From NCBI RefSeq assembly GCF_000017265.1, contig NC_011143.1:62001-126000 (forward strand): a stretch of 64,000 nt of DNA. The letters are read 5' to 3'. The translations under genes and the position numbers were made by a program. This document shows, piece after piece, positions 1 through 64,000 of this stretch. Within the stretch, counting starts at the first letter, position 1. Every line of letters begins with the position of its first letter. This DNA is from Phenylobacterium zucineum HLK1 (lineage in GTDB: Bacteria; Pseudomonadota; Alphaproteobacteria; Caulobacterales; Caulobacteraceae). The notes under the pieces are model-generated. The model saw only the letters and a program-made list of their open reading frames with translations, searched no databases and was not told where the DNA came from.

Positions 1-580
1 CTTCGACGAGGTGGAGAAGGCGCACAACGACGTCTTCAATGTCCTCTTGCAGGTGCTTGACGATGGTCGGCTGACCGACGGGCAGGGCCACACGGTCGAC
101 TTCTCCAACACCCTCATCATCCTCACCTCCAATCTCGGAAGCCAGTTTCTCTCGAGCCTGGCGGAAGGCGAAAATGTCGAGAGCGTGGAACCACAGGTCA
201 TGGAAGTCGTGCGCGCACATTTCCGGCCCGAGTTCTTGAACCGACTCGACGAAATCATCCTGTTCCATCGCCTCGGCCTTGAGCACATGGGTCCCATTGT
301 GGACATCCAGGTCGCCCGACTGCAGCAGTTGCTGGCGGATCGGAAGATCACGCTTGAACTGAGCGAAGAGGCGCGCGCCTGGCTCGGCCGGGTAGGCTAC
401 GACCCGGTCTATGGCGCGCGTCCGCTCAAGCGAACGGTGCAGCGACACCTGCAGGATCCCCTGGCCGACATGATCCTGCAGGGCGAGGTGGGCGACGGCG
501 CGACTGTCCGCATCACCGAGGGCGACGGTTACCTTCAGCTGACGGCGACGGCTACGTCGTCCTCACAAATGGCCGCCTAG
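1..580 (+). CDS. clpB: ClpB disaggregase, C-terminal part (cut by window start)
   Basis: This is the last 192 codons of a Hsp100 ATPase; the reading frame starts at base 2 and the gene begins outside the window. It opens at the second-domain Walker B stretch FDEVEKAH, continues through the sensor-1 segment LTSNLGS and the [13 protein letters not shown] segment, and ends with the sensor-2 motif GARPLKR followed by the C-terminal small domain. This order and the ordinary-length tail match ClpB, the ATP-driven partner of DnaK that resolubilises aggregates in the cytoplasm. Stress islands elsewhere carry the related ClpG/ClpK; the part visible here looks more like ClpB, but the diagnostic N-terminal and middle domains are not in view. 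Confidence 0.93.
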
Positions 581-1284
581 GTGTCGTCGCCGAAGAGGTA
601 GTGCACCCAAGTCGCTGGGGTTGCGAAGCCCGCAAACCACTCCGGCGATCCCTGGTTGAATATGCAAAAGAATGCGGTGCTGTCTCGGCGTGGTCGCGCC
701 ATATTGATGTCGCGGATCGATCGAAGGTTAGAGGGTCGAGGCGGAGGCGCTCTTGGAGCCGACGGCATGCCTGATGGGCCTGTCGGCGGCTGAGCGGCGA
801 GCAAGCGCTGTCGCGCTGCGGCGCACACGGCCGAGGATTGGGACGACGCTGCTGGCATCGATGATGACATATCCTGAAAGGGACGCCCTGACGTGCCACT
901 GACAGACTCGTTCAACGGTTGACGATGCGCAAGCCTTCCTGAGCAGCCTGCAACTCGGCTAGCGGCCGGGGCCTGCGTGGCCGCATGCCGTCAAGCGTCC
1001 TCGCCCTCGATCGGTCGAGGCAACGAACACCTGGATGAACTCGATAGGGCGGGCTCTGCGGCGGTCGGAACGGAGCCGTTTGGTGGGCGTGCCGCCGCAG
1101 TCCGGCTTGAGACCAATCAAAACCCTAGAACCCCAGTGTGCACGATAGTCCCCTGGCGCTTCCCGACCTCTACGCCCAGTTTCCAAACCCAAAGCATGAT
1201 GAGGGAATCGGCGGCGTGGCCGGAAAGCTGCAGGCACCACTGGAAGATGTCTCATTGCGAGACGCCGAGCAAACGGCCCGCCCC
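581..1284. other. Stretch without a recognisable gene
   Basis: About 700 bases between clpB and the phosphoribosyltransferase-like gene. Both strands have open frames, but none has a ribosome binding site or resembles a family I know. A minus-strand frame at about 580-720 gives a fairly protein-like C-terminal segment and could be a relic. No promoter matching the families found elsewhere in the window was seen. Confidence 0.4.
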
Positions 1285-1920
1285 ATGCCGTCGAAGACAG
1301 GAGCCGCAGACGCTCTCGCCGCCGAGCGGCTGAAGCACCTGATCGGCACGCCGTCGATCGTGTTGGCCGCAGCGCCCGAAGCCGTGGCGACCGCGGTAGA
1401 GATCGCCAGCGCCCTCGGCAGCGACCTGGATCTCATGTTCGTGGAAGGGGTCGCTTCGCCCTCCGCCCCGCGCGCGCTTGTGGGCGCCATTGCCGATGCA
1501 GGCTCTCTCGTCACTCTCAAGGCGCCCGGCGACGACTTGGCCCCCGACGTCTTCGCCGCGCAATGGCGACTCGCGCTCGAGGCCCTACAGCGTCGCCAGA
1601 CGCTCTACGCCCCCTTTCGGCGCAGCCTTGGAGCCGCCGGCAAGACTGCGATCTTGGTGATTGATACGGCCGCGCCAGCCGCGCTAGCCTTCGCTGCCAT
1701 CGCCGCGGCGCGGCGGCGAAGTCCGGCCCGACTGGTGCTTATCGCCCGCCGAGCCTTCGATGAAGACCTGCAAGCCCTCAGCATCGAGGCCGACGAGTTG
1801 ATCGTGCTGCAGCCGTTGCCGAGGACCGCCGAGCTCGACGTTGGGACGGAATCCCAGATGAGCGATCGCGAGGCCATCGGATTGCTGACCGCCTATCGAC
1901 AGGGGGGACCGCTCCACTAG
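1285..1920 (+). CDS. Phosphoribosyltransferase-like protein with lost PRPP loop
   Basis: The 211-residue product follows the layout of the small PRTases common in stress clusters: a helix before GTPSIVL, then LDLMFVEGVASPSAPRALVGAIAD in the place of the usual LDVvvVRKiGaPgnPElAiGAv segment, a basic helix, and a final strand/helix ending in a conserved-type SDREAIGLL. The PRPP-binding loop, normally VDDGiATGaT, reads VIDTAAPAAL, so the acidic pair and glycines needed for PRPP and Mg2+ are missing. It is probably not a working transferase; a structural or ligand-sensing role is possible. The ATG at 1285 fits the family N-terminus; a GTG at 1138 in the same frame would add 49 unconserved residues. 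Confidence 0.7.
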   Translation: MPSKTGAADALAAERLKHLIGTPSIVLAAAPEAVATAVEIASALGSDLDLMFVEGVASPSAPRALVGAIADAGSLVTLKAPGDDLAPDVFAAQWRLALEALQRRQTLYAPFRRSLGAAGKTAILVIDTAAPAALAFAAIAAARRRSPARLVLIARRAFDEDLQALSIEADELIVLQPLPRTAELDVGTESQMSDREAIGLLTAYRQGGPLH

Positions 1921-1954
1921 CGACGTGGGCTGGAGGCGCGATCCGCGACCGGGA

Positions 1955-2692
1955 TCAGCCCCCAATGGCCTGGTCAGCGTTGCTGGATTCCTGCGTCACC
2001 AGGCATGGGCGGCGTCGCAGGCCCCAAGTTCCTTGGCTTGCTTTCCTGTTTTCTGGCGGGGGGGGGCATCCGCCAATCCAGAGCCGGCGGCCGTGACGCG
2101 CCAGTTCCCCGCGCTCGCAAAGTTGGACCACGGCGCGGCACAGGGTCTCGGGCGCGACGCCGAGATAGTTGGCGAGATCAACCTGGCTGAAGGGCAGGCA
2201 GATCCCGCTTCGGCCACCGCTGGTGATGCGCTCGCCCATCCGCGCGATGAATGCGCGAAGCTTTTCGGCCGCCGACGGTTGCCCGCGCCCGACCTCGACG
2301 CGCTCACGGTAGTGCTTCGTGCATGCCTCGAAGAGTTCCAGTAGCGCGACCGGATCGGTTCGACCGATCCGCAGGAGCCCGGCGACGGGGATCACCGTCA
2401 GTTGCAGGTCGGTGCAAGCTTCTGCGGTGCAGTCTCGCACTTGCAGGTTCGCCCCGAAGTAATCGCCTGGGCCCACGAACGCGAAAATCCGGCGCAGCCC
2501 GTCTTCACCATCGAGCAGAAGCCGCACCCAGCCCTTGTCGACGCGGTAGACGAACTCGGCAGGATCGCCCTCATGGTAGAGGCTTTGCCCCGGCCGCCGC
2601 TGAATCCGCCAGAGGCGAAGCTGCTGAACAAAGGCCCCAACTTGATCGTCGTTTACGAGAGCAAGCTTGGACATGTCCCTCACGCCTTCCAT
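1955..2692 (-). CDS. Crp/Fnr-family regulator (FixK-like) 1
   Basis: A 245-residue transcription factor: an N-terminal cyclic-nucleotide-type beta barrel (about residues 20-130, with YHEGDPAEFVYRVDKGWVRL and a PGDYFG turn), a long dimerisation helix, and a winged helix-turn-helix (about 165-205, FSQVDLANYLGVAPETLCR). The Fnr cysteine cluster is absent. In the recognition helix the Fnr-type E-x-x-S-R is E-T-L-C-R, with Cys for Ser, so its DNA target may differ from TTGAT-N4-ATCAA. About 40 unconserved residues follow the wing. ATG 2692 has AGAGG seven bases upstream; ATG 2674 is an alternative. A second family member is at 61842-62594, and both carry the RDCTAEA-TDL segment. Confidence 0.85.
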   Translation of the reverse strand: MEGVRDMSKLALVNDDQVGAFVQQLRLWRIQRRPGQSLYHEGDPAEFVYRVDKGWVRLLLDGEDGLRRIFAFVGPGDYFGANLQVRDCTAEACTDLQLTVIPVAGLLRIGRTDPVALLELFEACTKHYRERVEVGRGQPSAAEKLRAFIARMGERITSGGRSGICLPFSQVDLANYLGVAPETLCRAVVQLCERGELARHGRRLWIGGCPPPPENRKASQGTWGLRRRPCLVTQESSNADQAIGG

Positions 2693-2780
2693 GTTTGCCT
2701 CTTGAAAGGTTAACGCAGACTGCGCGCGACGAGTCCACGGTCAACATCCGAACCGGCTCGCGCTCCCGCTATCGCGTCCG

Positions 2781-2806
2781 GCCCGCCGTCGGCGCCGACG
2801 GCGGGC
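2781..2806. terminator. Perfect 26-bp palindrome downstream of yfdX
   Basis: Bases 2781-2793 are the exact reverse complement of 2794-2806 (core GTCGGC/GCCGAC), between the minus-strand yfdX stop at 2834 and the start of the Crp/Fnr gene. The stem is very GC-rich but has no T-run after it, so it may end or stabilise the yfdX message rather than act as a classical terminator. Confidence 0.5.
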
Positions 2807-2833
2807 ACGGCTAGTCGCGTAGGCGGCGCCGCC

Positions 2834-3763
2834 TCAGGCTTCAGCGCTCTTGCGCTCGGCCTTCAGGTCACCGATCGCCTTCGAAATCCGCTCCTGCAAC
2901 TGCTCCAGCCCGGCCTTGATGTCCGAGCCGCCCTTGGCCTGGCGCTCGACTTCACGAATCTCGGCCAGAAGCGCCTTACGGACGTCGCGACTGGCGTAGC
3001 CGAGCGCCTCGGTACGTTCGAGCGCGGCCCGCGCCGCCTCGACATGCCCAAGCTTCTTCTGGGCGTCCGTATCCGCCTTGGCGGCTTCCACGGCCGTTTC
3101 CGCCGCCAGCAGCGGCAGCGGTATGGCGACATCCGTCATGGCAAGGGTGCTTCGGGCGCGATCCAGAGCCTCGGCCGCCCCAGTCAAGTCACCGCGCTCC
3201 ACCAGCCCGGCCGCAGAGGCGAGCGCCGCGGGGTAGGTGGCGAGGGGCAGATAGTAAGTGCGCACTCGAATCTCGCTGCGCATGCCATCCAGGGCCACCC
3301 GCGCCTTCGGGAAGTCGTCGGTGAGCACCGCAAGCTCGACCGCGCGGCGAAGCTTGCGCACCTGGCCCAGGTCGGCCGGCGCCACGTCGATGATCTGTAC
3401 CTCCGTCGCCGCCGGAATGAGCGCGGCCGCTGGATTTCGGCCGACAAGTATATCCGCCTTGCCGGCGGCCTCCTCAAGGGTCCGGATCGCTCCCGCCTTG
3501 TCCTTGGCGGCGATCCGGCTCTGCGCCTCGTCGGTCTTGGCCAGCACCGCGACGGCCTCGGCGTCCAGCGCCTGCTGGGCGCCGGCCTCCGCCTGCGCAC
3601 GCTCAGGCTCATAGCGGTTGGCAGGAGACGGGGTCTGGCTGGCCACGGGGCCGGCCTGCGGCGACGGAGTCGGCGCGGCCTCTCGCCAGGGTTTCCAAAT
3701 GAACAGGGCCACGATCACGACCACGGCAATCGCGAGCAGTATCCAGACGCGCTTCGATCGCAT
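2834..3763 (-). CDS. yfdX: YfdX family stress protein
   Basis: The 309-residue product has one N-terminal membrane or signal segment (residues 5-22, [18 protein letters not shown]), a Pro/Ala linker, and a helical domain from about residue 55. The domain carries YfdX-type repeats: [14 protein letters not shown], the [15 protein letters not shown] strand, [14 protein letters not shown] and [15 protein letters not shown]. YfdX proteins are envelope chaperone-like proteins tied to acid and heat survival, and yfdX genes are standard members of the transmissible locus of stress tolerance. The lack of a signal-peptidase site suggests it stays membrane-anchored with the domain in the periplasm. The gene is divergent from the BON operon. 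Confidence 0.85.
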
Positions 3764-3855
3764 GCTTGCTTCTCCTTCAAGCGGCCGTCAGGCGATCGCC
3801 GCTGCGACCTCTGCGCGCCGTGGACCGGAGAATGGCGGAGCCTGCGCGGCCGGTC

Positions 3856-3869
3856 TTGATGGTCGTCAA
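3856..3869. promoter_or_regulatory. FixK/Fnr-type box in the yfdX-BON divergent region
   Basis: TTGAT-GGTC-GTCAA matches the Fnr/FixK consensus TTGAT-N4-ATCAA at nine of ten positions. It lies 77 bases before the BON-protein start (3946) and 93 bases from the yfdX start (3763), so it could serve either gene. The window encodes two Crp/Fnr regulators that could bind it. Confidence 0.5.
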
Positions 3870-3945
3870 GATGCCCCTGGCGGGGGGTGGGACTGTCCTG
3901 ACGTCGGCCCCCCCGCCGGCGCTAAAGCATAGGAGAACCCTGACC

Positions 3946-4608
3946 ATGGCCCTTTTCAGAACCGACACCGACATCAAGCGCGACGTCGAGGACGAGATCC
4001 GCTGGGATCCCTCGATCGAGGACGACAGCCACATCGCCGTGGCGGTCAACGACGGGGTGGTCACCCTCACGGGCTACACCAAGAAGTACATGGATTCCTA
4101 TTACGCCGAGCGGGCCGCCAAACGTGTCCAGGGCGTCAAGGGCGTCGCGAACGAGCTGGAGATCAAGTACGACACCGGCAGCGAGCGGCCCGACCCCGAC
4201 ATCGCCGAGGAGGCGGTCAAGGCGCTCAAGCGGGACCTCCCGCTGACGCACGAGAAGCTTAAGGTCATCGCCAAAGATGGCCGTCTCACCCTCGAAGGTG
4301 AGGTGGAGTGGAACTACCAAAAGGAGACCGCCGAGCGGGCCGTCCGCACCATCCGGGGCGTGAAGTCCATCAGCAACCTGATCACCGTGAAACCGAAGGT
4401 TACCCCGTCGGACGTGAAGAAGAAGATCGAGGACGCCTTCGTGCGCAGCGCCCAGCTCGACGCCAACAAGGTCACGGTCGAAGTTGACGGCAGCCGCGTC
4501 ATCCTGCGCGGGTCCGTCCGCTCCTGGGCGGAACGGCAGGAGGCGGAACGCTCCGCCTGGTCCGCCCCCGGCGTCACCAGCGTCGACAACCGCATCGTCA
4601 TCGCCTGA
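3946..4608 (+). CDS. Three-BON-domain protein 1
   Basis: A 220-residue soluble protein without signal peptide, built of three BON domains (about residues 7-75, 82-150 and 155-220), each with the pattern I-K-x-V-x-x-x-(hydrophobic)-x-G-x-V-x-L-x-G-x-V. BON domains bind phospholipid or other ligands, usually in OsmY-like periplasmic proteins; without an export signal this one is probably cytoplasmic. The ATG at 3946 has AGGAGAA ten bases upstream. It is a close paralogue of 18600-19277 (shared GVKGV-N-IE and [15 protein letters not shown] segments), and in both places a HdeD gene follows. First gene of a probable BON-kinase-YflT-HdeD operon. Confidence 0.85.
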
Positions 4609-4624
4609 CCGTCGGCGCCGGTCC

Positions 4625-4661
4625 GCGCCTGTTGCGGTCGGCCGACGACCGCAACAGGCGC
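4625..4661 (+). terminator. Strong hairpin between the BON gene and the kinase gene
   Basis: A perfect 16-bp stem (4625-4640 with 4646-4661) with loop GCCGA, just after the BON stop. There is no U-tract and the kinase ribosome binding site follows closely, so it more likely stabilises the upstream message or attenuates transcription than ends it completely. Confidence 0.5.
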
Positions 4662-4681
4662 GCAGACCGGGGAGGGAAGCC

Positions 4682-5419
4682 ATGAACGTCGAGCAGCTGC
4701 ACGGGATCGCCCACGATGTGCGCAACGACCTGATGATCATCCAGGCTGCGATAAGGTCCCTGCGCCGCGCCTGGTCGAACCGCGAGGCGGACGAAGCCCA
4801 AGCGTCAGCCTTTACGCCCGGGCTATTGTTCGGCGCCCTCGATCTTGCCGTTTCCCACTCGGCCGCGCTTCTCGCCGGCTGGTCGGATTCCTTGCATCCG
4901 AACGGCGGCCGCCATCTCAGCGGCGGCGTCGCCGATCTGCCGCGCGCCCTCTATGCGGCAGGGGCGGCCTTCCAGCCCTGCCTGGCGGCAGGTCAGCGTC
5001 TGGACTGCGAGGTGTTCGGTCGCTTCTCGCCGCTCGGCGCGGGCTCTGCAGAGCTGGTGGCCGTATTGATCAATCTCCTCAAGAACGCCAAGGAGGCGCT
5101 CGACGAGCGGCCAGGGCGCATCGTCATCCGCGCCCGTGCGCTCCGGCAGCCAGCCCAGCCCGTCGGGAGCTGTGTGCGAATTGTGGTGGCGGACACCGGC
5201 CCGGGAATCCGTCCGGACGACCTGGCCAGGGCTACGAGCTTCGGTTTCTCGACGAAGGGTCAAGGGCGCGGCCTTGGCCTGTGGCGCGCCCGCAAGTTTG
5301 CGGAGGCCGCGGGCGGACGCCTGCGGCTTCGCTCAAGGCCCGGACGCGGGACGGCGGCCGTTCTCATCCTGCCGCTCGACGATGTGGCGCCTGGAGCGCC
5401 GATGGAGGACTACCCATGA
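4682..5419 (+). CDS. Sensorless histidine kinase
   Basis: A 245-residue kinase with no sensor or membrane part. It opens directly at an H-box, GIAHDVRNDL (His about residue 10), followed by a dimerisation-type helical region and a GHKL ATPase domain with N-box NLLKNAKEAL, G1 DTGPGI and G2 GQGRGLGL. It should autophosphorylate but would need input from a partner protein. The start at 4682 follows GGGGAGGGAAGCC. The stop overlaps the next start as ATGA, so it is translationally coupled to the YflT-like gene. A receiver-domain gene of opposite orientation lies 1.4 kb downstream but lacks the phosphorylatable Asp, so the cognate receiver is unknown. Confidence 0.8.
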   Translation: MNVEQLHGIAHDVRNDLMIIQAAIRSLRRAWSNREADEAQASAFTPGLLFGALDLAVSHSAALLAGWSDSLHPNGGRHLSGGVADLPRALYAAGAAFQPCLAAGQRLDCEVFGRFSPLGAGSAELVAVLINLLKNAKEALDERPGRIVIRARALRQPAQPVGSCVRIVVADTGPGIRPDDLARATSFGFSTKGQGRGLGLWRARKFAEAAGGRLRLRSRPGRGTAAVLILPLDDVAPGAPMEDYP

Positions 5420-6075
5420 GCCAACCCGACGCCCCGCCGATCGAGGTCGCGCGCGTGCGCGAAGTCGTCGGCATCGCCGACTCTCGAGACGCCTTCGATC
5501 GCATCGTCGAGGCTCTGCTCCTAGCCGGCGTGGATCGCGCGCGCATCTCGTTGATGGGTAGCCGAGAGGCGATCCTGGACAAGCTGCACCACTACTATGT
5601 CGAGCCCACCGCGCTAGCGGAAGTCGACCAGTTGCCCAGGCGCGACCTGGTCACTCGCGACGATGCGGCCGCTCTGAACGTGCTGGTCTTTGGCACCTTG
5701 CTCGCGGTCGCCACGCTGGGCGCAGGCGCCATCGTGGTGGCCTCCGGCGGCGCTGCGGCGGCGGCGCTGAGCGCGGCCGTCGGTGGCGGCGTGCTGGCGA
5801 CGACGCTCGCCAGATCCATCCGCCGCCGCGTTCTCGGCGAAGCCGATCCCGACATGCTCGAGCACGACCTGGCGATGGGCGGTTTGGCGATCTTCGTGCG
5901 CGTCGATGACGGGCAGGAGGAGGCCAGGGCGCTGGCCATACTTCGCGAGCATGCGCGCAATGTCCACGTCCACGAGGTCGACCTCGCCAAGACCCTGCTG
6001 GACATCCCGCTGGGGCGGATTCGCCCCGACCCGTGGTTGGATGATCGGCCTTTGGCCGCCCCACCCAACAGCTGA
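5416..6075 (+). CDS. YflT-like stress-domain protein with Gly/Ala membrane-like core
   Basis: The 219-residue product starts with a segment like the heat-induced YflT/general stress 17M domain (VREVVGIADSRDAFDRIVEA, then GVDRARISLMG), followed by RRDLVTRDDAAALN, a Gly/Ala-rich hydrophobic hairpin at about residues 90-130, and a closing LAMGGLAIFVRVDD...HVHEVD segment. The whole protein is collinear with the C-terminal half of the BON fusion at 48774-49931, including the VREVVG, LVTRDD, LVFGTLL and HVHEVD/HVHEID landmarks. The Gly/Ala hairpin may insert into membranes. No biochemical function can be assigned. Coupled to the kinase upstream by ATGA. Confidence 0.7.
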   Translation: MSQPDAPPIEVARVREVVGIADSRDAFDRIVEALLLAGVDRARISLMGSREAILDKLHHYYVEPTALAEVDQLPRRDLVTRDDAAALNVLVFGTLLAVATLGAGAIVVASGGAAAAALSAAVGGGVLATTLARSIRRRVLGEADPDMLEHDLAMGGLAIFVRVDDGQEEARALAILREHARNVHVHEVDLAKTLLDIPLGRIRPDPWLDDRPLAAPPNS

Positions 6076-6105
6076 GCTGTAAAGACCGACACGGAGGACC
6101 CCGAC

Positions 6106-6705
6106 ATGACTATGAAGAACGCCACGGCGACGACCGTCGGAGCGAGCCGCCCCCGCCGCTTCGGCGTGAGGTTCTGGCTTTCCCTCGACGCCGTGCTCTG
6201 GATATTGCTGGGCGTACTGGCCATTGTGGCGCCGCTGATCGCCGGCCTGGCCACGGTTGCTCTGTTCGCTGTCTTGTTGATCGCCGCCGGCGTTGTCGGC
6301 CTCGTCGGGCTTTTTCGGAGCGGGCGCCGCGGCGCCTGGGGCTGGCGGCTGGTGTCGACAATCGCGGCGTTCGTTGCCGGCGTGCTGCTCCTGCTCGATC
6401 TCTTTCTCGGCGCCTGGACGATTACGCTGTTGGTGGCGGCCTACCTCATCGCCTCCGGGGTCACGGCCGCCGTCGCAGCGTTCCGGATGCGACGCGTCGA
6501 GGCTCGGGGCTGGTATTGGCTGCTGGTGGCGGCCGCAGTGGATATAGCTCTGGCGGCCTTAGCGCTGCTCATCGCCCCGATCGCGGCGCCAATCTTCCTC
6601 GGGTATCTCCTGGGGGTCGATCTGGTCCTGTCGGGGGCGGGCTTGTTGGCGTTCGCGCGAAGCCGATCTGTGGCCGCCTGGGACCAAGTGGCGCCGCGGA
6701 CATAG
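6106..6705 (+). CDS. hdeD: HdeD family membrane protein 1
   Basis: 199 residues, almost entirely membrane segments: about six helices with the DUF308/HdeD pattern (LWILLGVLAIVAPLIAGLAT, then a basic loop, WRLVSTIAAFVAGVLLL, WTITLLVAAYLIASG, and the closing GYLLGVDLVLSGAGLL). HdeD is an inner-membrane protein linked to acid and high-density stress in enterics and is a regular member of stress-tolerance islands. Thirty bases separate it from the YflT-like gene, so it is probably the last gene of the BON operon. A paralogue at 19293-19880 also follows a BON gene. Confidence 0.85.
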   Translation: MTMKNATATTVGASRPRRFGVRFWLSLDAVLWILLGVLAIVAPLIAGLATVALFAVLLIAAGVVGLVGLFRSGRRGAWGWRLVSTIAAFVAGVLLLLDLFLGAWTITLLVAAYLIASGVTAAVAAFRMRRVEARGWYWLLVAAAVDIALAALALLIAPIAAPIFLGYLLGVDLVLSGAGLLAFARSRSVAAWDQVAPRT

Positions 6706-6863
6706 TGCTTCAGGCCGCCGGCGAAACTGATCTCGTGCATTGGCTCGCTAGGGATTTTCGACGGTGGCCGCGAGCGCCGGCGCATCGCGACCGGCGGATT
6801 CGGGCGCGCGCGCCCATCCGCGGCCATCATCTATCCCGCAGCGGGTGGCGGCTCTCCAATGAG

Positions 6864-7283
6864 TCAGCGGCCGCGGCGGGCGCCGATCTCCTTGATGGCG
6901 GTGCAGAAGGCCGCGGTCGGTGCAGGCTTGCTGACCGCAGCATCGGCTCCAAGGTGAAGCGCGAGAGACAGAAGATAGTCGGGCTGCAACGCGCCACATC
7001 CCGCCGTCGTGGCGACGACCGCGACCTCGGGCCAGAGCGCTCGCGCCTTGAGAATCGCCTCGACGCCATCTGTCTCTGGCATAAGCATCTCTACGATCAG
7101 CACTTCGGCCGGGGTGAGCGTCGTGGAGACGGCGCGGCCGTCCTCCCCCTCTCGAACGGCGAAGCCAGCGCTCCTCAAACAGGTCGCCAACTGTGAGCGG
7201 AACGCTTGATCGGGATCGAGAAGAAGAACGTGCTGGAACACTGTCGCCTTGGCGTGCGCGAGCGGAATTGCGCTGGCCCTCAT
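6864..7283 (-). CDS. Receiver-domain protein with Glu replacing the phospho-Asp
   Basis: A 139-residue single receiver fold with strand 1 HVLLLDPDQAF, a strand-3 region LIVEMLMPETDG, the Thr-bearing strand AVVATT and the conserved Lys in SKPA. At the phosphorylation site, where receivers have DxxMP, the sequence is EMLMP. The acidic pair before strand 1 is also altered (DPD for DDD). Such proteins cannot be phosphorylated normally, and Glu may mimic the phosphorylated state. No output domain is present. The ATG at 7283 is preferred because the longer frame only adds low-complexity sequence. A GTGCA palindrome lies 21 bases upstream. Confidence 0.75.
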   Translation of the reverse strand: MRASAIPLAHAKATVFQHVLLLDPDQAFRSQLATCLRSAGFAVREGEDGRAVSTTLTPAEVLIVEMLMPETDGVEAILKARALWPEVAVVATTAGCGALQPDYLLSLALHLGADAAVSKPAPTAAFCTAIKEIGARRGR

Positions 7284-7303
7284 CTGCTGGCCCCCGCCAG
7301 TTC

Positions 7304-7319
7304 GAGCAATATAGTGCAC
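7304..7319. promoter_or_regulatory. GTGCA-N6-TGCAC palindrome, copy 1
   Basis: On the plus strand GAGCA-ATATAG-TGCAC; on the minus strand GTGCA-CTATAT-TGCTC. It lies 21 bases upstream of the receiver start at 7283. Its six central bases, CTATAT, are identical to those of the copy upstream of the second Crp/Fnr gene (62647-62662). Confidence 0.55.
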
Positions 7320-7498
7320 GGTCGATCGGCTCGAATGCGGCGAAGGCGCGCACCGACGGTCAATCACCTGGCCCGCTGGCATGCCGGGCCCCCGATCAGG
7401 CGGCCCAAGAGCCATCAAGCCGATGGCGCGCGCCATACGCTGACTTGTCCGCCAGCTTCGCCGACCTAGATCGTGGAAGTACAGGACGGGAGGGGACC

Positions 7499-7753
7499 AT
7501 GCTTCACAACGTCTCCATAGTTCCCACAGCCGCCGGATGGCTGGTTCATTCCGACCTTCTGGCTGGACCGCTCGTCTTTCGCTCCGGCGCGAAAGCGCAG
7601 GACGCGGCCTGCCGTGTCGGACGCGCGATCGCGGACAACGGCGGCTGGGCGGAAATACAGCTGATGTCGCATGATTGCCGGCAAGCGAGCCGCTTCCTGT
7701 GTCCGCCGCTGGCGCCTGATGCTGGCGCTGGCGCTGGCGGGGTCGAGCCGTAG
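7499..7753 (+). CDS. Small hypothetical protein
   Basis: 84 residues with start ATG at 7499 preceded by GGGAGGGGACC. The body (VSIVPTAAGWLVHS, LVFRSGAKAQDAA, DNGGWAEIQL) resembles short alphaproteobacterial proteins that pair a beta strand with LxFxxGxxAExxA and AEIxV segments, sometimes annotated DUF2188-like. No catalytic residues can be named. The C-terminus is Gly/Ala-rich and runs towards a region containing gene debris. Confidence 0.5.
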   Translation: MLHNVSIVPTAAGWLVHSDLLAGPLVFRSGAKAQDAACRVGRAIADNGGWAEIQLMSHDCRQASRFLCPPLAPDAGAGAGGVEP

Positions 7754-7921
7754 GGCTCCGGTCAAGGGGCGGACACCCAAATCGCTGTGCTCCGCGCCGC
7801 CGATGGACGGCTCTCCACGGGAAGCGCCGTCGGGCGAGCCCCAGAAGCCTAGAATGCGCGACGGCGCTGGCAGACGTTCCGTTCGCGGCGAGCGAGGTCT
7901 TCTCGGACGTCGCTCGGGAGA

Positions 7922-8053
7922 GCTCTCTGGCCGGCCCTGGTCGACCCGACGCAGATCGAGATGATCGTCTTGAACTTGGCCATTAACGCGCGCGACGCCA
8001 TGGACGTGGGCGGGCGCCGGCGAAGCGGTTCTCGCGGACGGACCCGACGATGA
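7922..8053 (+). pseudogene. Histidine-kinase fragment (relic)
   Basis: The frame from 7925 encodes the N-box region of a histidine kinase (LWPALVDPTQIEMIV, then NLAINARDAMDVGGR) and stops at 8053 without a G1 or G2 box. The DNA is nearly identical to about 52798-52890 inside the intact hybrid kinase of this window. No H-box or sensor coding is found upstream. This is the remnant of a second copy of that kinase. The remaining bases of 7754-8123 show no other gene. Confidence 0.8.
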
Positions 8054-8123
8054 GGCCGATCTTTGGCTTGTCCAAGGCATCACCTCTTTCGCTTGGTTCA
8101 GGGCTGGCCGGGCCGGCCTTGCG

Positions 8124-8885
8124 TCACGCGGAGCGATGTAGGTCTCGTCGACCGTCGCGCCAGCCCGCCGGCACGCTCCCGGCCGCGCCGCCTTGTCGCT
8201 GGGCCCGGTATGCCCTGGCGGACAGGACCAGGGCCTCGAAGAGGCGCCGGAAGACCTGCCGATGCAGCAGCAGCTCGGGGTGGAACTGCACGCCGATGCA
8301 GAAGTCGCGGTCGCTGCGCTCGATCGCCTGCGGCACGCCGTTCTCTTCCCGGGCGCTGACCGTCAGGCCCTCGCCAAGGCGGTCGACGGCCTGGCTGTGG
8401 ATCGAATTCACCCAGAGCCGCTCGCAGCCCAGGATGGCGTGCAGCCGCGTGCCGGGGGTGAGAGACACCTGCTTGCGGAAATGGATCTGCCGCAGCCAGT
8501 GCTGCGGATAGGGCGTGGGATGGAACCGCTTGACCACGTCCATGTGCAGGGAGCCGCCGGCGGCGACGTTCATCAGCTGGGCCCCGCGGCAGATGCCGAG
8601 GGTCGGCAGGTCTTCGGCCAGCGCTCGCTCGAGGAGGGCGAGCTCCATCTGCTCGCGCGGATGGTCGTAGCTGTAGTCGGCCTTCGGGCGGGTCTGGAAG
8701 CGGCCTGGAAAGACGTCCGAGCCGCCGCTGAGCACGAGGCCGTCCAGCCGCACTTGCTTCCATCCGCTCGATTCCAGCCGCACGGCGCGGCCGCCGGCGA
8801 GCCGGATGGCGAGGGCGATCGCGAGGAAGGACAGGAGGTCGCCGACGGTAGGCCGGGTGACGCCGATGGTCGGGCGGGGGTCCAC
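8124..8885 (-). CDS. Class-I glutamine amidotransferase-like hydrolase (peptidase C26, PuuD-like)
   Basis: 253 residues in the gamma-glutamyl hydrolase/PuuD fold: LDGLVLSGGSDVFP (oxyanion region), nucleophile elbow LGICRGAQLMNV and the catalytic His-Glu in IGVQFHPE. PuuD-type enzymes cleave gamma-glutamyl amide bonds, for example of gamma-glutamyl-GABA. The N-terminus is shorter than in PuuD, and a GTG at 8885 is the only sensible start. The gene begins 4 bases after the ATP-grasp stop, so the two are one transcription unit; a ligase making and a hydrolase cutting the same kind of amide bond is a reasonable inference. Confidence 0.8.
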   Translation of the reverse strand: MDPRPTIGVTRPTVGDLLSFLAIALAIRLAGGRAVRLESSGWKQVRLDGLVLSGGSDVFPGRFQTRPKADYSYDHPREQMELALLERALAEDLPTLGICRGAQLMNVAAGGSLHMDVVKRFHPTPYPQHWLRQIHFRKQVSLTPGTRLHAILGCERLWVNSIHSQAVDRLGEGLTVSAREENGVPQAIERSDRDFCIGVQFHPELLLHRQVFRRLFEALVLSARAYRAQRQGGAAGSVPAGWRDGRRDLHRSA

Positions 8886-8889
8886 AGGC

Positions 8890-10224
8890 TCACTCCACCA
8901 CGAGCCCGCGAGCGTCGGCGTCGTACTTCAGCTCAGGCGGCAGCTTGCCGTGCCGGATCAGGGAGGCGACGACGAAGAGGGCGCCGAGGCTGACCAGCGG
9001 ATCGTCCGAGCGGAAGAGCTCGTTCGGCGCGTTTTTGGCGGTGCGGAGCGACTCCCTAAGCCGCTGGGCGGCGCGGCCGAGATCCAGACCTGACCCGAAC
9101 CCGCGCGCGAGCTCGCGGGAGGCGTCGAGCAGCCGTCCGCTTTGGAAGAGGTGGACCGATTGGCCCCAGGCGTCGCGCAGGCCCGCAAAGCCCTCGTCGG
9201 AGTCGGCGACCTCCTGGATCGCGGAGAGGAGGTGAAGGCCGCCGACCTTGGTCCGCTGGCCGAGCTTGGGCGCGGCCGGCGTGATGACCTGGCCGGTGAC
9301 CGCCAGCTCGTAGAGCATCCAGGGGAAGTCGACGCCGGACTCGACCGTATGGAAGAGCCCCGCCCAGAAGCGCGGGTTCACCTCTATGAGGAAGGGCTCG
9401 GCGAACCCGTCCCAGCGGAAATCCACCTCCACCACGCCGGTCCAGCCAAGCCGCCCGAAGAGGCTGTCGGCCGTCGCCAGGAAGGGGGTGTCGTCGACGG
9501 TCTCGCGCAACACGCCGGCCCCCGCGCCGCGCGGGAACTGCGAGAGGTTGCGATAGGCCGCGCTCGCTAGCCGGCGTCCCCGGTCGTAGAGCGCGGTCAG
9601 GCAGAAATCCTGGCCGGGAATGTAGTCCTGGATGAGCAGCGGCTCCGTCGGCCTCGCCAGCAGCTCATCCAGCGCCTCGGCGTCTGTCACGCGCCGGACG
9701 CCGCGCCCGCCCACGCCGCGCACCGGCTTGGCCACGAGGGGATACTGCGCCGGTCGGGGCGCACCGGTCCGGAGGGACTCGTCGGTCCAGGTCCGCGGCG
9801 CATTCAGACCCAGCTCATGGGCCGTGCGCATCAGCGCGTCCTTCGGATCGACGGCCGCGATCGCCTCGATCGCCGGAGCGGCCACCTGGATGTGCCGCGA
9901 CAGCCGCTCGGCGTGGCGGGCGATGATCCGTGTCTCCTGGAAACAGGGGATCAGCACATAGGGTCGGCCGTCCTTCGGCTTGTGACGGATGATCGCCGCC
10001 TCCAGCTCGTCGATGAACCGATCGGGATCCGTGGCCGCCGGCGCGTGGGTGAAGTGCTTCTTGGCGAAGCGGGAGAAGGACACGGCCGTCAGGCCGACGT
10101 CGTCGCAGCCGATCACCTCGACGCCGCGACGTCCGAGAGAATGGGCGATCGTCAGGGCCATGAGGCTGCGCCCATAGGTGACGATCACCCGTCCCGACTT
10201 CAGCTGTGCGTGCATGGCGTCCAT
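8890..10224 (-). CDS. ATP-grasp ligase family protein
   Basis: A 444-residue ATP-grasp protein. The N-terminal Rossmann-like pre-grasp domain (VIVTYGRSLMALTIAHSLGRRGVEVIG) is followed by the ATP-binding domain with YPLVAKPVRGVGGRGVRRV, LIQDYIPG and the metal-binding FLIEVNPRFW. Such enzymes join a carboxylate to an amine or thiol through an acyl phosphate. A C-terminal extension of about 110 residues has no known motif. ATG 10224 or 10215 could be the start. The downstream C26 amidotransferase suggests an amino-acid or peptide amide as product, but the substrate cannot be read from the sequence. Confidence 0.8.
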   Translation of the reverse strand: MDAMHAQLKSGRVIVTYGRSLMALTIAHSLGRRGVEVIGCDDVGLTAVSFSRFAKKHFTHAPAATDPDRFIDELEAAIIRHKPKDGRPYVLIPCFQETRIIARHAERLSRHIQVAAPAIEAIAAVDPKDALMRTAHELGLNAPRTWTDESLRTGAPRPAQYPLVAKPVRGVGGRGVRRVTDAEALDELLARPTEPLLIQDYIPGQDFCLTALYDRGRRLASAAYRNLSQFPRGAGAGVLRETVDDTPFLATADSLFGRLGWTGVVEVDFRWDGFAEPFLIEVNPRFWAGLFHTVESGVDFPWMLYELAVTGQVITPAAPKLGQRTKVGGLHLLSAIQEVADSDEGFAGLRDAWGQSVHLFQSGRLLDASRELARGFGSGLDLGRAAQRLRESLRTAKNAPNELFRSDDPLVSLGALFVVASLIRHGKLPPELKYDADARGLVVE

Positions 10225-10273
10225 GTCGTTCCAGGATGAAGATGGTTCGACGCGCCGGTCGCGCAAGCGGCCC

Positions 10274-10978
10274 TCAGGCGCGTGGCAGCGCCGCGGCGCG
10301 GCTCGCATCCAGGTAGGCGAGGGCGATCGTCTGCCCCGCATCGTCGAGCTCCGCCACGAGGGGATTGGCGAGGGGGATTTCGAGCCGCCGGACCTCCTCG
10401 GGCTGAAGGCGCAAGAGGTCGCTCAGCAGGGCGCGAAGGCTGTTGCCGTGAGCCACCACCAGGACGGGTCCGGCCGAGAGGGCGCTGTCAAGCTGGGCGC
10501 GCCAGGGCTTCAGCCGCGCCTGAACATCCTCCAGGCTTTCCGTGTGCGGCACGGGGACACCGCGGTAGCGGCGGTCCTGCGCCAGCGCCTGATGTTCAGC
10601 TTCCCCCATTGGCGGCGGCCGGTCCGAATAGCCGCGACGCCAGCGGGCGATCTGTTCGGCGCCGAACCGTTCCGCGGCCTCGTCCTTCTCGAGGCCGGTC
10701 AAGGCGCCGTAGTGGCGCTCATTGAGGCGCCAAGTCTTGTGCTCGGGGACGAAGGCCTGGCCGCTCGCCTGCAGCACGATCCGCAGGGTCCGGATCGCCC
10801 GGGTGAGCACTGAGGTGAACGCCGTCTTGAACTCCAAGCCCTGCGCGCGGAGCAGCCGGCCGGCGGCCTCGGCCTGGGCTTCGCCCGCCGGTGTCAGGTT
10901 GACGTCGGCCCAACCGGTGAACCGGTTGGCGGCGTTCCACTGGCTCTGGCCGTGGCGGAGGAGGACGAGGCTGCGCAT
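10274..10978 (-). CDS. gpmA: 2,3-bisphosphoglycerate-dependent phosphoglycerate mutase
   Basis: 234 residues with the histidine phosphatase signature VLLRHGQSQWN near the N-terminus, the GpmA-specific RHYGALTGL and GESLEDV-like HTESLEDV segments, and the second catalytic His in VVAHGNSLRALL. It interconverts 3- and 2-phosphoglycerate in the cytoplasm. The start MRSLVLL at 10978 is chosen because it sits directly before the RHG motif. An EcfG-type promoter lies 34 bases upstream, which would place this mutase under the general stress response; it may be a second copy. Confidence 0.88.
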   Translation of the reverse strand: MRSLVLLRHGQSQWNAANRFTGWADVNLTPAGEAQAEAAGRLLRAQGLEFKTAFTSVLTRAIRTLRIVLQASGQAFVPEHKTWRLNERHYGALTGLEKDEAAERFGAEQIARWRRGYSDRPPPMGEAEHQALAQDRRYRGVPVPHTESLEDVQARLKPWRAQLDSALSAGPVLVVAHGNSLRALLSDLLRLQPEEVRRLEIPLANPLVAELDDAGQTIALAYLDASRAAALPRA

Positions 10979-11011
10979 GGCGAAGTTCGGGCTTCGGGAA
11001 ACCGCCCGCCC

Positions 11012-11036
11012 AACACGCCGACGCACAGGCGGTTCC
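11012..11036 (-). promoter_or_regulatory. EcfG-type promoter for gpmA
   Basis: On the minus strand GGAAC (11036-11032), 16 bases, then TGTT (11015-11012); the alphaproteobacterial general-stress consensus is GGAAC-N16/17-CGTT. It lies 34 bases upstream of the gpmA ATG. Confidence 0.5.
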
Positions 11037-11095
11037 AAGGCACCGTTCGGCGCTTCTCTCGTTATGGCGACGGCTTTCTCGGATCGTGAGGCGTC

Positions 11096-11881
11096 ATGGA
11101 TTGGTCGCTCGTGCTGACCGGCCTGGCGGGAAGCACGGCGGCCGGCGTGGCGACCGGCGTCGGGGCCCTGCCGGTCTTCTTTATCCGCACACTGTCGGAC
11201 CGCGTGCAGGCGGCGTTCCTGGGGTTCGCCGCGGGCGTCATGCTGACCGCGGCCTTCCGCTCGCTGATCTCACCGGCGCTGGAGCTCGCGCCGCAGCACC
11301 CGCTCGGCCCCACGATCGGCCACGCCGAGGTGGTGCTCGGGCTGGCGCTGGGCGCGATGGCCGTGCAGCTCGTGAACCGCTTCGCGCCCCACGAGCACTT
11401 CGTGATTGGGATCGAGGGCGTACCCGCCGAGTCCCTGCAGCGCATCTGGCTGATCGTCATCGCCATCGCCCTGCACAACATCCCCGAAGGCCTGGCCGTC
11501 GGCGTGAGCTTCGGCGGTCCCGACGTCGCCAACGGGACGAGCGCTGCCCTCGGCATCGGCCTGCAGAACCTGCCCGAGGGCCTCGCCGTGGCCGCCGCCC
11601 TGGCCAGCATCAACTATCCCCGCAAGGTCGCGTTTGCGGTGGCGCTTCTGACCGGGCTGCTGGAGCCGGTCAGCGGCTTCATGGGCATCGCCCTGGTGTC
11701 GTGGATCGACGGATTGCTGCCGGCGGCCTTGGCCTTCGCGGCCGGGGCCATGGTGTGGGTGGTCAGCGCCGAGATCATCCCGGAGACCCACGCCAAGGGA
11801 CACCAAGCCGTCGCCACGGGATCGCTGATGGCCGGACTGATCCTGATGGTGGTGATCGACGCCTGGCTAGCGGGCGGCTGA
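11096..11881 (+). CDS. ZIP family metal transporter
   Basis: A 261-residue membrane protein with about eight helices. It carries the ZIP helix-4 and helix-5 metal-site motifs ALHNIPEGLAVGVS and GLQNLPEGLAVA, in which His, Asn, Pro and Glu line the ion path, and a PVSGFMG-type segment in helix 6. It is similar to the ZupT/GufA branch and should import Zn2+ or related divalent ions. The start at 11096 follows GTGAGGCGTC. Its 3' end overlaps the convergent gene at 11867 by 15 bases. Confidence 0.85.
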   Translation: MDWSLVLTGLAGSTAAGVATGVGALPVFFIRTLSDRVQAAFLGFAAGVMLTAAFRSLISPALELAPQHPLGPTIGHAEVVLGLALGAMAVQLVNRFAPHEHFVIGIEGVPAESLQRIWLIVIAIALHNIPEGLAVGVSFGGPDVANGTSAALGIGLQNLPEGLAVAAALASINYPRKVAFAVALLTGLLEPVSGFMGIALVSWIDGLLPAALAFAAGAMVWVVSAEIIPETHAKGHQAVATGSLMAGLILMVVIDAWLAGG

Positions 11882-12274
11882 TCCCCGGGCGTCGCGCAGC
11901 CTGGCGGCTCCCATGGCGGCGATCCTCGCCGCGGCTGAGCGGGTGACGCTTGGCCGGGCGAAACGCCAGAGCGCTGCGGCTCCGCGAAGTGCGGCCAGCC
12001 GCGCCGCCGGGTTGGCGAGCACGCCCGCGCCGGCGAGGAGGCCCGCAGCCACGAGTGTCGTCTTCACCGGATGGCGACGCGCATAGGCGGCTGCGGCCTG
12101 GGCGCGATGCGTCGTCGCCTGGCCCGCTTCCGCCGCCCGCGTTCGCGCTACGGCGCCGGCGCGTTCGGCGATTGCGCGCCCTTCGTCCGCCAGCCGGCTG
12201 GCTTCGACGACCGCCCTTCGGCCGCTCTCCTTCACCTTGGAACGGGTTGGTTTTCGATTTTCGGCCATGGCCAT
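11867..12274 (-). CDS. Ala/Arg-rich protein with one weak membrane segment
   Basis: 135 residues. The N-terminal half is a highly charged helix (KESGRRAVVEASRLADEGRAIAERA) like the ElaB/YqjD/DUF883 ribosome- or membrane-associated stress proteins. A hydrophobic stretch KTTLVAAGLLAGAGVLA lies at about residues 75-91, and the C-terminus is Ala/Arg-rich. The ATG at 12274 has AAAGGAG seven bases upstream. Function unknown; the family comparison rests on composition, not on a clear motif. Confidence 0.6.
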   Translation of the reverse strand: MAMAENRKPTRSKVKESGRRAVVEASRLADEGRAIAERAGAVARTRAAEAGQATTHRAQAAAAYARRHPVKTTLVAAGLLAGAGVLANPAARLAALRGAAALWRFARPSVTRSAAARIAAMGAARLRDARGSAAR

Positions 12275-12365
12275 GGCGTAGCTCCTTTCGCCGCGCGGTA
12301 ACGCTTCAGCGGCCTGGCCGATCCGGCGCTGCAACAGAGCCCAAGGACGCCCGTTTCCCGCAGCG

Positions 12366-13265
12366 ATGCGCTTCAGTCCGAACCCTGTCGTCGACCTGAA
12401 GGCCGCCAAGATTGCGGCCGTGGTCAACGCCGCGAGCGGTCGTTGCAGCCGGGCGACCGGCGAGGCGCTGCGCGCGCACCTGCAAGCGCACGGCCTAGCG
12501 CCGGCGGAGGTCTGGTGCGGACTGGGCGCGGATCTTTGCCCGGCGCTGGATCGGGTCCTGGCCGGCAAGCCCGACGTGCTCATCGTCCTGGGCGGGGACG
12601 GCACCGTGCGCACCGCGGCCGAGCGCTGCGAGCCGTCGGGACCCCTGCTGATGCCGCTCCCTGGCGGCACCATGAACGTGTTGCCGCGCGCCCTCTATGG
12701 CGCTCGGACCTGGCGTCAGGCGATCAACGACTTGCTAACCGCGCCTCAGCTCTGCCCTGTCAACGGCGCCCGGGTCGCCGGCCAGCGGTTCTTCGCTGCG
12801 GCGCTGTTCGGCGGGCCGTCCCTGCTGCAGGAGGCTCGGGAGGCGGTTCGCTACGGAGAGTTCGCCCTGGCGGCCCGCAAGGGCTTGGCGGCCCTGCGCA
12901 GCGCCTTTGATCGCGAGCTCATCTGCCTGTGGGACGACGCCGACGAGGCGAGGGGGGAGGCGGTCGCCGTCCTGTGCCCCCTGGCCTCGCCCCGGCTCGC
13001 CGCTACCGAGGCTCGCCTGGAAGCCGCCGTCGTCCACCCGGAAGGGCCGCTCGACGCCCTGCGCCTGGTGCTCACCGCAGCGTTCCGGGACTGGCGCGCC
13101 GATCCGGACGTCCGCTGCGCCATGGCCCAGACCGTCGAGGTGCTGGGCGCCGGCCCCGTGCCCGCCTTGCTGGACGGCGAGCGGTTCACCTTCGAAGGAC
13201 CACTGCGGGTCGAGCTCGTGCCGGAGGCCTTCCTGGCGCTCACGCCGGGCGACCGGCCCGGCTGA
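12366..13265 (+). CDS. Diacylglycerol/lipid kinase family protein
   Basis: 299 residues with the DAGK catalytic domain: N-terminal VVNAASGR, the nucleotide loop VLGGDGTVRTAAE and the PLPGGTMNVLPRAL segment that replaces the usual LPlGTgNdfAR. These cytoplasmic or membrane-bound enzymes phosphorylate diacylglycerol or sphingoid-type lipids. GGTMN rather than GTGND groups it with poorly studied proteobacterial members. It is divergent from the preceding gene with a 91-base gap. The substrate cannot be decided. Confidence 0.82.
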   Translation: MRFSPNPVVDLKAAKIAAVVNAASGRCSRATGEALRAHLQAHGLAPAEVWCGLGADLCPALDRVLAGKPDVLIVLGGDGTVRTAAERCEPSGPLLMPLPGGTMNVLPRALYGARTWRQAINDLLTAPQLCPVNGARVAGQRFFAAALFGGPSLLQEAREAVRYGEFALAARKGLAALRSAFDRELICLWDDADEARGEAVAVLCPLASPRLAATEARLEAAVVHPEGPLDALRLVLTAAFRDWRADPDVRCAMAQTVEVLGAGPVPALLDGERFTFEGPLRVELVPEAFLALTPGDRPG

Positions 13266-13316
13266 CGGCAGCGCCGGACGCGCAGCCACTGCATGCAGGC
13301 CTAAGAACCCCCGCCT

Positions 13317-13595
13317 TCAGCAGGGTCTCATCGCGCCCGTCGCCACCGCGATCCTGAAACACTCCTCAGCGCCGGTTTCACAGTCGATGACGGTTACGGA
13401 GACTTCTTCCCGGTCTGCGTCGTCGTTCGGCCCCCAGCACTCGAGGAAGCCGATCGCCGCGTCGGTTAAGCTCTCCGCCTCCGGGACCTTGTGACCGGAG
13501 CAGGCGCCCTCGTCCGTCGCATAGGCGTAGAAGCGCCCGGGCGCAGAACTCGCACAAGGTTCGGGGTGGCGATGCGATGGGGAAACGCGGTTCAT
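13317..13595 (-). CDS. DUF5961-like small protein
   Basis: 92 residues. The core GRFYAYATDEG, EAESLTDAAIGFLECW and EEVSVTVIDCETGAEECFRI matches from memory the layout of DUF5961 proteins of Caulobacterales, with a terminal E-V-x-V-x-V-x-D-x-E-T-G-x-x-x-C-F pattern. The product is soluble and of unknown function. ATG 13595 has no clear ribosome binding site, and a CGCCCTAACG stretch at 13607-13616 sits too close to the start to be scored as a promoter. Confidence 0.6.
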   Translation of the reverse strand: MNRVSPSHRHPEPCASSAPGRFYAYATDEGACSGHKVPEAESLTDAAIGFLECWGPNDDADREEVSVTVIDCETGAEECFRIAVATGAMRPC

Positions 13596-13703
13596 AGGCG
13601 GATCACGACGTTAGGGCGCGGGCAGAACGCACGTCGCCTTGCGCCGTTTCTACGGAACCGGCGCCAGGCCGGACGGCGTTCATGCGCCGGGAGTGCAGGG
13701 GAA

Positions 13704-14120
13704 ATGGCCAACCGAAACTCGCGCGACTGGATGTGGTCCGACGCTTTGCAGATGCTGGCGCGCGCCGACCAGCTGCACCGGCAGGTTTTCCGGCCGGCCG
13801 CGGCGACGCGGGCGCTGTGCTGGGAGCCGCCGATCGACCTCCTGGAGACGACCGGCGAGGTGCAGATCATCGCCGCCCTGCCGGGCGTCGACCCGGAGGG
13901 CGTCCAGGTCTTCATCGATGAGGGCGGCGCCCTGGTGATCACGGGCCGGCGGGACCCCTCGCCCGCGATGCGTCGGGCGATGGTCCACCGCATGGAATTA
14001 CCGCAGGGCCAGTTCGCCCGACGGGTCCCGCTACCGGCCGGCCGCTACGGCCGCATCGACTGGCAGGCCGAGCATGGCTGCCTCACGGTGACGCTGCACA
14101 AGGCGGGGCAGGCCCGATGA
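13704..14120 (+). CDS. Small heat-shock protein Hsp20, divergent
   Basis: A 138-residue alpha-crystallin protein: N-terminal arm to about residue 45, then a crystallin domain with VQIIAALPGVDPEGVQVFIDEG and a C-terminal strand GCLTVTLHK. The usual A-x-x-x-N-G-V-L reads W-Q-A-E-H-G-C-L, and the C-terminal I/V-x-I/V anchor is missing, so oligomer assembly may differ. The start ATG at 13704 follows CAGGGGAA. The stop overlaps the lon start as ATGA, coupling a holdase with a protease for the clients it binds. Confidence 0.85.
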   Translation: MANRNSRDWMWSDALQMLARADQLHRQVFRPAAATRALCWEPPIDLLETTGEVQIIAALPGVDPEGVQVFIDEGGALVITGRRDPSPAMRRAMVHRMELPQGQFARRVPLPAGRYGRIDWQAEHGCLTVTLHKAGQAR

Positions 14121-16495
14121 GCGGAGTTCCCTCCAGTAACGGCGTGCGCGACTTCCCGGACGACGCGGTGGTCGTCGTGCCCGTGTCCAACGTCATCTTC
14201 CCCGGCATCGTCTTCCCGATCGTGCTCGATCGCCCGAGCGCCGTGGCGGCCGCCCAGCACGCCCTGCGCGAACAGCACCCGCTGGTGCTGGTCCTGCAAC
14301 AGGATCTTCAGGCGCCAGACCCAGGACCGCGGTCGCTGCACCGCATGGGGACGCTCGCCAACGTCCTTCGCTATGTCACCGGGCCGGACGGGGCGCCCCA
14401 CGTCGCCTGTCAGGGCGTCGAGCGGTTCGAGATCACCGAATGGCTGGAGGGCTATCCCTTCATCGCCGCTCGGGGCCGACGGATCACCGAGTCGGAGGCG
14501 GACGGGCCCGAGATCGAGGCCAGGTTCCTGCATCTGCGCAGCCAGGCCCTGGAAGCGCTGCAGCTCCTTCCGCAATCGCCGCCCGCCGAACTGGTGAGTG
14601 CGGTCGAGGGCGCTAGCTCGGCGGCCACGCTCGCCGACCTCGTGGCCGCCTATCTCGACCTGCAGCCGCCGGAGAAACAGGAGATCCTGGAAACCGTCGA
14701 CCTGCAGGCGCGGCTTGACAGGGTCTCGACCTTCCTGGCGAAGCGGCTGGAGGTCCTGCGCCTGACCAGTGAAATCGCTCAACGCACCCGCGAGTCGCTC
14801 GGCGAGCGGCAGCGTCAGGCCCTGCTGCGCGAGCAGATGGCCGCCATCCAGCGGGAGCTTGGCGAGACCGATGACCGCGAAGAGCTGGTCGAGCTGGAGA
14901 GCGCGATCGGGGCGGCCGGCATGCCGGAGGAGGTGGTGCAGCAGGCCCGCAAGGAGCTGCGCCGTCTCGCCCGCACCCCAGAGACCGCGGCCGAGTACGG
15001 CATGGTGCGCACCTATCTGGAGTGGCTGGTCGAGCTGCCCTGGAAGGCGCCCGAACCCGTCCCGCTCGACTTGGCCGAGGCGCGCCGCATCCTCGACGAG
15101 GACCACTTCGGGCTGGAGAAGATCAAGCAGCGGATCGTCGAGCATCTGGCGGTCCGACGGCTCGCGCCGGAAGGCAAGGCGCCGATCCTCTGCTTCGTCG
15201 GCCCGCCGGGCGTGGGCAAGACCTCGCTCGGCCAGTCCATCGCGCGCGCCATGCACCGGCCGTTCGTGCGGGTGAGCCTGGGCGGCGTGCACGACGAGTC
15301 CGAGATCCGGGGCCACCGCCGCACCTATGTCGGCGCCCTGCCGGGCAACATCATCCAGGCGATCCGCAAGGCCGGCCGCCGCGACTGCGTGATGATGCTG
15401 GACGAGATCGACAAGATGAGCGCGGGGCTGCACGGCGATCCGTCCGCCGCCCTCCTGGAGGTGCTCGATCCTGAGCAGAATGCGACTTTCCGCGACAACT
15501 ATCTCGCCGTGCCTTTCGACCTCAGCCGGGTCGTGTTCCTCACCACGGCCAACATGCTCGACACCATCCCGGGGCCGCTGCGGGACCGCATGGAGATCAT
15601 CCAGCTCTCCGGCTACACGGCAGGTGAAAAGCTCCAGATCGCCGAACGCTTCCTCGTCCGCCGCCAGCTGGAGGCGAACGGCCTCAAGGCGGACCAGGTG
15701 GAGATCGACCGCGCCGCCCTGGAGCGGCTGATCGCCCGCTACACCCGTGAAGCGGGGGTGCGGTCCCTGGAGCGCGAGATCGGGCGCGTGCTGCGCCACG
15801 TCGCCGTCCGCTTCGCCGAAGGCCAGGCCGATCCGGTCCGGATCACGCCCGACGACCTCGAGCCGATCCTCGGGGCCCCGCGGGTGGAGAACGAAGTCGC
15901 GATGCGCACCAGCGTGCCGGGGGTCGCCACGGGGCTCGCCTGGACCCCGGTCGGCGGCGAGATCCTGTTCATCGAAGCGACCCGCACGCCGGGGGAGGGG
16001 CGTCTGATCCTCACTGGCCAGCTGGGCGAGGTGATGCGCGAAAGCGCCCAGACCGCCCTCAGCCTCGTGAAGAGCCGCGCCGAAGCGCTTGGCGTGGATC
16101 CTTCGCTGTTCAAGGACAGCGACATCCACATCCATGTGCCGGCGGGGGCGACGCCCAAGGACGGGCCGAGCGCCGGCGTCGCTATGACCATGGCCCTGAT
16201 CTCCCTCCTCACCGATCGCACCCTGCGCAGCGACACCGCCATGACCGGCGAGATCAGCCTCCGCGGCCTAGTGCTGCCCGTCGGCGGCATCAAGGAGAAG
16301 GTGGTCGCGGCCGCGACCGCAGGCGTGCGGCGCGTGCTGCTGCCGGCGCGCAACCGCCCTGACGAGCGGGACATTCCGCAGGAGACCCGCGAGCAGCTGG
16401 AGCTGGTCTGGCTGGACCGGATCGAGGACGCCATCGAGGCGGCGTTGGACCGGCCGCCGCAGGCGAAGAAACCCTCGGTGCGGGCCGTCGATTAG
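14117..16495 (+). CDS. lon: Lon ATP-dependent protease
   Basis: 792 residues with the LonA layout: N-terminal substrate domain (VVVVPVSNVIFPG), coiled-coil linker, AAA+ module with Walker A GPPGVGKTS (about residue 361), Walker B MMLDEIDKM (about 427), and the C-terminal peptidase with catalytic Ser in PKDGPSAGVAM (about 684) and Lys in GGIKEKVVAA (about 727). It degrades damaged and regulatory proteins in the cytoplasm. Pairing with Hsp20 in an operon outside the usual clpX-lon-hup context suggests an accessory Lon. The next gene begins 12 bases later. Confidence 0.95.
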   Translation: MSGVPSSNGVRDFPDDAVVVVPVSNVIFPGIVFPIVLDRPSAVAAAQHALREQHPLVLVLQQDLQAPDPGPRSLHRMGTLANVLRYVTGPDGAPHVACQGVERFEITEWLEGYPFIAARGRRITESEADGPEIEARFLHLRSQALEALQLLPQSPPAELVSAVEGASSAATLADLVAAYLDLQPPEKQEILETVDLQARLDRVSTFLAKRLEVLRLTSEIAQRTRESLGERQRQALLREQMAAIQRELGETDDREELVELESAIGAAGMPEEVVQQARKELRRLARTPETAAEYGMVRTYLEWLVELPWKAPEPVPLDLAEARRILDEDHFGLEKIKQRIVEHLAVRRLAPEGKAPILCFVGPPGVGKTSLGQSIARAMHRPFVRVSLGGVHDESEIRGHRRTYVGALPGNIIQAIRKAGRRDCVMMLDEIDKMSAGLHGDPSAALLEVLDPEQNATFRDNYLAVPFDLSRVVFLTTANMLDTIPGPLRDRMEIIQLSGYTAGEKLQIAERFLVRRQLEANGLKADQVEIDRAALERLIARYTREAGVRSLEREIGRVLRHVAVRFAEGQADPVRITPDDLEPILGAPRVENEVAMRTSVPGVATGLAWTPVGGEILFIEATRTPGEGRLILTGQLGEVMRESAQTALSLVKSRAEALGVDPSLFKDSDIHIHVPAGATPKDGPSAGVAMTMALISLLTDRTLRSDTAMTGEISLRGLVLPVGGIKEKVVAAATAGVRRVLLPARNRPDERDIPQETREQLELVWLDRIEDAIEAALDRPPQAKKPSVRAVD

Positions 16496-16506
16496 GAGGA
16501 CCGAAG

Positions 16507-16800
16507 GTGGCCGAAGTCGTGAAGCTGGTGGCCGGCGACCCCCTGCCCGATGAGGGGGAGTTCCTGGTCGTGACGCGCCTGAGCCGTCCTCGCGTCTTCG
16601 AATACTTCATCGACGTCAGTCCGGCGCTGGAGCCGAAGGTCGGCCGACGGATTCCGCCGGGAGGCCCTGGCTATGCCAGCCTGGAGACGGCTCTGCACGC
16701 CGCCCAGGAGCTGGCCGCGCAGCACCAGGCGCCCACCATCTATGTGCAGCACGAATCCATCCTCGTGCGGCCCTTCTTCCCGGCGCGGCGCCGCGGCTGA
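16507..16800 (+). CDS. Stand-alone copy of a small domain also fused to the Pta-like protein
   Basis: 97 residues with a GTG start at 16507 behind AGGAGGACC. Residues 18-80 align without gaps to the N-terminal 63-residue domain of the phosphotransacetylase-like protein at 24524-25801; I counted 23 identities of 63. The shared pattern is Y-(F/Y)-(I/V)-x-x-SP-x-LE-x4-R-x-(I/L)P-x-GG-x-G-(Y/F)-A, then E-x-A-x4-Q-x-LAA and (I/L)YV. The protein is soluble, probably alpha/beta, of unknown function. It is the last gene of the hsp20-lon operon. Confidence 0.7.
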   Translation: MAEVVKLVAGDPLPDEGEFLVVTRLSRPRVFEYFIDVSPALEPKVGRRIPPGGPGYASLETALHAAQELAAQHQAPTIYVQHESILVRPFFPARRRG

Positions 16801-16823
16801 TCCGAGTCTCTCTACCGCGCCGG

Positions 16824-17261
16824 TCAGGCCGCCAGCCGGTCCACCCAGCTCTTCAGGGTGTTCACGTCGGCGACGCCGGACTGCCGCGCCGCCACCTGGC
16901 CCTTCTGGAAGGCGAAGAGGGCGGGGATGCCCTGCACGCCGTACTGCGCCGCCAGCTCCGGGTTCTCGTCGACATTGATCTTCACGAACCGCGCCCGCGG
17001 CTCGAGCGCCTGGGCGGCTCTCTCGAAGATCGGCGCCATGGCCCGGCAGGGCCCGCACCACGGCGCCCAAAAGTCGACGATCACTGGCACGTCCGAATTC
17101 TGCAGGTGCTTGCGTGCGCGCTCGCCGCTCAGCGCGATCGGCGCGTGGGGGAAGAGCTTGGCGTGACAGCGCCCGCACTTGGCGGCGTCGGCCGGCCGGT
17201 CGGCGGGCACGTTGTTCGTGCTGTCGCAATCGGGACAGACCACGCGAAGCTTCTCAACCAT
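16824..17261 (-). CDS. trxC: Thioredoxin 2 (TrxC-type, zinc-binding)
   Basis: 145 residues. An N-terminal zinc knuckle with two CxxC pairs (C9/C12 and C29/C32) precedes a thioredoxin domain with the active site WAPWCGPC (C70, C73) and the cis-Pro segment GIPALFAF. TrxC reduces disulfides in oxidised proteins in the cytoplasm, and thioredoxin is a constant member of stress-tolerance islands. ATG 17261 has AAGGAG nine bases upstream. It is convergent with the lon operon and divergent from the peroxiredoxin gene. Confidence 0.92.
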   Translation of the reverse strand: MVEKLRVVCPDCDSTNNVPADRPADAAKCGRCHAKLFPHAPIALSGERARKHLQNSDVPVIVDFWAPWCGPCRAMAPIFERAAQALEPRARFVKINVDENPELAAQYGVQGIPALFAFQKGQVAARQSGVADVNTLKSWVDRLAA

Positions 17262-17343
17262 CGACGCGACTCCTTGGATCTGCTGCTCTGATGAGGGCCA
17301 ATTTGGGCCTCGCGGCGCGCGGCGCCAGAGGTGAACGGAGCGG

Positions 17344-17371
17344 CTTGTGCGGGTGAGGGGCCGCCCTAACT
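17344..17371 (+). promoter_or_regulatory. Sigma32-like promoter for the peroxiredoxin gene
   Basis: CTTGTG (17344-17349), 14 bases, CCCTAACT (17364-17371). It is one of the clearest members of the heat-shock-type promoter set in this window. It lies 79 bases upstream of the peroxiredoxin ATG. Confidence 0.65.
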
Positions 17372-17449
17372 CACGCCTGAGCCGCGGTCCCACGGCCGCG
17401 GACGATCCACCCATTGGACAAGGACAGCTTCAATCAAGGGAGCACAGCC

Positions 17450-18178
17450 ATGGACACGCATGCGGGGCCTCTTCAGGCTCAGCCGACCCGACTTGATCAA
17501 CTCGAACAGGATTTCGCCGCCTTGGCGCCGCAGCTGCCCGAGGGCCCGCAGACGCAGGCGCTTTCGCTGCTGCACGGCATGATCCAGGAGGTCTGGCGTG
17601 GCGGCGCGGCCGCCGCGCCGCAGATCGCCGGCGGCCGCACCCTGCAGGACGTGGCCGATCTGCACCAGCACGCCCCGGCCATGGAAGGCGATGCGGTCAG
17701 CACGCCGCTGAAGGTCGGTGAGCCTGCTCCGGACTTCGCCTTGCCGGACGCGAACGGCCAAGTGGTCCGGCTCTCCGATTTCCGCGGCCGCAACGTGTTG
17801 CTGGTCTTCTATCCGCTCGACTGGAGCCCGGGCTGCAGCCGGCAGCTCGACCTCTATCAGCAGGAGCTCGACGAGTTCCGCAACCGCAACGTCGAAGTGG
17901 TCGGCGTCTCCGTCGACAGCCTGTACAGCCACGGTGCGTGGGCCGCGGTGCGGGGCGTCACCTTCCCGCTGCTGGCGGACTTTAACCCGAAGGGCGAGGT
18001 GGCGCGGCGCTATCAGGTTTGGCGCGATGCGGACGGGTTCTCCGAACGCGCGCTCTACCTGGTCGATGCGGACGGCGTGATCCGCTACGCCCATGTCTCG
18101 CCCAAGCTGCAGCACGTTCCTGACATTTACGAACTCTTCGAGGTCCTGGACGGGCTTGCGGCCCCGAAGGCGGCTTAA
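17450..18178 (+). CDS. 1-Cys peroxiredoxin with extended N-terminus
   Basis: 242 residues. An N-terminal helical extension of about 85 residues precedes an AhpC/TSA thioredoxin fold: GEPAPDFALPDANG, VLLVFYPLDWSPGCS with the peroxidatic Cys (residue 129), and VVGVSVDS. No second cysteine exists in the protein, so it is a 1-Cys enzyme needing an external thiol; the monothiol glutaredoxin encoded 12 bases downstream is the obvious candidate. It should reduce H2O2 and alkyl peroxides in the cytoplasm. ATG 17450 follows AAGGGAG. Transcription probably starts at the sigma32-like promoter at 17344. Confidence 0.85.
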   Translation: MDTHAGPLQAQPTRLDQLEQDFAALAPQLPEGPQTQALSLLHGMIQEVWRGGAAAAPQIAGGRTLQDVADLHQHAPAMEGDAVSTPLKVGEPAPDFALPDANGQVVRLSDFRGRNVLLVFYPLDWSPGCSRQLDLYQQELDEFRNRNVEVVGVSVDSLYSHGAWAAVRGVTFPLLADFNPKGEVARRYQVWRDADGFSERALYLVDADGVIRYAHVSPKLQHVPDIYELFEVLDGLAAPKAA

Positions 18179-18190
18179 GGGGAGGCGGCC

Positions 18191-18484
18191 ATGTTGGGTG
18201 CTGGTTACAGTCCCTTCGCCTCCCGCGGCGCGGTCGCCGGCGAGGTCATCGTCTATGGGAGCCGCTGGTGCGGCGTCACCATGATGGTGCGTCGGCATCT
18301 GGACCGTGCGGGCGTGCCCTACCGCTTCGTCGATTGGGAGGCAGCCCCGCAGGCGAGGGCCCAGCTTGAGTGGTTGGCCGGCGGCCGGCTGGCGAGCCCG
18401 ACCGTCACGGTCGGCGGCCAGATCCTCGTCCAGCCGTCATTGCGCGAGCTCGATTGGGCGCTGATGCGCGCGGGCTACCGCTGA
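18191..18484 (+). CDS. Monothiol glutaredoxin-like protein
   Basis: 97 residues in a glutaredoxin fold: strand [10 protein letters not shown], active site CGVT (C27, the only Cys), helix [18 protein letters not shown], then [16 protein letters not shown] with the cis-Pro. The CGVT motif places it near mycoredoxin/NrdH-type proteins that have lost the resolving Cys. It probably works with a low-molecular-weight thiol to recycle the 1-Cys peroxiredoxin encoded directly upstream. ATG 18191 follows AAGGGGAGGCGGCC. Confidence 0.82.
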
Positions 18485-18519
18485 GCGGAACCTCCAGCTC
18501 AGAACAGTATTAGGTCAGT

Positions 18520-18535
18520 GTGCACTTTATTGCAC
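18520..18535. promoter_or_regulatory. GTGCA-N6-TGCAC palindrome, copy 2
   Basis: GTGCA-CTTTAT-TGCAC, perfect half sites, 65 bases upstream of the second BON gene. A GGAAC box with 16-base spacing to TATT (18487-18511) lies immediately before it and could be a weak EcfG-type promoter. Confidence 0.6.
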
Positions 18536-18540
18536 GTTTC

Positions 18541-18582
18541 GCCGCTCCGGTAGGCTCGAGAAGCCCTGGCCGCCGGAGCGGC
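18541..18582 (+). promoter_or_regulatory. 5'UTR stem-loop before the second BON gene
   Basis: GCCGCTCCGG (18541-18550) pairs perfectly with CCGGAGCGGC (18573-18582) across a 22-base loop. The stem ends just before the ribosome binding site GGCAGGAGGG, so it could protect the message or affect ribosome access. Confidence 0.4.
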
Positions 18583-18599
18583 GGGCAGGAGGGCCAACC

Positions 18600-19277
18600 A
18601 TGCAGAACGATGCTGACATCAAGAAGAACGTCGAAGCCCAGCTGAGCTGGGAGCCGGGCCTGAAGGATGATGACATCGCGGTCGCCGTGAGGGACGGCGT
18701 CGTCACCCTTGCAGGCTTCGTGAAGAGCTACGCCGACTTCTATGCCGCGGAGAACGCCGCCAAGAAGGTGAAGGGCGTCAAGGCGGTCGCCAACGATATC
18801 GAGGTTCGTCTGCCCCAGGTGGACCGCCGACCCGACCCCGACATCGCGCGGGATGCGGTCGACGCGCTGAAGCGTGACCTGCCGGCCGCCTCGGAGCGGA
18901 TCAAGGTGGTGGTGAAGGACGGCTACCTCAGTCTGCAGGGCGAGGTGGAATGGAAGTACCAGAAGGACTGGGCCGAACGCGCTGTCCGCAACATCAAGGG
19001 CGTCGTCGCGGTCTCGAACATCATTCGGATCAAGCCGAAGGTCGAGCCGATCGAACTCAAGAAGAAGATTGAGGACGCCTTCGTCCGCAGCGCTCAGGTG
19101 GACGCACACCACGTGATCGTCGAGGCGGACGGCAGCCAGGTGACCTTGAAGGGCCATGTCCGATCCTGGGCGGAGCGCCAGGAAGCCGAGCGGCAAGCCT
19201 GGTCGGCGCCCGGCGTGACGGAAGTGCGCAACGAACTGACCATTGATCCCTGGCCCTTCGCTAGCCAGGCCGCCTGA
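18600..19277 (+). CDS. Three-BON-domain protein 2
   Basis: 225 residues, three BON domains at about 7-75, 80-150 and 155-218, no signal peptide. It is collinear with the protein at 3946-4608 throughout ([58 protein letters not shown]), so the two are clear duplicates. ATG 18600 has CAGGAGGG. Fifteen bases downstream is a HdeD gene, as at the first copy, but the kinase and YflT-like genes between them are missing here. Regulation probably involves the GTGCA palindrome upstream. Confidence 0.87.
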
Positions 19278-19292
19278 ATAAGGAGCATTCCG

Positions 19293-19880
19293 ATGGTCGC
19301 CCGTCACATCCCTATCGAACGATCCCATGGTCTCGCCCTGCCCAAATGGCGGGCGAGCCCCAGGACCTGGTTTATCCTCGAGGGCGTGGCCCTGACGCTG
19401 CTCGGCGTCCTCGCCTTCGCGCTGCCGCTCGCCGCGGGCCTCGCCGCAGCCCTGGTGTTCGGCTGGTTGCTGATCCTCGGCGGCGGGATCAGCCTCGTGG
19501 CGCTGGTCCGCACCCGCCGTCACGCGAATGCCGCCTGGCGCCTGGTGTCAGCGATCGCCGCCATCGTCGCGGGCGTCCTGGCCCTGGTCTATCCGTGGGT
19601 CGGGGCGTGGACTCTGGCGCTGCTGGCCGCCGCCTACTTCTTCGTGACCGGCGTCGCCCTGGCCATGGTCTCGGTGAAGCTCAAGCGCCTCCAGGCGCCC
19701 GGCTGGTACTGGCTCCTGGCCCCGGCCGCCGTCGACCTCGCGCTGGGCGTGCTGGCCATGTTCATCGCCCCCGTCGCAGCGCCGCTGTTCGTCGGCTACC
19801 TCGTCGGGATCGATCTGATGTTCTCCGGCTTGGCGCTGCTGGCCTTCGCCGCGAGCCGCCGCCGCGAGGCCTGGACCTGA
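19293..19880 (+). CDS. hdeD: HdeD family membrane protein 2
   Basis: 195 residues with about six membrane helices in the DUF308/HdeD pattern (GVALTLLGVLAFALPLAAGL, WRLVSAIAAIVAGVLAL, WTLALLAAAYFFVTGVALA, closing GYLVGIDLMFSGLALLAF). It matches the first HdeD (6106-6705) along its length, including RRxxxAxWRLVS and GWYWLL. ATG 19293 follows AAGGAGCATTCCG. Likely an inner-membrane stress protein co-transcribed with the BON gene. Confidence 0.85.
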   Translation: MVARHIPIERSHGLALPKWRASPRTWFILEGVALTLLGVLAFALPLAAGLAAALVFGWLLILGGGISLVALVRTRRHANAAWRLVSAIAAIVAGVLALVYPWVGAWTLALLAAAYFFVTGVALAMVSVKLKRLQAPGWYWLLAPAAVDLALGVLAMFIAPVAAPLFVGYLVGIDLMFSGLALLAFAASRRREAWT

Positions 19881-19882
19881 TC

Positions 19883-21199
19883 CTAGCCGCCGTTCGGCCC
19901 GAGCATACGCTCGGGCCGAACGAGCCGCTCGTAGGTCTCGGCGTCCACCACGCCCGAGGCCAGCGCCGCCTCCCGTAGGCTGACCTTCCGTTGATAGGCG
20001 TCGCGCGCGATCTTCGCGGCGACGTCGTAGCCGATGTGCGGCGCGAGCGCCGTCACCAGCATCACCGACTGCGCGACGTTGAAGGCCAGCACGTCCGTAC
20101 GGGGCTTGAGACCGGCCACACCGTGGTCGGCGAACACTCGGATCGCGTCCGCAAGCAAGGTCGCCGAGCGCAGGACGTTGAACGCCAGAAGCGGCAGGAA
20201 ACCGTTGGACTCGAACTGTCCCTGAGAGGCGGCGAGCGACACGGCGCCGTCTGCGCCGATGACCTGGACGCACACCTGGGCCAAGGCTTCAGCCGCGTCG
20301 GGGTTGGTCTTGCCGGGAAGGCTGCTGCACGGAAGACCGGTCTCCGGGAGCCGCAGCTCATTGAACCCAGCCGCCGGTCCGCTGGCCAGGAGGCGGACGT
20401 CGCTCGAGATCTTGAAGAGCGCCGTCGCGAGCGTCGCGAGCGCTGCGTGGAAGAAGGCGATGCGCCCGGGTCCGGTCAGGTCCGCGAGGGCGTCGGGAGA
20501 TGGGCGCAAGGCAAGGCCAGTGCGCTCGGCCAGCCGTCGAATGGCGCTCGCCGCGAAGCCCGCCGGCACTCCGGCCCCCGTCCCGACGCAACCCTGGCCG
20601 AACGGCACGGCCAGGAGGTCTTCGGCGGCGGCGCTCAGCCGGGACCGGCCGTTGCGCACCTGCTGCAGCCAGCCCGAGACCTCCTGGCCCAGCGTCAGGG
20701 GAGCGGCGTCTTGCAGATGGGTGCGGCCGATCTTGATGAGGTCGGACCAGGCGGCCGCCTTCTGCTCAAGGAGCCCGGTCAGGTGCGCCAACGCCGGGGA
20801 GAGCCCCGTTTCCCACAGTCGCAGCGCGGCCATGTGGAGGGCGGTCTGCACCGCATCAACGCATTGGTGACGGCGCACGTCTTCCGGCCGAATGTCTGCG
20901 TGGCCCCGGGCGACCTCGAGGATCGCCGCGTCGAGCGGATAGGCCAGGCCCGCCCCGCCGCCATCCTGCCAAAGCGGTCGGCTCCAGGCGTCCGGCGGCT
21001 GAACAGAAACCTGAAGCGCGGCCCTGGCGAGCGCTTCGCTGCGCGCCTGATCGAGCGCGCCGCAGTCGCGGTTCGCCAGCGCCGCCGCGGCCCGGACCTC
21101 GCCCAGCGCCCGGATAAGGGCTGGCGGGGGTGGCTCGGCTCCAATCCGCAGGGCCAGCCTTCCGGCCGGCGCGCCGCAGTAAAGGCAAGGGCCGATCAC
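19883..21199 (-). CDS. Divergent class II fumarase/aspartase-like protein
   Basis: 438 residues aligned over the whole length with the fumarase/aspartate ammonia-lyase superfamily: N-terminal YCGAPAGRLALRI and ALIRALGEVRAAAALAN, then GRTHLQDAAPLTLGQEVSGW, which keeps the superfamily His, and the flexible signature loop. Two key regions are altered. The first anion-binding segment (SGTSxNMNxNEVIANRA) and SSND are replaced (GGAGLAYPLDAAILEV, QCVDA). The loop reads CSSLPGKTNP, one residue shorter than GSSxMPxKxNP and starting with Cys. The substrate is therefore uncertain. GTG 21199 is preferred; a GTG at 21277 lies inside a regulatory palindrome. Confidence 0.75.
   Translation of the reverse strand: MIGPCLYCGAPAGRLALRIGAEPPPPALIRALGEVRAAAALANRDCGALDQARSEALARAALQVSVQPPDAWSRPLWQDGGGAGLAYPLDAAILEVARGHADIRPEDVRRHQCVDAVQTALHMAALRLWETGLSPALAHLTGLLEQKAAAWSDLIKIGRTHLQDAAPLTLGQEVSGWLQQVRNGRSRLSAAAEDLLAVPFGQGCVGTGAGVPAGFAASAIRRLAERTGLALRPSPDALADLTGPGRIAFFHAALATLATALFKISSDVRLLASGPAAGFNELRLPETGLPCSSLPGKTNPDAAEALAQVCVQVIGADGAVSLAASQGQFESNGFLPLLAFNVLRSATLLADAIRVFADHGVAGLKPRTDVLAFNVAQSVMLVTALAPHIGYDVAAKIARDAYQRKVSLREAALASGVVDAETYERLVRPERMLGPNGG
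19891..19922. terminator. Perfect 14-bp hairpin between convergent genes
   Basis: Bases 19891-19904 pair exactly with 19909-19922 around the loop ATAC. The stem lies in the last codons of the minus-strand lyase gene and 11 bases after the HdeD stop. It is probably a shared 3'-end hairpin, although neither side has a T-run. Confidence 0.5.
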
Positions 21200-21261
21200 C
21201 GCCGATGAACTGTATTGATCAGGGGCAGAACGCGTCGGGTACTTATTGGTGGCCACCGGGC

Positions 21262-21277
21262 GTGAATTTGAGTGCAC
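21262..21277. promoter_or_regulatory. GTGCA-N6-TGCAC palindrome, copy 3
   Basis: GTGAA-TTTGAG-TGCAC, one imperfect half. It lies in the divergent space between the lyase (start 21199) and the DUF5335 gene (start 21394) and could serve either direction. Confidence 0.45.
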
Positions 21278-21393
21278 GCCCGAAACTGTAGGGCGGGGCT
21301 GGACGTTCTTCCAGCGACCGGGCGCGCCGTCGCTCTAGGCGGCTCCCGATCCGAAATTCTCCTTGTGCAGTTTGAAGTTCGTGAGGATGGAGC

Positions 21394-21744
21394 ATGTCTG
21401 ACGAGGTTATCGACAAGGGCCAGTGGGAGTTCTTCTGCGACCGGCTTTCCCTGCAGCTGGAAGGCGCCCAGACGGAGATTGAGGTCGCGAGCCTGAACAT
21501 CGGCGACCAGATCCAGGCGGAGTGGGTGCCCCTGCTGGGCGTCACCTATGATCCGAAGGACGACATCGTCGAAATCGCCGTGGAGGGCTTGGACCACATC
21601 GTCCGCGAACCCGCCGCCCTGATCGTGCAGCGCGAAGGCGCCGTCGTCGAAAGCCTGGCGGTGGAAAGTGCGTCCGGCGAGCGCCATATCGTTCGCTTCC
21701 GCCAGCCCCTCAGCCTTCCGGCGCCGGAGACGGTGCGACCATGA
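21394..21744 (+). CDS. DUF5335 family protein
   Basis: 116 residues. The order of segments (QWEFFCDRLSLQLEGAQTEIEVA, IGDQIQAEWVPLLGVTYDPKDDIVEI, DHIVREPAALIVQRE, VESASGERHIVRF) matches DUF5335, a small family found beside stress genes in proteobacteria and actinobacteria. Soluble, function unknown. ATG 21394 follows GAGGATGGAGC. Its stop region overlaps the start of the sigma-factor gene (ATGA), so the two are translationally coupled, which hints that DUF5335 could act as a regulator of that sigma factor. Confidence 0.75.
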   Translation: MSDEVIDKGQWEFFCDRLSLQLEGAQTEIEVASLNIGDQIQAEWVPLLGVTYDPKDDIVEIAVEGLDHIVREPAALIVQREGAVVESLAVESASGERHIVRFRQPLSLPAPETVRP

Positions 21745-22388
21745 GCGCGCTGCCAGCCCAGGAGATGGCGCCGGCGCGCGACGAAGCCTGGCGCAAGGTC
21801 CTCGCCGGTGACAAGGACGGCTTTCGGCATCTGATCGAGCCTTACCTGCCGGAGCTGATGGCCGCCGCCGCCCGCGAGCTGCGCTACCGGCGCACGGTCG
21901 GCGACCTGCGCCCGCAGGACCTCTCCGCCGACGAGCTGGTGGGCGAGACCTTGGCGCGGGGCTGGCGGGATCGGGCCCGCAAGCCCCAGAACCTGGAGGT
22001 CCGGCCCTGGCTGCTCGGCCTGTTGTTCAAGGTGCTGGAATCGATCGTCCGCAGCGAGCGGCGCGCCCGCCGGCTCGCCGGCGTCTCCCTCGAGGCGCCG
22101 GTGGAGGATGAAACGGCGGCGGTCGAGGCGACGGACGAGGAATTCTGGGAATGGCATCAGCCCGACGACATCACACGCTGGGAGGACATTATCCCGGCTG
22201 AGGACGTCCAGGCGGACGACGTCAGCGATGACAGGACCTACCAGCTCACCAACGAGGAGCGGCAGGCCCTCGTGCTCAGCGTCGAACACCGGCTGAGCGT
22301 CGTCGAGATCTCGTCGGTCATGAACCTGTCGCCCGACCGGGCGGTCCGCCTCATCGACGCCGCGCAGCGCCAACTCGGGAACGCCTGA
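21741..22388 (+). CDS. ECF-type RNA polymerase sigma factor
   Basis: 215 residues with an ECF layout: region 2 at about 25-100 (FRHLIEPYLPELMAAAAREL, LSADELVGETLARGWRDR, RPWLLGLLFKVLESIVRSERR), an acidic linker of about 55 residues rich in Asp/Glu, and region 4 at about 165-212 (LTNEERQALVLSVEHRLSVVEISSVMNLSPDRAVRLIDAA). No anti-sigma factor gene is adjacent; the coupled partner is the DUF5335 gene. The long acidic linker is unusual for a minimal ECF factor. Target promoters cannot be read from the protein. Confidence 0.78.
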   Translation: MSALPAQEMAPARDEAWRKVLAGDKDGFRHLIEPYLPELMAAAARELRYRRTVGDLRPQDLSADELVGETLARGWRDRARKPQNLEVRPWLLGLLFKVLESIVRSERRARRLAGVSLEAPVEDETAAVEATDEEFWEWHQPDDITRWEDIIPAEDVQADDVSDDRTYQLTNEERQALVLSVEHRLSVVEISSVMNLSPDRAVRLIDAAQRQLGNA

Positions 22389-22393
22389 CGCTC

Positions 22394-23143
22394 ATGGCCA
22401 AGCCTGGCAGGCTGGCCGATAAGGTGGCCATCGTCACCGGCGCGGCGGGCGGCATCGGTCGGGCGATATGCCTGAGACTGGCGAAGAAAGGGGCCGCTGT
22501 CCTCGTCACCGGCCCGCACCTCGAGCGCGCCGAGGCCGTGGCGGCCGAGCTCCTTCGCGAGCGGGGGAGCCGCGCGGCCGCCACGATCTGCGACGTCCGC
22601 GACCCGGCCTTGGTCGCCGCGGCCGTACGCCAGGCGGAGGAGACCTGGGGCGGGCTCGATCTGGTCGTGAACAACGCGGGGGTGATGACCTTCAAGCCCC
22701 TCGAGGAGATCAGCGACGAGGAGTGGCGCGCCGTCCTGGACATCGACCTGCTCGGCGCGGTGCGCGTCACCCGCGAGGCTTTCCGCGCGATGCGGCCGGG
22801 CGGCGCGATCGTCAACGTCGCCAGCGTGCACGCCTTCGAGACCACGCCGCTGGTGGCGCTTTACGCCGCCGCCAAGGCGGCGCTACTGTCGCTGACCCGA
22901 TCGGCGGCGATCGAAGGCAAGCCGAAGGGCTTGCGCGCCAACGCCGTCGTGCCGGGAGCCGTCGACACGGCCATGCTGCGCGACAATCCCAATCTGAAGA
23001 GCGGGGCGGAGCGATTGGACCCCGAAGACGTGGGCTGCCCCGAGGACGTGGCGAGCGCCGTCGCCTTCCTGTGCTCGGATGACGCCGCCTTCGTCACGGG
23101 CGCAGCCCTGGCCGTGGACGGCGGCCGCCTCGCCCGACTCTGA
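22394..23143 (+). CDS. SDR family oxidoreductase
   Basis: 249 residues, classical short-chain dehydrogenase: NAD(P) loop TGAAGGIGRA, NNAG, catalytic Ser in VNVASVHAF and YAAAK (Tyr and Lys), and closing FVTGAALAVDGG. It is similar to glucose/3-oxoacyl-type reductases; the substrate is undetermined. Arg soon after the TGxxxGIG motif and Asp in CDVRDP are compatible with either cofactor. The gene starts 5 bases after the sigma-factor stop and is probably co-transcribed. Confidence 0.85.
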   Translation: MAKPGRLADKVAIVTGAAGGIGRAICLRLAKKGAAVLVTGPHLERAEAVAAELLRERGSRAAATICDVRDPALVAAAVRQAEETWGGLDLVVNNAGVMTFKPLEEISDEEWRAVLDIDLLGAVRVTREAFRAMRPGGAIVNVASVHAFETTPLVALYAAAKAALLSLTRSAAIEGKPKGLRANAVVPGAVDTAMLRDNPNLKSGAERLDPEDVGCPEDVASAVAFLCSDDAAFVTGAALAVDGGRLARL

Positions 23144-23177
23144 ACAGCATGGCCGATGGCCTTTCCGCGTGTCGCCG

Positions 23178-24527
23178 CTACTCGCGGTCCGCCGCAGACG
23201 CCGGCTCCAAGTCGTCCGGATCGTGCGGCCGCACCAGGGACGGCGGGTCGCTCGCCGGGAAGGTTTCCTCCAGCGCCTCATCCAGTAAGGCGTCGACGCG
23301 ATCGCCGGAGGGCCCAGAGCTCGGCAAACCGTTGGCCGGCGCCCGAGGCCACATGAGCTCGGCCGCCTCGTGCGCCATCTCGGCTTCTTCGTTGGCGGGG
23401 ATCACCCACACCGAGACGCAGCTGGTCGGGGCGTCGATGCGGCGCTCGCCGGCGGCGGCGTTGGCTTTGGGATCGATGTCAACCCCCAGCCAGGCAAGGC
23501 GCCGGCAGATCCGCGCCCGCACCTCGGCGTTATGCTCGCCTACGCCGCCGGTGAAGACCAGGCCGTCCATACCGCCGAGTGTGGCCGCCATGGCGCCGAT
23601 CCCCTGGACCGTTCGGTAGACGAAGAGGTCGACGGCGGCCTTGGCGTCCTCGCTGTCGGCGGCCATCAGTTCGCGCAAATCGCCGCTCAGGCCCGAGACG
23701 CCGAGCAGGCCGGACCGCCGGCAGAGCAGGTCCTCGATATCTTCAGGGCTCATCTTGTTGTGCTTGAGGAGATAGAGGACGACGCCGGGGTCCAGGCTGC
23801 CGCACCGGGTGGCCATCATCAGGCCGTCGAGCGCGCTGAAGCCCATCGTCGTGTCCTGGCTCGTCTCGTCTTCCAGCGCGCAAAGGCTCGCGCCGGCGCC
23901 CAGGTGGGCGGCCACGAGGCGGCAGGCGGCGAGGTCGGGATCGACGCTGCGCAGCCGCCGCAGCGTTTGGGCGTAGGACAGGCCGTGGAACCCGTAGCGG
24001 CGAACACCTTGCGCGGTGAGTTCGCGCGGCAGGGCGAAGCGCCGTGCGGTGTCGGGCATGCGGCTGTGGAAGGCGGTGTCGAAGCAGGCGACGTGGGTCG
24101 CGGCGGGCAGTCGCACCCGCGCCTGGCGGTAAAGCGCCAGTCCGACCGGTTGATGCTGGGGCGCGAGGGGCGCCAGGGCCTGCAGCTCGGCCTCGAGGTC
24201 CAGCGAGAAGACCTCCGCCGAGGCGTGATCGCCGCCATGCACGATGCGGTGCGCGACGATCGCGATTGGCTCGTCCTCGGTTTGGCCGTCAAGCCAGGCA
24301 AGGACGCGCGCCACGGCTGAAGCGTGCTCCGGTGCGTCGCCCGCGGCCGACCAGGACTCTTCGAGTAGGGTTTCCCCGCCGGCGTTCCGCACCGAAAGCC
24401 GCGCTTGGCCGTCAAGACCGTCGGCGAGGCCGCGCATCGTTTCCACCAGCTCGCCGCCGTCGCGCCGATAGAGGGCGAACTTCAGGCTCGAGGACCCGGC
24501 GTTCAGGGACAGGATCAGCTCGCTCAC
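23178..24527 (-). CDS. ackA: Acetate kinase with C-terminal extension
   Basis: 449 residues. The acetokinase family segments are present: LSLNAGSSSLKFALY at the N-terminus, VVAHRIVHGGDH-type IVAHRIVHGG, FDTAFHSRMP, YGFHGLSYAQTLRR and VFTGGVGEHNAEVRARI. It converts acetyl phosphate and ADP to acetate and ATP. The usual length is about 400; the last 50 residues form an extra tail with DALLDEALEETFPASDPPS, a short motif I have seen at the ends of other alphaproteobacterial stress proteins. It overlaps the upstream Pta-like gene by ATGA, and the whole unit is led by an hsp20 gene. Confidence 0.93.
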   Translation of the reverse strand: MSELILSLNAGSSSLKFALYRRDGGELVETMRGLADGLDGQARLSVRNAGGETLLEESWSAAGDAPEHASAVARVLAWLDGQTEDEPIAIVAHRIVHGGDHASAEVFSLDLEAELQALAPLAPQHQPVGLALYRQARVRLPAATHVACFDTAFHSRMPDTARRFALPRELTAQGVRRYGFHGLSYAQTLRRLRSVDPDLAACRLVAAHLGAGASLCALEDETSQDTTMGFSALDGLMMATRCGSLDPGVVLYLLKHNKMSPEDIEDLLCRRSGLLGVSGLSGDLRELMAADSEDAKAAVDLFVYRTVQGIGAMAATLGGMDGLVFTGGVGEHNAEVRARICRRLAWLGVDIDPKANAAAGERRIDAPTSCVSVWVIPANEEAEMAHEAAELMWPRAPANGLPSSGPSGDRVDALLDEALEETFPASDPPSLVRPHDPDDLEPASAADRE

Positions 24528-25801
24528 GGCTGGGCTCCTTCACTCGCCATCAGCGCCGCTACCGCACAAGAGGCGACCCGTGTGCGCTCCGCATCGGCGC
24601 GGCTGGTGAGGATGATGGGGACCCGCGCGCCGAGCGCCACGCCGGCTGCCTCCGCGCCGGCCAGGAAGAAGAGCTGCTTGGCCAGCACGTTGCCGGAGAC
24701 CAGGTCAGGCGTGACGAGGATGTCGGCGCGCCCGGCGACCGCCGAACGGATGCCCTTGTCTTGCGCCGCTTGCGGACTGATGGCGTTGTCGAAGGCGAGC
24801 GGCCCGTCGATCAGCGCGCCGGAGATCTGACCTCGGTCCGCCATCTTGCAGAGCGCGGCGGCGTCGAGGGTGGATTGGATCTTGGCGTTGACGGTCTCCA
24901 CTGCCGAGAGCACCGCCACCCTGGGGGTGCGGATGCCCATCACATGCGCCAGGTCGATGGCGTTCTGCACAATGTCGCGCTTGTCCTCGAGTGACGGGCT
25001 GATGTTGATCGCCGCGTCGGTGATGAGCAGCGGCCGCGGGTAGGCGGGGGCCTCGACGATATAGACATGGCTCACGCGCCGCTCCGTGCGCAGGCCGCGC
25101 GCGGGGTCGAGGACAGCGTGCATCAGCTCCTCCGTATGCAGCGACCCCTTCATCAGCAGCTGGGCTTGGCCGGCCCGAACCAGGGCGACAGCCTGGGCCG
25201 CCGCCGCATGGCTATGCGGCTCCGGAATGATCTGCACGCCGTGCAGATCTGCGCCAGCCGCCTCGGCGGCGCGGCGGATCTTGCCCTCGGGCCCCACCAG
25301 CAGCGGGGTGATGAAGCCGCGCTGCGCCGCCTCCAGAGCTGCGCCCAGCGAGGTCGCATCGCAGGGGTGCGCCACCGCTGTCGGAACAGGCGGCTTCCCG
25401 GCGCAGCGCTCCAGCAGCGCATCGAGCCATTGGCTGGGCGGCGGCTGGACGGCCTCCGTCTCCGCCTCGGGGTCCGCCTCGAAGAGGTTGTCGGCTTCGC
25501 ACGGATGGATCGGGCTCAGAGCCAGCGCGGGCCAGTGGCCGGCGTGTTCCGGCGGCGAAAAGGTCACATAGAGCGTGTCCACAGCCTGAGCGGCCGCGAG
25601 GCCCTGGCTGAAGAGGTGGGCGGCCTCATAGGTCGCAAAGCCGAGGCCGCCGATCGGCAAAGGCCGCGGCAGGCGCGCCTCCAGCCCTGGTGACGCTGTG
25701 ACATAGTAGTCATAGCCGCTCTGGCGGCGGTAGCGGCGGATCATCAGCCACGCCGCGCCGCCGTCGGGCTGGTCGTAGGCGGCGATCTCCACGCGTCTCA
25801 C
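24524..25801 (-). CDS. Phosphate acetyl/butyryltransferase with extra N-terminal domain
   Basis: 425 residues. Residues 15-80 form a small domain homologous to the stand-alone protein at 16507-16800. After an acidic/Pro linker, the C-terminal 300 residues are a phosphotransacetylase domain: TAVAHPCDATSLGAALEA, LLMKGSLHTEELMHAVL, ITDAAINISPSLEDKRDI, GALIDGPLAFDNAIS, ADILVTPDLVSGNVLAKQL. It should exchange CoA for phosphate on acetyl- or butyryl-CoA and feed acetyl phosphate to the downstream AckA. The added N-terminal domain is not part of Pta or Ptb. Translationally coupled to its neighbours on both sides by ATGA overlaps. Confidence 0.87.
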   Translation of the reverse strand: MRRVEIAAYDQPDGGAAWLMIRRYRRQSGYDYYVTASPGLEARLPRPLPIGGLGFATYEAAHLFSQGLAAAQAVDTLYVTFSPPEHAGHWPALALSPIHPCEADNLFEADPEAETEAVQPPPSQWLDALLERCAGKPPVPTAVAHPCDATSLGAALEAAQRGFITPLLVGPEGKIRRAAEAAGADLHGVQIIPEPHSHAAAAQAVALVRAGQAQLLMKGSLHTEELMHAVLDPARGLRTERRVSHVYIVEAPAYPRPLLITDAAINISPSLEDKRDIVQNAIDLAHVMGIRTPRVAVLSAVETVNAKIQSTLDAAALCKMADRGQISGALIDGPLAFDNAISPQAAQDKGIRSAVAGRADILVTPDLVSGNVLAKQLFFLAGAEAAGVALGARVPIILTSRADAERTRVASCAVAALMASEGAQP

Positions 25802-26088
25802 GACCTCGCCCCTCCTGCGCTCTGGGGCCCGGGCGCCGCATTGTCGTTGGCTTGGCCTTCGCGCGTTTCGGCGTCCAGGAGCTCGGCGTCGGCGTTGCGT
25901 TGCGCGGCCTCCCGCTCGAACAGCACCTGGAGGTTCTGGCGTTCGCTGAGGCCGTTGAAGTTCATCATCTGGCGCGCGTGACGCTGCCGCCAGAGGCTGT
26001 GCCGCTGGTCGCTTGTTAGGGAGGCGATCGCCGCGTCGTGTTCGCGGCGGATGTCGTCGGGTGTGACGGATCGCATGGTTCGAGGCAT
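25798..26088 (-). CDS. Small charged protein in the hsp20-pta-ackA operon
   Basis: 96 residues, unrecognised. The middle is a strongly helical, Arg/Glu/Gln-rich segment (EHDAAIASLTSDQRHSLWRQRHARQMM, ending in FEREAAQRNADAELLDAE), followed by an Asn/Gly/Pro tail. It may be a coiled-coil adaptor. ATG 26088 or 26076 could be the start. Its stop overlaps the Pta-like start by ATGA, so it is certainly part of the same operon. Confidence 0.6.
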   Translation of the reverse strand: MPRTMRSVTPDDIRREHDAAIASLTSDQRHSLWRQRHARQMMNFNGLSERQNLQVLFEREAAQRNADAELLDAETREGQANDNAAPGPQSAGGARS

Positions 26089-26146
26089 GTCATGCCCCAG
26101 CGGAGGAGCGGGCTCGGCGGCGCCGGCCTGCTGCCCGCCGGGAAGG

Positions 26147-26680
26147 TTAGGCGGCCTTACGCCGGGCGCGCTTCGGCTTCTCAAGGGCGGCGTCGTTGGC
26201 CGGCGCGCCGGGTGCCGCCGCCGCGCCGGAGGGCTGCGCCCTCGTGTTCGAGACCACCTCCGGCGTGCGGATGCCGATCCGGCGTGGCCTCACTGCCTCG
26301 GGCAGCTCGCGCTTCAGCTCGACGTTGAGCATGCCGTTGTCGTAAGTCGCCCGGCTGACGACGACGTAGTCGGCCAATTCAAAGCGCCGGTCGAACGCGC
26401 GAGTAGCGATGCCGCGGTGCAGATAGTGTCGCGGCTCGTCCGATCTCGCCTTGCGGCCGCTGATGGTCAACTGGTTGGGCTCGGCGACGAGTTCGAGCTC
26501 GTCCGGGCTGAAGCCGGCCACGGCGAAAGAGATGCGGTACTGGTCGTCCGCAAGCTTCTCGATGTCGTAGGGCGGATAGCTCGCCTCGTCCGGCATACGC
26601 ATGGCGTTCTCCAAAGCGCCGATCAGGCGTTCGGCTCCGACCATGGAACCGTAGAGGGGCGAAAGGTTCAGGGCTTTCAT
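26147..26680 (-). CDS. Small heat-shock protein Hsp20, IbpA-like
   Basis: 177 residues of the IbpA/HspH class: N-terminal GSMVGAERLIGAL and YPPYDIEK, crystallin domain with YRISFAVAGFSPDELELVAEPNQLTISGRK, the beta5-6 arm, the NGMLNVELKRELPE strand pair and the RIGI anchor. A Pro/Ala/Lys-rich tail of about 35 residues is extra. It is an ATP-independent holdase for aggregating proteins. ATG 26680 has AAGGAGGA, which is masked by a ROSE-like hairpin, and a sigma32-like promoter lies at 26767-26794. It leads the operon with pta and ackA. Confidence 0.92.
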   Translation of the reverse strand: MKALNLSPLYGSMVGAERLIGALENAMRMPDEASYPPYDIEKLADDQYRISFAVAGFSPDELELVAEPNQLTISGRKARSDEPRHYLHRGIATRAFDRRFELADYVVVSRATYDNGMLNVELKRELPEAVRPRRIGIRTPEVVSNTRAQPSGAAAAPGAPANDAALEKPKRARRKAA

Positions 26681-26685
26681 CTCCA

Positions 26686-26702
26686 GTCCTCCTTGAAGCA
26701 AC
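26686..26702 (-). promoter_or_regulatory. ROSE-like RNA thermometer hairpin before hsp20
   Basis: The minus-strand RNA GUUGCU-UCAAG-GAGGAC folds so that U-U-(G)-C-U pairs with A-G-G-A of the ribosome binding site, leaving one bulged G, the hallmark of ROSE elements of rhizobial small heat-shock genes. It sits at the 3' end of a 5'UTR of about 80 bases that starts at the sigma32-like promoter 26767-26794. Fold assigned by hand. Confidence 0.65.
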
Positions 26703-26766
26703 GTGGATATGACGCCGACTTGGCGACGGGCCGCGACCCAGCAGAGGCGCCGCGGCCTTGAGCTGG

Positions 26767-26794
26767 ATTTAGGTCGAGGCGGGTCCCGCACAAT
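26767..26794 (-). promoter_or_regulatory. Sigma32-like promoter for the hsp20-pta-ackA operon
   Basis: On the minus strand ATTGTG (26794-26789), 14 bases, ACCTAAAT (26774-26767). It fits the set found at 17344, 45211, 46009, 47449 and 57546. Together with the 5'UTR it fills the left part of the 339-base gap 26681-27019; the rest of that gap (26795-27019) shows no gene on either strand. Confidence 0.65.
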
Positions 26795-27019
26795 CCCAAT
26801 TCCGGAGAAGACAGGCTGGGAAAAAGGAGGCGGCAAGTCCCGGCGCAGGCGCTTTGCTGCGCAGCCTGCGCCGGCTTGCTCAAGAAGGATGCTCTGCCTT
26901 GGGAGGCGCGCGTTGAACTACTCTGTTCCAAGGCGGGTTCCAGAAACGCGCGGGCGTCGGAACGTGGGCGGCGGGGCCGCCGGTCGAGCGCCGCCTCATC
27001 ACCACAGACAGCCGCTCGG

Positions 27020-27472
27020 TCAGCGCTCCGGGATGCGAAGATCGCGCAGGATCAGCCGCACGTCCTCGGCGCTCGCTTTGATGCGCTCGTGGTCGTCCGT
27101 GACCTCGATCCGCCGCGAGACGGCGGGCTTGAGCGCATGGCGAAGCACGCCCAAGGCGCGTGGCGGCGCCATCAGCACGAGCTTCTCGAATTCCCCGGCC
27201 GCGGCGCTGCGGTTGATCCGTTCGGCCACGCCTTCGAGGAAGCGCTTCTCGGCCGCCTCGGCCGGCGGCGCCTCCAGGACATTGTCGCGGCCGTAGCCCA
27301 TGCGGTCGTTCACCGTCCCGCCATGCCTGCGCGCCCAGTGCCGGTCGTGCTCGTCGGCCTTCAAGGACCAGCTCGCAAGCTCGGCCAGGGGGCCGTGACG
27401 CCGGTGCTCGGCGAGGCCGCGCGCCTGAACGCCGTCGGCCAAGATGACGAGGGTCTCAATTCTGTCGGTCAT
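27020..27472 (-). CDS. Host attachment family protein
   Basis: 150 residues matching the Host_attach family: N-terminal TLVILADGVQARGLAE, the RHGGTVNDRMGYGRDNVLEAPPAEAAEKRFLEGVAERI core and KLVLMAPPRALGVLRHAL followed by a short helix. Named after an Agrobacterium attachment locus, the family is related to the release-factor eRF1 fold and is common in alphaproteobacterial stress clusters; its biochemistry is not known. ATG 27472 follows TGGAGTGATGCG. A hairpin separates it from the RcnB gene upstream. Confidence 0.85.
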   Translation of the reverse strand: MTDRIETLVILADGVQARGLAEHRRHGPLAELASWSLKADEHDRHWARRHGGTVNDRMGYGRDNVLEAPPAEAAEKRFLEGVAERINRSAAAGEFEKLVLMAPPRALGVLRHALKPAVSRRIEVTDDHERIKASAEDVRLILRDLRIPER

Positions 27473-27503
27473 CGCATCACTCCACTCAGCAAAGCACGAC
27501 AGA

Positions 27504-27527
27504 CGCCGCAGGCGCTCGCCTGCGGCG
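27504..27527. terminator. Hairpin downstream of the RcnB-like gene
   Basis: CGCCGCAGGC (27504-27513) pairs perfectly with GCCTGCGGCG (27518-27527) around loop GCTC, 13 bases after the minus-strand RcnB stop. No T-run; probably a 3'-end stabiliser or weak terminator. Confidence 0.5.
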
Positions 27528-27539
27528 CCTCAGAGGCGG

Positions 27540-27887
27540 CTAGCGCGCGTAGACGCCCCGGATCACTTCGGTGATCAGGCCGGTGGCGATTGCCGCCAGC
27601 ACGACGTCGTCGCCAACCCGAACCCAGTGGTGGCCCCGCGGCGGCTTGCGCAGATGCCGCGCGCGCCAGTCCACGATCACATAGGGTGGGCCGTAGTAGG
27701 CCGGCGGCAGTCGCTCGCCGACGATCCAGCGCCGCTCGATCCAGCCGGGCGGCGGGACATAGACTTCGCGGTAAACAGGCCAGTGCCGGCCGTGATAGAC
27801 CCAGTAGCCCTCCCGGTGCGGGTGCGCCGACGCCACGGAGGCGCCGAACGTCAGCAACGCGGCCAGGGCCGCAGCCAAACGCTTCAT
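27540..27887 (-). CDS. RcnB family periplasmic protein
   Basis: 115 residues. A signal peptide (MKRLAAALAALLTFGASVASA, cleavage after ASA) is followed by a His-, Tyr- and Arg-rich mature part with WVYHGRHWPVY, GERLPPAYY, YVIVDWRARHLRKPPRGHHWVRVGDDVVLAAIATGLI. This is the RcnB/YohN pattern; RcnB affects Ni/Co retention in enterics, while the many alphaproteobacterial paralogues are uncharacterised. ATG 27887 follows GAGAGGTGA. Confidence 0.85.
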   Translation of the reverse strand: MKRLAAALAALLTFGASVASAHPHREGYWVYHGRHWPVYREVYVPPPGWIERRWIVGERLPPAYYGPPYVIVDWRARHLRKPPRGHHWVRVGDDVVLAAIATGLITEVIRGVYAR

Positions 27888-27976
27888 CGACTCACCTCTC
27901 AAGATGATTCGGCCGCCGCAAAAGCGCGGCTGAAGGACGAGGTATCGCGCGCCGGCGGGCCTTCAAGACGGGCCGT

Positions 27977-28004
27977 GTTGCGCAGTGTTCGCCGCGCCCT
28001 AGCT
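27977..28004 (+). promoter_or_regulatory. Sigma32-like promoter upstream of 28083
   Basis: GTTGCG (27977-27982), 14 bases, CCCTAGCT (27997-28004). The -35 element is identical to that at 45233-45238. A well-formed ribosome binding site and ATG follow 79 bases later. Confidence 0.6.
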
Positions 28005-28082
28005 GAAGGCTGTCAAGGGAGCTGCAAGGCGCCCCATCGCAGGTCCCGCCCGCGGCTCGCGCAATCCCAAGGAGGATCGGGG

Positions 28083-28628
28083 ATGAGCGGCCTCATCGGG
28101 GCCGGCGATGTCGAAGCCGTTTGCATCTGGGGCTGGGTGTTCCCGAACGCCGCCACGCGTGCGGCGGCGGCGCGGAATGTCATTGAGAAAGACTCTCGGC
28201 TGCAGCTCTTCGACGAGCACGAGGCGCCCGCCTTGTTGGCGATCGCCTGGGAGCGAAGGGCCGCCTGTCCACAACGCAGAGCGGGCCTAGTTCGCAGGTG
28301 CGCAACGGATCGCCGTGTGGCGCGCGAAGCGCCCGGCTGCCTTGTGGTCGTTCGCCAGCCGCTGAAGGCCCAGGATCCCGCCGCTCGGCGGGACTGGGTG
28401 TCCACGGTGCTGCTGACCCTCGACGGCGACGCGACGCCCCCGGAAGGTCTGCTGACGGCCAACTTCTTCGCCGGCCGCGACGGCGCGTCCGTCTACAATC
28501 TCGCGGCCGCCATGGTCCGTATGGCAGCATCGGATTCTCAGACCTCTGGCGCGCCGCCCGCGAGCACTCCGCGAGCCGAGCACGAGGTCCGGCGATATGC
28601 CCGCCACGGGGCTCTGGTTTCCGCCTGA
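28083..28628 (+). CDS. Hypothetical protein, possibly frameshifted
   Basis: The ATG at 28083 has an excellent AAGGAGGATCGGGG site, and the frame runs 181 codons. Two stretches, DVEAVCIWGWVFPNAATRAAA and STVLLTLDGD followed by GLLTANFFAGRDGASVYNLAAA, look like the two halves of antibiotic-biosynthesis-monooxygenase (ABM) dimeric barrels. After about 28505 the frame turns into low-complexity sequence, whereas the +2 frame there reads YGSIGFSDLWRAAREHSA, a plausible continuation of an ABM helix. This suggests one frameshift near 28505, real or from sequencing. Treat the family as tentative. Confidence 0.4.
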   Translation: MSGLIGAGDVEAVCIWGWVFPNAATRAAAARNVIEKDSRLQLFDEHEAPALLAIAWERRAACPQRRAGLVRRCATDRRVAREAPGCLVVVRQPLKAQDPAARRDWVSTVLLTLDGDATPPEGLLTANFFAGRDGASVYNLAAAMVRMAASDSQTSGAPPASTPRAEHEVRRYARHGALVSA

Positions 28629-28715
28629 GCGGCCGGCCGCCGCGCCGTCTTCCGCGCCGGCCGCCGCGCTCTATATCGCCAGCATCGGGGGATCCTTTGG
28701 AAGGAGGATCGTTGG

Positions 28716-29102
28716 ATGAAGACAAGGGTCTTGGCCGCCGCGGCGGCCTTGTTGATCGGGGTCGCTGCCACGCCGGCCGTTTCAGCCGACAAGCCGAGCC
28801 AGCCGCGGCAATGCTTTTGGAACCACCAGGTGAACAGCTTCGCCGCGCAGGGCGACCGCACCGTGAACCTGCGGGTGGGCGTCAAGGAATACTATCAGCT
28901 GGAGCTCTTCGGACCGTGTCCTGACGTGGACTGGACGCAGAAGATCGCCCTGATATCCCGCGGCGGCTCCACCATTTGCTCGGGCTTGGACGCGGAGATC
29001 GTTACGCCCTCCGTCATCGGCTCGCAGAAATGCATGGTCCGCAACGTGCGCAAACTCAGCCCCACGGAAGTGGCCGCGCTCCCCAAGGGCGCGAAGCCGT
29101 AA
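28716..29102 (+). CDS. DUF6491-like secreted protein
   Basis: 128 residues with a signal peptide (MKTRVLAAAAALLIGVAATPAVSA). The mature part contains CFWNHQVNSFAAQGDRTVNLRVGVKEYYQLELFGPCPDVDW, SRGGSTICSG and a C-terminal RNVRKLSPTEVAALPKG, matching from memory the DUF6491 pattern of Caulobacterales and Xanthomonadales. Four Cys suggest two disulfides in the periplasm. Function unknown. ATG 28716 follows AAGGAGGATCGTTGG. Confidence 0.75.
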   Translation: MKTRVLAAAAALLIGVAATPAVSADKPSQPRQCFWNHQVNSFAAQGDRTVNLRVGVKEYYQLELFGPCPDVDWTQKIALISRGGSTICSGLDAEIVTPSVIGSQKCMVRNVRKLSPTEVAALPKGAKP

Positions 29103-29142
29103 CGCGTGCCTTAAGGCCCGCTCCTGATCGCGCGAGACGTCC

Positions 29143-30975
29143 ATGAACAAGCAGACCCGCTTCCACGTCATCTACTGGATCATCGCCTTCTTCGGCGTGA
29201 TCGCGATCCAGCACTACATCGGGGTCGCAACCCAGGTCGCGCAAATCCCCTATAGCCAGTTCCAGCAGCTGCTGCGGGACGGCAAGGTGGCGGAGGTCGG
29301 GGTCTCCGACCGCTTCATGCAGGGCCGCCTGAAGGAGCCCCTCGAAGGCAAGAAGGCCTTCGTCACCACGCGGGTCGAGCCCGAGCTCGCGCGCGAACTC
29401 CAGCAGCACGGCGTCACCTATACTGGCCAGGTCGAGAACACCTTCCTCCGGGACCTGCTCTCCTGGGTGATCCCGGTGCTGCTCTTCTTCGGCCTTTGGA
29501 TGTACCTGGGGCAGAAGGCGGCCGGCGCGGGCGGCCTCATGCAGGTGGGCCGCAGCCGGGCGAAGATCTATGTCGAGGCCAACACCGGCGTCACCTTCGC
29601 CGACGTCGCGGGTGTCGACGAAGCCAAGGACGAGCTGCGCGAGATTATCGACTTCCTGAAGGACCCACAGGAGTATGGCCGCCTCGGCGGTCGCATGCCC
29701 AAGGGCGTGCTGCTGGTGGGGCCGCCCGGCACCGGCAAGACGCTGCTGGCCAAGGCTGTCGCCGGCGAGGCCAAGGTTCCCTTCTTCTCCATCTCCGGCT
29801 CGGAGTTCGTGGAGATGTTCGTGGGCGTGGGCGCCGCGCGGGTCCGCGACCTCTTCGAGCAGGCGCGCCAGAAGGCGCCCGCCATCATCTTCATCGACGA
29901 GCTGGACGCGCTCGGCCGGGCGCGCGGCCTCTACGCCTACGGCGGCCACGACGAAAAGGAGCAGACGCTCAATCAGCTGCTGGTCGAAATGGACGGTTTC
30001 GATTCCAGCACCGGCCTGGTGCTCCTCGCCGCCACCAACCGTCCCGAGATTCTCGATCCAGCGCTTCTGCGCGCCGGCCGGTTCGATCGCCAGGTCTTGG
30101 TGGACCGGCCCGACAAGAAGGGCCGGGTGGCGGTCCTGAAGGTGCATACCCGCAAGGTGAAGCTTGCGCCGGAAGTGGACCTCGAAAAGGTGGCGGCCCT
30201 TACCCCAGGGTTCACGGGGGCCGACCTTGCTAACCTGGTCAATGAGGCGGCCCTGCTGGCCACCCGCCGCGGCGCGGCCGCGATCACCATGCCCGACTTC
30301 AACGAGGCCGTGGAACGGATCATCGCCGGCCTGGAGAAGCGCAACCGCATCCTCAACCCGAGGGAACGGGAGGTGGTGGCGCACCATGAGATGGGTCACG
30401 CCCTCGTCGGCCTCGCGCTGCCTGGGGTGGATCAAGTGCATAAGGTCTCGATCATCCCGCGCGGGGTGGGCGCTCTCGGATACACCATCCAGCGCCCGAC
30501 CGAGGACCGGTTCCTGATGACCCGCGAGGAGCTGGAGAATAAGATGTGCGCGCTGCTCGGCGGCCGGGCCGCGGAGTGGATCGTCTATGGCCGTCTCTCG
30601 ACCGGAGCAGCCGACGACCTGCGCAAGGTCACCGACATCGCCCGCAGCATGGTCACGCGCTACGGCATGTCGAAACGGCTGGGTCCGGTCTCCTACGACC
30701 GGGAGCCGCGCTCGTTCCTCAGCCAGGGCGACGCGCCAGCGCCCTTCCTGCGCGAGAGGGACTTCGGCGAGGCGACGTCGGACGTAATCGACGAGGAGGT
30801 GCGCGCCATCGTCGAGGCGGCGTTCGCGCGCACGGTGGAGATTCTCGAGAGCCGCCGCGGCGCGCTCGAGCGCGGCGCCCGGCTCCTGCTCGAAAAGGAG
30901 ACCTTGGATGAAACCGAGCTTGCGGAGCTCGCCGGCGCGCCGGACGGCGAGGCTCGCAGGTCGTCAGCGGGGTGA
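29143..30975 (+). CDS. ftsH: FtsH membrane AAA+ metalloprotease
   Basis: 610 residues: membrane helix 1 (residues 8-26), periplasmic loop, helix 2 (about 107-125), AAA+ domain with Walker A GPPGTGKT (about 193), Walker [13 protein letters not shown] and the second-region RAGRFDRQV, then the protease domain with zinc motif HHEMGH (about 415). It extracts and degrades membrane and short-lived cytosolic proteins. HEMGH and IDELDALGR differ from the HEAGH and IDEIDAVGR of housekeeping FtsH, and the C-terminus is short, so this is likely an accessory FtsH as in stress islands of Pseudomonas aeruginosa clone C. Confidence 0.93.
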
Positions 30976-31054
30976 GAAGGAAACTGTAGGCCGGCGTCTG
31001 CGTTCAGCGCAGGCCAGCGCCGGAGGGGGCGCGGCGGCGCTTCGGAGCATGAAC

Positions 31055-31543
31055 ATGAAGGACGAACCTGTGAAGGCGGGCGTCACCCTCAGCGCGCCCG
31101 TAGAGCATGCATTTCGAGTGTTCACCGAGGGCATCGGCGACTGGTGGCCGAGGGCCAAAACCTTCTACCGTGACGACGTCGCCGGCATTGCCATCGAACC
31201 TCGCGCGGGCGGTCACTGGTATGAGGTCGATCGGCGCGGCAGGCGCATTGACTGGGGGGAGGTGCGCGCGTTCGAGCCGGACCGGCGCTTGGTGCTCGGT
31301 TGGGCGGTCTCGGCCGACCGCGGGCAGGAGCCGCCGGAGCGCGCGAGCGAGGTCGAGGTTCGCTTCCTCGCGCTGGGCCCCAAGCTTACGCGCGTGGAGG
31401 TCGAGCATCGCGGCTTCGCTCGTCACGGCGCGGGCGCAGAATTGCTGCGCGTGGGCATGGCTTCGCCCGACGGCTGGCCGTACATCCTGCGCGAATACGC
31501 CGAGGCGGCTAGCCCGACTGCGCGAGCGGTGCTGAGCGCCTGA
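31055..31543 (+). CDS. SRPBCC/AHSA1-type protein
   Basis: 162 residues with the START-like fold used by AHSA1 and polyketide-cyclase proteins: a TLSAPVEHAFRVFTEGIGDWWP helix-grip start, GVxxEPRxGGxWYEV-type AIEPRAGGHWYEVDRRG, WGEVRAFEPDRRLVLGWAV and the C-terminal helix GMASPDGWPYILREYAE. It binds a hydrophobic ligand or protein surface; in eukaryotes the family stimulates Hsp90. ATG 31055 has GGAG at ideal distance; ATG 31049 is an alternative. Confidence 0.75.
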   Translation: MKDEPVKAGVTLSAPVEHAFRVFTEGIGDWWPRAKTFYRDDVAGIAIEPRAGGHWYEVDRRGRRIDWGEVRAFEPDRRLVLGWAVSADRGQEPPERASEVEVRFLALGPKLTRVEVEHRGFARHGAGAELLRVGMASPDGWPYILREYAEAASPTARAVLSA

Positions 31544-31599
31544 TGAGCCTCCACAAAATTGGCCGGGTTCCTGAACGAGGTGGGAACCGGACGTTCACC

Positions 31600-31615
31600 G
31601 TGCAATTAAGTGCGT
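31600..31615. promoter_or_regulatory. GTGCA-N6-TGCAC palindrome, copy 4
   Basis: GTGCA-ATTAAG-TGCGT, 36 bases upstream of the Xre gene. A GGAAC box lies at 31583-31587, so the palindrome would overlap any promoter starting there. Confidence 0.5.
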
Positions 31616-31650
31616 AGCACCAAAATCCTCGTTCATGTTGGTAGGTCGGC

Positions 31651-31872
31651 ATGGACGTTCGCACAATCGTAGGAACCAACGTCAGGCGATACCGCGGCGA
31701 GGCAGGCCTTTCACAGGAAGGTCTCGCCGAGTTGATGGGCGTGGACCGGGCTTATGTCAGCGGACTCGAATTGGGCCGCCGCAACCCGACCATTCTGACC
31801 CTCTGGCACACCGCCATGGCGTTGAAGATCCGGCCCTCGGAGCTCCTGGAGTTCGAAGGGCCGCTGTTCTGA
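31651..31872 (+). CDS. Xre-type helix-turn-helix regulator
   Basis: 73 residues forming one HTH_3 domain: TNVRRYRGEAGLSQEGLAELMGVDRAYVSGLELGRRNPTILTLWHTAMAL, with the recognition helix in DRAYVSGLE. There is no ligand-binding part. Proteins of this size act as simple repressors or as promoter-bound co-regulators. It lies between ftsH-SRPBCC and the hsp20 pair and may control one of them. The start ATG has only a weak ribosome binding site. Confidence 0.85.
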   Translation: MDVRTIVGTNVRRYRGEAGLSQEGLAELMGVDRAYVSGLELGRRNPTILTLWHTAMALKIRPSELLEFEGPLF

Positions 31873-31955
31873 GGCCCGTTTTCGCGGGCGGTCTTAGGGC
31901 CTCCGCGCGCGCTCGTGCGACGCTGCGCGCCTCCAGCTAGAGGAATAAATTCGAT

Positions 31956-31983
31956 CTTGCAGGGCGTGATGAGCGCCCTACCT
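31956..31983 (+). promoter_or_regulatory. Sigma32-like promoter for the hsp20-hsp20 operon
   Basis: CTTGCA (31956-31961), 14 bases, CCCTACCT (31976-31983). It gives a 5'UTR of about 90 bases that ends in a ROSE-like hairpin before the ATG at 32080. Confidence 0.65.
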
Positions 31984-32050
31984 CAAGTCTTGCCGGACGC
32001 TGATGAAGGTTCGGCGGCGGGCGCCGGCGTTATCCGGCGCTCCCCAACGC

Positions 32051-32076
32051 CCATGTTGCTCAACGGAGGGACTTGG
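32051..32076 (+). promoter_or_regulatory. ROSE-like RNA thermometer hairpin before hsp20
   Basis: Bases 32051-32060 (CCAUGUUGCU) pair with 32067-32076 (AGGGACUUGG shifted over the ribosome binding site GGAGG), giving a ten-position stem with one G-G and one U-U mismatch and loop CAACGG. UUGCU opposite AGG-A with an internal G is the ROSE signature. Fold assigned by hand. Confidence 0.65.
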
Positions 32077-32079
32077 ACC

Positions 32080-32556
32080 ATGAGGATGAACACTATGACG
32101 CCGATGTCGGGCTATCGGCCCATGCCGAGCGTCGACGGTGCGCTGAGCCTGATGGACCGTGCGATGAGCGGCTCGGTCCCTGGTCTCAACTGGCCTCCCT
32201 ACAATGTCGTGCAGGCCGACGGCGATCACTACCGCATCGTTCTTGCGGTGCCGGGTTTCCGCGATGGCGATCTGGAGATCGTCTCCGAACCCAACCGGCT
32301 GACCGTCAGCGGCCGGCCGCAGGAGGTGCAGGAGGACGGCGAGGTCGTCTACCGCGGCATCGCCCAGCAGCCGTTCCGTCGGACCTTCGAGCTCGCCGAC
32401 CATGTGCACGTGCAGAACGCGCGCCTGGAGAACGGCCTGCTGACCCTCGAGCTGGTGCGGGAGATCCCCGAGGCCCTGAAGCCGAAGCGGATCCAGATCA
32501 CCGGTTCGGGCCAGTCCGCCATCGGCTCGGGCGAGTCGGAGCAGAAGACCCAGTGA
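32080..32556 (+). CDS. Small heat-shock protein Hsp20, IbpA-like
   Basis: 158 residues of the IbpA/HspH class, close to the protein at 26147-26680: WPPYNVVQADGDHYRIVLAVPGFRDGDLEIVSEPNRLTVSGR, beta5-6 loop VYRGIAQQPFRRTFELADHV, NGLLTLELVREIPE and the KRIQI anchor. It is an ATP-independent holdase. ATG 32080 is chosen because GGAGGGACTTGGACC precedes it. Expression probably requires both the sigma32-like promoter at 31956 and melting of the hairpin at 32051-32076. Confidence 0.92.
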   Translation: MRMNTMTPMSGYRPMPSVDGALSLMDRAMSGSVPGLNWPPYNVVQADGDHYRIVLAVPGFRDGDLEIVSEPNRLTVSGRPQEVQEDGEVVYRGIAQQPFRRTFELADHVHVQNARLENGLLTLELVREIPEALKPKRIQITGSGQSAIGSGESEQKTQ

Positions 32557-32629
32557 GCGACGGTGATGGCAGGCGGCCGGCGCCGCGCAGGTTCGCGGCG
32601 TCGGGCCGCCTGGTAGAGGAGAGCTGACG

Positions 32630-33145
32630 ATGCAACTTCGTGATCTGATCCCCTGGGGACGGCATGAGCAGGACCATCGTCCGCACGAGGGCGCGCTCAC
32701 CACGACCTCTCGTCGCGACGAGGAAACCCATCCGTTCCTCACCCTTCATCGGGAGGTGAACCGCCTCTTCGACGACGTCTTCCGCGACTTCGGGGGCTCC
32801 ATCCTGGGCCGCTCCGCCAGTTGGCCCAGCGTCGAGGTGGCCGAGGACGCCAAGGCCATCCGCGTTTCGGCCGAGCTGCCGGGCATGGATGAAAACGACG
32901 TCGACGTCGTGTTCGAAGACGGCGTCCTGGTCCTGCGGGGCGAGAAGCGCTCCGATGTCGAGGATAAGGATCGGCACTACAGCGAGCACTACTATGGCCG
33001 CTTCGAGCGGGTGGTGCCGGTGCCGGTCGCCATCGACGAGGATGCGATCAAGGCCAACTTCAAGAAGGGCGTCCTGACGGTCACCCTTCCGAAGTCCAAG
33101 GCCCAGCAGGACGGTGTCCGGAGGATCCCGATCAGCAAGGGCTAA
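32630..33145 (+). CDS. Small heat-shock protein Hsp20, class C
   Basis: 171 residues. The N-terminal FLTLHREVNRLFDDVFRDF arm, WPSVEVAEDAKAIRVSAELPGMDENDVDVVFEDGVLVLRGEK, the YYGRFERVVPVP loop and KKGVLTVTLPK with a RIPI anchor put it in the class that often assembles with IbpA-like proteins into mixed oligomers. It is a close paralogue of 55218-55733. ATG 32630 follows AGGAGAGCTGACG. A GC-rich terminator with a T-tract follows the stop at 33153-33193. Confidence 0.92.
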   Translation: MQLRDLIPWGRHEQDHRPHEGALTTTSRRDEETHPFLTLHREVNRLFDDVFRDFGGSILGRSASWPSVEVAEDAKAIRVSAELPGMDENDVDVVFEDGVLVLRGEKRSDVEDKDRHYSEHYYGRFERVVPVPVAIDEDAIKANFKKGVLTVTLPKSKAQQDGVRRIPISKG

Positions 33146-33152
33146 CTGAGCG

Positions 33153-33193
33153 CCGCGCCGTCCGCGCCAGGCGCGGGCGGCGCGGGGTCTTTT
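33153..33193 (+). terminator. Rho-independent terminator after the hsp20 pair
   Basis: A 16-bp stem (33153-33168 with 33170-33185, one mismatch) is followed by GGTCTTTT (33186-33193). Confidence 0.75.
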
Positions 33194-33206
33194 CCGGAGC
33201 TACGCC

Positions 33207-33539
33207 ATGACAACCCAAAGCCAGGGCGTGTCCCCCCCTTCCGGGATCGCGATCGTCGGTCGCCCCTTCGTCGACGCCCTACTGGATCCGAGAACGGCCT
33301 TCGCCTCGCCCGACGTGGTGGCCAACCACGCCTGGCTGTCCCGCGAGGAGAAGCGGCTGATCCTTTGGAGCTGGGCCCGGGACCTCTTGCGCGAAGCCCG
33401 CGACGGGACCGCGCAGACCGCGGCCTGCGAGGCCGTGCTGGGCGCCCTGGCCCGGTTCGATCCTGCGGCGGCCGACGAGTTCGAAGGGGCGTTCGCGACG
33501 CTGTCGCCCGATCGGGAGGGCGGGCGCGCCCAGAACTGA
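33207..33539 (+). CDS. Member 1 of a small KR-x-IL-x-x-W domain family
   Basis: 110 residues, soluble. The body FVDALLDPRTAFASPDVVANHAWLSREEKRLILWSWARDLL recurs in two other genes here: the C-terminus of 33553-34239 and the product of 47053-47406. The shared core is (F/Y)-x-(S/T)P-x-x-V, a short loop, L-S-x-x-x-K-R-x-I-L-x-(S/A)-W-x-x-D, then a helix ending in L-x-x-(F/L)-(D)P. I cannot name a function. The start ATG 33207 lies 21 bases after the terminator stem, so it depends on read-through or a promoter I cannot see. Confidence 0.65.
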   Translation: MTTQSQGVSPPSGIAIVGRPFVDALLDPRTAFASPDVVANHAWLSREEKRLILWSWARDLLREARDGTAQTAACEAVLGALARFDPAAADEFEGAFATLSPDREGGRAQN

Positions 33540-33552
33540 TCGGAGTTGAGCC

Positions 33553-34239
33553 ATGTTCGATTCGACAGATTTCAACCTTGGGACCACGACCCCGTCGGTC
33601 GCCGCCCGCCGCCACGCCTCGGCCCTGCCCGCCGACGCCGTGGCCGTGATCCGGCCGAACGAGCGTTCGGCCATGAGCAGCGGCCGCGCCACGGCCAGGG
33701 GCTGGACCGTGACGTTCAAGCCGCGCAGCGCGCCGCGGATCGAGCCGCTGATGGGCTGGACCGAATCCGCCGACACCCTCCAACAGGTGCGCCTGTCGTT
33801 CCCGACGGCCGAGGCGGCGATCGGCTACTGCCAGCGCCAAGGCCTGGCCTTCGAGGTCCAGGGCGGCACCGGCGCGGCGGCGTATGGCGAGGGCAGGGGC
33901 GCCGAGCGGCCCCTCAGCGCCGACAACGAGAACCGTCCCCAGCCGCCCTCAGACCGTCTCGGCGCGGCCGAGGCCGACCGGCTCTATCTCAGCCCGGAGG
34001 CGGTCTACGCCTCGCCCGACGCCGTGCTCGCCGACCTCTCGCTCTCGCCGGAGCAGAAGCGCGCCATCCTGCGCTCCTGGGAATGGGACGAGTACCTGCT
34101 CGAGGTGGAAGCGGGCGAAGCCCCGGTGCGCGAGCACGTCTCGCGGCTGGCCGAAGTGCGCTCGGCGCTCGCCCGTCTCGACGCCCACGAGGCGGCAGAC
34201 GCCGACTGCTACCGCTGGGAGCCGACCCGTGCGGCCTGA
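33553..34239 (+). CDS. NDUFS4-like domain fused to the KR-x-IL-x-x-W domain
   Basis: 228 residues. Residues 25-115 (AVIRPNERSAMSSGRATARGW, then FKPRSAPRIEPLMGWTESADTLQQVRLSFPTAEAAIGYCQRQGLAFEV) match the NDUFS4/ETC complex I accessory subunit family. After a Pro/Gly linker, residues 146-215 (LYLSPEAVYASPDAV, LSPEQKRAILRSWEWDEYLLEV) repeat the domain of the preceding gene. True NDUFS4 is shorter and lies away from stress genes, so this is probably a paralogue acting in stress, perhaps on respiratory complex I. ATG 33553 follows TCGGAGTTGAGCC. Confidence 0.78.
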   Translation: MFDSTDFNLGTTTPSVAARRHASALPADAVAVIRPNERSAMSSGRATARGWTVTFKPRSAPRIEPLMGWTESADTLQQVRLSFPTAEAAIGYCQRQGLAFEVQGGTGAAAYGEGRGAERPLSADNENRPQPPSDRLGAAEADRLYLSPEAVYASPDAVLADLSLSPEQKRAILRSWEWDEYLLEVEAGEAPVREHVSRLAEVRSALARLDAHEAADADCYRWEPTRAA

Positions 34240-34242
34240 ACC

Positions 34243-34280
34243 GGAGACCGGCGGGGCGCGCTCCCGCCGGTCTCCTTTTT
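34243..34280 (+). terminator. Rho-independent terminator before degP
   Basis: Perfect 13-bp stem (34243-34255 with 34263-34275), loop GCGCGCT, then T5 (34276-34280). It sits directly before the duplicated ribosome binding site of degP, so degP transcription depends on read-through or on a start very close to its ATG. Confidence 0.8.
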
Positions 34281-34333
34281 CTATTCCGAGGAGAGGAGAG
34301 ACATGTTTCTATTCCGAGGAGAGGAGAGACATG
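34278..34333 (+). repeat. Exact 28-bp tandem duplication covering the degP ribosome binding site and ATG
   Basis: 34278-34305 and 34306-34333 are identical. Each unit carries CCGAGGAGAGGAGAGACATG, that is, a full ribosome binding site and an ATG. Because 28 is not a multiple of three, the first ATG opens a different frame from the second. Confidence 0.95.
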
Positions 34334-34338
34334 CCTAA
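34303..34338 (+). CDS. Eleven-codon leader ORF created by the duplication
   Basis: The first ATG (34303) begins an 11-residue frame ending in TAA at 34336-34338, five bases past the degP ATG at 34331. It has the same ribosome binding site as degP. Ribosomes ending here could restart at degP, so the leader could couple or damp translation. Whether it is translated is unknown. Confidence 0.4.
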   Translation: MFLFRGEERHA

Positions 34339-35779
34339 GCGCCAATCGCGCCTGCTTTGTTCTGTCGCCCTCGCCGCCGCCCTGGCCGCGGGCGGCGTGG
34401 GTCCGCTGACTGCCCCGGCGGCCGCGGCCCAGCCGGCGCGCAATTTGCCGGCCGGCGTCCCGTCGAGCTTTGCCGATATCGTTCAGCGCGTCGCGCCCGC
34501 CGTGGTCTCCATCGACGTGACCCGCAGCGCCCCGGCTCGGCCGAACCTGCCGCAGCTGTTCCCTGGCTTCCCGTTCTTCTTCGGGTTCCCGGGTTCGCCG
34601 GATGGCAACAACGGGACGCCGTCACTGCCGAATGCGCGGGTGTCGGGCTCGGGCTTCTTCATCACGCCGACCGGCTACATCGTCACCAACAACCATGTGG
34701 TCGAGAACGCCACCAAGGTGAGCGTGCGCACCAACGAGGGGCGCGAGCTTGAGGCGCGCGTCATTGGCCGCGATCCGCTGACGGACCTGGCGGTGCTGAA
34801 GGTCGAGGGCTCAAACTTCCCCTATGTGACGTTCGAGACCAACGCGCGGCCGCGCGTGGGCGACTGGGTGATCGCCATGGGCAATCCTTTCGGCCTCGGC
34901 GGCACCGCCACCTCGGGCATCGTCTCGGCCTATGGCCGCGACATCGGCGAGGCCTATGTGGACTACCTTCAGATCGACGCCCCCATCAACCGGGGCAACT
35001 CGGGCGGTCCGACCTTCGACGTCTACGGCCGGGTGATCGGCGTCAACACGGCCATCTTCTCGCCCTCGGGCGGCTCTGTCGGGATCGGCTTCGCCATTCC
35101 CGCCGAGATCGCCGACCGGATCACCAAGCAGCTCATCTCCGGCGGTTCGATCGTACGCGGCTACATCGGCGCCATGGTGCAGAACCTGACGCCGGAGATC
35201 GCTGAGAGCCTTGGCATCCCGGGCCGCAAGGGCGCCCTGGTGGCCGAGGTGACCCCGGGCGGGCCCGGCGACCTCGCCGGTCTGCGCGCGGGCGATGCGA
35301 TCCTCAGCCTAAACGGCCAGGAGCTGACCTCGTCGTCCGACCTGACCCGGCGCGTCGGCGCCGCCCGCGAGGGCGACCGGCTGCGGCTGGAGATCTGGCG
35401 CGAAGGCCGTCGCCAGACCCTGGAGCTGAGGGCCGGACGCCGGCCGGCCGATGATGCGCCCGGCGTGGTCAATCCTGCGGACGCGGCGAGCCTCGGCCTG
35501 ACCCTGCGCCCGCTCGACCAGGCGGCCCGCACGCAATACCGGCTGCCGGCGACGGCGCGCGGCGTCGTCATCGACGCGGTTTCGCCAGGCTCGGACGCGG
35601 CTGAAAAGGGGCTCCGCGCCGGCGACGTGATCGACCGCGTGGGCGAGCGCAGCGTCGCAGCGCCGGCCGATGTCCGCGAGGCGATCGATGCGGCGCGGCG
35701 CCAGGGCCGGCCTTCGGTGCTGGTGCGCGTGTGGCGTGAGGGGCGGAGCCTGTTCGTGCCGCTGCGGCTGACGAGCTGA
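34331..35779 (+). CDS. degP: DegP/HtrA periplasmic serine protease
   Basis: 482 residues: signal peptide (about 1-34, ending TAPAAAA), trypsin-like domain with His in VTNNHVVEN (about 121), Asp in DPLTDLAVLKV (about 152) and Ser in NRGNSGGPTF (about 224), then two PDZ domains (about 275-365 and 385-475). It degrades and refolds misfolded periplasmic proteins. DegP closes many stress-tolerance islands next to a Kef-type antiporter, as it does here. The second copy of the duplicated ribosome binding site drives this ATG. Confidence 0.95.
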   Translation: MPKRQSRLLCSVALAAALAAGGVGPLTAPAAAAQPARNLPAGVPSSFADIVQRVAPAVVSIDVTRSAPARPNLPQLFPGFPFFFGFPGSPDGNNGTPSLPNARVSGSGFFITPTGYIVTNNHVVENATKVSVRTNEGRELEARVIGRDPLTDLAVLKVEGSNFPYVTFETNARPRVGDWVIAMGNPFGLGGTATSGIVSAYGRDIGEAYVDYLQIDAPINRGNSGGPTFDVYGRVIGVNTAIFSPSGGSVGIGFAIPAEIADRITKQLISGGSIVRGYIGAMVQNLTPEIAESLGIPGRKGALVAEVTPGGPGDLAGLRAGDAILSLNGQELTSSSDLTRRVGAAREGDRLRLEIWREGRRQTLELRAGRRPADDAPGVVNPADAASLGLTLRPLDQAARTQYRLPATARGVVIDAVSPGSDAAEKGLRAGDVIDRVGERSVAAPADVREAIDAARRQGRPSVLVRVWREGRSLFVPLRLTS

Positions 35780-35847
35780 GGCGAAACGGCGTCGCTGGCG
35801 GCGGACACCAGATCCGACCGCCGGCGCCCAGCCGAGGACGGGTACGC

Positions 35848-37581
35848 ATGCTGCACGAGACGCCCCTGATCGCCACCCTTACCCTGGCTTTCGTCGGGGC
35901 GTCGGTGTTGGGACTCATCGCCGGCCGGCTTCGCCTGCCGCCGATCCTGGGATATCTGCTGGCCGGCGTCGCGCTGGGCCCGTCCACCCCAGGCTTCACG
36001 GCCAATCCGGAGCTGGCCTCCGAGCTGGCCGAGATCGGCGTCATCCTGCTGATGTTCGGGGTAGGGCTGCACTTCTCCTATCGAGATCTAGTCAAGGTCC
36101 AGAGCATCGCGCTGCCGGGCGCGATCGCCCAGATCGTCGTCGCCACCCTGCTCGGCGCAGCACTGGCGTCGGGGATGGGCTGGCCGCTCGCCAGCGGCCT
36201 CGCCTTCGGCCTCGCCCTTTCTGTGGCGAGCACCGTCGTCCTCGTCCGTGCGCTCGAGGAGCGCCAGCTCCTGGACACCCGAAGCGGCCACATCGCGGTC
36301 GGCTGGCTGGTCATCGAGGACCTGGTCATGGTGGCCGCTCTGGTGTTCCTTCCAGTGATCGCCGGGGCCTTGCCGGGCGGACGCCCCGACGTGTTCGCCG
36401 AGCATGGCGGCGTGGGATTGTCGCTCGCCGCGACCTTCGGCAAGCTGGCCGCCTTCGTCGCACTGATGATCCTCGTCGGCCGCCGGGTGATCCCCTGGTC
36501 GCTGGCCAAGGTCGCCAGCCTCGGGTCGCGTGAACTCTTCACCCTGACCGTGCTCAGCATGGCGGTGGGGGTCGCCTATGGCGCCGCCAAGCTGTTCGAC
36601 GTCTCCTTCGCCCTTGGGGCCTTCGCCGCCGGCATGATCCTCAAGGAGTCGGAACTCAGCCACAAGGCGGGCGACAACATCCTACCGCTGCGCGACGCCT
36701 TTGCGGTGCTGTTCTTCGTCTCGGTCGGCATGCTGTTCGACCCCCGGACGCTCCTCGAGCGGCCGCTCGCGGTGCTGGCGACGGTGCTCACCATCGTCGT
36801 GGGCAAGTCGCTCGCCGCCTTCCTGATCGTGCGCGCCTTCCGCCACCCGCGCGACACGGCGGTGCTCATCGCCGCCAGCCTCGCCCAGATCGGCGAGTTC
36901 TCCTTCATCCTCACCTCCATGTCCCAGAGCCTCGGCCTGCTGCCCGAGGAGGCGCGCGACCTTGTTCTGGCAGGCGCCATTGGCTCGATCCTGCTCAATC
37001 CCGCCGTCTTCTCGCTGGCCACGGAAATGCGGGCCCGGCGGCTCGCGCGCACTCCGATCCGAGACCTGGGCGACGAGCCGCTCAAGGTCGATATCGCGAC
37101 GCCTCACCAGAGCGAACTGGCCGACCATGTGATCGTTGTGGGCTACGGCCGCGTCGGCCGGCGGGTCAAGGAGGCCCTCGACCGGGACGGCGTGAAGGCG
37201 GCGGTCATCGACACCGACATCGAGCGCGTCGAGGCCCTGCGGCGCAACGCCGAGATTGCGATCCTGGGGAACGCGACGCGTGAGGAGGTACTGCTGGCGG
37301 CCGGCGTCAAGACCGCCGTCTGCCTTGTCCTGGCGATCCCCGACGGATTCGAGAGCGGCGAGATCGTCACCCGCGCCCGCGCCCTTAATCCTCAGCTTCG
37401 CATCGTGGCCAGGGCCCATTCGGAGGAGCAAACCGACCGTCTCTTGAACAGCGGCGCGGACCGGGTGGTGATGGGGGAGAGCGAAATCGCCCGCACCATG
37501 CTGGCCGATCTCAGCGAGGCCGGCATCCTGCTGCCGCCTCAACCGGAACAAGGCCTGGAGGCGGTGGCGCGTTCGCCCTGA
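35848..37581 (+). CDS. CPA2 cation:proton antiporter (Kef/YbaL type)
   Basis: 577 residues. Residues 1-385 hold about 12 membrane helices of the Na+/H+ exchanger fold (LRLPPILGYLLAGVALGPSTPGF, ASTVVLVRALEERQLLDT, GWLVIEDLVMV, FALGAFAAGMILKESELSHK). The remainder is a TrkA-N Rossmann domain (VIVVGYGRVGRRVKEALDRDGVKAAVIDTD) that senses nucleotide. YbaL/KefB-type proteins release K+ and acidify the cytoplasm during electrophile or oxidative stress. kefB next to degP is typical of the transmissible locus of stress tolerance. Confidence 0.92.
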   Translation: MLHETPLIATLTLAFVGASVLGLIAGRLRLPPILGYLLAGVALGPSTPGFTANPELASELAEIGVILLMFGVGLHFSYRDLVKVQSIALPGAIAQIVVATLLGAALASGMGWPLASGLAFGLALSVASTVVLVRALEERQLLDTRSGHIAVGWLVIEDLVMVAALVFLPVIAGALPGGRPDVFAEHGGVGLSLAATFGKLAAFVALMILVGRRVIPWSLAKVASLGSRELFTLTVLSMAVGVAYGAAKLFDVSFALGAFAAGMILKESELSHKAGDNILPLRDAFAVLFFVSVGMLFDPRTLLERPLAVLATVLTIVVGKSLAAFLIVRAFRHPRDTAVLIAASLAQIGEFSFILTSMSQSLGLLPEEARDLVLAGAIGSILLNPAVFSLATEMRARRLARTPIRDLGDEPLKVDIATPHQSELADHVIVVGYGRVGRRVKEALDRDGVKAAVIDTDIERVEALRRNAEIAILGNATREEVLLAAGVKTAVCLVLAIPDGFESGEIVTRARALNPQLRIVARAHSEEQTDRLLNSGADRVVMGESEIARTMLADLSEAGILLPPQPEQGLEAVARSP

Positions 37582-37633
37582 GCGCCGCGTCGAAGGCGCT
37601 TTAATCGACACGTAGTAATAGTGTGAAAGAAAA

Positions 37634-37665
37634 GACGCCGGCCGCTGCGATGGGCGGCCGGCGTC
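37634..37665 (-). terminator. Terminator downstream of groEL
   Basis: GACGCCGGCCGC (37634-37645) pairs with GCGGCCGGCGTC (37654-37665). On the minus strand it is followed by TTTTCTTT, a good terminator for groEL; on the plus strand GCGCTTTT may also end the antiporter transcript. Confidence 0.8.
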
Positions 37666-37681
37666 GCGCTTTTCGGCTTGC

Positions 37682-39611
<1,930 letters not shown>

Positions 39612-39728
39612 TCCAGCCTCCGTTCCTCCGCCGGGCCCTGGAGCCCAGCCCCTTCATCCTCTCAAAGTTCAGCCGAAAGGGCGGCGCGCCAGCTGCGCCA
39701 TGTCAGCCAGCCGGCCCCTCGCGCGCGA

Positions 39729-39753
39729 AACGTCGGCGAGGCAGCAAAGTTCC
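39729..39753 (-). promoter_or_regulatory. EcfG-type promoter for groESL
   Basis: On the minus strand GGAAC (39753-39749), 16 bases, CGTT (39732-39729): a full match to the alphaproteobacterial general-stress consensus. It would put this groESL copy under the EcfG/PhyR response rather than, or as well as, heat-shock control. Confidence 0.65.
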
Positions 39754-39802
39754 GCGTTTAGAAGTACTCGTGTGTCAACGTTGCTTGCGGCAGGCGGCGA
39801 TG

Positions 39803-39818
39803 GTGCACCACAGTGCAC
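39803..39818. promoter_or_regulatory. GTGCA-N6-TGCAC palindrome, copy 5
   Basis: GTGCA-CCACAG-TGCAC with two perfect half sites in the 298-base divergent space between groES and the SDR gene. It lies about 50 bases upstream of the groES EcfG -35 box and 92 bases upstream of the SDR start. Confidence 0.6.
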
Positions 39819-39852
39819 CGGTTAGACAGTGCAGGCCAAGTGGAGGGTCCGC

Positions 39853-39878
39853 GAAACCCCGTCCCCGCGCCCTTCGTT
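39853..39878 (+). promoter_or_regulatory. Possible EcfG-type promoter for the SDR gene
   Basis: GAAAC (39853-39857), 17 bases, CGTT (39875-39878): one mismatch to GGAAC-N16/17-CGTT, ending 32 bases before the ATG at 39910. Confidence 0.4.
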
Positions 39879-39909
39879 TTGCGCTGGTCCGTTCAACTCG
39901 GAGGCCAAG

Positions 39910-40764
39910 ATGACTGAGCTCCAGCCGCCGTTCCCCGACCAGAGCCAGACCCCGCCCGGGACGACGTCACAGATGGAGCCGAAGCCCGACCATGGCGAGC
40001 ACTCCTACAAGGGATCGGGCCGCCTGGCAGGCAAGGCAGCCCTGATCACCGGCGGGGACAGCGGCATCGGGCGGGCTGTGGCCATCGCGTTCGCACGGGA
40101 GGGCGCGGACGTCGCGATCGGCTATCTCAACGAGCACGACGACGCCGAGGAGACCCGGCGCTGGGTGGAGACGGCGGGACGTCGCTGCCTCTTGCTGCCC
40201 GGCGACCTTGCGGACCCGGCGCATTGCCGTGCCCTGGTGGAGAAGACCGTGAGCGAGTTTGGACGGCTCGACGTTCTGGTCAACAACGCCGCCGAGCAGG
40301 CGACCTACCAGAGCCTTGACGAGATCACCGAGGAAGCCTGGGCGCGGACCTTCCAGGTCAACATCCACGCCATGTTCCACCTGGCCAAGGCGGCCCTGCC
40401 GCACCTGAAGCCGGGATCGGCGATCATCAACACCACCTCGGTCAACGCGGACGACCCCAATCCCTCGCTGCTGCCCTATGCGACCACCAAGGGCGCGATT
40501 CAAAACTTCACGGCAGGTCTGGCGCAGATGCTCGCCGAGAAGGGGGTGCGGGTGAACTGCGTCGCGCCGGGTCCGATCTGGACCCCGCTGATTCCGGCCA
40601 CCATGCCGCCCGAGAAGGTGAAGCAGTTCGGGGCCAACACCCCGATGAAGCGGCCCGGCCAGCCTAAGGAGGTCGCACCGGTCTATGTGCTCCTGGCCTC
40701 CGACGAGGCGAGCTACGTCTCGGGCGCGACGGTGGCCGTCACCGGCGGCCGGCCGATGCTCTGA
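39910..40764 (+). CDS. SDR family oxidoreductase, YghA-like
   Basis: 284 residues. A hydrophilic arm of about 40 residues (PPGTTSQMEPKPDHGEHSYKG) precedes the Rossmann core with TGGDSGIGRA, NNAAEQ, catalytic Ser in INTTSVN, and YATTKGA. This arm and NNAAEQ define the YghA/YhdF/GSP39 branch, general-stress oxidoreductases common in EcfG regulons. The substrate is unknown. ATG 39910 follows GGAGGCCAAG. Confidence 0.85.
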   Translation: MTELQPPFPDQSQTPPGTTSQMEPKPDHGEHSYKGSGRLAGKAALITGGDSGIGRAVAIAFAREGADVAIGYLNEHDDAEETRRWVETAGRRCLLLPGDLADPAHCRALVEKTVSEFGRLDVLVNNAAEQATYQSLDEITEEAWARTFQVNIHAMFHLAKAALPHLKPGSAIINTTSVNADDPNPSLLPYATTKGAIQNFTAGLAQMLAEKGVRVNCVAPGPIWTPLIPATMPPEKVKQFGANTPMKRPGQPKEVAPVYVLLASDEASYVSGATVAVTGGRPML

Positions 40765-40799
40765 GGCCTCAGACCGCCGCCGTGACCAGGAGCTTCCTC

Positions 40800-42116
40800 T
40801 CAGTCGTTCCGGCCCGCGCCAGGAAGCGTCCCGGCCGAACCCCGCGCGAGCCGGCGCTCCCGCGCTTCGGCCATCCGGCGCTGCACAAAGCCCTCCTCGA
40901 ACTCGCTGGGCAGGATGACCGGGACCTGCAGGCAGATGCTCTGGGTGGGAAGGACGTCGCGCCAGGCGGCGATCAGCTCTTTGTAGGCCTGGCCTACGGG
41001 CCGGATGCGCCGGTCGAGGTCATAGAGCCCAAGCGCGTTCACCCGCCCGTTCTTTTCGCGCAGGGCCGTGTCCCAGTCGACCTGGTCGGTCAGGGAATAC
41101 CAGGTGAAGCCGACGATCGGCACGCCGTCGTTGCGGATGCGCAGGACGTTGGCCCACTCCTTCCAGAGCCACAGGACCGCCTCGTCGCCCCGTTCGCCTT
41201 GAAGGTAATTGGTCTCGGTGTGCATCACCGGCAGGTGATAGCGGGCGTAGTACTGCCGCGTGATCTCGTCGTAGCCGAACACCTCCCCGGCGGCGCGGGT
41301 GTGGCCGTCCGGCCAGACCCGGTGCTCGTTGGTGACGTAGTAGTCATTGCCGAGGATGCAGTGCGACTTCAGCCGCGCGTGCATGAAGAAGTCGTACTCC
41401 GCCGCCGTCATCCCGTTGTCCATCAGGTACCGGTACATCTCGGAATTGACGCGGATCCCGTAGTTCAGGTCGAGCGCCAGGAAGCGTACGGCGTTCATGA
41501 ACTCGGCCGGCCCGATGGCAGCGGGGCTGTCGGCGTGGAAGTATTCGGAGGACTCGCTCTGCACGAACAGCGCATCGGGCCGCACGTCCAGGATCGCCTG
41601 CATGGCCAGCACATTGGCCCGGGCAATGTGCTTGAGGGCTGTGACGAAGCCGCGGTCGGTCGTCATCTGCTCGTTCCACCAGCCGTACTTGGCCGAGAAG
41701 GTCGCGCAGATGAACATCTCGTTGATTGGGGTGTAGAGCTGCACCCAGGGAAAGCGCCGTGCGAAGTCGCCGGCGTAGCGGGCGAAGAGGGCGGGGAAGT
41801 CGGGGTTCTGGAAGTTGCCGATCCAGTCCGGCACCCCGAAGTGGCAGAGGTCGGCGATCGGGACGATGTTGCGCCGTCTCAGTTCGGCGAACGCCAGGTC
41901 GGTGAATTCCCAGTCGTAGCGCCCGTCGGCCAGCCAGACCCGGTGCAGCGGCGGGCCGTAGCGCAAGAAGTGGATGCCGAGATCCTGGACGAGGGCGAAG
42001 TCCTCCTGCCAGTGCGCGTAGTGGCGGCAGGCGTCCATCTCGTCGACCCGCGTTCGGCCCTGGTGGATGGTGGGGTAGGAATTCTCGATCCCCGTGGCGA
42101 ACATGAAGAGCGTCAT
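40800..42116 (-). CDS. Glycoside hydrolase family 1-like protein
   Basis: 438 residues in a (beta/alpha)8 barrel with GH1-like order: an early ATGIENS, YRWHLVxxxGxxFLRYGPP-type segment, the acid/base region LYTPINEMFIC where GH1 has TxNEP, and the nucleophile region MHTETNY where GH1 has (I/V)TENG. Both glutamates are kept but the neighbouring residues differ, so beta-glycosidase activity is plausible and the sugar unknown. No signal peptide. It is divergent from ppc with an 80-base gap. Confidence 0.75.
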   Translation of the reverse strand: MTLFMFATGIENSYPTIHQGRTRVDEMDACRHYAHWQEDFALVQDLGIHFLRYGPPLHRVWLADGRYDWEFTDLAFAELRRRNIVPIADLCHFGVPDWIGNFQNPDFPALFARYAGDFARRFPWVQLYTPINEMFICATFSAKYGWWNEQMTTDRGFVTALKHIARANVLAMQAILDVRPDALFVQSESSEYFHADSPAAIGPAEFMNAVRFLALDLNYGIRVNSEMYRYLMDNGMTAAEYDFFMHARLKSHCILGNDYYVTNEHRVWPDGHTRAAGEVFGYDEITRQYYARYHLPVMHTETNYLQGERGDEAVLWLWKEWANVLRIRNDGVPIVGFTWYSLTDQVDWDTALREKNGRVNALGLYDLDRRIRPVGQAYKELIAAWRDVLPTQSICLQVPVILPSEFEEGFVQRRMAEARERRLARGSAGTLPGAGRND

Positions 42117-42196
42117 CGGTTCGTCCTGAAAGCCTCCGGGGAAACAAACACGGCTTTGCCGCGAAGGTTCTCGGTGGCCGTCGGAGCCTACGGACC

Positions 42197-44863
42197 ATGA
42201 GCGCAACCCCGCCGGGCGACGTTCGATCGGCCACCCAGGAGGTGGGGGCGCTGCTGGGGCAGATCATCCGCGATGAGGACCCGTCCGCCTTCGCGCGCAT
42301 CGAAGCGGTGCGTCGGCTCGCCGTGGCCCGCCACTTCCAGGGCGCGGCCGGGGAGCTGCCGGCGCTGCTCGACGGTCTGAGCGCCGACGAAGCCTTCAAG
42401 GTCGTGCACGGCTTCGCCTGCTTCCTCCAGGCGGCCAACGCGGCGGAGGACGCCATGCAGGCGCGGCGCGCCAGCCTCGGCGAGGACGCCATCCGGCTCG
42501 ACGACGTCCTGGATGCGCTCGCCAAAGAGGGCGTCACCGAGGACCAGGTGCGGGCGCTGCTCGGCAAGGGTCTGATCGTCCCGGTGCTCACCGCCCACCC
42601 GAGCGAAGTGCGCCGCAGAAGCGTGCTGGAGCACGCTCAGGCCATGCGGGAGACCCTCGGCGCCTTGGCGCATCCGGACTGCGGCCCCGACGCCGAGACG
42701 CTGTCCGAGATCCTCCTGCGCGAAACGGCCCTGCTCTGGGGCACGCGCCTCTTGCGAAGCGTCAAGCCGACCCCGGAGGACGAGGTCGACAATACGGTCG
42801 CGGTGATGCGCGCGAGCCTGTTGTCGGCCATCCCCGCCGTCTACGAGGCCTGGGAGCGACGGCTGGGCCCTGAACTGCCCGGCTTCCTGCGTCTCGGCAG
42901 CTGGGTGGGCGGCGACCGCGACGGCAATCCCTTCGTCACCGGCGAGGTTCTGCGTCGTGCGCTTGCTCGCCAGGCCGAGGCGGTGCTCGGCCACTATCTT
43001 GAAGAGGTGCATCGCCTCGGCGTCAGCCTGTCGCTCGCCGAGGACCTGGCGCCGCCGACCCCTGAGCTGAAGGCGTTCGCCGATAGTCTTGCCGACCCGC
43101 CGGCCCACCAGGCCCGGGAGCCCTACCGCCGGGCCCTGACCCTCATCTACGCGCGGTTGGCGGCGACCTACCAAGCCTTGGTCGGCCGGCCGGCCCCCCG
43201 CCTGGCCGCCGCGCGTGCGGACCCCTATGCATCCCCGGACGCGCTGGTCGCGGACCTGGAGCGCCTGCTGTCCTCGCTGCGGCGGACGAACGCACGGGCT
43301 TTCTCCCGCGGGCCTCTGCCGAACCTCGTCCGCGCCGTACGCGTATTTGGCTTCCATCTCGCCAGCTTGGACCTTCGGCAGAACGCGGCGGTGCATGAAC
43401 GCGTGGTGGCCGAGCTCCTGGCGAAGGCGGGCGCCTGTGACGACTACCTCGCCTTGGACGAGGCGGGACGGCAACGTATCCTGTTGGCCGAGTTGGCGCA
43501 TCGCCGCCCGCTCGTCTCGCCGATCGTCTGCTATTCCGAGGAGACCGCGCGCGAATTGGGCGTGTTCCGGGCCGCGGCCGAGGCGCGCGCCCGGTTCGGG
43601 CCAGCGGCGCTCGGCGCCTACATCGTCTCGAACGCCGGCGCAGTCTCGGACCTGCTGGAGCCCTACGTGCTGATGAAGGAGGCGGGGCTGTTCGATCCCA
43701 TTGAACCCTCCGCGCCGCTGCGGGTGGAGCCGTTGTTTGAAACGATCGCCGACCTGCGGGCCGCGCCCGAGGTGCTCGCCGCCTATCTGGAGACGCCCCT
43801 GATCGCAGGGCTGATGCGCGGCGCGAACGCCCACCAGGAGGTGATGATCGGCTATTCGGATTCCAGCAAGGACGGCAGCTATCTGACCTCCAGCTGGCAG
43901 TTGCATCGGACGTCCGCGGCGCTTTCGGCGCTCGCGGACGCCAAGGGCGTGCGCCTGCAGCTGTTCCACGGCCGGGGCGGGGCGGTCGGCCGCGGCGGCG
44001 GCTCCAGCTTCGAAGCCATCGTCGCGCAGCCGCCGGGCGTGCTGCGCGGCCGTATGCGGCTGACGGAGCAGGGCGAGGTGATCGCCAACAAGTACGCCGA
44101 CGCGGCGCTCGCCCGTCGCAGCCTGGAGACCTTGGCCTGTGGCGTGATCGCGGCCTCCCTGCGTCCGGCCTTTGCGGACGTGTCGGCGGCGGACGTCGAG
44201 GCGATGGACGCGCTCGCCGAAACCTCGCGCAGGGCCTACCGCGGGCTCGTCTACGAGACGCCAGGATTCGCGGACTTCTTTTTCTCGTCGACGCCCATCG
44301 CCGAGCTCAGCGAGCTCAACATCGCCAGCCGCCCGGTCGCCCGTCAGGCGGCGCGGACGATCGAGAGTCTCCGCGCCATACCGTGGGTGTTCTCCTGGTC
44401 GCAGGCGCGGCTGATGCTGCCGGGCTGGTACGGCTTTGGCGCGGCCACGAAAGAGGCGGATCTCGAGCGACTGAGGGCGTGGTGGCGAGGCTGGCCCTTT
44501 TTCCGCGCGACGCTCCGCAACATGGAGATGGTGCTCGCCAAGGCTGACCTGGCGATTGGTGCGCGCTATGCGGAGCTGGTGGCCGACGTGGATCTCCGGG
44601 CCGTCATCTTCGGCCGTATCCGGGCCGAATGGGACCGGACGGTCGACCGACTGCTGGCGATCACCGGACAGACGCAGCTGTTGGAACATGAGCCGCGGCT
44701 GGCCGAGGCCATCAAGGGCCGGTTACCCTACATCGAGCCCCTCAACCACCTGCAGGTCGAGCTGCTCCGCCGCCGCCGGGCAGGGGAGGACGATCCGAAG
44801 CTGCACGAGGCGCTGCTGATGACCCTGAACGGGATCGCCTCAGGCCTGCGCAACAGCGGCTAG
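42197..44863 (+). CDS. ppc: Phosphoenolpyruvate carboxylase
   Basis: 888 residues with all Ppc landmarks: VLTAHPSEVRRRSVLEH (catalytic His, Ser in place of Thr), GSWVGGDRDGNPFVTGEV, MIGYSDSSKDGSYLTSSW, LQLFHGRGGAVGRGGGSS and the final RNSG. It carboxylates PEP to oxaloacetate, refilling the TCA cycle. Bacterial Ppc is commonly 880-930 residues, so it is complete. Its place among stress genes is unusual; no heat-shock-type promoter was found in the 80-base divergent space. Confidence 0.95.
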   Translation: MSATPPGDVRSATQEVGALLGQIIRDEDPSAFARIEAVRRLAVARHFQGAAGELPALLDGLSADEAFKVVHGFACFLQAANAAEDAMQARRASLGEDAIRLDDVLDALAKEGVTEDQVRALLGKGLIVPVLTAHPSEVRRRSVLEHAQAMRETLGALAHPDCGPDAETLSEILLRETALLWGTRLLRSVKPTPEDEVDNTVAVMRASLLSAIPAVYEAWERRLGPELPGFLRLGSWVGGDRDGNPFVTGEVLRRALARQAEAVLGHYLEEVHRLGVSLSLAEDLAPPTPELKAFADSLADPPAHQAREPYRRALTLIYARLAATYQALVGRPAPRLAAARADPYASPDALVADLERLLSSLRRTNARAFSRGPLPNLVRAVRVFGFHLASLDLRQNAAVHERVVAELLAKAGACDDYLALDEAGRQRILLAELAHRRPLVSPIVCYSEETARELGVFRAAAEARARFGPAALGAYIVSNAGAVSDLLEPYVLMKEAGLFDPIEPSAPLRVEPLFETIADLRAAPEVLAAYLETPLIAGLMRGANAHQEVMIGYSDSSKDGSYLTSSWQLHRTSAALSALADAKGVRLQLFHGRGGAVGRGGGSSFEAIVAQPPGVLRGRMRLTEQGEVIANKYADAALARRSLETLACGVIAASLRPAFADVSAADVEAMDALAETSRRAYRGLVYETPGFADFFFSSTPIAELSELNIASRPVARQAARTIESLRAIPWVFSWSQARLMLPGWYGFGAATKEADLERLRAWWRGWPFFRATLRNMEMVLAKADLAIGARYAELVADVDLRAVIFGRIRAEWDRTVDRLLAITGQTQLLEHEPRLAEAIKGRLPYIEPLNHLQVELLRRRRAGEDDPKLHEALLMTLNGIASGLRNSG

Positions 44864-44906
44864 CGCACGAACAGCCGCGGCCCGGGCGGGCGCGCGGCTG
44901 CCTTGG

Positions 44907-45113
44907 CTACTTGAAGTTGGGAGCGATCAGCATCGCCGCGGCGGCGAGCAGGCCCAGCGTAAGCAGGCCGAACATGCCGACGCGATCGACAGTCCGCTCC
45001 AGCTTCGGGAAGGTCGCGGTCTCCAGGGCGTGGATGGCCTCGGCCTCCCGCCGACGCAGGTCTGTGCCTTCGGCCGACAGCCAGCGCCGGACATCGCGGA
45101 ACAGGTTTCTCAT
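44907..45113 (-). CDS. 68-residue membrane protein under heat-shock-type control
   Basis: A basic, amphipathic N-terminal part (MRNLFRDVRRWLSAEGTDLRRRE, then AIHALETATFPKLERTVDRVG) is followed by one membrane helix (MFGLLTLGLLAAAAMLIA) and a short PNFK end. Unknown function; a membrane-anchored helix of this type might bind nucleic acid or lipid head groups. ATG 45113 has GGAGG at ideal distance, and an earlier in-frame ATG at 45119 lies too close to it. The ribosome binding site is masked by a ROSE-like hairpin and transcription should start at the sigma32-like promoter 45211-45238. Confidence 0.75.
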   Translation of the reverse strand: MRNLFRDVRRWLSAEGTDLRRREAEAIHALETATFPKLERTVDRVGMFGLLTLGLLAAAAMLIAPNFK

Positions 45114-45114
45114 G

Positions 45115-45141
45115 ACCATATCCTCCGAAAAGCAACATGGT
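45115..45141 (-). promoter_or_regulatory. ROSE-like RNA thermometer hairpin before the 68-residue protein
   Basis: Minus-strand RNA ACCAUGUUGCU (45141-45131) pairs with AGGAUAUGGU (45124-45115): ten pairs with a single bulged G in UUGCU, covering GGAGGA and the first ATG, loop UUUCGG. A GC hairpin (about 45150-45175) lies upstream in the same UTR, as in multi-stem ROSE elements. Fold assigned by hand. Confidence 0.7.
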
Positions 45142-45210
45142 GACGAGAGGGCCGCGGGGAGGGTCCCCGCGACCGTCTGCCGGGCCCATGGCGGCGCCCG
45201 GCAATAGGCG

Positions 45211-45238
45211 ATTTAGGGCGCGCGCACCGGCGCGCAAC
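45211..45238 (-). promoter_or_regulatory. Sigma32-like promoter for the 68-residue protein gene
   Basis: On the minus strand GTTGCG (45238-45233), 14 bases, CCCTAAAT (45218-45211), in the space after the dps stop. It gives a 5'UTR of about 92 bases. Confidence 0.65.
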
Positions 45239-45246
45239 GCTGCAGA

Positions 45247-45747
45247 TCAGTTGGGCGCGAGCGTCGCGCGCAGCATCCAGGCCTGCTTTTCGTGCGCGGC
45301 CAGCCGATCGTTCAGCAGGTCGACCGTCGCGGCGTCGCCCGCCGCCTCCGCCGCCTGGATCGCGGCCTTGACCGTGCCGCACACCTGCTCGTGGTCGCTC
45401 AGCAGGTCGCGCAGCATCTCCTGAGCGCTCCAGTGCGGATCACCGTCCTTCACTCCGGTCAGGTTCGCCATCGAGGCGTAGCCCTGGGGCGCAAGCGCCC
45501 CCAGCGCGCGGATCCGCTCGGCGATCTCGTCGAGGGAGGCCCAGAGCGACTTGTACTGTTCCTCGAACAGATGATGCAGCGCCGGGAACTGCGGTCCGCG
45601 GACGTTCCAATGGTAACCGTGGGTTTTCAGGTAGAGCGCGTGCGTGTCGGCGAGCAGCTTGCCGAGCGCAAGCGCGACCTGATTGGCGCCGGCCGCGGGC
45701 GCCGAAGCCGCCGGCGAACTCGTCTTGGGCGTCTCTTGAGTCAGCAT
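45247..45747 (-). CDS. dps: Dps family DNA-binding ferritin
   Basis: 166 residues: a disordered Ala/Ser/Pro N-terminal arm, then the ferritin four-helix bundle with ALYLKTHGYHWNVRGPQFPALHHLFEEQYKSLWASLDEIAERIRALG, which supplies the His, Asp and Glu ligands of the inter-subunit ferroxidase site, and a closing helix AAHEKQAWMLRATL. It oxidises and stores iron with H2O2 and protects DNA. ATG 45747 follows TTGGAGGACAAGC. It lies 59 bases downstream of the 42-residue gene and is probably transcribed from the sigma32-like promoter at 46009-46036. Confidence 0.93.
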   Translation of the reverse strand: MLTQETPKTSSPAASAPAAGANQVALALGKLLADTHALYLKTHGYHWNVRGPQFPALHHLFEEQYKSLWASLDEIAERIRALGALAPQGYASMANLTGVKDGDPHWSAQEMLRDLLSDHEQVCGTVKAAIQAAEAAGDAATVDLLNDRLAAHEKQAWMLRATLAPN

Positions 45748-45806
45748 GCTTGTCCTCCAAGATTGCCGCCGCGGCGGCCCTTAGTCGGCACCGCCGCGGC
45801 GTGCGG

Positions 45807-45935
45807 TTACGGGGTCATGAACCCGCCGGTCTGGCCCATCCGCTCCAGCGATCGGCCAAGCTCGCGGCCGAGCCGCCGCAGGGCCAGACGGACGCGGCGC
45901 CAGCCCGCGCGGGTCCATGGGTTCAGCTTTGCCAT
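45807..45935 (-). CDS. 42-residue Arg-rich peptide under heat-shock-type control
   Basis: A tiny gene: MAKLNPWTRAGWRRVRLALR is followed by RLGRELGRSLERMGQTGGFM and TP. It forms one strongly basic amphipathic helix (11 Arg/Lys in 30 residues) and has no membrane segment. ATG 45935 has GGAGG 12 bases upstream, within a ROSE-like hairpin, and a sigma32-like promoter lies at 46009-46036. It is the first gene before dps. A role in binding nucleic acid or a membrane surface is conceivable; nothing similar comes to mind. Confidence 0.65.
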   Translation of the reverse strand: MAKLNPWTRAGWRRVRLALRRLGRELGRSLERMGQTGGFMTP

Positions 45936-45937
45936 AG

Positions 45938-45960
45938 CCACATCCTCCGTGAGCACATGG
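45938..45960 (-). promoter_or_regulatory. ROSE-like RNA thermometer hairpin before the 42-residue gene
   Basis: Minus-strand CCAUGUGCUC (45960-45951) pairs with GAGGAUGUGG (45947-45938) around loop ACG, ten positions with one central G-G mismatch, masking the GGAGG ribosome binding site. GUGCU takes the place of the ROSE UUGCU. Fold assigned by hand. Confidence 0.65.
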
Positions 45961-46008
45961 GTATGGACGGCCCTGTCGGGCCTCGCGGCTCCCGCCGCTC
46001 AGAATCTG

Positions 46009-46036
46009 ATCTAGGGCGCGGCGGGCCGCCCGCAAT
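46009..46036 (-). promoter_or_regulatory. Sigma32-like promoter for the 42-residue gene and dps
   Basis: On the minus strand ATTGCG (46036-46031), 14 bases, CCCTAGAT (46016-46009), in the space after the terC stop. 5'UTR of about 68-75 bases. Confidence 0.65.
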
Positions 46037-46069
46037 CGTCTACGAAGCCCCCCGCCGCAGATCCTCGCA

Positions 46070-47056
46070 TCACTGGGCCAGCCGCTGCGACGCCGGCGCC
46101 GCCGCGTCCGGCTTGGCGCCCTTGCGGGTGCGCCAGAGCGAGTAGGATACCCCGCCGATCAGCACGCTCAGGGTGACCGCGAGCGAGATCATCGGGTCGA
46201 TCTTCCCGAAGATGACGTTGTAGAAGATCTTCGCGCCGGCCAGGGCGAGCAGCAGGCCCATGGCGGCCTTGAGGTGCTCGAACCGGTTGATCACGTCGGC
46301 CAAGGCGAAATAGAGCGCCCGCAGGCCCAGAACCGCGAAGATGTTTGAGGTGTAGACCACATAGGGGTCAGTGGTGATCGCGAAGATCGCCGGCACGCTG
46401 TCGACGGCGAACATGACGTCGCTGAGTTCCACGAGCACCAGGGCGAGGAAGAGAGGGGTGGCGGTCCAGCGACCGGAGGCGCCGCGTACGAAGAAGCGGC
46501 TGCCCTGCAGCTCCGGCGTCACCGGCAGCCGTCGGAGCAGGATCTGGTATAGGGGGTTCTTCAGCGCCTCGGACGCATCGCTCCGCGGGCGGCTGAGGCG
46601 CCAGCCCGCGTAGAGCAGGAAGGCGCCGAAGACCGGCAGGATCCACGCGAACTCGTGCACGAGCGCCGCGCCCAGGCCGATCAGGAGCGCCCGCAGGACC
46701 AGCACGCTCAGGATGCCCCAGAAGAGCACGCGATGCTGAAGCGCCCGCGGCACCATCAGTGTCCCGAAGATGGCTGAGATGACGAAGACATTGTCGAGCG
46801 AAAGGCTCTTCTCCAGCACGTAGCCGCTGAAGAAGGCCGCGCCCGCGTCGGAGCCCAGCGTCGCCCAGGTCCAGGCGCCGAACACGACCGCCACCAGGAT
46901 GTAGGCGCCGCTCAGCACGAGGCTCTCGTTGAGCGGGATCTCGCGGCTCTTGCGGTGCAGGACGCCCAGGTCGAAGGCGAGGAGGCCGACCACGACGGTC
47001 ACGAAGATGGCCCATAGCCATAGCGGCTTGTCGAGGAATTCAGCGGTCCAGGTCAT
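46070..47056 (-). CDS. terC: TerC family integral membrane protein
   Basis: 328 residues with eight or nine membrane helices and the TerC motifs LDKPLWLWAIFVTVVV, DLGVLHRKSREIPL, KSLSLDNVFVISAIF (acidic metal-site residues), VELSDVMFAVDSVPAIFAITTDPYVVYTSNIFAVLGLRALYF. TerC/Alx proteins export Mn2+ or load metal onto exported proteins and confer tellurite or pH resistance. It overlaps the upstream gene (ATGA at 47053) and is probably driven by the promoter at 47449. Confidence 0.93.
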   Translation of the reverse strand: MTWTAEFLDKPLWLWAIFVTVVVGLLAFDLGVLHRKSREIPLNESLVLSGAYILVAVVFGAWTWATLGSDAGAAFFSGYVLEKSLSLDNVFVISAIFGTLMVPRALQHRVLFWGILSVLVLRALLIGLGAALVHEFAWILPVFGAFLLYAGWRLSRPRSDASEALKNPLYQILLRRLPVTPELQGSRFFVRGASGRWTATPLFLALVLVELSDVMFAVDSVPAIFAITTDPYVVYTSNIFAVLGLRALYFALADVINRFEHLKAAMGLLLALAGAKIFYNVIFGKIDPMISLAVTLSVLIGGVSYSLWRTRKGAKPDAAAPASQRLAQ

Positions 47057-47406
47057 GTCAGCTTTCGCTTCCGCCGCGCGGACTCGTTGCGCACGTGCTT
47101 GCGCACGGCGCGGTAGTCGGCGGCCGCTTTGGGATCGAGGGGTTCAAGCGCCTCGAGCAGCGCATCGAGGTGCGCCACCGGGGCGAAATCGGTGAGATCG
47201 CGTGCATCGGCCCATTCCAGGCCCAGGGCGTCGTTGGCCCAGGCCAGCAGGATGACGCGCTTCTGATCGTCTCTCAGGCCGGGGTGCGAGACCACGTCGG
47301 CCGGGGTGTCGAAAACCGAGGCGGGATCGAGGAGCGCATCGGCGAAAGCCGCCGCGGCCATGGGGCGTGCGTCCCCTGCGCCCTGGGTTTGCGGTTGAGC
47401 GGCCAT
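47053..47406 (-). CDS. Member 3 of the KR-x-IL-x-x-W domain family
   Basis: 117 residues. AFADALLDPASVFDTPADVVSHPGLRDDQKRVILLAWANDALGLEW is collinear with the domain of 33207-33539 (FVDALLDPRTAFASPDVV, KRLILWSWARDLL). A basic tail (RKHVRNESARRKRKL) follows. ATG 47406 is chosen because the upstream frame is low complexity; the nearest good ribosome binding site is unusually far (about 27 bases). Translationally coupled to terC, which suggests work at or with this membrane protein, but function is unknown. Confidence 0.65.
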   Translation of the reverse strand: MAAQPQTQGAGDARPMAAAAFADALLDPASVFDTPADVVSHPGLRDDQKRVILLAWANDALGLEWADARDLTDFAPVAHLDALLEALEPLDPKAAADYRAVRKHVRNESARRKRKLT

Positions 47407-47448
47407 CGCGAGCCCTGTCGTCTCGTCACATCTCCTTCCTTTTTCGCG

Positions 47449-47476
47449 ATGTAGAGCAGGGCGCCCCGCGCACAAG
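47449..47476 (-). promoter_or_regulatory. Sigma32-like promoter for 47053-47406 and terC
   Basis: On the minus strand CTTGTG (47476-47471), 14 bases, CTCTACAT (47456-47449); one mismatch in the -10 consensus nCCTAnAT. It lies in the 82-base space downstream of the degQ-like gene. Confidence 0.6.
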
Positions 47477-47488
47477 GCGCGCCGGGCG

Positions 47489-48613
47489 TCACCCGGCGAG
47501 GCGCTGCAGCAGGTCCTCGGGCGGTCGCGCGACGAGGGTGACGTCAAGGCTCAGGCGCTGGCCGCGGCGGAAGAGCTCGAGCGTGATCCGGTCTCCCGGA
47601 CGCTTGCGGGTGACGGCGCGGGTGACCGTCTCAGCGTCCTCGGCGTCGCGCCCGTCGACCTTGAGGATGGCGTCGCCCGGCTTCAGGCCGGCGACCGCCG
47701 CGGGGCCGCCGGGCGTGACGCTGGCCACCAACGCACCCTTCGGCTCAGCCAGTCCCAGGGCTGCCGCCGCATCGGGGCTGATGTCCTGCAGCGCGGCGCC
47801 CATGTAGCCGCGCTCGATCGGCCGGCGCGCAATCAGCCGCTCGGCCACGGACCGCGCGGTCTCGGCCGGGATCGCGAACCCGATCCCCACATTGCCGCCG
47901 GACGGGGAGAGGATCGCGGTGTTGACGCCGACCAGCCGGCCCTCGGCGTCGAAGCTCGGACCGCCGGAGTTGCCGCGGTTGATCGGCGCGTCGATCTGAA
48001 CGTAGTCGACGAAGGCGGAGCCCAGATCGCGCCCGTAAGCCGATACGATGCCGGCCGTCGCGGTGGCGCCGAGGCCGAAGGGGTTGCCGATGGCGATGAC
48101 CCAGTCTCCGACCTTCGGCGATCCGGCGCGCTTCAGGTCCACATAGTTGAAGCGCCCGCCCGACACCTTCAGGACCGCCAGGTCCGTGGCCGGGTCACTG
48201 CCGATGAGCCGCGCGCGCAGGCGCCGTTCATTGTGCAGCACGACTTCGACGCGCTCGGCGCCCTCGACCACGTGGTGGTTGGTCAGCACGTACCCGTCGG
48301 CGCTGATGAAGAAGCCCGAGCCGGAGGACATCCGGCGCGTCGGGGGCACCAGCTCGGGTTGGAGAAAGGGGAGGTCCGGCAGCACCAGCATCGCCGGGGT
48401 GGGCGCGCCTTCGGCATAGATCGACACCACAGCCGGCGCGACCCGCTCGATGACGGGCGCGAAGGTGTCTGGGGCGCTGGCGCGAACGCCTGGAGCCGGG
48501 GCGGAGTTGACCCGGCCGCTTGCAGGCCAATGGCTCGCGATGAGCGCACCCAGGAGCGCTGCCGCCAACAAGGCGAGCGCCAGGCTGAGAATACGCCATG
48601 CCCGAGGTGACAT
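47489..48613 (-). CDS. HtrA family serine protease, one PDZ domain (DegQ/DegS-like)
   Basis: 374 residues: N-terminal membrane anchor or signal (RILSLALALLAAALLGALIA), protease domain with His in LTNHHVVEG, Asp in DPATDLAVLKV and Ser in NRGNSGGPSF, and a single PDZ domain (about 275-365). The single PDZ and possible anchor resemble DegS, but the sensor loop cannot be judged. It is collinear with the degP at 34331 except for the second PDZ. It acts in the periplasm and is divergent from the BON-YflT gene. Confidence 0.9.
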   Translation of the reverse strand: MSPRAWRILSLALALLAAALLGALIASHWPASGRVNSAPAPGVRASAPDTFAPVIERVAPAVVSIYAEGAPTPAMLVLPDLPFLQPELVPPTRRMSSGSGFFISADGYVLTNHHVVEGAERVEVVLHNERRLRARLIGSDPATDLAVLKVSGGRFNYVDLKRAGSPKVGDWVIAIGNPFGLGATATAGIVSAYGRDLGSAFVDYVQIDAPINRGNSGGPSFDAEGRLVGVNTAILSPSGGNVGIGFAIPAETARSVAERLIARRPIERGYMGAALQDISPDAAAALGLAEPKGALVASVTPGGPAAVAGLKPGDAILKVDGRDAEDAETVTRAVTRKRPGDRITLELFRRGQRLSLDVTLVARPPEDLLQRLAG

Positions 48614-48707
48614 GCTCCCGTCTCATGCTCTTCGGACGAACTGGGCGAGCCTGTGAGGCCCGCACCGGCGCTGCAAACGAACAAGGCGCAGGTTCGGTTT
48701 CTCGCAT

Positions 48708-48735
48708 CTTCCGCCGGTTCTGGCCCGCCCTAAAT
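48708..48735 (+). promoter_or_regulatory. Sigma32-like promoter (weak -35) for the BON-YflT gene
   Basis: CTTCCG (48708-48713), 14 bases, CCCTAAAT (48728-48735). The -10 box is perfect for the set; the -35 lacks the G of CTTG. It ends 38 bases before ATG 48774. Confidence 0.5.
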
Positions 48736-48773
48736 CGCGCCCGTGAAACGGAACATGGATGCGAGGACAGACC

Positions 48774-49931
48774 ATGATCTCGGATGTCGAATTGAAACGA
48801 AGGGCTGAGGCGGAGATCGCCGCGGCCCTCGGCGACGACGCCTGCGACCTGGCCGTCGCCGTCAAAGACGCGGTCGCCACCCTCAGCGGCTTCGTGAAGC
48901 GTTATTCGGACGCCTGCATCGCCGAGCATGCGGCGCGCAAGGCGGGCGTTCGCGGCATCGCCAATGAAATCGAAGTGCGCTTGCCGCTGGTCGATCGGCG
49001 GAGCGACCCGGAGATCGCCCGCGCGGCGCTGAAGGCGCTGGAGGCTGAGGACCTCGGCGTGGCTGAGCGGCTGTTCGTGCGCGTCAAGAACGGGGTCTTG
49101 ACGCTGGAGGGAAGCACCGAGAGCGCGCCGCAGCGCGTCGCCGCCGAACGGGTCGTGCGCCGTCTGAAGGGTCTCAAGGGGCTCGTCAATCAGATCCGGG
49201 TCGAGCCGCCGAAGCCGGCTTCTGAGGCGCCGGCGCCCACGCCGCGCGCGCCTGAGGAGGCGCGCTCCTTCGCCGAGGCCTCCGATCCGGAGCCGGCGAT
49301 CTCCGCCCTGCGGGTGCGGGAGGTCGTGGGCGTCGTCGACAGTCAGGAAGAACTCGATGCCTTGGTGAATGAGCTGACCACCCACGGCGTCGACCGCACC
49401 GACATCAGCCTCATGGGAACCTTCTCGGCGGTGTTCCACAAGCTGAAGAAGGTCTATCGCCGGCCCGACGAGGTCGCGGATCTTCCTGATGTCCCGCGCC
49501 GGTCGCTGGTGACGCGCGACGACGTCTTCGCCTCCACGGCCCTGGTGTTCGGCACCTTGCTGACCGTGGGCAGCTTTGGCGCCGCCCTGCCGGTCGTCGC
49601 CTCAGGCGGGGCCCTGGCTGCGGCGATCGCGGCCGCGGTCGGCGGCGGCGCGGCGGCCGGCGCGCTTGCGCGGATCATCCGCGACAAGGTGATCAACCCG
49701 CGGGACGCCGCGCGGCTGGAGGATGATCTGATGAGCGGCGGCCTTGTGGTGTTCGTCCGGGTCGACACCTCAGCCGAGGAAGCGAACGCGCTCAAGATCA
49801 TGCGCGAGGTGGGCGCGGACAACGTGCATGTGCACGAAATCGACGTGGGCCGCCGGCGTGACGATCTTCCGCTGAGCGCGGTTCAGCCTCTGTTCGACGA
49901 GGCGCTTCCCCGCGCGGAAACAACGCGATAG
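48774..49931 (+). CDS. BON-YflT fusion protein
   Basis: 385 residues. Two BON domains (about 3-72 and 76-150; DGVATLSGFVKRYSDA-like and NGVLTLEGSTES) are joined by a Pro/Ala/Glu linker to a YflT-like stress domain with Gly/Ala membrane-like core (about 175-385). The second half matches the separate protein at 5416-6075 landmark by landmark. There the BON protein and YflT-like protein are separate genes of one operon, so the fusion supports a physical partnership. No signal peptide. ATG 48774 follows GCGAGGACAGACC. Confidence 0.82.
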   Translation: MISDVELKRRAEAEIAAALGDDACDLAVAVKDAVATLSGFVKRYSDACIAEHAARKAGVRGIANEIEVRLPLVDRRSDPEIARAALKALEAEDLGVAERLFVRVKNGVLTLEGSTESAPQRVAAERVVRRLKGLKGLVNQIRVEPPKPASEAPAPTPRAPEEARSFAEASDPEPAISALRVREVVGVVDSQEELDALVNELTTHGVDRTDISLMGTFSAVFHKLKKVYRRPDEVADLPDVPRRSLVTRDDVFASTALVFGTLLTVGSFGAALPVVASGGALAAAIAAAVGGGAAAGALARIIRDKVINPRDAARLEDDLMSGGLVVFVRVDTSAEEANALKIMREVGADNVHVHEIDVGRRRDDLPLSAVQPLFDEALPRAETTR

Positions 49932-49944
49932 CAAGCTTTGCTAA

Positions 49945-49967
49945 GGGCCGCGCCGCTGGCGCGGCCC
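49945..49967 (+). terminator. GC hairpin after the BON-YflT gene
   Basis: GGGCCGCGCC (49945-49954) pairs with GGCGCGGCCC (49958-49967) around loop GCT, 13 bases after the stop. No T-run. Confidence 0.5.
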
Positions 49968-49975
49968 GTTGGCCT

Positions 49976-49991
49976 GTGTTCTATAATGCAC
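49976..49991. promoter_or_regulatory. GTGCA-N6-TGCAC palindrome, copy 6
   Basis: GTGTT-CTATAA-TGCAC, one degenerate half, 63 bases upstream of the kaiC start. The centre resembles that of the copies at 7304 and 62647. Confidence 0.5.
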
Positions 49992-50053
49992 GGCGAAGTC
50001 AGCCGAAATCGATATCGGGGCGCCACCCGCACCCCGAAGGGGTGGGGGAAGTG

Positions 50054-51565
50054 GTGAGTACTGCGTCGCACGAGTTTGAAGACGAAGCGCCGGTTCCCTC
50101 CGGCATCGCGGGGCTGGACGAGATCCTGGTCGGCGGGTTCAGCCGGTCGAATGTCCATTTGGTCGAGGGCGCGCCCGGCACCGGCAAGACGACGCTCGGC
50201 CTCCAGTTCCTGCTTGACGGACGCGAGCGCGGCGAGCGCGGTCTCTATGTGACCCTCTCGGAGACCAAGCGCGAGCTGGCTCGATCCGCCCGGACGCACG
50301 GCTGGTCGCTCGACGGGATCGAGATCTTCGAGCTGGTGCCGCCCGAGCTGACGCTGGACCCCGAACAGGAACAGACCCTCGTCTACGCCTCGGACCTGGA
50401 GCTTGGCGAAACCGTCTCCATGGTCCGCAAGGAGGTCGAGCGGGTGAAGCCCGAACGCGTCGTGTTCGACAGCGTCTCGGAGATCCGCCTCCTGTCCCAG
50501 GGCTCGCTGCGCTACCGCCGTCAGGTCCTGGCCCTCAAGAACTTCCTCGCGCTGCAGAACTGCACGAGCCTCTTCCTGGACGACCTCACCCAGCAGGCGG
50601 AGGAGACCAGCCTGCACAGCATGGTGCACGGGGTCGTGCGGTTGCATCAGACCGCCCTCCAATTCGGGGGCGACCGGCGCCGGCTGCAAATCTCGAAGCT
50701 GCGCGGCCGCGAGTACAAGGGCGGCTTCCACGACTTCGCTATTCGCAAGGGCGGGCTTCAGGTCTTTCCGCGCCTGATCGCGGCCGAACATGAACGGGAC
50801 TTCTCACCGACCGAGCCGGTGTCGAGCGGCATCGGCGAACTCGACGCCTTGCTGGGCGGGGGTCTGTCGCGCGGCACCAGCACCCTGATCATGGGACCCT
50901 CCGGGACGGGCAAGTCGTCCCTGACGCTGCAGGTCATCGATGCGGCCCTCAAGCGCGGCGAGAAGGTGCTGATCGTCTCCTTCGATGAGACGCGGCGTGT
51001 GCTGATGGCCCGGGCGGAGGGCCTGTCCATCGATCTCGGCGGGCCGGTCGCCTCGGGGCAGCTTGTTCTACGCCACATCGACCCGGCGGAACTCTCGCCC
51101 GGCGAGTTGATCGGGATGATCCGCCAGCACGTCGAAGCCGGCGCCCAGGTCGTCGCGCTGGACTCGCTGACGGGCTATCAGAACGCCATGCCGGAGGAGA
51201 GCTACCTCACCCTCCACATGCATGAACTGCTGAGTTATCTCGGTCAGCAGGGGGTGATGACCCTGCTGGTGCTGGCGCAGCACGGCTTGGTCGGGCCCAT
51301 GCAAAGCAGCGTTGACCTCACCTACATCAGTGACACGGTGCTGCTGCTGCGGTTCTTCGAAGCCGGCGGCAAGATCCGCCGGGCCATGTCGGTGATGAAG
51401 AAGCGAACCGGACCGCACGAAGAGACGATCCGCGAGTTCCGCATCAGTTCGGACGGGCTGCGCGTGGGACCGGCGTTGGAGCAGTTCCATGGCGTGCTGA
51501 CGGGGGTGCCGGCCTTCTCGGGGCCGCCCTCCACGCTCCTGGAGCCCAAGCCGGATGAGGCCTGA
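50054..51565 (+). CDS. kaiC: KaiC-like tandem ATPase
   Basis: 503 residues with two RecA/KaiC domains: Walker A GAPGTGKTT (about residue 40) and GPSGTGKSS (about 282), each preceded by GLDEILVGGF or GELDALLGGG. Catalytic-Glu positions read LSE and FDE; in KaiC the first domain has two Glu. Without kaiA or kaiB nearby it is not a full clock. In alphaproteobacteria such KaiC genes pair with a histidine kinase and act in stress responses, as the overlapping hybrid kinase suggests. GTG 50054 follows GTGGGGGAA. Confidence 0.88.
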   Translation: MSTASHEFEDEAPVPSGIAGLDEILVGGFSRSNVHLVEGAPGTGKTTLGLQFLLDGRERGERGLYVTLSETKRELARSARTHGWSLDGIEIFELVPPELTLDPEQEQTLVYASDLELGETVSMVRKEVERVKPERVVFDSVSEIRLLSQGSLRYRRQVLALKNFLALQNCTSLFLDDLTQQAEETSLHSMVHGVVRLHQTALQFGGDRRRLQISKLRGREYKGGFHDFAIRKGGLQVFPRLIAAEHERDFSPTEPVSSGIGELDALLGGGLSRGTSTLIMGPSGTGKSSLTLQVIDAALKRGEKVLIVSFDETRRVLMARAEGLSIDLGGPVASGQLVLRHIDPAELSPGELIGMIRQHVEAGAQVVALDSLTGYQNAMPEESYLTLHMHELLSYLGQQGVMTLLVLAQHGLVGPMQSSVDLTYISDTVLLLRFFEAGGKIRRAMSVMKKRTGPHEETIREFRISSDGLRVGPALEQFHGVLTGVPAFSGPPSTLLEPKPDEA

Positions 51566-53612
51566 TCCTATCCAGGATCCCCTGCTGGTCTTCTGTCCCA
51601 TCGGCCGGGACGGAAAGGTCGGCGCGGAGCTGCTCCGTAAGGGCGGTCTGCCGGCGCGGGTGATTGACAGCTTCGATCCCCCCGGCGGCTATGCCGAGAC
51701 CGGTGGATTGCTTGTCGCTGAGGAAGCCTTCGACCGGTCCGATCCGGAGCCGCTGTTCCGCTGGCTGAGGACCCAGCCGCCCTGGTCCGACTATCCCATC
51801 ATCCTGCTGCGGAACCGCGAAAGCGGCGTCACCGCCCAGGTCGAGGCGCGCTTTGGACGTCTCGGCAACGTCACCATCCTCGAGCGGCCGCTGCACCTAA
51901 CGACGTTGGTGAGCGCGGCGAGCACCGCCCTGCGCGCGCGCCTCCGGCAGCGCGAGGCCGAGGCCTATCTGCTCGAGCGCCTGCGGGCCGCCGAGGCGCT
52001 GCGGGAAACGGAGAGCCGGTTCCGCAGCCTTGCCGACAGCGCCCCAGCGCTGATCTGGACGTCAGATGCGGACGGCCGGGTCATCTACGCCAACCGGCGC
52101 CATTGGGAGGTGTTCGGAGAGCCGGCGGAGGGGTTCACCGGCACAGGTTGGCTGGCCCCGATCCTGGAGGAGGACCGGCCTGCGGTGGAGTCGGCCTGGC
52201 GCCAGGCTTGCCTGGCGCGCCAGACGCTCAACCTCGAATACCGTGTGCGGGACAAGGACGGCGAGCTGCGCTGGCTGCACTGCGAGGCCGCGCCGCGAGG
52301 CGGCCAGGGAGCTTATCTTGGCCATGTGGCCTCGGCCACCGATGTCACTGCCGTAAAGAGCGCCGCCGAACTGCTGGAGCGGCGGGTGGAGGAGCGCACG
52401 GCCGAGCTCGCTGTGGCCAACCGCCAGCTGCTCACCGAGATCGCCGAGCGCGAGAAGATGGAGGCGACGCTGCTGAAAATGCAGCGCCTCGAGGCCGTGG
52501 GCCAGCTCACCGCCGGCATTGCGCACGACTTCAACAATCTGCTGCAGGTGATCGTGGGCGGCCTGACCATGCTCGAGCGGGGCGGCGACCCCGCTCGGGC
52601 GCAGGCGCGGATCCAGATGATGCGGCAAGCCGCCGAGCGGGGCGCCACCCTCACCAAGCAGCTGTTGGCCTTCTCTCGCCGACAGAAGCTCGCGCCCCAG
52701 CCGGTCAACCTCAACGAGGCCCTGGAGAGCATGCGCGGCCTGTTGCAGGGCGCGATCGGCGGCAGCATGGCGCTCGAGCTGAAGCCCGGAAAGGCGCTCT
52801 GGCCGGCGCTGGTCGATCCCACGCAGATCGAGATGATCGTCCTGAACCTAGCCATCAACGCCCGGGACGCCATGGACGTGGGCGGACGACTGACCGTCCA
52901 GACCGGCAATGTCACCATCAGCGGAGCCCGCGTGCGACCCGAGGAGCCGGAGCCGGGGGACTATGTGATGGTGGCGGTCAGCGACACCGGATCGGGCATG
53001 CCGCCTGACGTCGTGGCCCGCGTTTTCGAGCCCTTCTTCACCACCAAGCCCGTGGGCAAGGGCTCGGGCCTGGGCCTGAGCCAGGTGCTGGGCTTCGCCA
53101 AACAATCCGGCGGCGGCGTCGCAATCGAGACGGAGCCGGGCCGGGGCACGACCGTGAAGGTCTACTTGCCGCGCGCGCCTTTTGCGCAGGCGGACGTCCA
53201 GAGCTCGCTGCTGGCCGATGGTCTGAAGGTGGCGGAAAAGGGCGGGACAGTGCTTGTCGTCGACGATGACGAACTCGTCCGCGAAACCACGAGCCAGATG
53301 CTCGGGCAGCTCGGCTATCGGGTGCTACAGGCGGGCAGCGGCGGCGCGGCGCTGGAGTTGCTGAGCGGACGCCGAAAGATCGACCTGCTCATCGTCGACT
53401 TCGCCATGCCCGGGATGAACGGCGTTGAACTCGCCAAGCTCGCGGCCGCCAAGCGGCCACGGCTTCCGATCCTGATGGCGACCGGGTTCGCCGATCACAG
53501 CGCGATCCAGCACCTCGCGGCCGACCAGCTCCTGACCAAGCCATTTTCCGAGGCGGAGCTCGCCCAACGGGTGCGCCGGGCCCTTGAGGATAACATCGGC
53601 GCCACAGTCTGA
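51555..53612 (+). CDS. Hybrid histidine kinase coupled to KaiC
   Basis: 685 residues: N-terminal receiver-like region without phospho-Asp (about 8-130), PAS domain (about 155-275), coiled coil, H-box AGIAHDFNNLLQVI (about 321), ATPase domain with NLAINARDAM, DTGSGM and GKGSGLGLSQV, and a C-terminal receiver with Asp in LLIVDFAMPGMNG (about 615). No membrane segment. The start overlaps the kaiC end by 11 bases, so it is likely the signalling partner of KaiC. The relic at 7922-8053 derives from a near-identical gene. Confidence 0.92.
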   Translation: MRPDPIQDPLLVFCPIGRDGKVGAELLRKGGLPARVIDSFDPPGGYAETGGLLVAEEAFDRSDPEPLFRWLRTQPPWSDYPIILLRNRESGVTAQVEARFGRLGNVTILERPLHLTTLVSAASTALRARLRQREAEAYLLERLRAAEALRETESRFRSLADSAPALIWTSDADGRVIYANRRHWEVFGEPAEGFTGTGWLAPILEEDRPAVESAWRQACLARQTLNLEYRVRDKDGELRWLHCEAAPRGGQGAYLGHVASATDVTAVKSAAELLERRVEERTAELAVANRQLLTEIAEREKMEATLLKMQRLEAVGQLTAGIAHDFNNLLQVIVGGLTMLERGGDPARAQARIQMMRQAAERGATLTKQLLAFSRRQKLAPQPVNLNEALESMRGLLQGAIGGSMALELKPGKALWPALVDPTQIEMIVLNLAINARDAMDVGGRLTVQTGNVTISGARVRPEEPEPGDYVMVAVSDTGSGMPPDVVARVFEPFFTTKPVGKGSGLGLSQVLGFAKQSGGGVAIETEPGRGTTVKVYLPRAPFAQADVQSSLLADGLKVAEKGGTVLVVDDDELVRETTSQMLGQLGYRVLQAGSGGAALELLSGRRKIDLLIVDFAMPGMNGVELAKLAAAKRPRLPILMATGFADHSAIQHLAADQLLTKPFSEAELAQRVRRALEDNIGATV

Positions 53613-53664
53613 GGCCTGTCAGAAGACGTCTGCAACCGTTTGACGAGACGCGCATTCTGCGGTC

Positions 53665-53871
53665 ATGAACCGCCGCTTTGTGATCGCCAAGCTTCGAGGA
53701 GCGCAGGACGTCTCTGGGATCATACTTCCGGAGACCACGGATCGCTCGCAGCTGCTGCAGCGCGGGGCTGAACTTCTCTCCCACCTGACAGCGTCGCGCG
53801 TGGGTCCGCAAGACGTGGAGCTGCTTCCCTATTTCCCGCCGGAACGCGACCAGATCCGCCTGGCCTCGTGA
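53665..53871 (+). CDS. Small hypothetical protein
   Basis: 68 residues, soluble, with a strand-like start (RRFVIAKLRGAQDVSGIILPE) and a middle helix LLQRGAELLSHLTASRV. There is no good ribosome binding site before ATG 53665, but the frame is clean and fills the 268-base space before the SMP-30 gene. Not recognised. Confidence 0.4.
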   Translation: MNRRFVIAKLRGAQDVSGIILPETTDRSQLLQRGAELLSHLTASRVGPQDVELLPYFPPERDQIRLAS

Positions 53872-53880
53872 GACCCCGAC

Positions 53881-54768
53881 ATGAGGCCTGTCGCCGCCTT
53901 GGTCGCAGGCACGCCCCCCTGCGTCCTCGGCGAAGGCCCCTTCTGGGACGAAGCGGGCATGCGCCTCCTCTGGGTCGATATTGTCGCGCGGCGCGTCCAC
54001 GCCTACGGCTTTCGCGATCAAGCTCTCACGACCTGGGACACCCCAAGCCTGGTCTCCGCGGCGATCCCGACGCAGGCGGGCGATTTGATGCTCGCCCTGC
54101 AGGACGGCCTCTATCGCTTTAGACCTGAGACGGGCGAGCTACGGTTGTTCTGTCGGCCCGACGCCGATCCTGGGAACCGCTCAAACGAGTGCCGCTGCGA
54201 TCCCCAAGGGCGCCTGTGGCTGGGAACCATGCAGAACAACATCGCGCCCGACGCCTCGCCGCGCCCGGTGACCCGCTCCAGCGGCGGGCTGTTCGTTGTC
54301 GATGCGGATGGGCAATCCCGGCGGATGCTGTCGAACATCGGCGTCGCCAACACCCTTGCCTGGAGCCCGGACGGCGAGCGTCTCTATTTCGCCGACAGCC
54401 GGCGCAACCTGATCTGGAGATTCCGCTACCGGCCCGAGGGTCCGATGCTCCTGGACCAGGAGGTTTTCGTCGAGGGCGGTCCCGGCGTGCCGGACGGTTC
54501 GGCGATGGATACGGGAGGCTTCCTCTGGACCGCGCGTTGGGGCGCGGGGTGCGTCATGCGCTATGCGCCGGACGGTCGGATCGATCAGATCGTCCAGCTT
54601 CCCGTGCGCCAGCCGTCCAGCTGTGCGTTCGGCGGGCCGGATCGAAAGACGCTCTTCGTCACGACGGCGCGCCATGGACTGCAGGAGCCGGCGGGGCCGC
54701 ACGAAGGCTGCCTCTTCAGTTTGGATGTCGCGGCGCCAGGTCTGCCGCAGCCGATCTTCCGGGGCTGA
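53881..54768 (+). CDS. SMP-30/gluconolactonase family protein
   Basis: 295 residues forming a six-bladed propeller with the SMP-30 metal ligands: Glu in LGEGPFWDE, Asn/Asp in NECRCDPQGRLWLGTM, Asn in GVANTLAWSPDG and Asp in VPDGSAMDTGGFLWTA. It should hydrolyse a sugar lactone in the cytoplasm with one divalent metal. ATG 53881 is used; no obvious link to the adjacent genes. Confidence 0.88.
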   Translation: MRPVAALVAGTPPCVLGEGPFWDEAGMRLLWVDIVARRVHAYGFRDQALTTWDTPSLVSAAIPTQAGDLMLALQDGLYRFRPETGELRLFCRPDADPGNRSNECRCDPQGRLWLGTMQNNIAPDASPRPVTRSSGGLFVVDADGQSRRMLSNIGVANTLAWSPDGERLYFADSRRNLIWRFRYRPEGPMLLDQEVFVEGGPGVPDGSAMDTGGFLWTARWGAGCVMRYAPDGRIDQIVQLPVRQPSSCAFGGPDRKTLFVTTARHGLQEPAGPHEGCLFSLDVAAPGLPQPIFRG

Positions 54769-54986
54769 GCCCTAGGCGGGCCAGGCGCCGCGTGCGAGCC
54801 AACGGCGTGGAAGCCGGTTCTCTGGCTTGGCGGGGCGAACGAGGTCGAAGGCGACCACGGCCAGCAGGCGAAGGCAGTCGAGCGCGGTTCGGACGGACGT
54901 CGGCACGCGGGGATTCCTTCTATCTTCTCAGCCTCTCTCCGGCGTTCAGCAACGCGGCCAAGCACGGTCGGTTGCGCATCGAACCC
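54769..54986. other. Left part of a gene-free stretch (54769-55217)
   Basis: The 449 bases between SMP-30 and hsp20 hold no convincing gene. This left part shows no motif. The right part consists of a sigma32-like promoter (54987-55014) and a structured leader of about 200 bases. Confidence 0.5.
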
Positions 54987-55014
54987 CTTGTGCGGATTGG
55001 ACTTTGACCTAGTT
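54987..55014 (+). promoter_or_regulatory. Sigma32-like promoter for hsp20 at 55218
   Basis: CTTGTG (54987-54992), 14 bases, ACCTAGTT (55007-55014). It gives an unusually long 5'UTR of about 195 bases. Confidence 0.6.
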
Positions 55015-55131
55015 CATCCTTTGCCGCCCAGTGGCGGCCGAGGAGTTCGTCGGCCGGGGACCTGGCCGGCGCGCCGCACGTGGCGACGCGGCACGGTCCC
55101 GGTGTCATGGACAGCCGGTCAGGCGGGCGCC

Positions 55132-55210
55132 GGAGCTTGTAGTCCCCCAGCCGGCGGACGCCCGCCCCCCGCGCCGCGGACTCCTCGATCAGTGTCCCAA
55201 CATGAAGGAG
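55132..55210 (+). promoter_or_regulatory. Structured hsp20 leader masking the ribosome binding site
   Basis: Within the long leader GGCGGGCG (55132-55139) pairs with CGCCCGCC (55159-55166), and CTCCT (55181-55185) can pair with AGGAG (55206-55210) of the ribosome binding site. No UUGCU motif, so it is not a classical ROSE element but could still act as a thermometer. Confidence 0.4.
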
Positions 55211-55217
55211 GCATGCG

Positions 55218-55733
55218 ATGGATCGTAAGGATCTCGCCGCGCAAGGGACGAACGACCGAAGTCTCGCCCCTCTGTCGCGTCAGGATTGGCTCGCTCCCGC
55301 CTTCGGCGGCTTCGCGCCGCTCGTGGGCCTTCGCGAGCAGATGAACCGGCTCTTCGACTCGGTTTTCCGGGACCTCGCCACCCAGACGCCCGTCGCCAAT
55401 TGGCCGAGCCTGGAGGTGCAGGAGAAGGATGGCGCTTACCGGATCAGCGCCGAGCTGCCAGGCCTCGACGAAAAGGACGTGGAGGTGTCGGTGCAGGATG
55501 GCGTGCTGACGATCCGGGGCGAGAAGAAGGCCGAGACGGAAGACAAGGAGCGGCAGTACAGCGAGCGCTACTATGGCCGCTTCGAGCGTCGGCTGACCCT
55601 GGGCGAGCTCGACGAGGAGAAGATCACCGCCAGCTTCGACAATGGCGTGCTGACCATCACGGCGCCGAAATCGCCGAAAGCCGACGCCCAGGCTAAGCGG
55701 ATCCCGATCAGCACGGGCCAGACAGTCCACTGA
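55218..55733 (+). CDS. Small heat-shock protein Hsp20, class C
   Basis: 171 residues, close paralogue of 32630-33145: GLREQMNRLFDSVFRDL, NWPSLEVQEKDGAYRISAELPGLDEKDVEV, DGVLTIRGEKKAE, YYGRFERRLTL, NGVLTITAPK and the RIPI anchor. It is an ATP-independent holdase. ATG 55218 follows GAAGGAGGCATGCG. This is the fifth hsp20 gene of the window. Confidence 0.93.
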   Translation: MDRKDLAAQGTNDRSLAPLSRQDWLAPAFGGFAPLVGLREQMNRLFDSVFRDLATQTPVANWPSLEVQEKDGAYRISAELPGLDEKDVEVSVQDGVLTIRGEKKAETEDKERQYSERYYGRFERRLTLGELDEEKITASFDNGVLTITAPKSPKADAQAKRIPISTGQTVH

Positions 55734-55747
55734 TCGGGCGAGGCGCA

Positions 55748-56482
55748 ATGCGCTTCGCAATGGCCCCGGGAGGGAGGTTCTCGCCAGTTCCGCCCCTCCC
55801 GGGGCTTCTGTTTGCCGTCAAGACTTGGGCGCGGTCGCAGGAGAAGGCTGCCGCCCTGGCCGCCGCCGGCGCCGCCGTCCATTTCGGATCGCTCGAAGAC
55901 CTGGACTGGCTCCAAGAGGGCGCGGCCGGCGCCGACGGCGTCATCCCTCGCCTTCAACCACGATTTCTCGACGTTTGTGGCCAATTGCGGGAAGACCGGC
56001 GGGTCACCGGGGCGCTCAGCGTCGCGCTCGTCGGCTCTGCCCGTCCTCTAATCGTCACCTCCGGAACCTGGATGGTCAACACCGCGCCGGGCGCCCTGGC
56101 CACGGAAGACGGCGCGGTCGTGAGCTCGGGCGTGAACCCACGCGCTGCGTCTGAAGAGGCGGCCGCCGCGGTGCTGGCGGAGGACGTAGCCCGCCTCTAC
56201 AGGTTGGCGATCGAGAGGGGGGAGCCGGGCGCCAAGTATCACGCGGTCGCCGAGCAGGGCGTGGCGTTCAAAGACATGGCGCAAGCGATCGGCCATCGGT
56301 TGAACATTCCGGTCCGGTCCATCGCTGCGGAGGACGCCGAAGCTCATTTCGGCTGGCTCGCCAGCTCTGCGCGCCTTGATGCGCCCGCCTCCAGCGAACA
56401 GACACGCAAGATGCTGCCCTGGCGGCCGACCGGGCCGGGGATGATCACCGACCTCGAAGCGTTGCAGATCGCGGACGCCTGA
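55748..56482 (+). pseudogene. Decayed NAD-dependent epimerase/SDR gene
   Basis: The frame aligns in pieces with atypical extended SDR proteins, but the N-terminal Rossmann GxxGxxG strand is gone. At about 55945-56000 the protein-like sequence LAFNHDFSTFVANC lies in another frame, implying two compensating shifts. About 80 residues are missing between AASEEAAAAVLA and EDVARLYRLAIE. The C-terminal part (KYHAVAEQGVAFKDMAQAIG, HFGWLASSARLDAPASS, LPWRPTGPGM) is well kept. It was probably inactivated long ago. Confidence 0.75.
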
Positions 56483-56574
56483 GGCTGCGGCGTCCGACCG
56501 TAGGACCGCCTTCGTCCAACGCCGTGCGCCGTTTCCGGCAAGGTCAGCTTCACAAAGAATGAGGGCGCCTGAGA

Positions 56575-56706
56575 TCAGGCGCCCATGAAGATGGCTCCGA
56601 TCACGTAGCCTATGGCGGCGATGAGGACGGCGATCGCGCTGTAGGCGAGGAATTCCTCCTCCTTCGACATGCCGGTCGGCGCCGCGCGGGTCTTGGCTTC
56701 AGCCAT
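56575..56706 (-). CDS. 43-residue single-span membrane protein
   Basis: A tiny gene with a near-perfect ribosome binding site (AAGGAGGTGAA) before ATG 56706. The sequence starts MAEAKTRAAPTGMSKEEEFL and continues into one membrane helix (AYSAIAVLIAAIGYVIGAIF) ending MGA. The acidic SKEEEF before the helix recalls small subunits of respiratory enzymes or aa3-type assembly peptides, but no family is clear. It lies 39 bases downstream of the BI-1 gene and is probably co-transcribed under the sigma32-like promoter at 57546. Confidence 0.65.
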   Translation of the reverse strand: MAEAKTRAAPTGMSKEEEFLAYSAIAVLIAAIGYVIGAIFMGA

Positions 56707-56745
56707 CTGGTTTCACCTCCTTTCCATCAGTGTTGCTGGCGCGCC

Positions 56746-57501
56746 TCAATCCCGCCGCTGTCCGAACAAGGACAGCAGGAATTGGAAGAGGTTGATGAAG
56801 TTGATGTAGAGGCTGAGCGCGCCATAGCTGGTGGCGACCCCGCGCGCGGACGCGTCGCCGCCCAGCTCGTAATAGGTCAGCTTCAGGCGCTGGGTGTCGT
56901 AGGCGATCAGGCCCGCGAACACGAAAACGCCGATCACGCTGACCGCGAACTGCACCGCTTCAGAGCGCAGGAAGATGTTCACCAGCGAAGCGATGACCAG
57001 ACCGATCACGCCCACGATCAGGAAGGATCCGAAGCCGCTCAGGTCCTTCTTCGTCGTATAGCCGAAGAGGCTCAAGCCGCCGAAGGCGGTCGCGGTGATC
57101 AGGAACGTGGAGGCGATCGACGTGCCGGTGTACATCAGGCCAACGACGCCGAAGGAGGCGCCGATCAGGGCCACAATCGTCCAGTAGAGGGCGCTGGCCG
57201 CGCCGCTGGTCGGATTCTTCATCGCGAAGCCCGACACGAGCATGATGCCGAGCGGCGCGAAGGCGACGATCCAGCCCAGCGGCGTCATGCCGGCGAGCCG
57301 TCCGTCGGCGTTCACCATAAACATCAGGTCGCGGATCGGCGGAACGCTCGAGGTGAGAAAGGCGAGGGCGGCCGAGACGACCAGACCAAGAGCCACCTTG
57401 TTGTAGACACCGATCATGAAGGATCGCAGACCCGCGTCGACGGCCATGTCGCCGCGCTGCGCAGGTATTGATCCGTAGTGGCTTCGATAGAAGTCGCTCA
57501 T
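56746..57501 (-). CDS. Bax inhibitor-1/YccA family membrane protein
   Basis: 251 residues with seven membrane helices in the BI-1 pattern: VYNKVALGLVVSAALAFLTS, the middle TSGAASALYWTIVALIGAS, SIASTFLITATAFGGLSLFGYTTKKDLSGFG, and the end helix FVFAGLIAYDTQRLK with the conserved Asp, then YINFINLFQFLLSLFG. Bacterial members are proton-gated Ca2+ leak channels or FtsH modulators (YccA). With an ftsH gene in this region the latter is attractive. ATG 57501 follows CTAGGAGACC. Driven by the sigma32-like promoter at 57546. Confidence 0.92.
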   Translation of the reverse strand: MSDFYRSHYGSIPAQRGDMAVDAGLRSFMIGVYNKVALGLVVSAALAFLTSSVPPIRDLMFMVNADGRLAGMTPLGWIVAFAPLGIMLVSGFAMKNPTSGAASALYWTIVALIGASFGVVGLMYTGTSIASTFLITATAFGGLSLFGYTTKKDLSGFGSFLIVGVIGLVIASLVNIFLRSEAVQFAVSVIGVFVFAGLIAYDTQRLKLTYYELGGDASARGVATSYGALSLYINFINLFQFLLSLFGQRRD

Positions 57502-57545
57502 TGCTGAAGGTCTCCTAGGACAGGTATCTGCCTCCAGCTTCTTCA

Positions 57546-57573
57546 ATCTAGGACGCCGCAGGCACGACACAAG
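57546..57573 (-). promoter_or_regulatory. Sigma32-like promoter for the BI-1 gene
   Basis: On the minus strand CTTGTG (57573-57568), 14 bases, TCCTAGAT (57553-57546), in the space after the phaB stop; 45 bases before the BI-1 ATG. Confidence 0.65.
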
Positions 57574-57581
57574 ATCACGCG

Positions 57582-58295
57582 TCAGGCCATGTAATGGCCG
57601 CCGTTGACGTTCAGGGTCTCGCCGGTGATGAACCCGGCTTCGTCCGCCGCAAGGAAGGCCACGCAGCGGGCGATCTCCTCAGGCCGCGCCAGGCGACCGA
57701 CGGGGATCTCGGCGATGATGCGCTGAAGCACCTCCGGCGGCACGGCGGCGACCATCTCGGTGTCGGTGTACCCGGGCGACACCGCGTTGACGGTCACACC
57801 CTTGCGCGCACATTCGAGGGCCAAGGCCTTGGTGAAGCCGATTACGCCGGCCTTGGCGGCCGCGTAGTTGGTCTGGCCGACTTGACCCTTCTGGCCGTTC
57901 ACCGACGCGACGTTGACGATGCGGCCAAAGCCGCGCTCGCGCATGCCCGCGACGACGAGCCGGCTCACGTTGTAGAGGCCCGTGAGGTCGACCGCCAGGA
58001 CCGCGTCCCAGGCTTCCGGCGCCATCTTGTGCAGCATGGCGTCGTGCGTGACGCCGGCGTTGTTCACGAGGATGTCGATCGGTCCCAACTCGGCTTCGAC
58101 GCGATCGATCGCGCGGGCGCAGGCGTCCCGGTCGGTGACGTCACACTCTATCAGGGGCATCGCCAGATCGGGTCTCGGCTCATGGCTGCGCCTCAGGTTG
58201 AGCCCCGCCACCCGTCGGCCCTCGGCGGCCAGTCGCTCGCAGACCGCTCGTCCGATGCCGCGCGCGGCTCCGGTCACAAGCGCGACGCGGCCCAT
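57582..58295 (-). CDS. phaB: Acetoacetyl-CoA reductase
   Basis: 237 residues, classical SDR of the PhaB type: TGAARGIGRA, NNAGVTHDAMLHKM, VNVASVNGQKGQVGQTNYAAAKAGVIGFTKALALE and the GETLNVNGGHYM end. It reduces acetoacetyl-CoA to (R)-3-hydroxybutyryl-CoA with NADPH, the step before PHB polymerisation. ATG 58295 has GGGAG; a GTG at 58301 would overlap the phaC stop. Transcribed with phaC. No phaA is present in the window. Confidence 0.92.
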   Translation of the reverse strand: MGRVALVTGAARGIGRAVCERLAAEGRRVAGLNLRRSHEPRPDLAMPLIECDVTDRDACARAIDRVEAELGPIDILVNNAGVTHDAMLHKMAPEAWDAVLAVDLTGLYNVSRLVVAGMRERGFGRIVNVASVNGQKGQVGQTNYAAAKAGVIGFTKALALECARKGVTVNAVSPGYTDTEMVAAVPPEVLQRIIAEIPVGRLARPEEIARCVAFLAADEAGFITGETLNVNGGHYMA

Positions 58296-58297
58296 GG

Positions 58298-60040
58298 TCA
58301 CCGCTCCCTCACGTAACGGCCGGGGGCGGGCTCAACGACGCTCAGCTCTCCGAAGGCTCGCGCGGCCGGCGCCGCCCGCTCGGCCGGCCCGGAGCGATCC
58401 GCAAGCCAGTCCGTCCAGGCCGGCCACCAAGAGCCGTCCTGGCGCGGCGCGGCCTCAACCGCCTCTGGCGGGACATAGGGCGCGCCGGCCGCGGCCGTGG
58501 TCTTGCGATACCAGGCCTTGGGCTTGCCGGGCGGACTGACGACGCTGGTGTTGTGCCCGCCGCCGGTCAGCAGGAAGGTCCGTTCGCCGGGCGCGTAGAG
58601 TTCGATCCGCTGCACGGATCGCCACGGGGCGATGTGGTCGAGCTCCGCTCCCAGCACGAACAGCGGCGCCCGGATGTCCTTCAAGCTCGCCGGCGCGCCG
58701 TCCGCATCGATGCCGCCCCGGGCGAGGCGGTTCTCGAGGTAGCAGCCGCGCAGGTACTCGACGTGCATGCGCGCCGGCATACGCGTGGTGTCCGCCAACC
58801 ACGCGCCGAGCGGATCGACCGCGGGCGCCTCGCCCTTGAGGTAGCGCGTGACCAGCCGAGGCCAGAGCATGTCGTTGGGTCGCAGGGCGTAAAAGGAGGC
58901 GGCCATCTGCCAGCCTTCCAGGACGCCCTGGGCCGAGAGCAGCGCTTCCAGCGCGTCCACGTCGGCCGCCGTCAGGAGCTTGCGGTAGTCGCCGGCGTCT
59001 TCGAAATCCGTCTGCGCCGCGAGCAGGCTTATGGATGCAAGGCCATTTTCGCCATCCCGGCCTTGCCGGGCGGCCTCGAGCGCCAGCAGGGTGCCGCCTA
59101 GGCAGTAGCCCACCGCGTGCGCGCGTGCGCCGCAGATCGAGCGGACGAGGTCCAGGGCGGTCGCCACCCCCTCCCGCCGATAGTCGTCGAGCGAGAGGTC
59201 TCGGTGCTCAGGCCCAGGGTTGCGCCACGAAATGGCGAACACCGAAAATCCAGCCTCCACCAGATGCCGGACCAGCGACGTCTCGGGCGTGAGGTCCAGG
59301 ATGTAGAACTTCATGATCCAGGCCGGCACGAGCAGCACCGGCTCGGGCCGGACCTTTGGCGTCGTCGGATCGTACTGGATGAGCTCCATGAGGCGATTGC
59401 GGTAGACGACTTTCCCGCGGGTGGCGGCGAGGTCCTCGCCCACCGTCAGCGCATCTTCGCCAGACAGAGGCCTGCCGGCGGCTGCGCGCGCGAGGTCGCG
59501 CGCCCACAGGGCCGCGCCTTCGAGCAGGCTCCGGCCACCGGACTTGGCCGCCGCGGCCAGGACCTCCGGGTTGGTGGCCGGCCAGTTGCTCGGGGAGAGC
59601 GCGCCGAGGCTGAGCCGCCCCAGCAGCTCCAGACGGCGGCGATCCGGCTCGGCGAGGCCCGGCAACGGCCCGCAGGCGGTGCGCCACAGCTTCTCCGCAA
59701 AAAGCTGCGCCTGAGCCAGATGGGCGTAAGGCGGCAGCTCCCATTCCTGAGCCGCGAAGCGCTTGTCGTCCCGGTTCGGCTTGATCGACCAGTCCGCACG
59801 TGCAGGGCCCGAGGCCGCAAGAGCCGCCAGCCCGCGACCGAAGTCTGCAGCAAGCGCCGCCAGCCTTTCAGGATGACGGACGAGCTGGTTCGCCCAGCTT
59901 GCCGCCGCCGTGAGGTTCGGGGCCGGATCGAGACCCGCGGTGGCGCGGGCCATCGCCTGGCGCAAAAGGGCGTCGGCGCTGGGCGAATAGGGAACGGCCG
60001 CCGTCTCGCCGGCCGTCCGGGGCGTCGCATCGAAAGCCAA
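58298..60040 (-). CDS. phaC: Class I poly(3-hydroxyalkanoate) synthase
   Basis: 580 residues. The N-terminal PhaC domain is followed by an alpha/beta-hydrolase fold with the catalytic Cys in the lipase-like box VGYCLGGT, Asp in LGAELDHIAPW and His in TGGGHNTSVVSPPG. It polymerises (R)-3-hydroxybutyryl-CoA on granule surfaces. The start is a TTG at 60040 with an ideal AAAGGAGGTGA five bases upstream; the next in-frame ATG is about 30 codons inside. A palindrome (60051-60066) overlaps the ribosome binding site and a CTTGAC-N14-AACCATTT heat-shock-type promoter lies just upstream. Confidence 0.92.
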   Translation of the reverse strand: MAFDATPRTAGETAAVPYSPSADALLRQAMARATAGLDPAPNLTAAASWANQLVRHPERLAALAADFGRGLAALAASGPARADWSIKPNRDDKRFAAQEWELPPYAHLAQAQLFAEKLWRTACGPLPGLAEPDRRRLELLGRLSLGALSPSNWPATNPEVLAAAAKSGGRSLLEGAALWARDLARAAAGRPLSGEDALTVGEDLAATRGKVVYRNRLMELIQYDPTTPKVRPEPVLLVPAWIMKFYILDLTPETSLVRHLVEAGFSVFAISWRNPGPEHRDLSLDDYRREGVATALDLVRSICGARAHAVGYCLGGTLLALEAARQGRDGENGLASISLLAAQTDFEDAGDYRKLLTAADVDALEALLSAQGVLEGWQMAASFYALRPNDMLWPRLVTRYLKGEAPAVDPLGAWLADTTRMPARMHVEYLRGCYLENRLARGGIDADGAPASLKDIRAPLFVLGAELDHIAPWRSVQRIELYAPGERTFLLTGGGHNTSVVSPPGKPKAWYRKTTAAAGAPYVPPEAVEAAPRQDGSWWPAWTDWLADRSGPAERAAPAARAFGELSVVEPAPGRYVRER

Positions 60041-60050
60041 GGTCACCTCC

Positions 60051-60066
60051 TTTCGCAAGTGCGAAA
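60051..60066. promoter_or_regulatory. Perfect palindrome over the phaC ribosome binding site
   Basis: TTTCGCA-AG-TGCGAAA (60051-60066), a 7-2-7 inverted repeat that overlaps the start of the phaC ribosome binding site and lies at the expected transcription start of the promoter 60064-60091. It could be an operator, for instance for a PhaR-type regulator, or a small RNA hairpin. Confidence 0.5.
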
Positions 60067-60091
60067 TGGTTCAGGCGGCGGACGGGTCAAG
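60064..60091 (-). promoter_or_regulatory. Heat-shock-type promoter for phaC
   Basis: On the minus strand CTTGAC (60091-60086), 14 bases, AACCATTT (60071-60064). The -10 follows the E. coli sigma32 style (CCATnT) rather than the CCTAnAT of the others. Confidence 0.45.
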
Positions 60092-60094
60092 GGT

Positions 60095-60122
60095 CTGGAT
60101 TGCGCGTCCGGACGCCCTAGCT
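60095..60122 (+). promoter_or_regulatory. Possible sigma32-like promoter for the DedA gene
   Basis: CTGGAT (60095-60100), 14 bases, CCCTAGCT (60115-60122), ending 18 bases before ATG 60140. The -35 is weak; the -10 equals that at 27997. Confidence 0.4.
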
Positions 60123-60139
60123 CTGCGGCGGAGATCGCT

Positions 60140-60652
60140 ATGCAGGACGCGCTCATCCGCATCGAAGAGTGGCTGCAGACGGGGGTGGCCTGGGCGGGGC
60201 CCGCACTCGCCGCGGCGGCGCTGCTGGAGTCGCTCGTGGTGGTCGGGGCGATTGTCCCGGCGACCCCCGTGCTCGTCGCCTTGGGCGGCGTGATGGCGGC
60301 TGGGCACGCGCCGCCGAGCTTGCTCGCCTGGGCGGCCGCGGGGGCCTTCCTCGGCAATTGGACGTCCTACGAACTCGGCGCCGCAGCCCGGCGGCGAAAC
60401 CTGCGGCTGCCCAGCCGCCTCGGCGAGCAGGTCGGCCAAGTCAGCGAGGCGCTGTTCGCGCGCTATGGCCCGGTCGCCATCATCGTTGGCCGCTTCCTTG
60501 GCCCCGCTGCGGCGGTGGCGCCGTTCGCCGCCGGCTGGAGCGCGATGCGGCGCTCCCAGTTCCTGCTGGCCGACCTTGTAACTTGCCTCCTCTGGCCCTC
60601 GGTCATGGCCGGTGTCGGCTATCTCGGCGTCGAAGCTGTATTGGCCCTCTAG
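60140..60652 (+). CDS. DedA family membrane protein
   Basis: 170 residues with four or five hydrophobic segments and the SNARE-associated DedA features: a re-entrant ESLVVVGAIVPATPVLVALGG, GAFLGNWTSYELG, then RYGPVAIIVGRFLGPAAAVAPFAAG with the conserved G-R-F/Pro elements, and a final membrane helix. DedA proteins flip undecaprenyl phosphate or phospholipids and affect envelope stress and pH tolerance. It is somewhat shorter than E. coli DedA (about 220). ATG 60140. Confidence 0.88.
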   Translation: MQDALIRIEEWLQTGVAWAGPALAAAALLESLVVVGAIVPATPVLVALGGVMAAGHAPPSLLAWAAAGAFLGNWTSYELGAAARRRNLRLPSRLGEQVGQVSEALFARYGPVAIIVGRFLGPAAAVAPFAAGWSAMRRSQFLLADLVTCLLWPSVMAGVGYLGVEAVLAL

Positions 60653-60659
60653 GCGCAGC

Positions 60660-61661
60660 TCAGTCTGGGGTCGGTCGCTCGGCCATGACCTCGCGCGGCC
60701 GCTTGTCATTGCGCAGGCCCTTGAAGCTGGCCTGCCGGATGCGCCCGGCTCCGGTCCATTCGGCGAAGTCGATGTTGGCCACCAGTTCCGGCCGGACCCA
60801 ATGGATGTCGATCCCGGCCTTTGGAGCATCGCCCGTGTCAAAGGGGCAGTGATCGGTCTCGAGCGACCGAAGGCGCGGAACGAGATCGCGCAGCACCTCT
60901 TGCGGATAGCCGGTATGCACCCGCCCGACATACCGAAGACGTCCCTCGTCATAGACGCCCGCCAGCAACGAGCGGAACTTCTCGCCGCCCGTTGTGGCCC
61001 ACCCGCCGATCACCACTTCCTGCGAGGGTCGCCACTTGGCCTTGCGCCAGCTGTCATTGCGCTCACCCGGGCGATAGGGCGCGTCGAGACGCTTAGACAC
61101 AACTCCCTCCAGATTGCGGGACTTGGCCCAGGCCAGAGGATCCTGCGCATCGGCCAGAGGCGCGGCCCGCACCGCCGCGCTTGCAGGCAGCTTGGCGAGC
61201 AGCTCGCCCAACCGTTGCCGACGCAGGGACAGCGGCTGTTCGAGCAGGGAGGCAGGTCCAAGGTGGAGGATGTCGAAGGCGAAGAAGACGATCGGCTCTT
61301 GCGCCGCGCCGCGTTGGCGCGCGCCGAGACGGCTTCGGAGCAGCGAGAAATCCGGACGGCCGTCGGGCGCCAGCGCGCAGAGCTCGCCGTCCAGGATGCA
61401 GTCGGGCAGATGGGGCAGGTGGACGAGATCCGGCAGCAGCGCCGAGCGGTCGGCCCCGCTTCGGCTGCGCCAGGTGACGCGCTCGGCGGCCACGCGCGCC
61501 TGGAAGCGGTCGCCGTCGAGCTTGAGTTCGTGCAACCACTCCGACCCCGACGGCGGCTGCGCGACGAGCCGCGGGTGCTGGAAGGGGATGAAGAGCGGCG
61601 GCGCCCCGGCGCTGCGCAAAGCCGGCGCGTCGTCGCAAGTTGGCGAGTCGTGCGCCGTCAT
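60660..61661 (-). CDS. ATP-dependent DNA ligase (LigD ligase-domain type)
   Basis: 333 residues: motif I ELKLDGDR with the adenylated Lys (residue 47), motif III DGELCAL, FFAFDILHLG, motif IV LEGVVSKR, motif V WRKAKW, and an OB-fold domain from about 215. It matches the ligase module of LigD/LigC and lacks polymerase and 3'-phosphoesterase parts. Such enzymes seal breaks in non-homologous end joining or base repair. ATG 61661 overlaps the stop of a 51-residue gene (ATGA), so the two are coupled. Confidence 0.9.
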   Translation of the reverse strand: MTAHDSPTCDDAPALRSAGAPPLFIPFQHPRLVAQPPSGSEWLHELKLDGDRFQARVAAERVTWRSRSGADRSALLPDLVHLPHLPDCILDGELCALAPDGRPDFSLLRSRLGARQRGAAQEPIVFFAFDILHLGPASLLEQPLSLRRQRLGELLAKLPASAAVRAAPLADAQDPLAWAKSRNLEGVVSKRLDAPYRPGERNDSWRKAKWRPSQEVVIGGWATTGGEKFRSLLAGVYDEGRLRYVGRVHTGYPQEVLRDLVPRLRSLETDHCPFDTGDAPKAGIDIHWVRPELVANIDFAEWTGAGRIRQASFKGLRNDKRPREVMAERPTPD

Positions 61662-61813
61662 GCGTCGAGGGCGCGGTACGCCTCCTCCGCCAGCACGATG
61701 AGCTCTTCGAGAGGCAGCTCTTGCGGCGGGTCGGCCGGCCGTTCGGGGATCGCACCGATGGGCGCCTCAAAAGTCTTCAGGACTTCGATTTCAGGTCTTT
61801 CGATCTCCGGCAT
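61658..61813 (-). CDS. 51-residue acidic protein coupled to the ligase
   Basis: A tiny gene from ATG 61813 to a stop overlapping the ligase ATG. It is acidic and Pro/Glu-rich (MPEIERPEIEVLKTFEAPIG, then PPQELPLEELIVLAEEAYRA). The last 20 residues should form an amphipathic helix. Its tight coupling suggests a helper or docking peptide for the ligase. The ribosome binding site is weak. Confidence 0.55.
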   Translation of the reverse strand: MPEIERPEIEVLKTFEAPIGAIPERPADPPQELPLEELIVLAEEAYRALDA

Positions 61814-61841
61814 GGTCTGGTCTCAAATCGCTGTCTGCGCC

Positions 61842-62594
61842 TCAAAATATAGGGCGCGTCCCGGCTTCGGCAGGCCGATTTGCAGACTGCGCCGGCGGGC
61901 GGGGCCGACGCGGCGGCAGCAGAAGCAGCTTGCGACCAGACCTTGCCAGCCGCCCAGCGGCGCAGAGCTTGCGCACCTCCCGGCTGGTCGTCTCCGGCGT
62001 CAGGCCGAGAAAGTCGCTGAGTTCGATCTGGCTGAGGGGGAGGGGACAGGGTGCCTCGTCCGCCGCCAACCGCGCCGAGAAGGCTTCCATGCAGGCCGCG
62101 ATACGCTCGGCCGCCGGCAGACTGCGAATGCAGAGCACGTGCTGGGCGAACGCCCGGTAATGGCCAAGGCAGCGCTGGGTGACCTGCATCAGCGCGCCGG
62201 CGTTCCCCCTCGTGGATCTCACAAAGGCGGCGGCCGAGTAGGCGGTGAGCTCGAGGTCCGTGCTCGCTTCAGCCGTGCAGTCGCGGGCGTCTAGGGCGAA
62301 CCCGAAGAGATCGCCGGGGAAGCAGAAGCCAACGATCTGCCGGCGACCGTCGCTGGCGTAGAGCAGCAGGCGAACGCAGCCGGCTTCCACCCGATAGAAG
62401 GTCGTGGCCGGCTCGCCCTCCTGATAGATGGTCTGGCCCCGCCGACGCCGAACGCGCCAGCGGACCAGGTCCCGCGGCTCGTCCTTCAGCGGGTCCGGGG
62501 CGAACGTGCGCGGTTCGGGCCAAGCCTCAACAAACGCCAAACCGGCTCCGGCCCAATCGCCGGAAGGCGTCGGCGCTGCGGCCGTCGAGCCCAT
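61842..62594 (-). CDS. Crp/Fnr-family regulator (FixK-like) 2
   Basis: 250 residues: an N-terminal Pro/Ala arm, beta-barrel sensor domain (about 50-155, YQEGEPATTFYRVEAGCVRLL, PGDLFGFALDARDCTAEASTDLELT), dimer helix and winged HTH (about 185-225, LSQIELSDFLGLTPETTSREVRKL). The recognition helix keeps the Fnr-type E-x-x-S-R, so TTGAT-N4-ATCAA boxes are its likely targets. The N-terminal Fe-S cysteines of Fnr are absent. It has an EcfG-type promoter and a GTGCA palindrome upstream. Paralogue of 1955-2692. Confidence 0.87.
   Translation of the reverse strand: MGSTAAAPTPSGDWAGAGLAFVEAWPEPRTFAPDPLKDEPRDLVRWRVRRRRGQTIYQEGEPATTFYRVEAGCVRLLLYASDGRRQIVGFCFPGDLFGFALDARDCTAEASTDLELTAYSAAAFVRSTRGNAGALMQVTQRCLGHYRAFAQHVLCIRSLPAAERIAACMEAFSARLAADEAPCPLPLSQIELSDFLGLTPETTSREVRKLCAAGRLARSGRKLLLLPPRRPRPPAQSANRPAEAGTRPIF
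61847..61874 (-). promoter_or_regulatory. Possible sigma32-like promoter for the ligase operon
   Basis: On the minus strand CCTGCC (61874-61869), 14 bases, CCCTATAT (61854-61847), inside the 3' end of the crp gene. -35 weak, -10 good. Confidence 0.4.
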
Positions 62595-62646
62595 TATTGG
62601 AACGCCTCCCTCCGCGGTATCCGGGAAGAGGACGACCGCCCGACCC

Positions 62647-62662
62647 GTGCACTATATTGCAA
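62647..62662. promoter_or_regulatory. GTGCA-N6-TGCAC palindrome, copy 7
   Basis: GTGCA-CTATAT-TGCAA, 53 bases upstream of the second Crp/Fnr start. It begins at the -10 box of the EcfG-type promoter 62661-62686 and so covers the likely transcription start, a position suited to repression or autoregulation. Confidence 0.6.
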
Positions 62663-62686
62663 CGCCCGGAGAGGTCCGGTCGTTCC
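62661..62686 (-). promoter_or_regulatory. EcfG-type promoter for Crp/Fnr gene 2
   Basis: On the minus strand GGAAC (62686-62682), 17 bases, CGTT (62664-62661): full match to the alphaproteobacterial general-stress consensus. It lies 67 bases before the ATG. Confidence 0.65.
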
Positions 62687-62891
62687 TCACACCGGCACGC
62701 AGCGGCGGAATTGCGCCGGGTTCCAACGCCGACCGCCGAGGGAGCCGAGCATCCGTTCCAAGCAATTGGGGCGAAGCGGCCCACGGCTTCTCACCATTCG
62801 GTCCGGGCCAACGGTCGCACTCTGGCGCGAACGCCGTCCCGCTCTATGTCTGGACTCCGCGCCCGTTTGATTTGGCTTCAGGGGATGGGAC

Positions 62892-63812
62892 TTGGTTGAG
62901 GATCCTTACAAGGTCCTGGGCCTGAACCGACAGGCTTCCCAGGACGACATTCAGAAGGCCTACCGCAAGCTGGCCAAGAAGCATCACCCGGACCTCAATC
63001 CGGGTGACCGGTCGGCCGAAGAGAAGTTCAAGCAGGTCTCTCAGGCGTACGACCTGCTGGGCGATGAGGAGAAGCGCCGCCGGTTCGACCGCGGCGAGAT
63101 CGACGCCCAGGGAATGGAGCGGCCGCAGCAGCGGTTCTATCGCGAGTACGCCGACGCCGGCGCCGACCACCCCTACGCCAGCCGCGCCGGGTTCGAAGAC
63201 TTCGCCGACGCCGACAGCATCTTCTCGCAGTTTTTTACCGGAGGCCGCGGCGGCGATCGGTTCCGCAATGTCCGGATGCGGGGCGGCGACGTCCGCTATC
63301 ACCTGCGGGTGGATTTCCTGGATGCCGTGCGCGGCGCGCGCCGGACGCTGACCCTCCCCGACGGGTCTTCTCTGGACATCGAGATCCCCGCGGGGGTGGA
63401 AGACGGCCAGATGCTGCGTGTTCGCGGCAAGGGCTCACCGGGACTGAACGGCGGCGAGGCCGGGGACGCGCTTATCGAGCTGGAGATCGCCGATCATCCT
63501 GTGTTCCGGCGCGAAGGCCAGGACATTCACGTCGACCTCCCCATCACGATCGACGAGGCGGTGCTCGGCGGCAAGGTGGAGGTGCCGACGCCGACTGGGA
63601 CGGTGACCATGACGGTGCCGGCCGGCGCCAGCAGCGGCCGCACGCTCCGCCTGCGCGGCAAAGGCGTGCAGGGGCGCACCAAGGGGGACGAGCTGGTCCA
63701 TCTCAGCATCGTGCTGCCGGAACGCGTCGATCCGGAACTCGAGAACTTCATGCGTCGGTGGCGTGAACAGCATCGCTACGACCCGCGCCGTCCGATGAAG
63801 GGAGCGGCCTGA
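62892..63812 (+). CDS. cbpA: DnaJ-like co-chaperone CbpA
   Basis: 306 residues: J domain at the N-terminus (DPYKVLGLNRQASQDDIQKAYRKLAKKHHPDLNPG, with the HPD triad), a Gly/Phe/Asp linker (DADSIFSQFFTGGRGG), then two C-terminal client-binding barrels (YHLRVDFLDAVRGARRTLTLPDG, VEDGQMLRVRGKGSPG, GRTLRLRGKGVQG). The absence of DnaJ's four CxxCxGxG zinc repeats identifies CbpA. It stimulates DnaK. The likely start is TTG 62892. Its stop overlaps the next start (TGATG). Confidence 0.9.
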   Translation: MVEDPYKVLGLNRQASQDDIQKAYRKLAKKHHPDLNPGDRSAEEKFKQVSQAYDLLGDEEKRRRFDRGEIDAQGMERPQQRFYREYADAGADHPYASRAGFEDFADADSIFSQFFTGGRGGDRFRNVRMRGGDVRYHLRVDFLDAVRGARRTLTLPDGSSLDIEIPAGVEDGQMLRVRGKGSPGLNGGEAGDALIELEIADHPVFRREGQDIHVDLPITIDEAVLGGKVEVPTPTGTVTMTVPAGASSGRTLRLRGKGVQGRTKGDELVHLSIVLPERVDPELENFMRRWREQHRYDPRRPMKGAA

Positions 63813-64000
63813 TGTTGTGCGAAACGGATGTGGTGGGCCTGGTCCAGGGTCTGAGCCGGCGTCGGCTCCGGCAGTGGGTGCAGTCTGGCTGGGTCCTTCC
63901 GGCCCAGAGCGAGCGGGGCGCAAGCTTCAGCGAGATCGACGTCGCCCGCGCGCGTCTCATCCTGCACCTCCAGCGAGACATGAAGATCGGACCGGACGCC
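63812..64000 (+). CDS. cbpM: Chaperone modulator CbpM, N-terminal part (cut by window end)
   Basis: The first 63 residues of a MerR-like protein: VVGLVQGLSRRRLRQWVQSGWVLPA, then FSEIDVARARLILHLQRDMKIGPDA, the winged-helix part of CbpM. CbpM binds the CbpA J domain and blocks its action on DnaK. One-base overlap with the cbpA stop shows translational coupling. The gene continues beyond the window. Confidence 0.9.
   Translation, partial: MLCETDVVGLVQGLSRRRLRQWVQSGWVLPAQSERGASFSEIDVARARLILHLQRDMKIGPDA

Follow-up and report, generated by a model that had tools for sequence, protein, structure and literature searches.

ROSE elements of the family RF00435, whose founding member belongs to Bradyrhizobium hspA, are RNA thermometers of alphaproteobacterial hsp20 genes, and the rpoH1 gene of B. 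japonicum lies in a ROSE-controlled operon. The present element precedes a gene of 68 codons in Phenylobacterium zucineum HLK1. The genome of this strain consists of two contigs, and the stretch analysed here, referred to as the window, comprises 64,000 nucleotides of the 383 kb contig C1 (C1:62001-126000). The leader of the 68-codon gene resembles the alphaproteobacterial hsp20 ROSE in its full-length match to the model, in the UUGCU with a bulged G, in the predicted hiding of both the Shine-Dalgarno (SD) sequence and the AUG, in its location directly before the start codon and in its heat-shock-type promoter, but the target is a 68-residue membrane-type protein and not an Hsp20. The novelty lies in the target and not in the RNA, whose family is known: the encoded protein is small, uncharacterised and likely to take part in the membrane heat-shock response.

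A canonical, high-scoring ROSE on a gene of a kind other than hsp20 is unusual. The rhlA gene of Pseudomonas aeruginosa, listed as a ROSE case in a 2026 review (PMC13104619), likewise lies outside the small heat-shock genes. According to that review, the rhlA anti-RBS departs from U(U/C)GCU, whereas the motif is canonical here, and rhlA belongs to rhamnolipid synthesis under quorum sensing, whereas the 68-codon gene lies in a heat-shock island. ROSE elements were in this study also detected before RpoH genes (loci L118, L147 and L151), which share with the present case a target other than Hsp20 and differ in that the target is a regulator and the hosts belong to other alphaproteobacterial families. 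Among the papers found in literature searches, in which subscription journals are thinly covered, no title or abstract opening reported a ROSE-controlled small membrane protein.

The ROSE element and its predicted fold

A covariance search of the window with the Rfam models gave a single match reaching the gathering score, RF00435 at 45107..45201 on the minus strand (68.9 bits against a gathering score of 45, E 3.1e-8). The match covers the full model (1-94), and the equivalent leaders in two relatives score 67.7 bits each, also above the curated cut-off. The element is 95 nt long and stands directly before the start codon, the order on the minus strand being a Dps-like gene, a promoter-like site (45210-45237), the ROSE and the 68-codon gene (44907-45113). 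An earlier note made from this DNA had placed a ROSE arrangement on the 68-residue gene at 45115-45141 and had named a search with the Rfam ROSE models as a check. The search has borne out the arrangement, with the difference that the site given is the core of the last hairpin and the whole element is larger.

Three hairpins are predicted in the leader, within the two to four expected of a ROSE. The z-score of the fold was −4.12, and none of 200 shuffled sequences was equally stable. The last, thermosensing hairpin (45108..45148, minus strand) is composed in the minimum-energy fold of an inner stem at 45115-45141 and an outer stem of six pairs, formed by 45143-45148 with 45108-45113, in which the AUG at 45113 is paired. 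The single bulged G described in the earlier note is found at 45133 within UUGCU, opposite the SD sequence and in agreement with the anti-SD motif U(U/C)GCU, and the SD sequence GGAGGA (45121..45126, minus strand) is hidden as the note had said, all but its first G lying in the paired arm. The count of ten pairs did not hold, since the inner stem has 11 in the minimum-energy fold, one of them a terminal U-G.

The three DNA copies of the leader differ by one base in the last hairpin, where U-A becomes U-G and pairing is kept, and by a change from U-G to U-A in the second hairpin. All stem changes are one-sided, and the variation among the three copies is too slight to reveal covariation.

To free the SD sequence, the energy model requires 7.9 kcal/mol at 25 °C and 5.8 kcal/mol at 42 °C; the corresponding costs in both orthologues are 6.8 and 4.6 kcal/mol. 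For 61 Hsp20 ROSE elements the median cost is 5.2 kcal/mol at 25 °C (10-90% range 4.8-7.3) and 3.8 kcal/mol at 42 °C (3.5-5.6). The value of 5.8 kcal/mol at 42 °C exceeds this range. The prediction is accordingly of a leader closed more tightly than most ROSE elements, a mild argument against its opening readily at 42 °C. Energy models handle the non-canonical pairs of ROSE elements poorly. The high cost at 42 °C, along with the two further stable hairpins of the leader, would suit a static translational repressor that keeps the protein scarce, so that the promoter alone induces and little melting takes place at physiological temperatures. We regard such a static role as rather unlikely, given that both orthologues carry the weaker U-G pair in the last hairpin and that the UUGCU with its bulged G opposite the SD sequence has been kept, a feature described as essential for melting in the ROSE elements studied elsewhere (PMC3669281, PMC13104619).

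The heat-shock-type promoter

The sigma32-like promoter claimed for the gene could be located at 45210..45237 on the minus strand. The site reads TTG-N17-CCTAAATC, combines a TTG −35 with a C-rich, CCTA-type −10 at heat-shock spacing, and is kept in two relatives. A TTG in the −35 region is described as important for both RpoH factors of R. sphaeroides (PMC3441632).

The pattern TTG-N17-CCTANNTC was derived from the four ROSE-type leaders of the window, and is present upstream or at the 5′ edge of all four. One of the others, all three of which are additional to the earlier note, belongs to a neighbouring gene of 42 codons, where the promoter, TTG-N17-CCTAGATC at 46008..46035 (minus strand), was assigned by the pattern and a comparison of the relatives. 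The remaining two belong to genes recognised as Hsp20 by PF00011. Gene 32080-32556 has the promoter pattern at 31957-31984 and a ROSE-type leader at 31993..32086, both on the plus strand, and gene 26147-26680 has the pattern at 26766-26793 and a leader at 26674..26754, both on the minus strand; these leaders score below gathering (41.8 and 31.7 bits, respectively).

Seven occurrences of the pattern were counted in the window, where 0.06 are expected. Beyond the four defining sites, it was noticed on the plus strand at 7445-7472 before an ORF of 84 codons that has no assigned family, at 17345-17372 before an AhpC/TSA gene and at 54988-55015 before an Hsp20 gene to which no ROSE match belongs. 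In the whole genome it was found 13 times (9 on C1) and a reversed control pattern 7 times, which means that the enrichment belongs to C1 and not to the chromosome. The non-defining sites precede a chromosomal Hsp20 gene with its own weak ROSE match, two further Hsp20 genes, genes of the AhpC/TSA, Usp and GST families, and ORFs without assigned family. No RF00435 match up to E 10 was obtained for the Hsp20 gene behind the site at C1:44695. The chromosomal dnaK gene carries TTG-N16-CCCCATAT in the same register, and in the two dnaK loci of C1 no comparable site was seen at the expected position.

Outside this type of island the pattern, with its last C omitted, was found near the 5′ end of 31 of 61 ROSE elements, against a mean of 0.03 matches in base-shuffled sequence; the 61 were taken from the first 70 matches of the survey described below. 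Heat-shock-type transcription of the 68-codon gene is well supported by these sequence patterns, and the promoter would be served by an RpoH sigma factor.

The 68-residue protein, its neighbour and the stress island

The 68-codon gene is a real, conserved gene. Among 5.8 billion proteins searched, 14 clusters of homologues of its product, P0001, were found (E 2e-25 or better), all of them 68 residues long and 76-96% identical; the divergent metagenomic homologues P0006-P0015 are 76-84% identical. The ATG at 45113 is the likely start, because an upstream in-frame ATG (45119) is a GTG in both relatives. M1 and R2 are invariant among the homologues, which may be due to the first codons also sitting in the RNA stem. 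P0001 had no match in Pfam or PHROGs at E up to 10 and none in plasmid records, and the alignment of its family (A1) had none in IMG/VR.

The protein has a net charge of +3 and begins with a basic amphipathic segment. Hydropathy indicates one hydrophobic stretch near the C-terminus, at residues 45-63 (mean hydropathy 2.28), predicted to be a transmembrane helix in accordance with the membrane protein proposed before. The structure model is a single long helix (mean pLDDT 72, pTM 0.35). In NCBIfam a match to the NHLP-clan precursor model NF038399 was seen at E 0.0073 and was taken as chance, with 16.4 bits against a cut-off of 40.

Between TerC and Dps, 0.8 kb upstream of the 68-codon gene, lies the gene for a cationic protein of 42 residues (P0016; 45807..45935, minus strand), with a net charge of +8, a strongly amphipathic character (hydrophobic moment up to 0.87) and 4 homologue clusters. 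Its leader (45929..46025, minus strand), the first 18 nt of which overlap the promoter, is predicted to fold with the SD sequence hidden and is without one U of the UUGCU. With 28.9 bits against RF00435 (E 0.043 in the genome) it falls below the gathering score of 45 and is for this reason termed ROSE-like only. Of the 101 genus genomes, the 42-codon gene is present in the three that also carry the 68-codon gene, its possible partner.

This cationic neighbour and the NF038399 match, far below cut-off as it is, could be taken as signs that the 68-residue protein does not protect the membrane but is itself a secreted or membrane-active peptide, as a RiPP-type precursor or a toxin-like peptide would be. 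That is very unlikely in our judgement: the homologue P0012 has no NF038399 match, no maturation enzyme or antitoxin family was found among the selected neighbouring ORFs that were scanned, and the hydrophobic C-terminal helix is strongly conserved.

Three of the 101 genus genomes, its own included, carry the 68-codon gene, as do three of the 299 family genomes that were sampled. Three weak partial matches aside, it was found in none of 385 genomes of the class beyond its own. These three and six weak matches in the genus, which were left uncounted (E 5e-4 to 0.01 with A1), were rejected as homologues, all being partial and two having internal stops. In two other Phenylobacterium genomes the promoter, the ROSE and the 68-codon gene are kept together, and so are the gene order TerC, 42-residue protein, Dps, 68-residue protein and much of the surrounding island. 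The Dps-like ferritin gene that separates the two small genes is located at 45247..45747 (minus strand; PF00210).

Stress and proteostasis genes make the whole window (1-64000) a large island, which is found in synteny and with high identity in the two other Phenylobacterium genomes. Among the selected ORFs scanned, the chaperones were four Hsp20, the C-terminus of a Clp disaggregase, GroEL, GroES and a DnaJ-type protein, and the proteases were FtsH, Lon and two of DegP/HtrA type. YfdX, two DUF308 (the family of HdeD), two BON, AhpC/TSA, glutaredoxin, a KefB-type antiporter, the Dps-like ferritin, TerC and PEP carboxylase were also found. On C1, the window lies between two DnaK genes (C1:57457 and C1:131742). 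A search for RepC (PF03428), bearing on the nature of the 383 kb contig, gave no match. Another ORF of 68 codons, at 53665-53871 on the plus strand, has no Pfam or NCBIfam match and is about 90% identical in the islands of both relatives.

The closest described island is the tLST, or locus of heat resistance, for which the core set of sHsp20, ClpK, sHspGI, YfdX/Psc, KefB and DegP on a mobile island was used here. Compared with its description in PMC8407380 and PMC8290217, the likeness is in the kinds of genes: Hsp20, the C-terminus of Clp disaggregase, YfdX, DUF308 (HdeD-type), KefB-type antiporter, DegP-type proteases and glutaredoxin. Unlike the tLST described there, the present island is larger and adds GroESL, FtsH, Lon, Dps, TerC, PEP carboxylase and the two small genes.

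The earlier note had concluded that the gene encodes a candidate new heat-shock protein, and this is supported at the sequence level by the ROSE match, by the joint conservation in two relatives and by the surrounding heat-shock and quality-control island. Probably, a ROSE and a heat-shock-type promoter gate a conserved putative membrane protein under heat shock. The leader would hide the ribosome-binding site and the start codon until the bulged-G hairpin opens at elevated temperature, and synthesis of the protein would thereby be confined to heat shock. The protein is likely held in the inner membrane, with its N-terminus presumably inside. More speculative than the other steps is the function: the basic N-terminal helix might act at the inner face of the membrane and so protect it, or alternatively might steer a partner in membrane quality control, for instance the FtsH encoded in this same island. 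An unannotated protein is in this way singled out as a likely heat-shock component, under a double control like that of the ROSE-controlled chaperones. Such control would mean that the protein is undesirable at normal temperature and has to be supplied rapidly upon heating, and the gene may offer a simple entry into membrane protection within heat-resistance islands.

Genes located behind ROSE elements

A total of 102 ROSE matches were examined for the gene that follows. Of these, 70 came from the P. zucineum genome itself (n = 5), the search of 299 family genomes (n = 54) and that of 385 class genomes (n = 11), and the new 32 from 398 genomes of the phylum. The searches were run with strict filters at the loss of weak matches, and the two weak matches L006 (18.8 bits) and L007 (17.1 bits) of the own genome were excluded. 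An Hsp20 gene followed 90 of the 102, some of them sub-threshold matches. The counts lack independence, because many of the 102 come from related species. The statement in the earlier note that ROSE elements occur mostly on small heat-shock genes agrees with this count. Three other matches in the P. zucineum genome precede Hsp20 genes, with 41.8, 31.7 and 21.9 bits.

The 12 matches without a full Hsp20 gene preceded the 68-codon gene (n = 3), the 42-codon gene (n = 1), sigma-32-type genes (n = 3), truncated Hsp20 ORFs (n = 2) and ORFs of no assigned family (n = 3), the last behind weak matches (L088, L089 and one in L151; 32.4-38.6 bits). The 68-codon gene departs from the usual Hsp20 target, which as rhlA illustrates is not a required one, in that it encodes a protein without Pfam match.

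The two truncated Hsp20 ORFs (L034:1501-1584 and L133) are possible cases of decaying thermometer genes. Such relic elements do exist, and the ROSE studied here might accordingly be thought the remnant of a lost or truncated hsp20, with the 68-codon ORF incidental and the regulation functionless for it. This is highly improbable, as nothing Hsp20-like is left behind the element, the protein is full-length in all 14 clusters, and the three copies of the ROSE, at 67.7-68.9 bits, outscore every other one of the 56 matches in the family sample. In the phylum sample, rhizobial-type genomes score higher, up to 87.8 bits.

The promoter and ROSE were instead probably captured as a unit from an hsp20 gene, since none of the three hairpins is missing from the match and hsp20 is the usual target of a ROSE. 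A broader version of this idea, which we put forward tentatively and hold to be somewhat less than an even chance, is that promoter plus ROSE form a portable cassette captured from hsp20 by genes of tiny membrane-active proteins. The tail-anchored 68-residue protein and its cationic amphipathic neighbour of 42 residues would then represent small heat-shock proteins of a new class, gated by a thermometer and acting on the membrane instead of on soluble aggregates. As a rule for further searches, we suggest looking for non-hsp20 genes behind ROSE elements.

The sigma-32-type genes of L118 and L151 were identified by NCBIfam and Pfam, and that of L147 by Pfam sigma-70 domains and its likeness to L118. 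They directly follow their ROSE elements at L118:1501-2340 (87.8 bits), L147:1-841 (70.8 bits) and L151:8871-9863 (38.5 bits). The proteins of L118 and L147 open with an Hsp20-like stretch, MRTYDITPLRRS, which in L118 resembles an Hsp20 from the same genome (L139, MRTYDFTPLWRS). The start of the L118 ORF suggests that capture of a ROSE can extend to the first hsp20 codons. In the third locus, three ROSE matches are found within about 13 kb (L151:5682-18824, contig C11 of genome G1046), before an Hsp20 gene, the sigma-32 gene and, weakly, an ORF of 128 codons, and the region is perhaps another heat-shock island.
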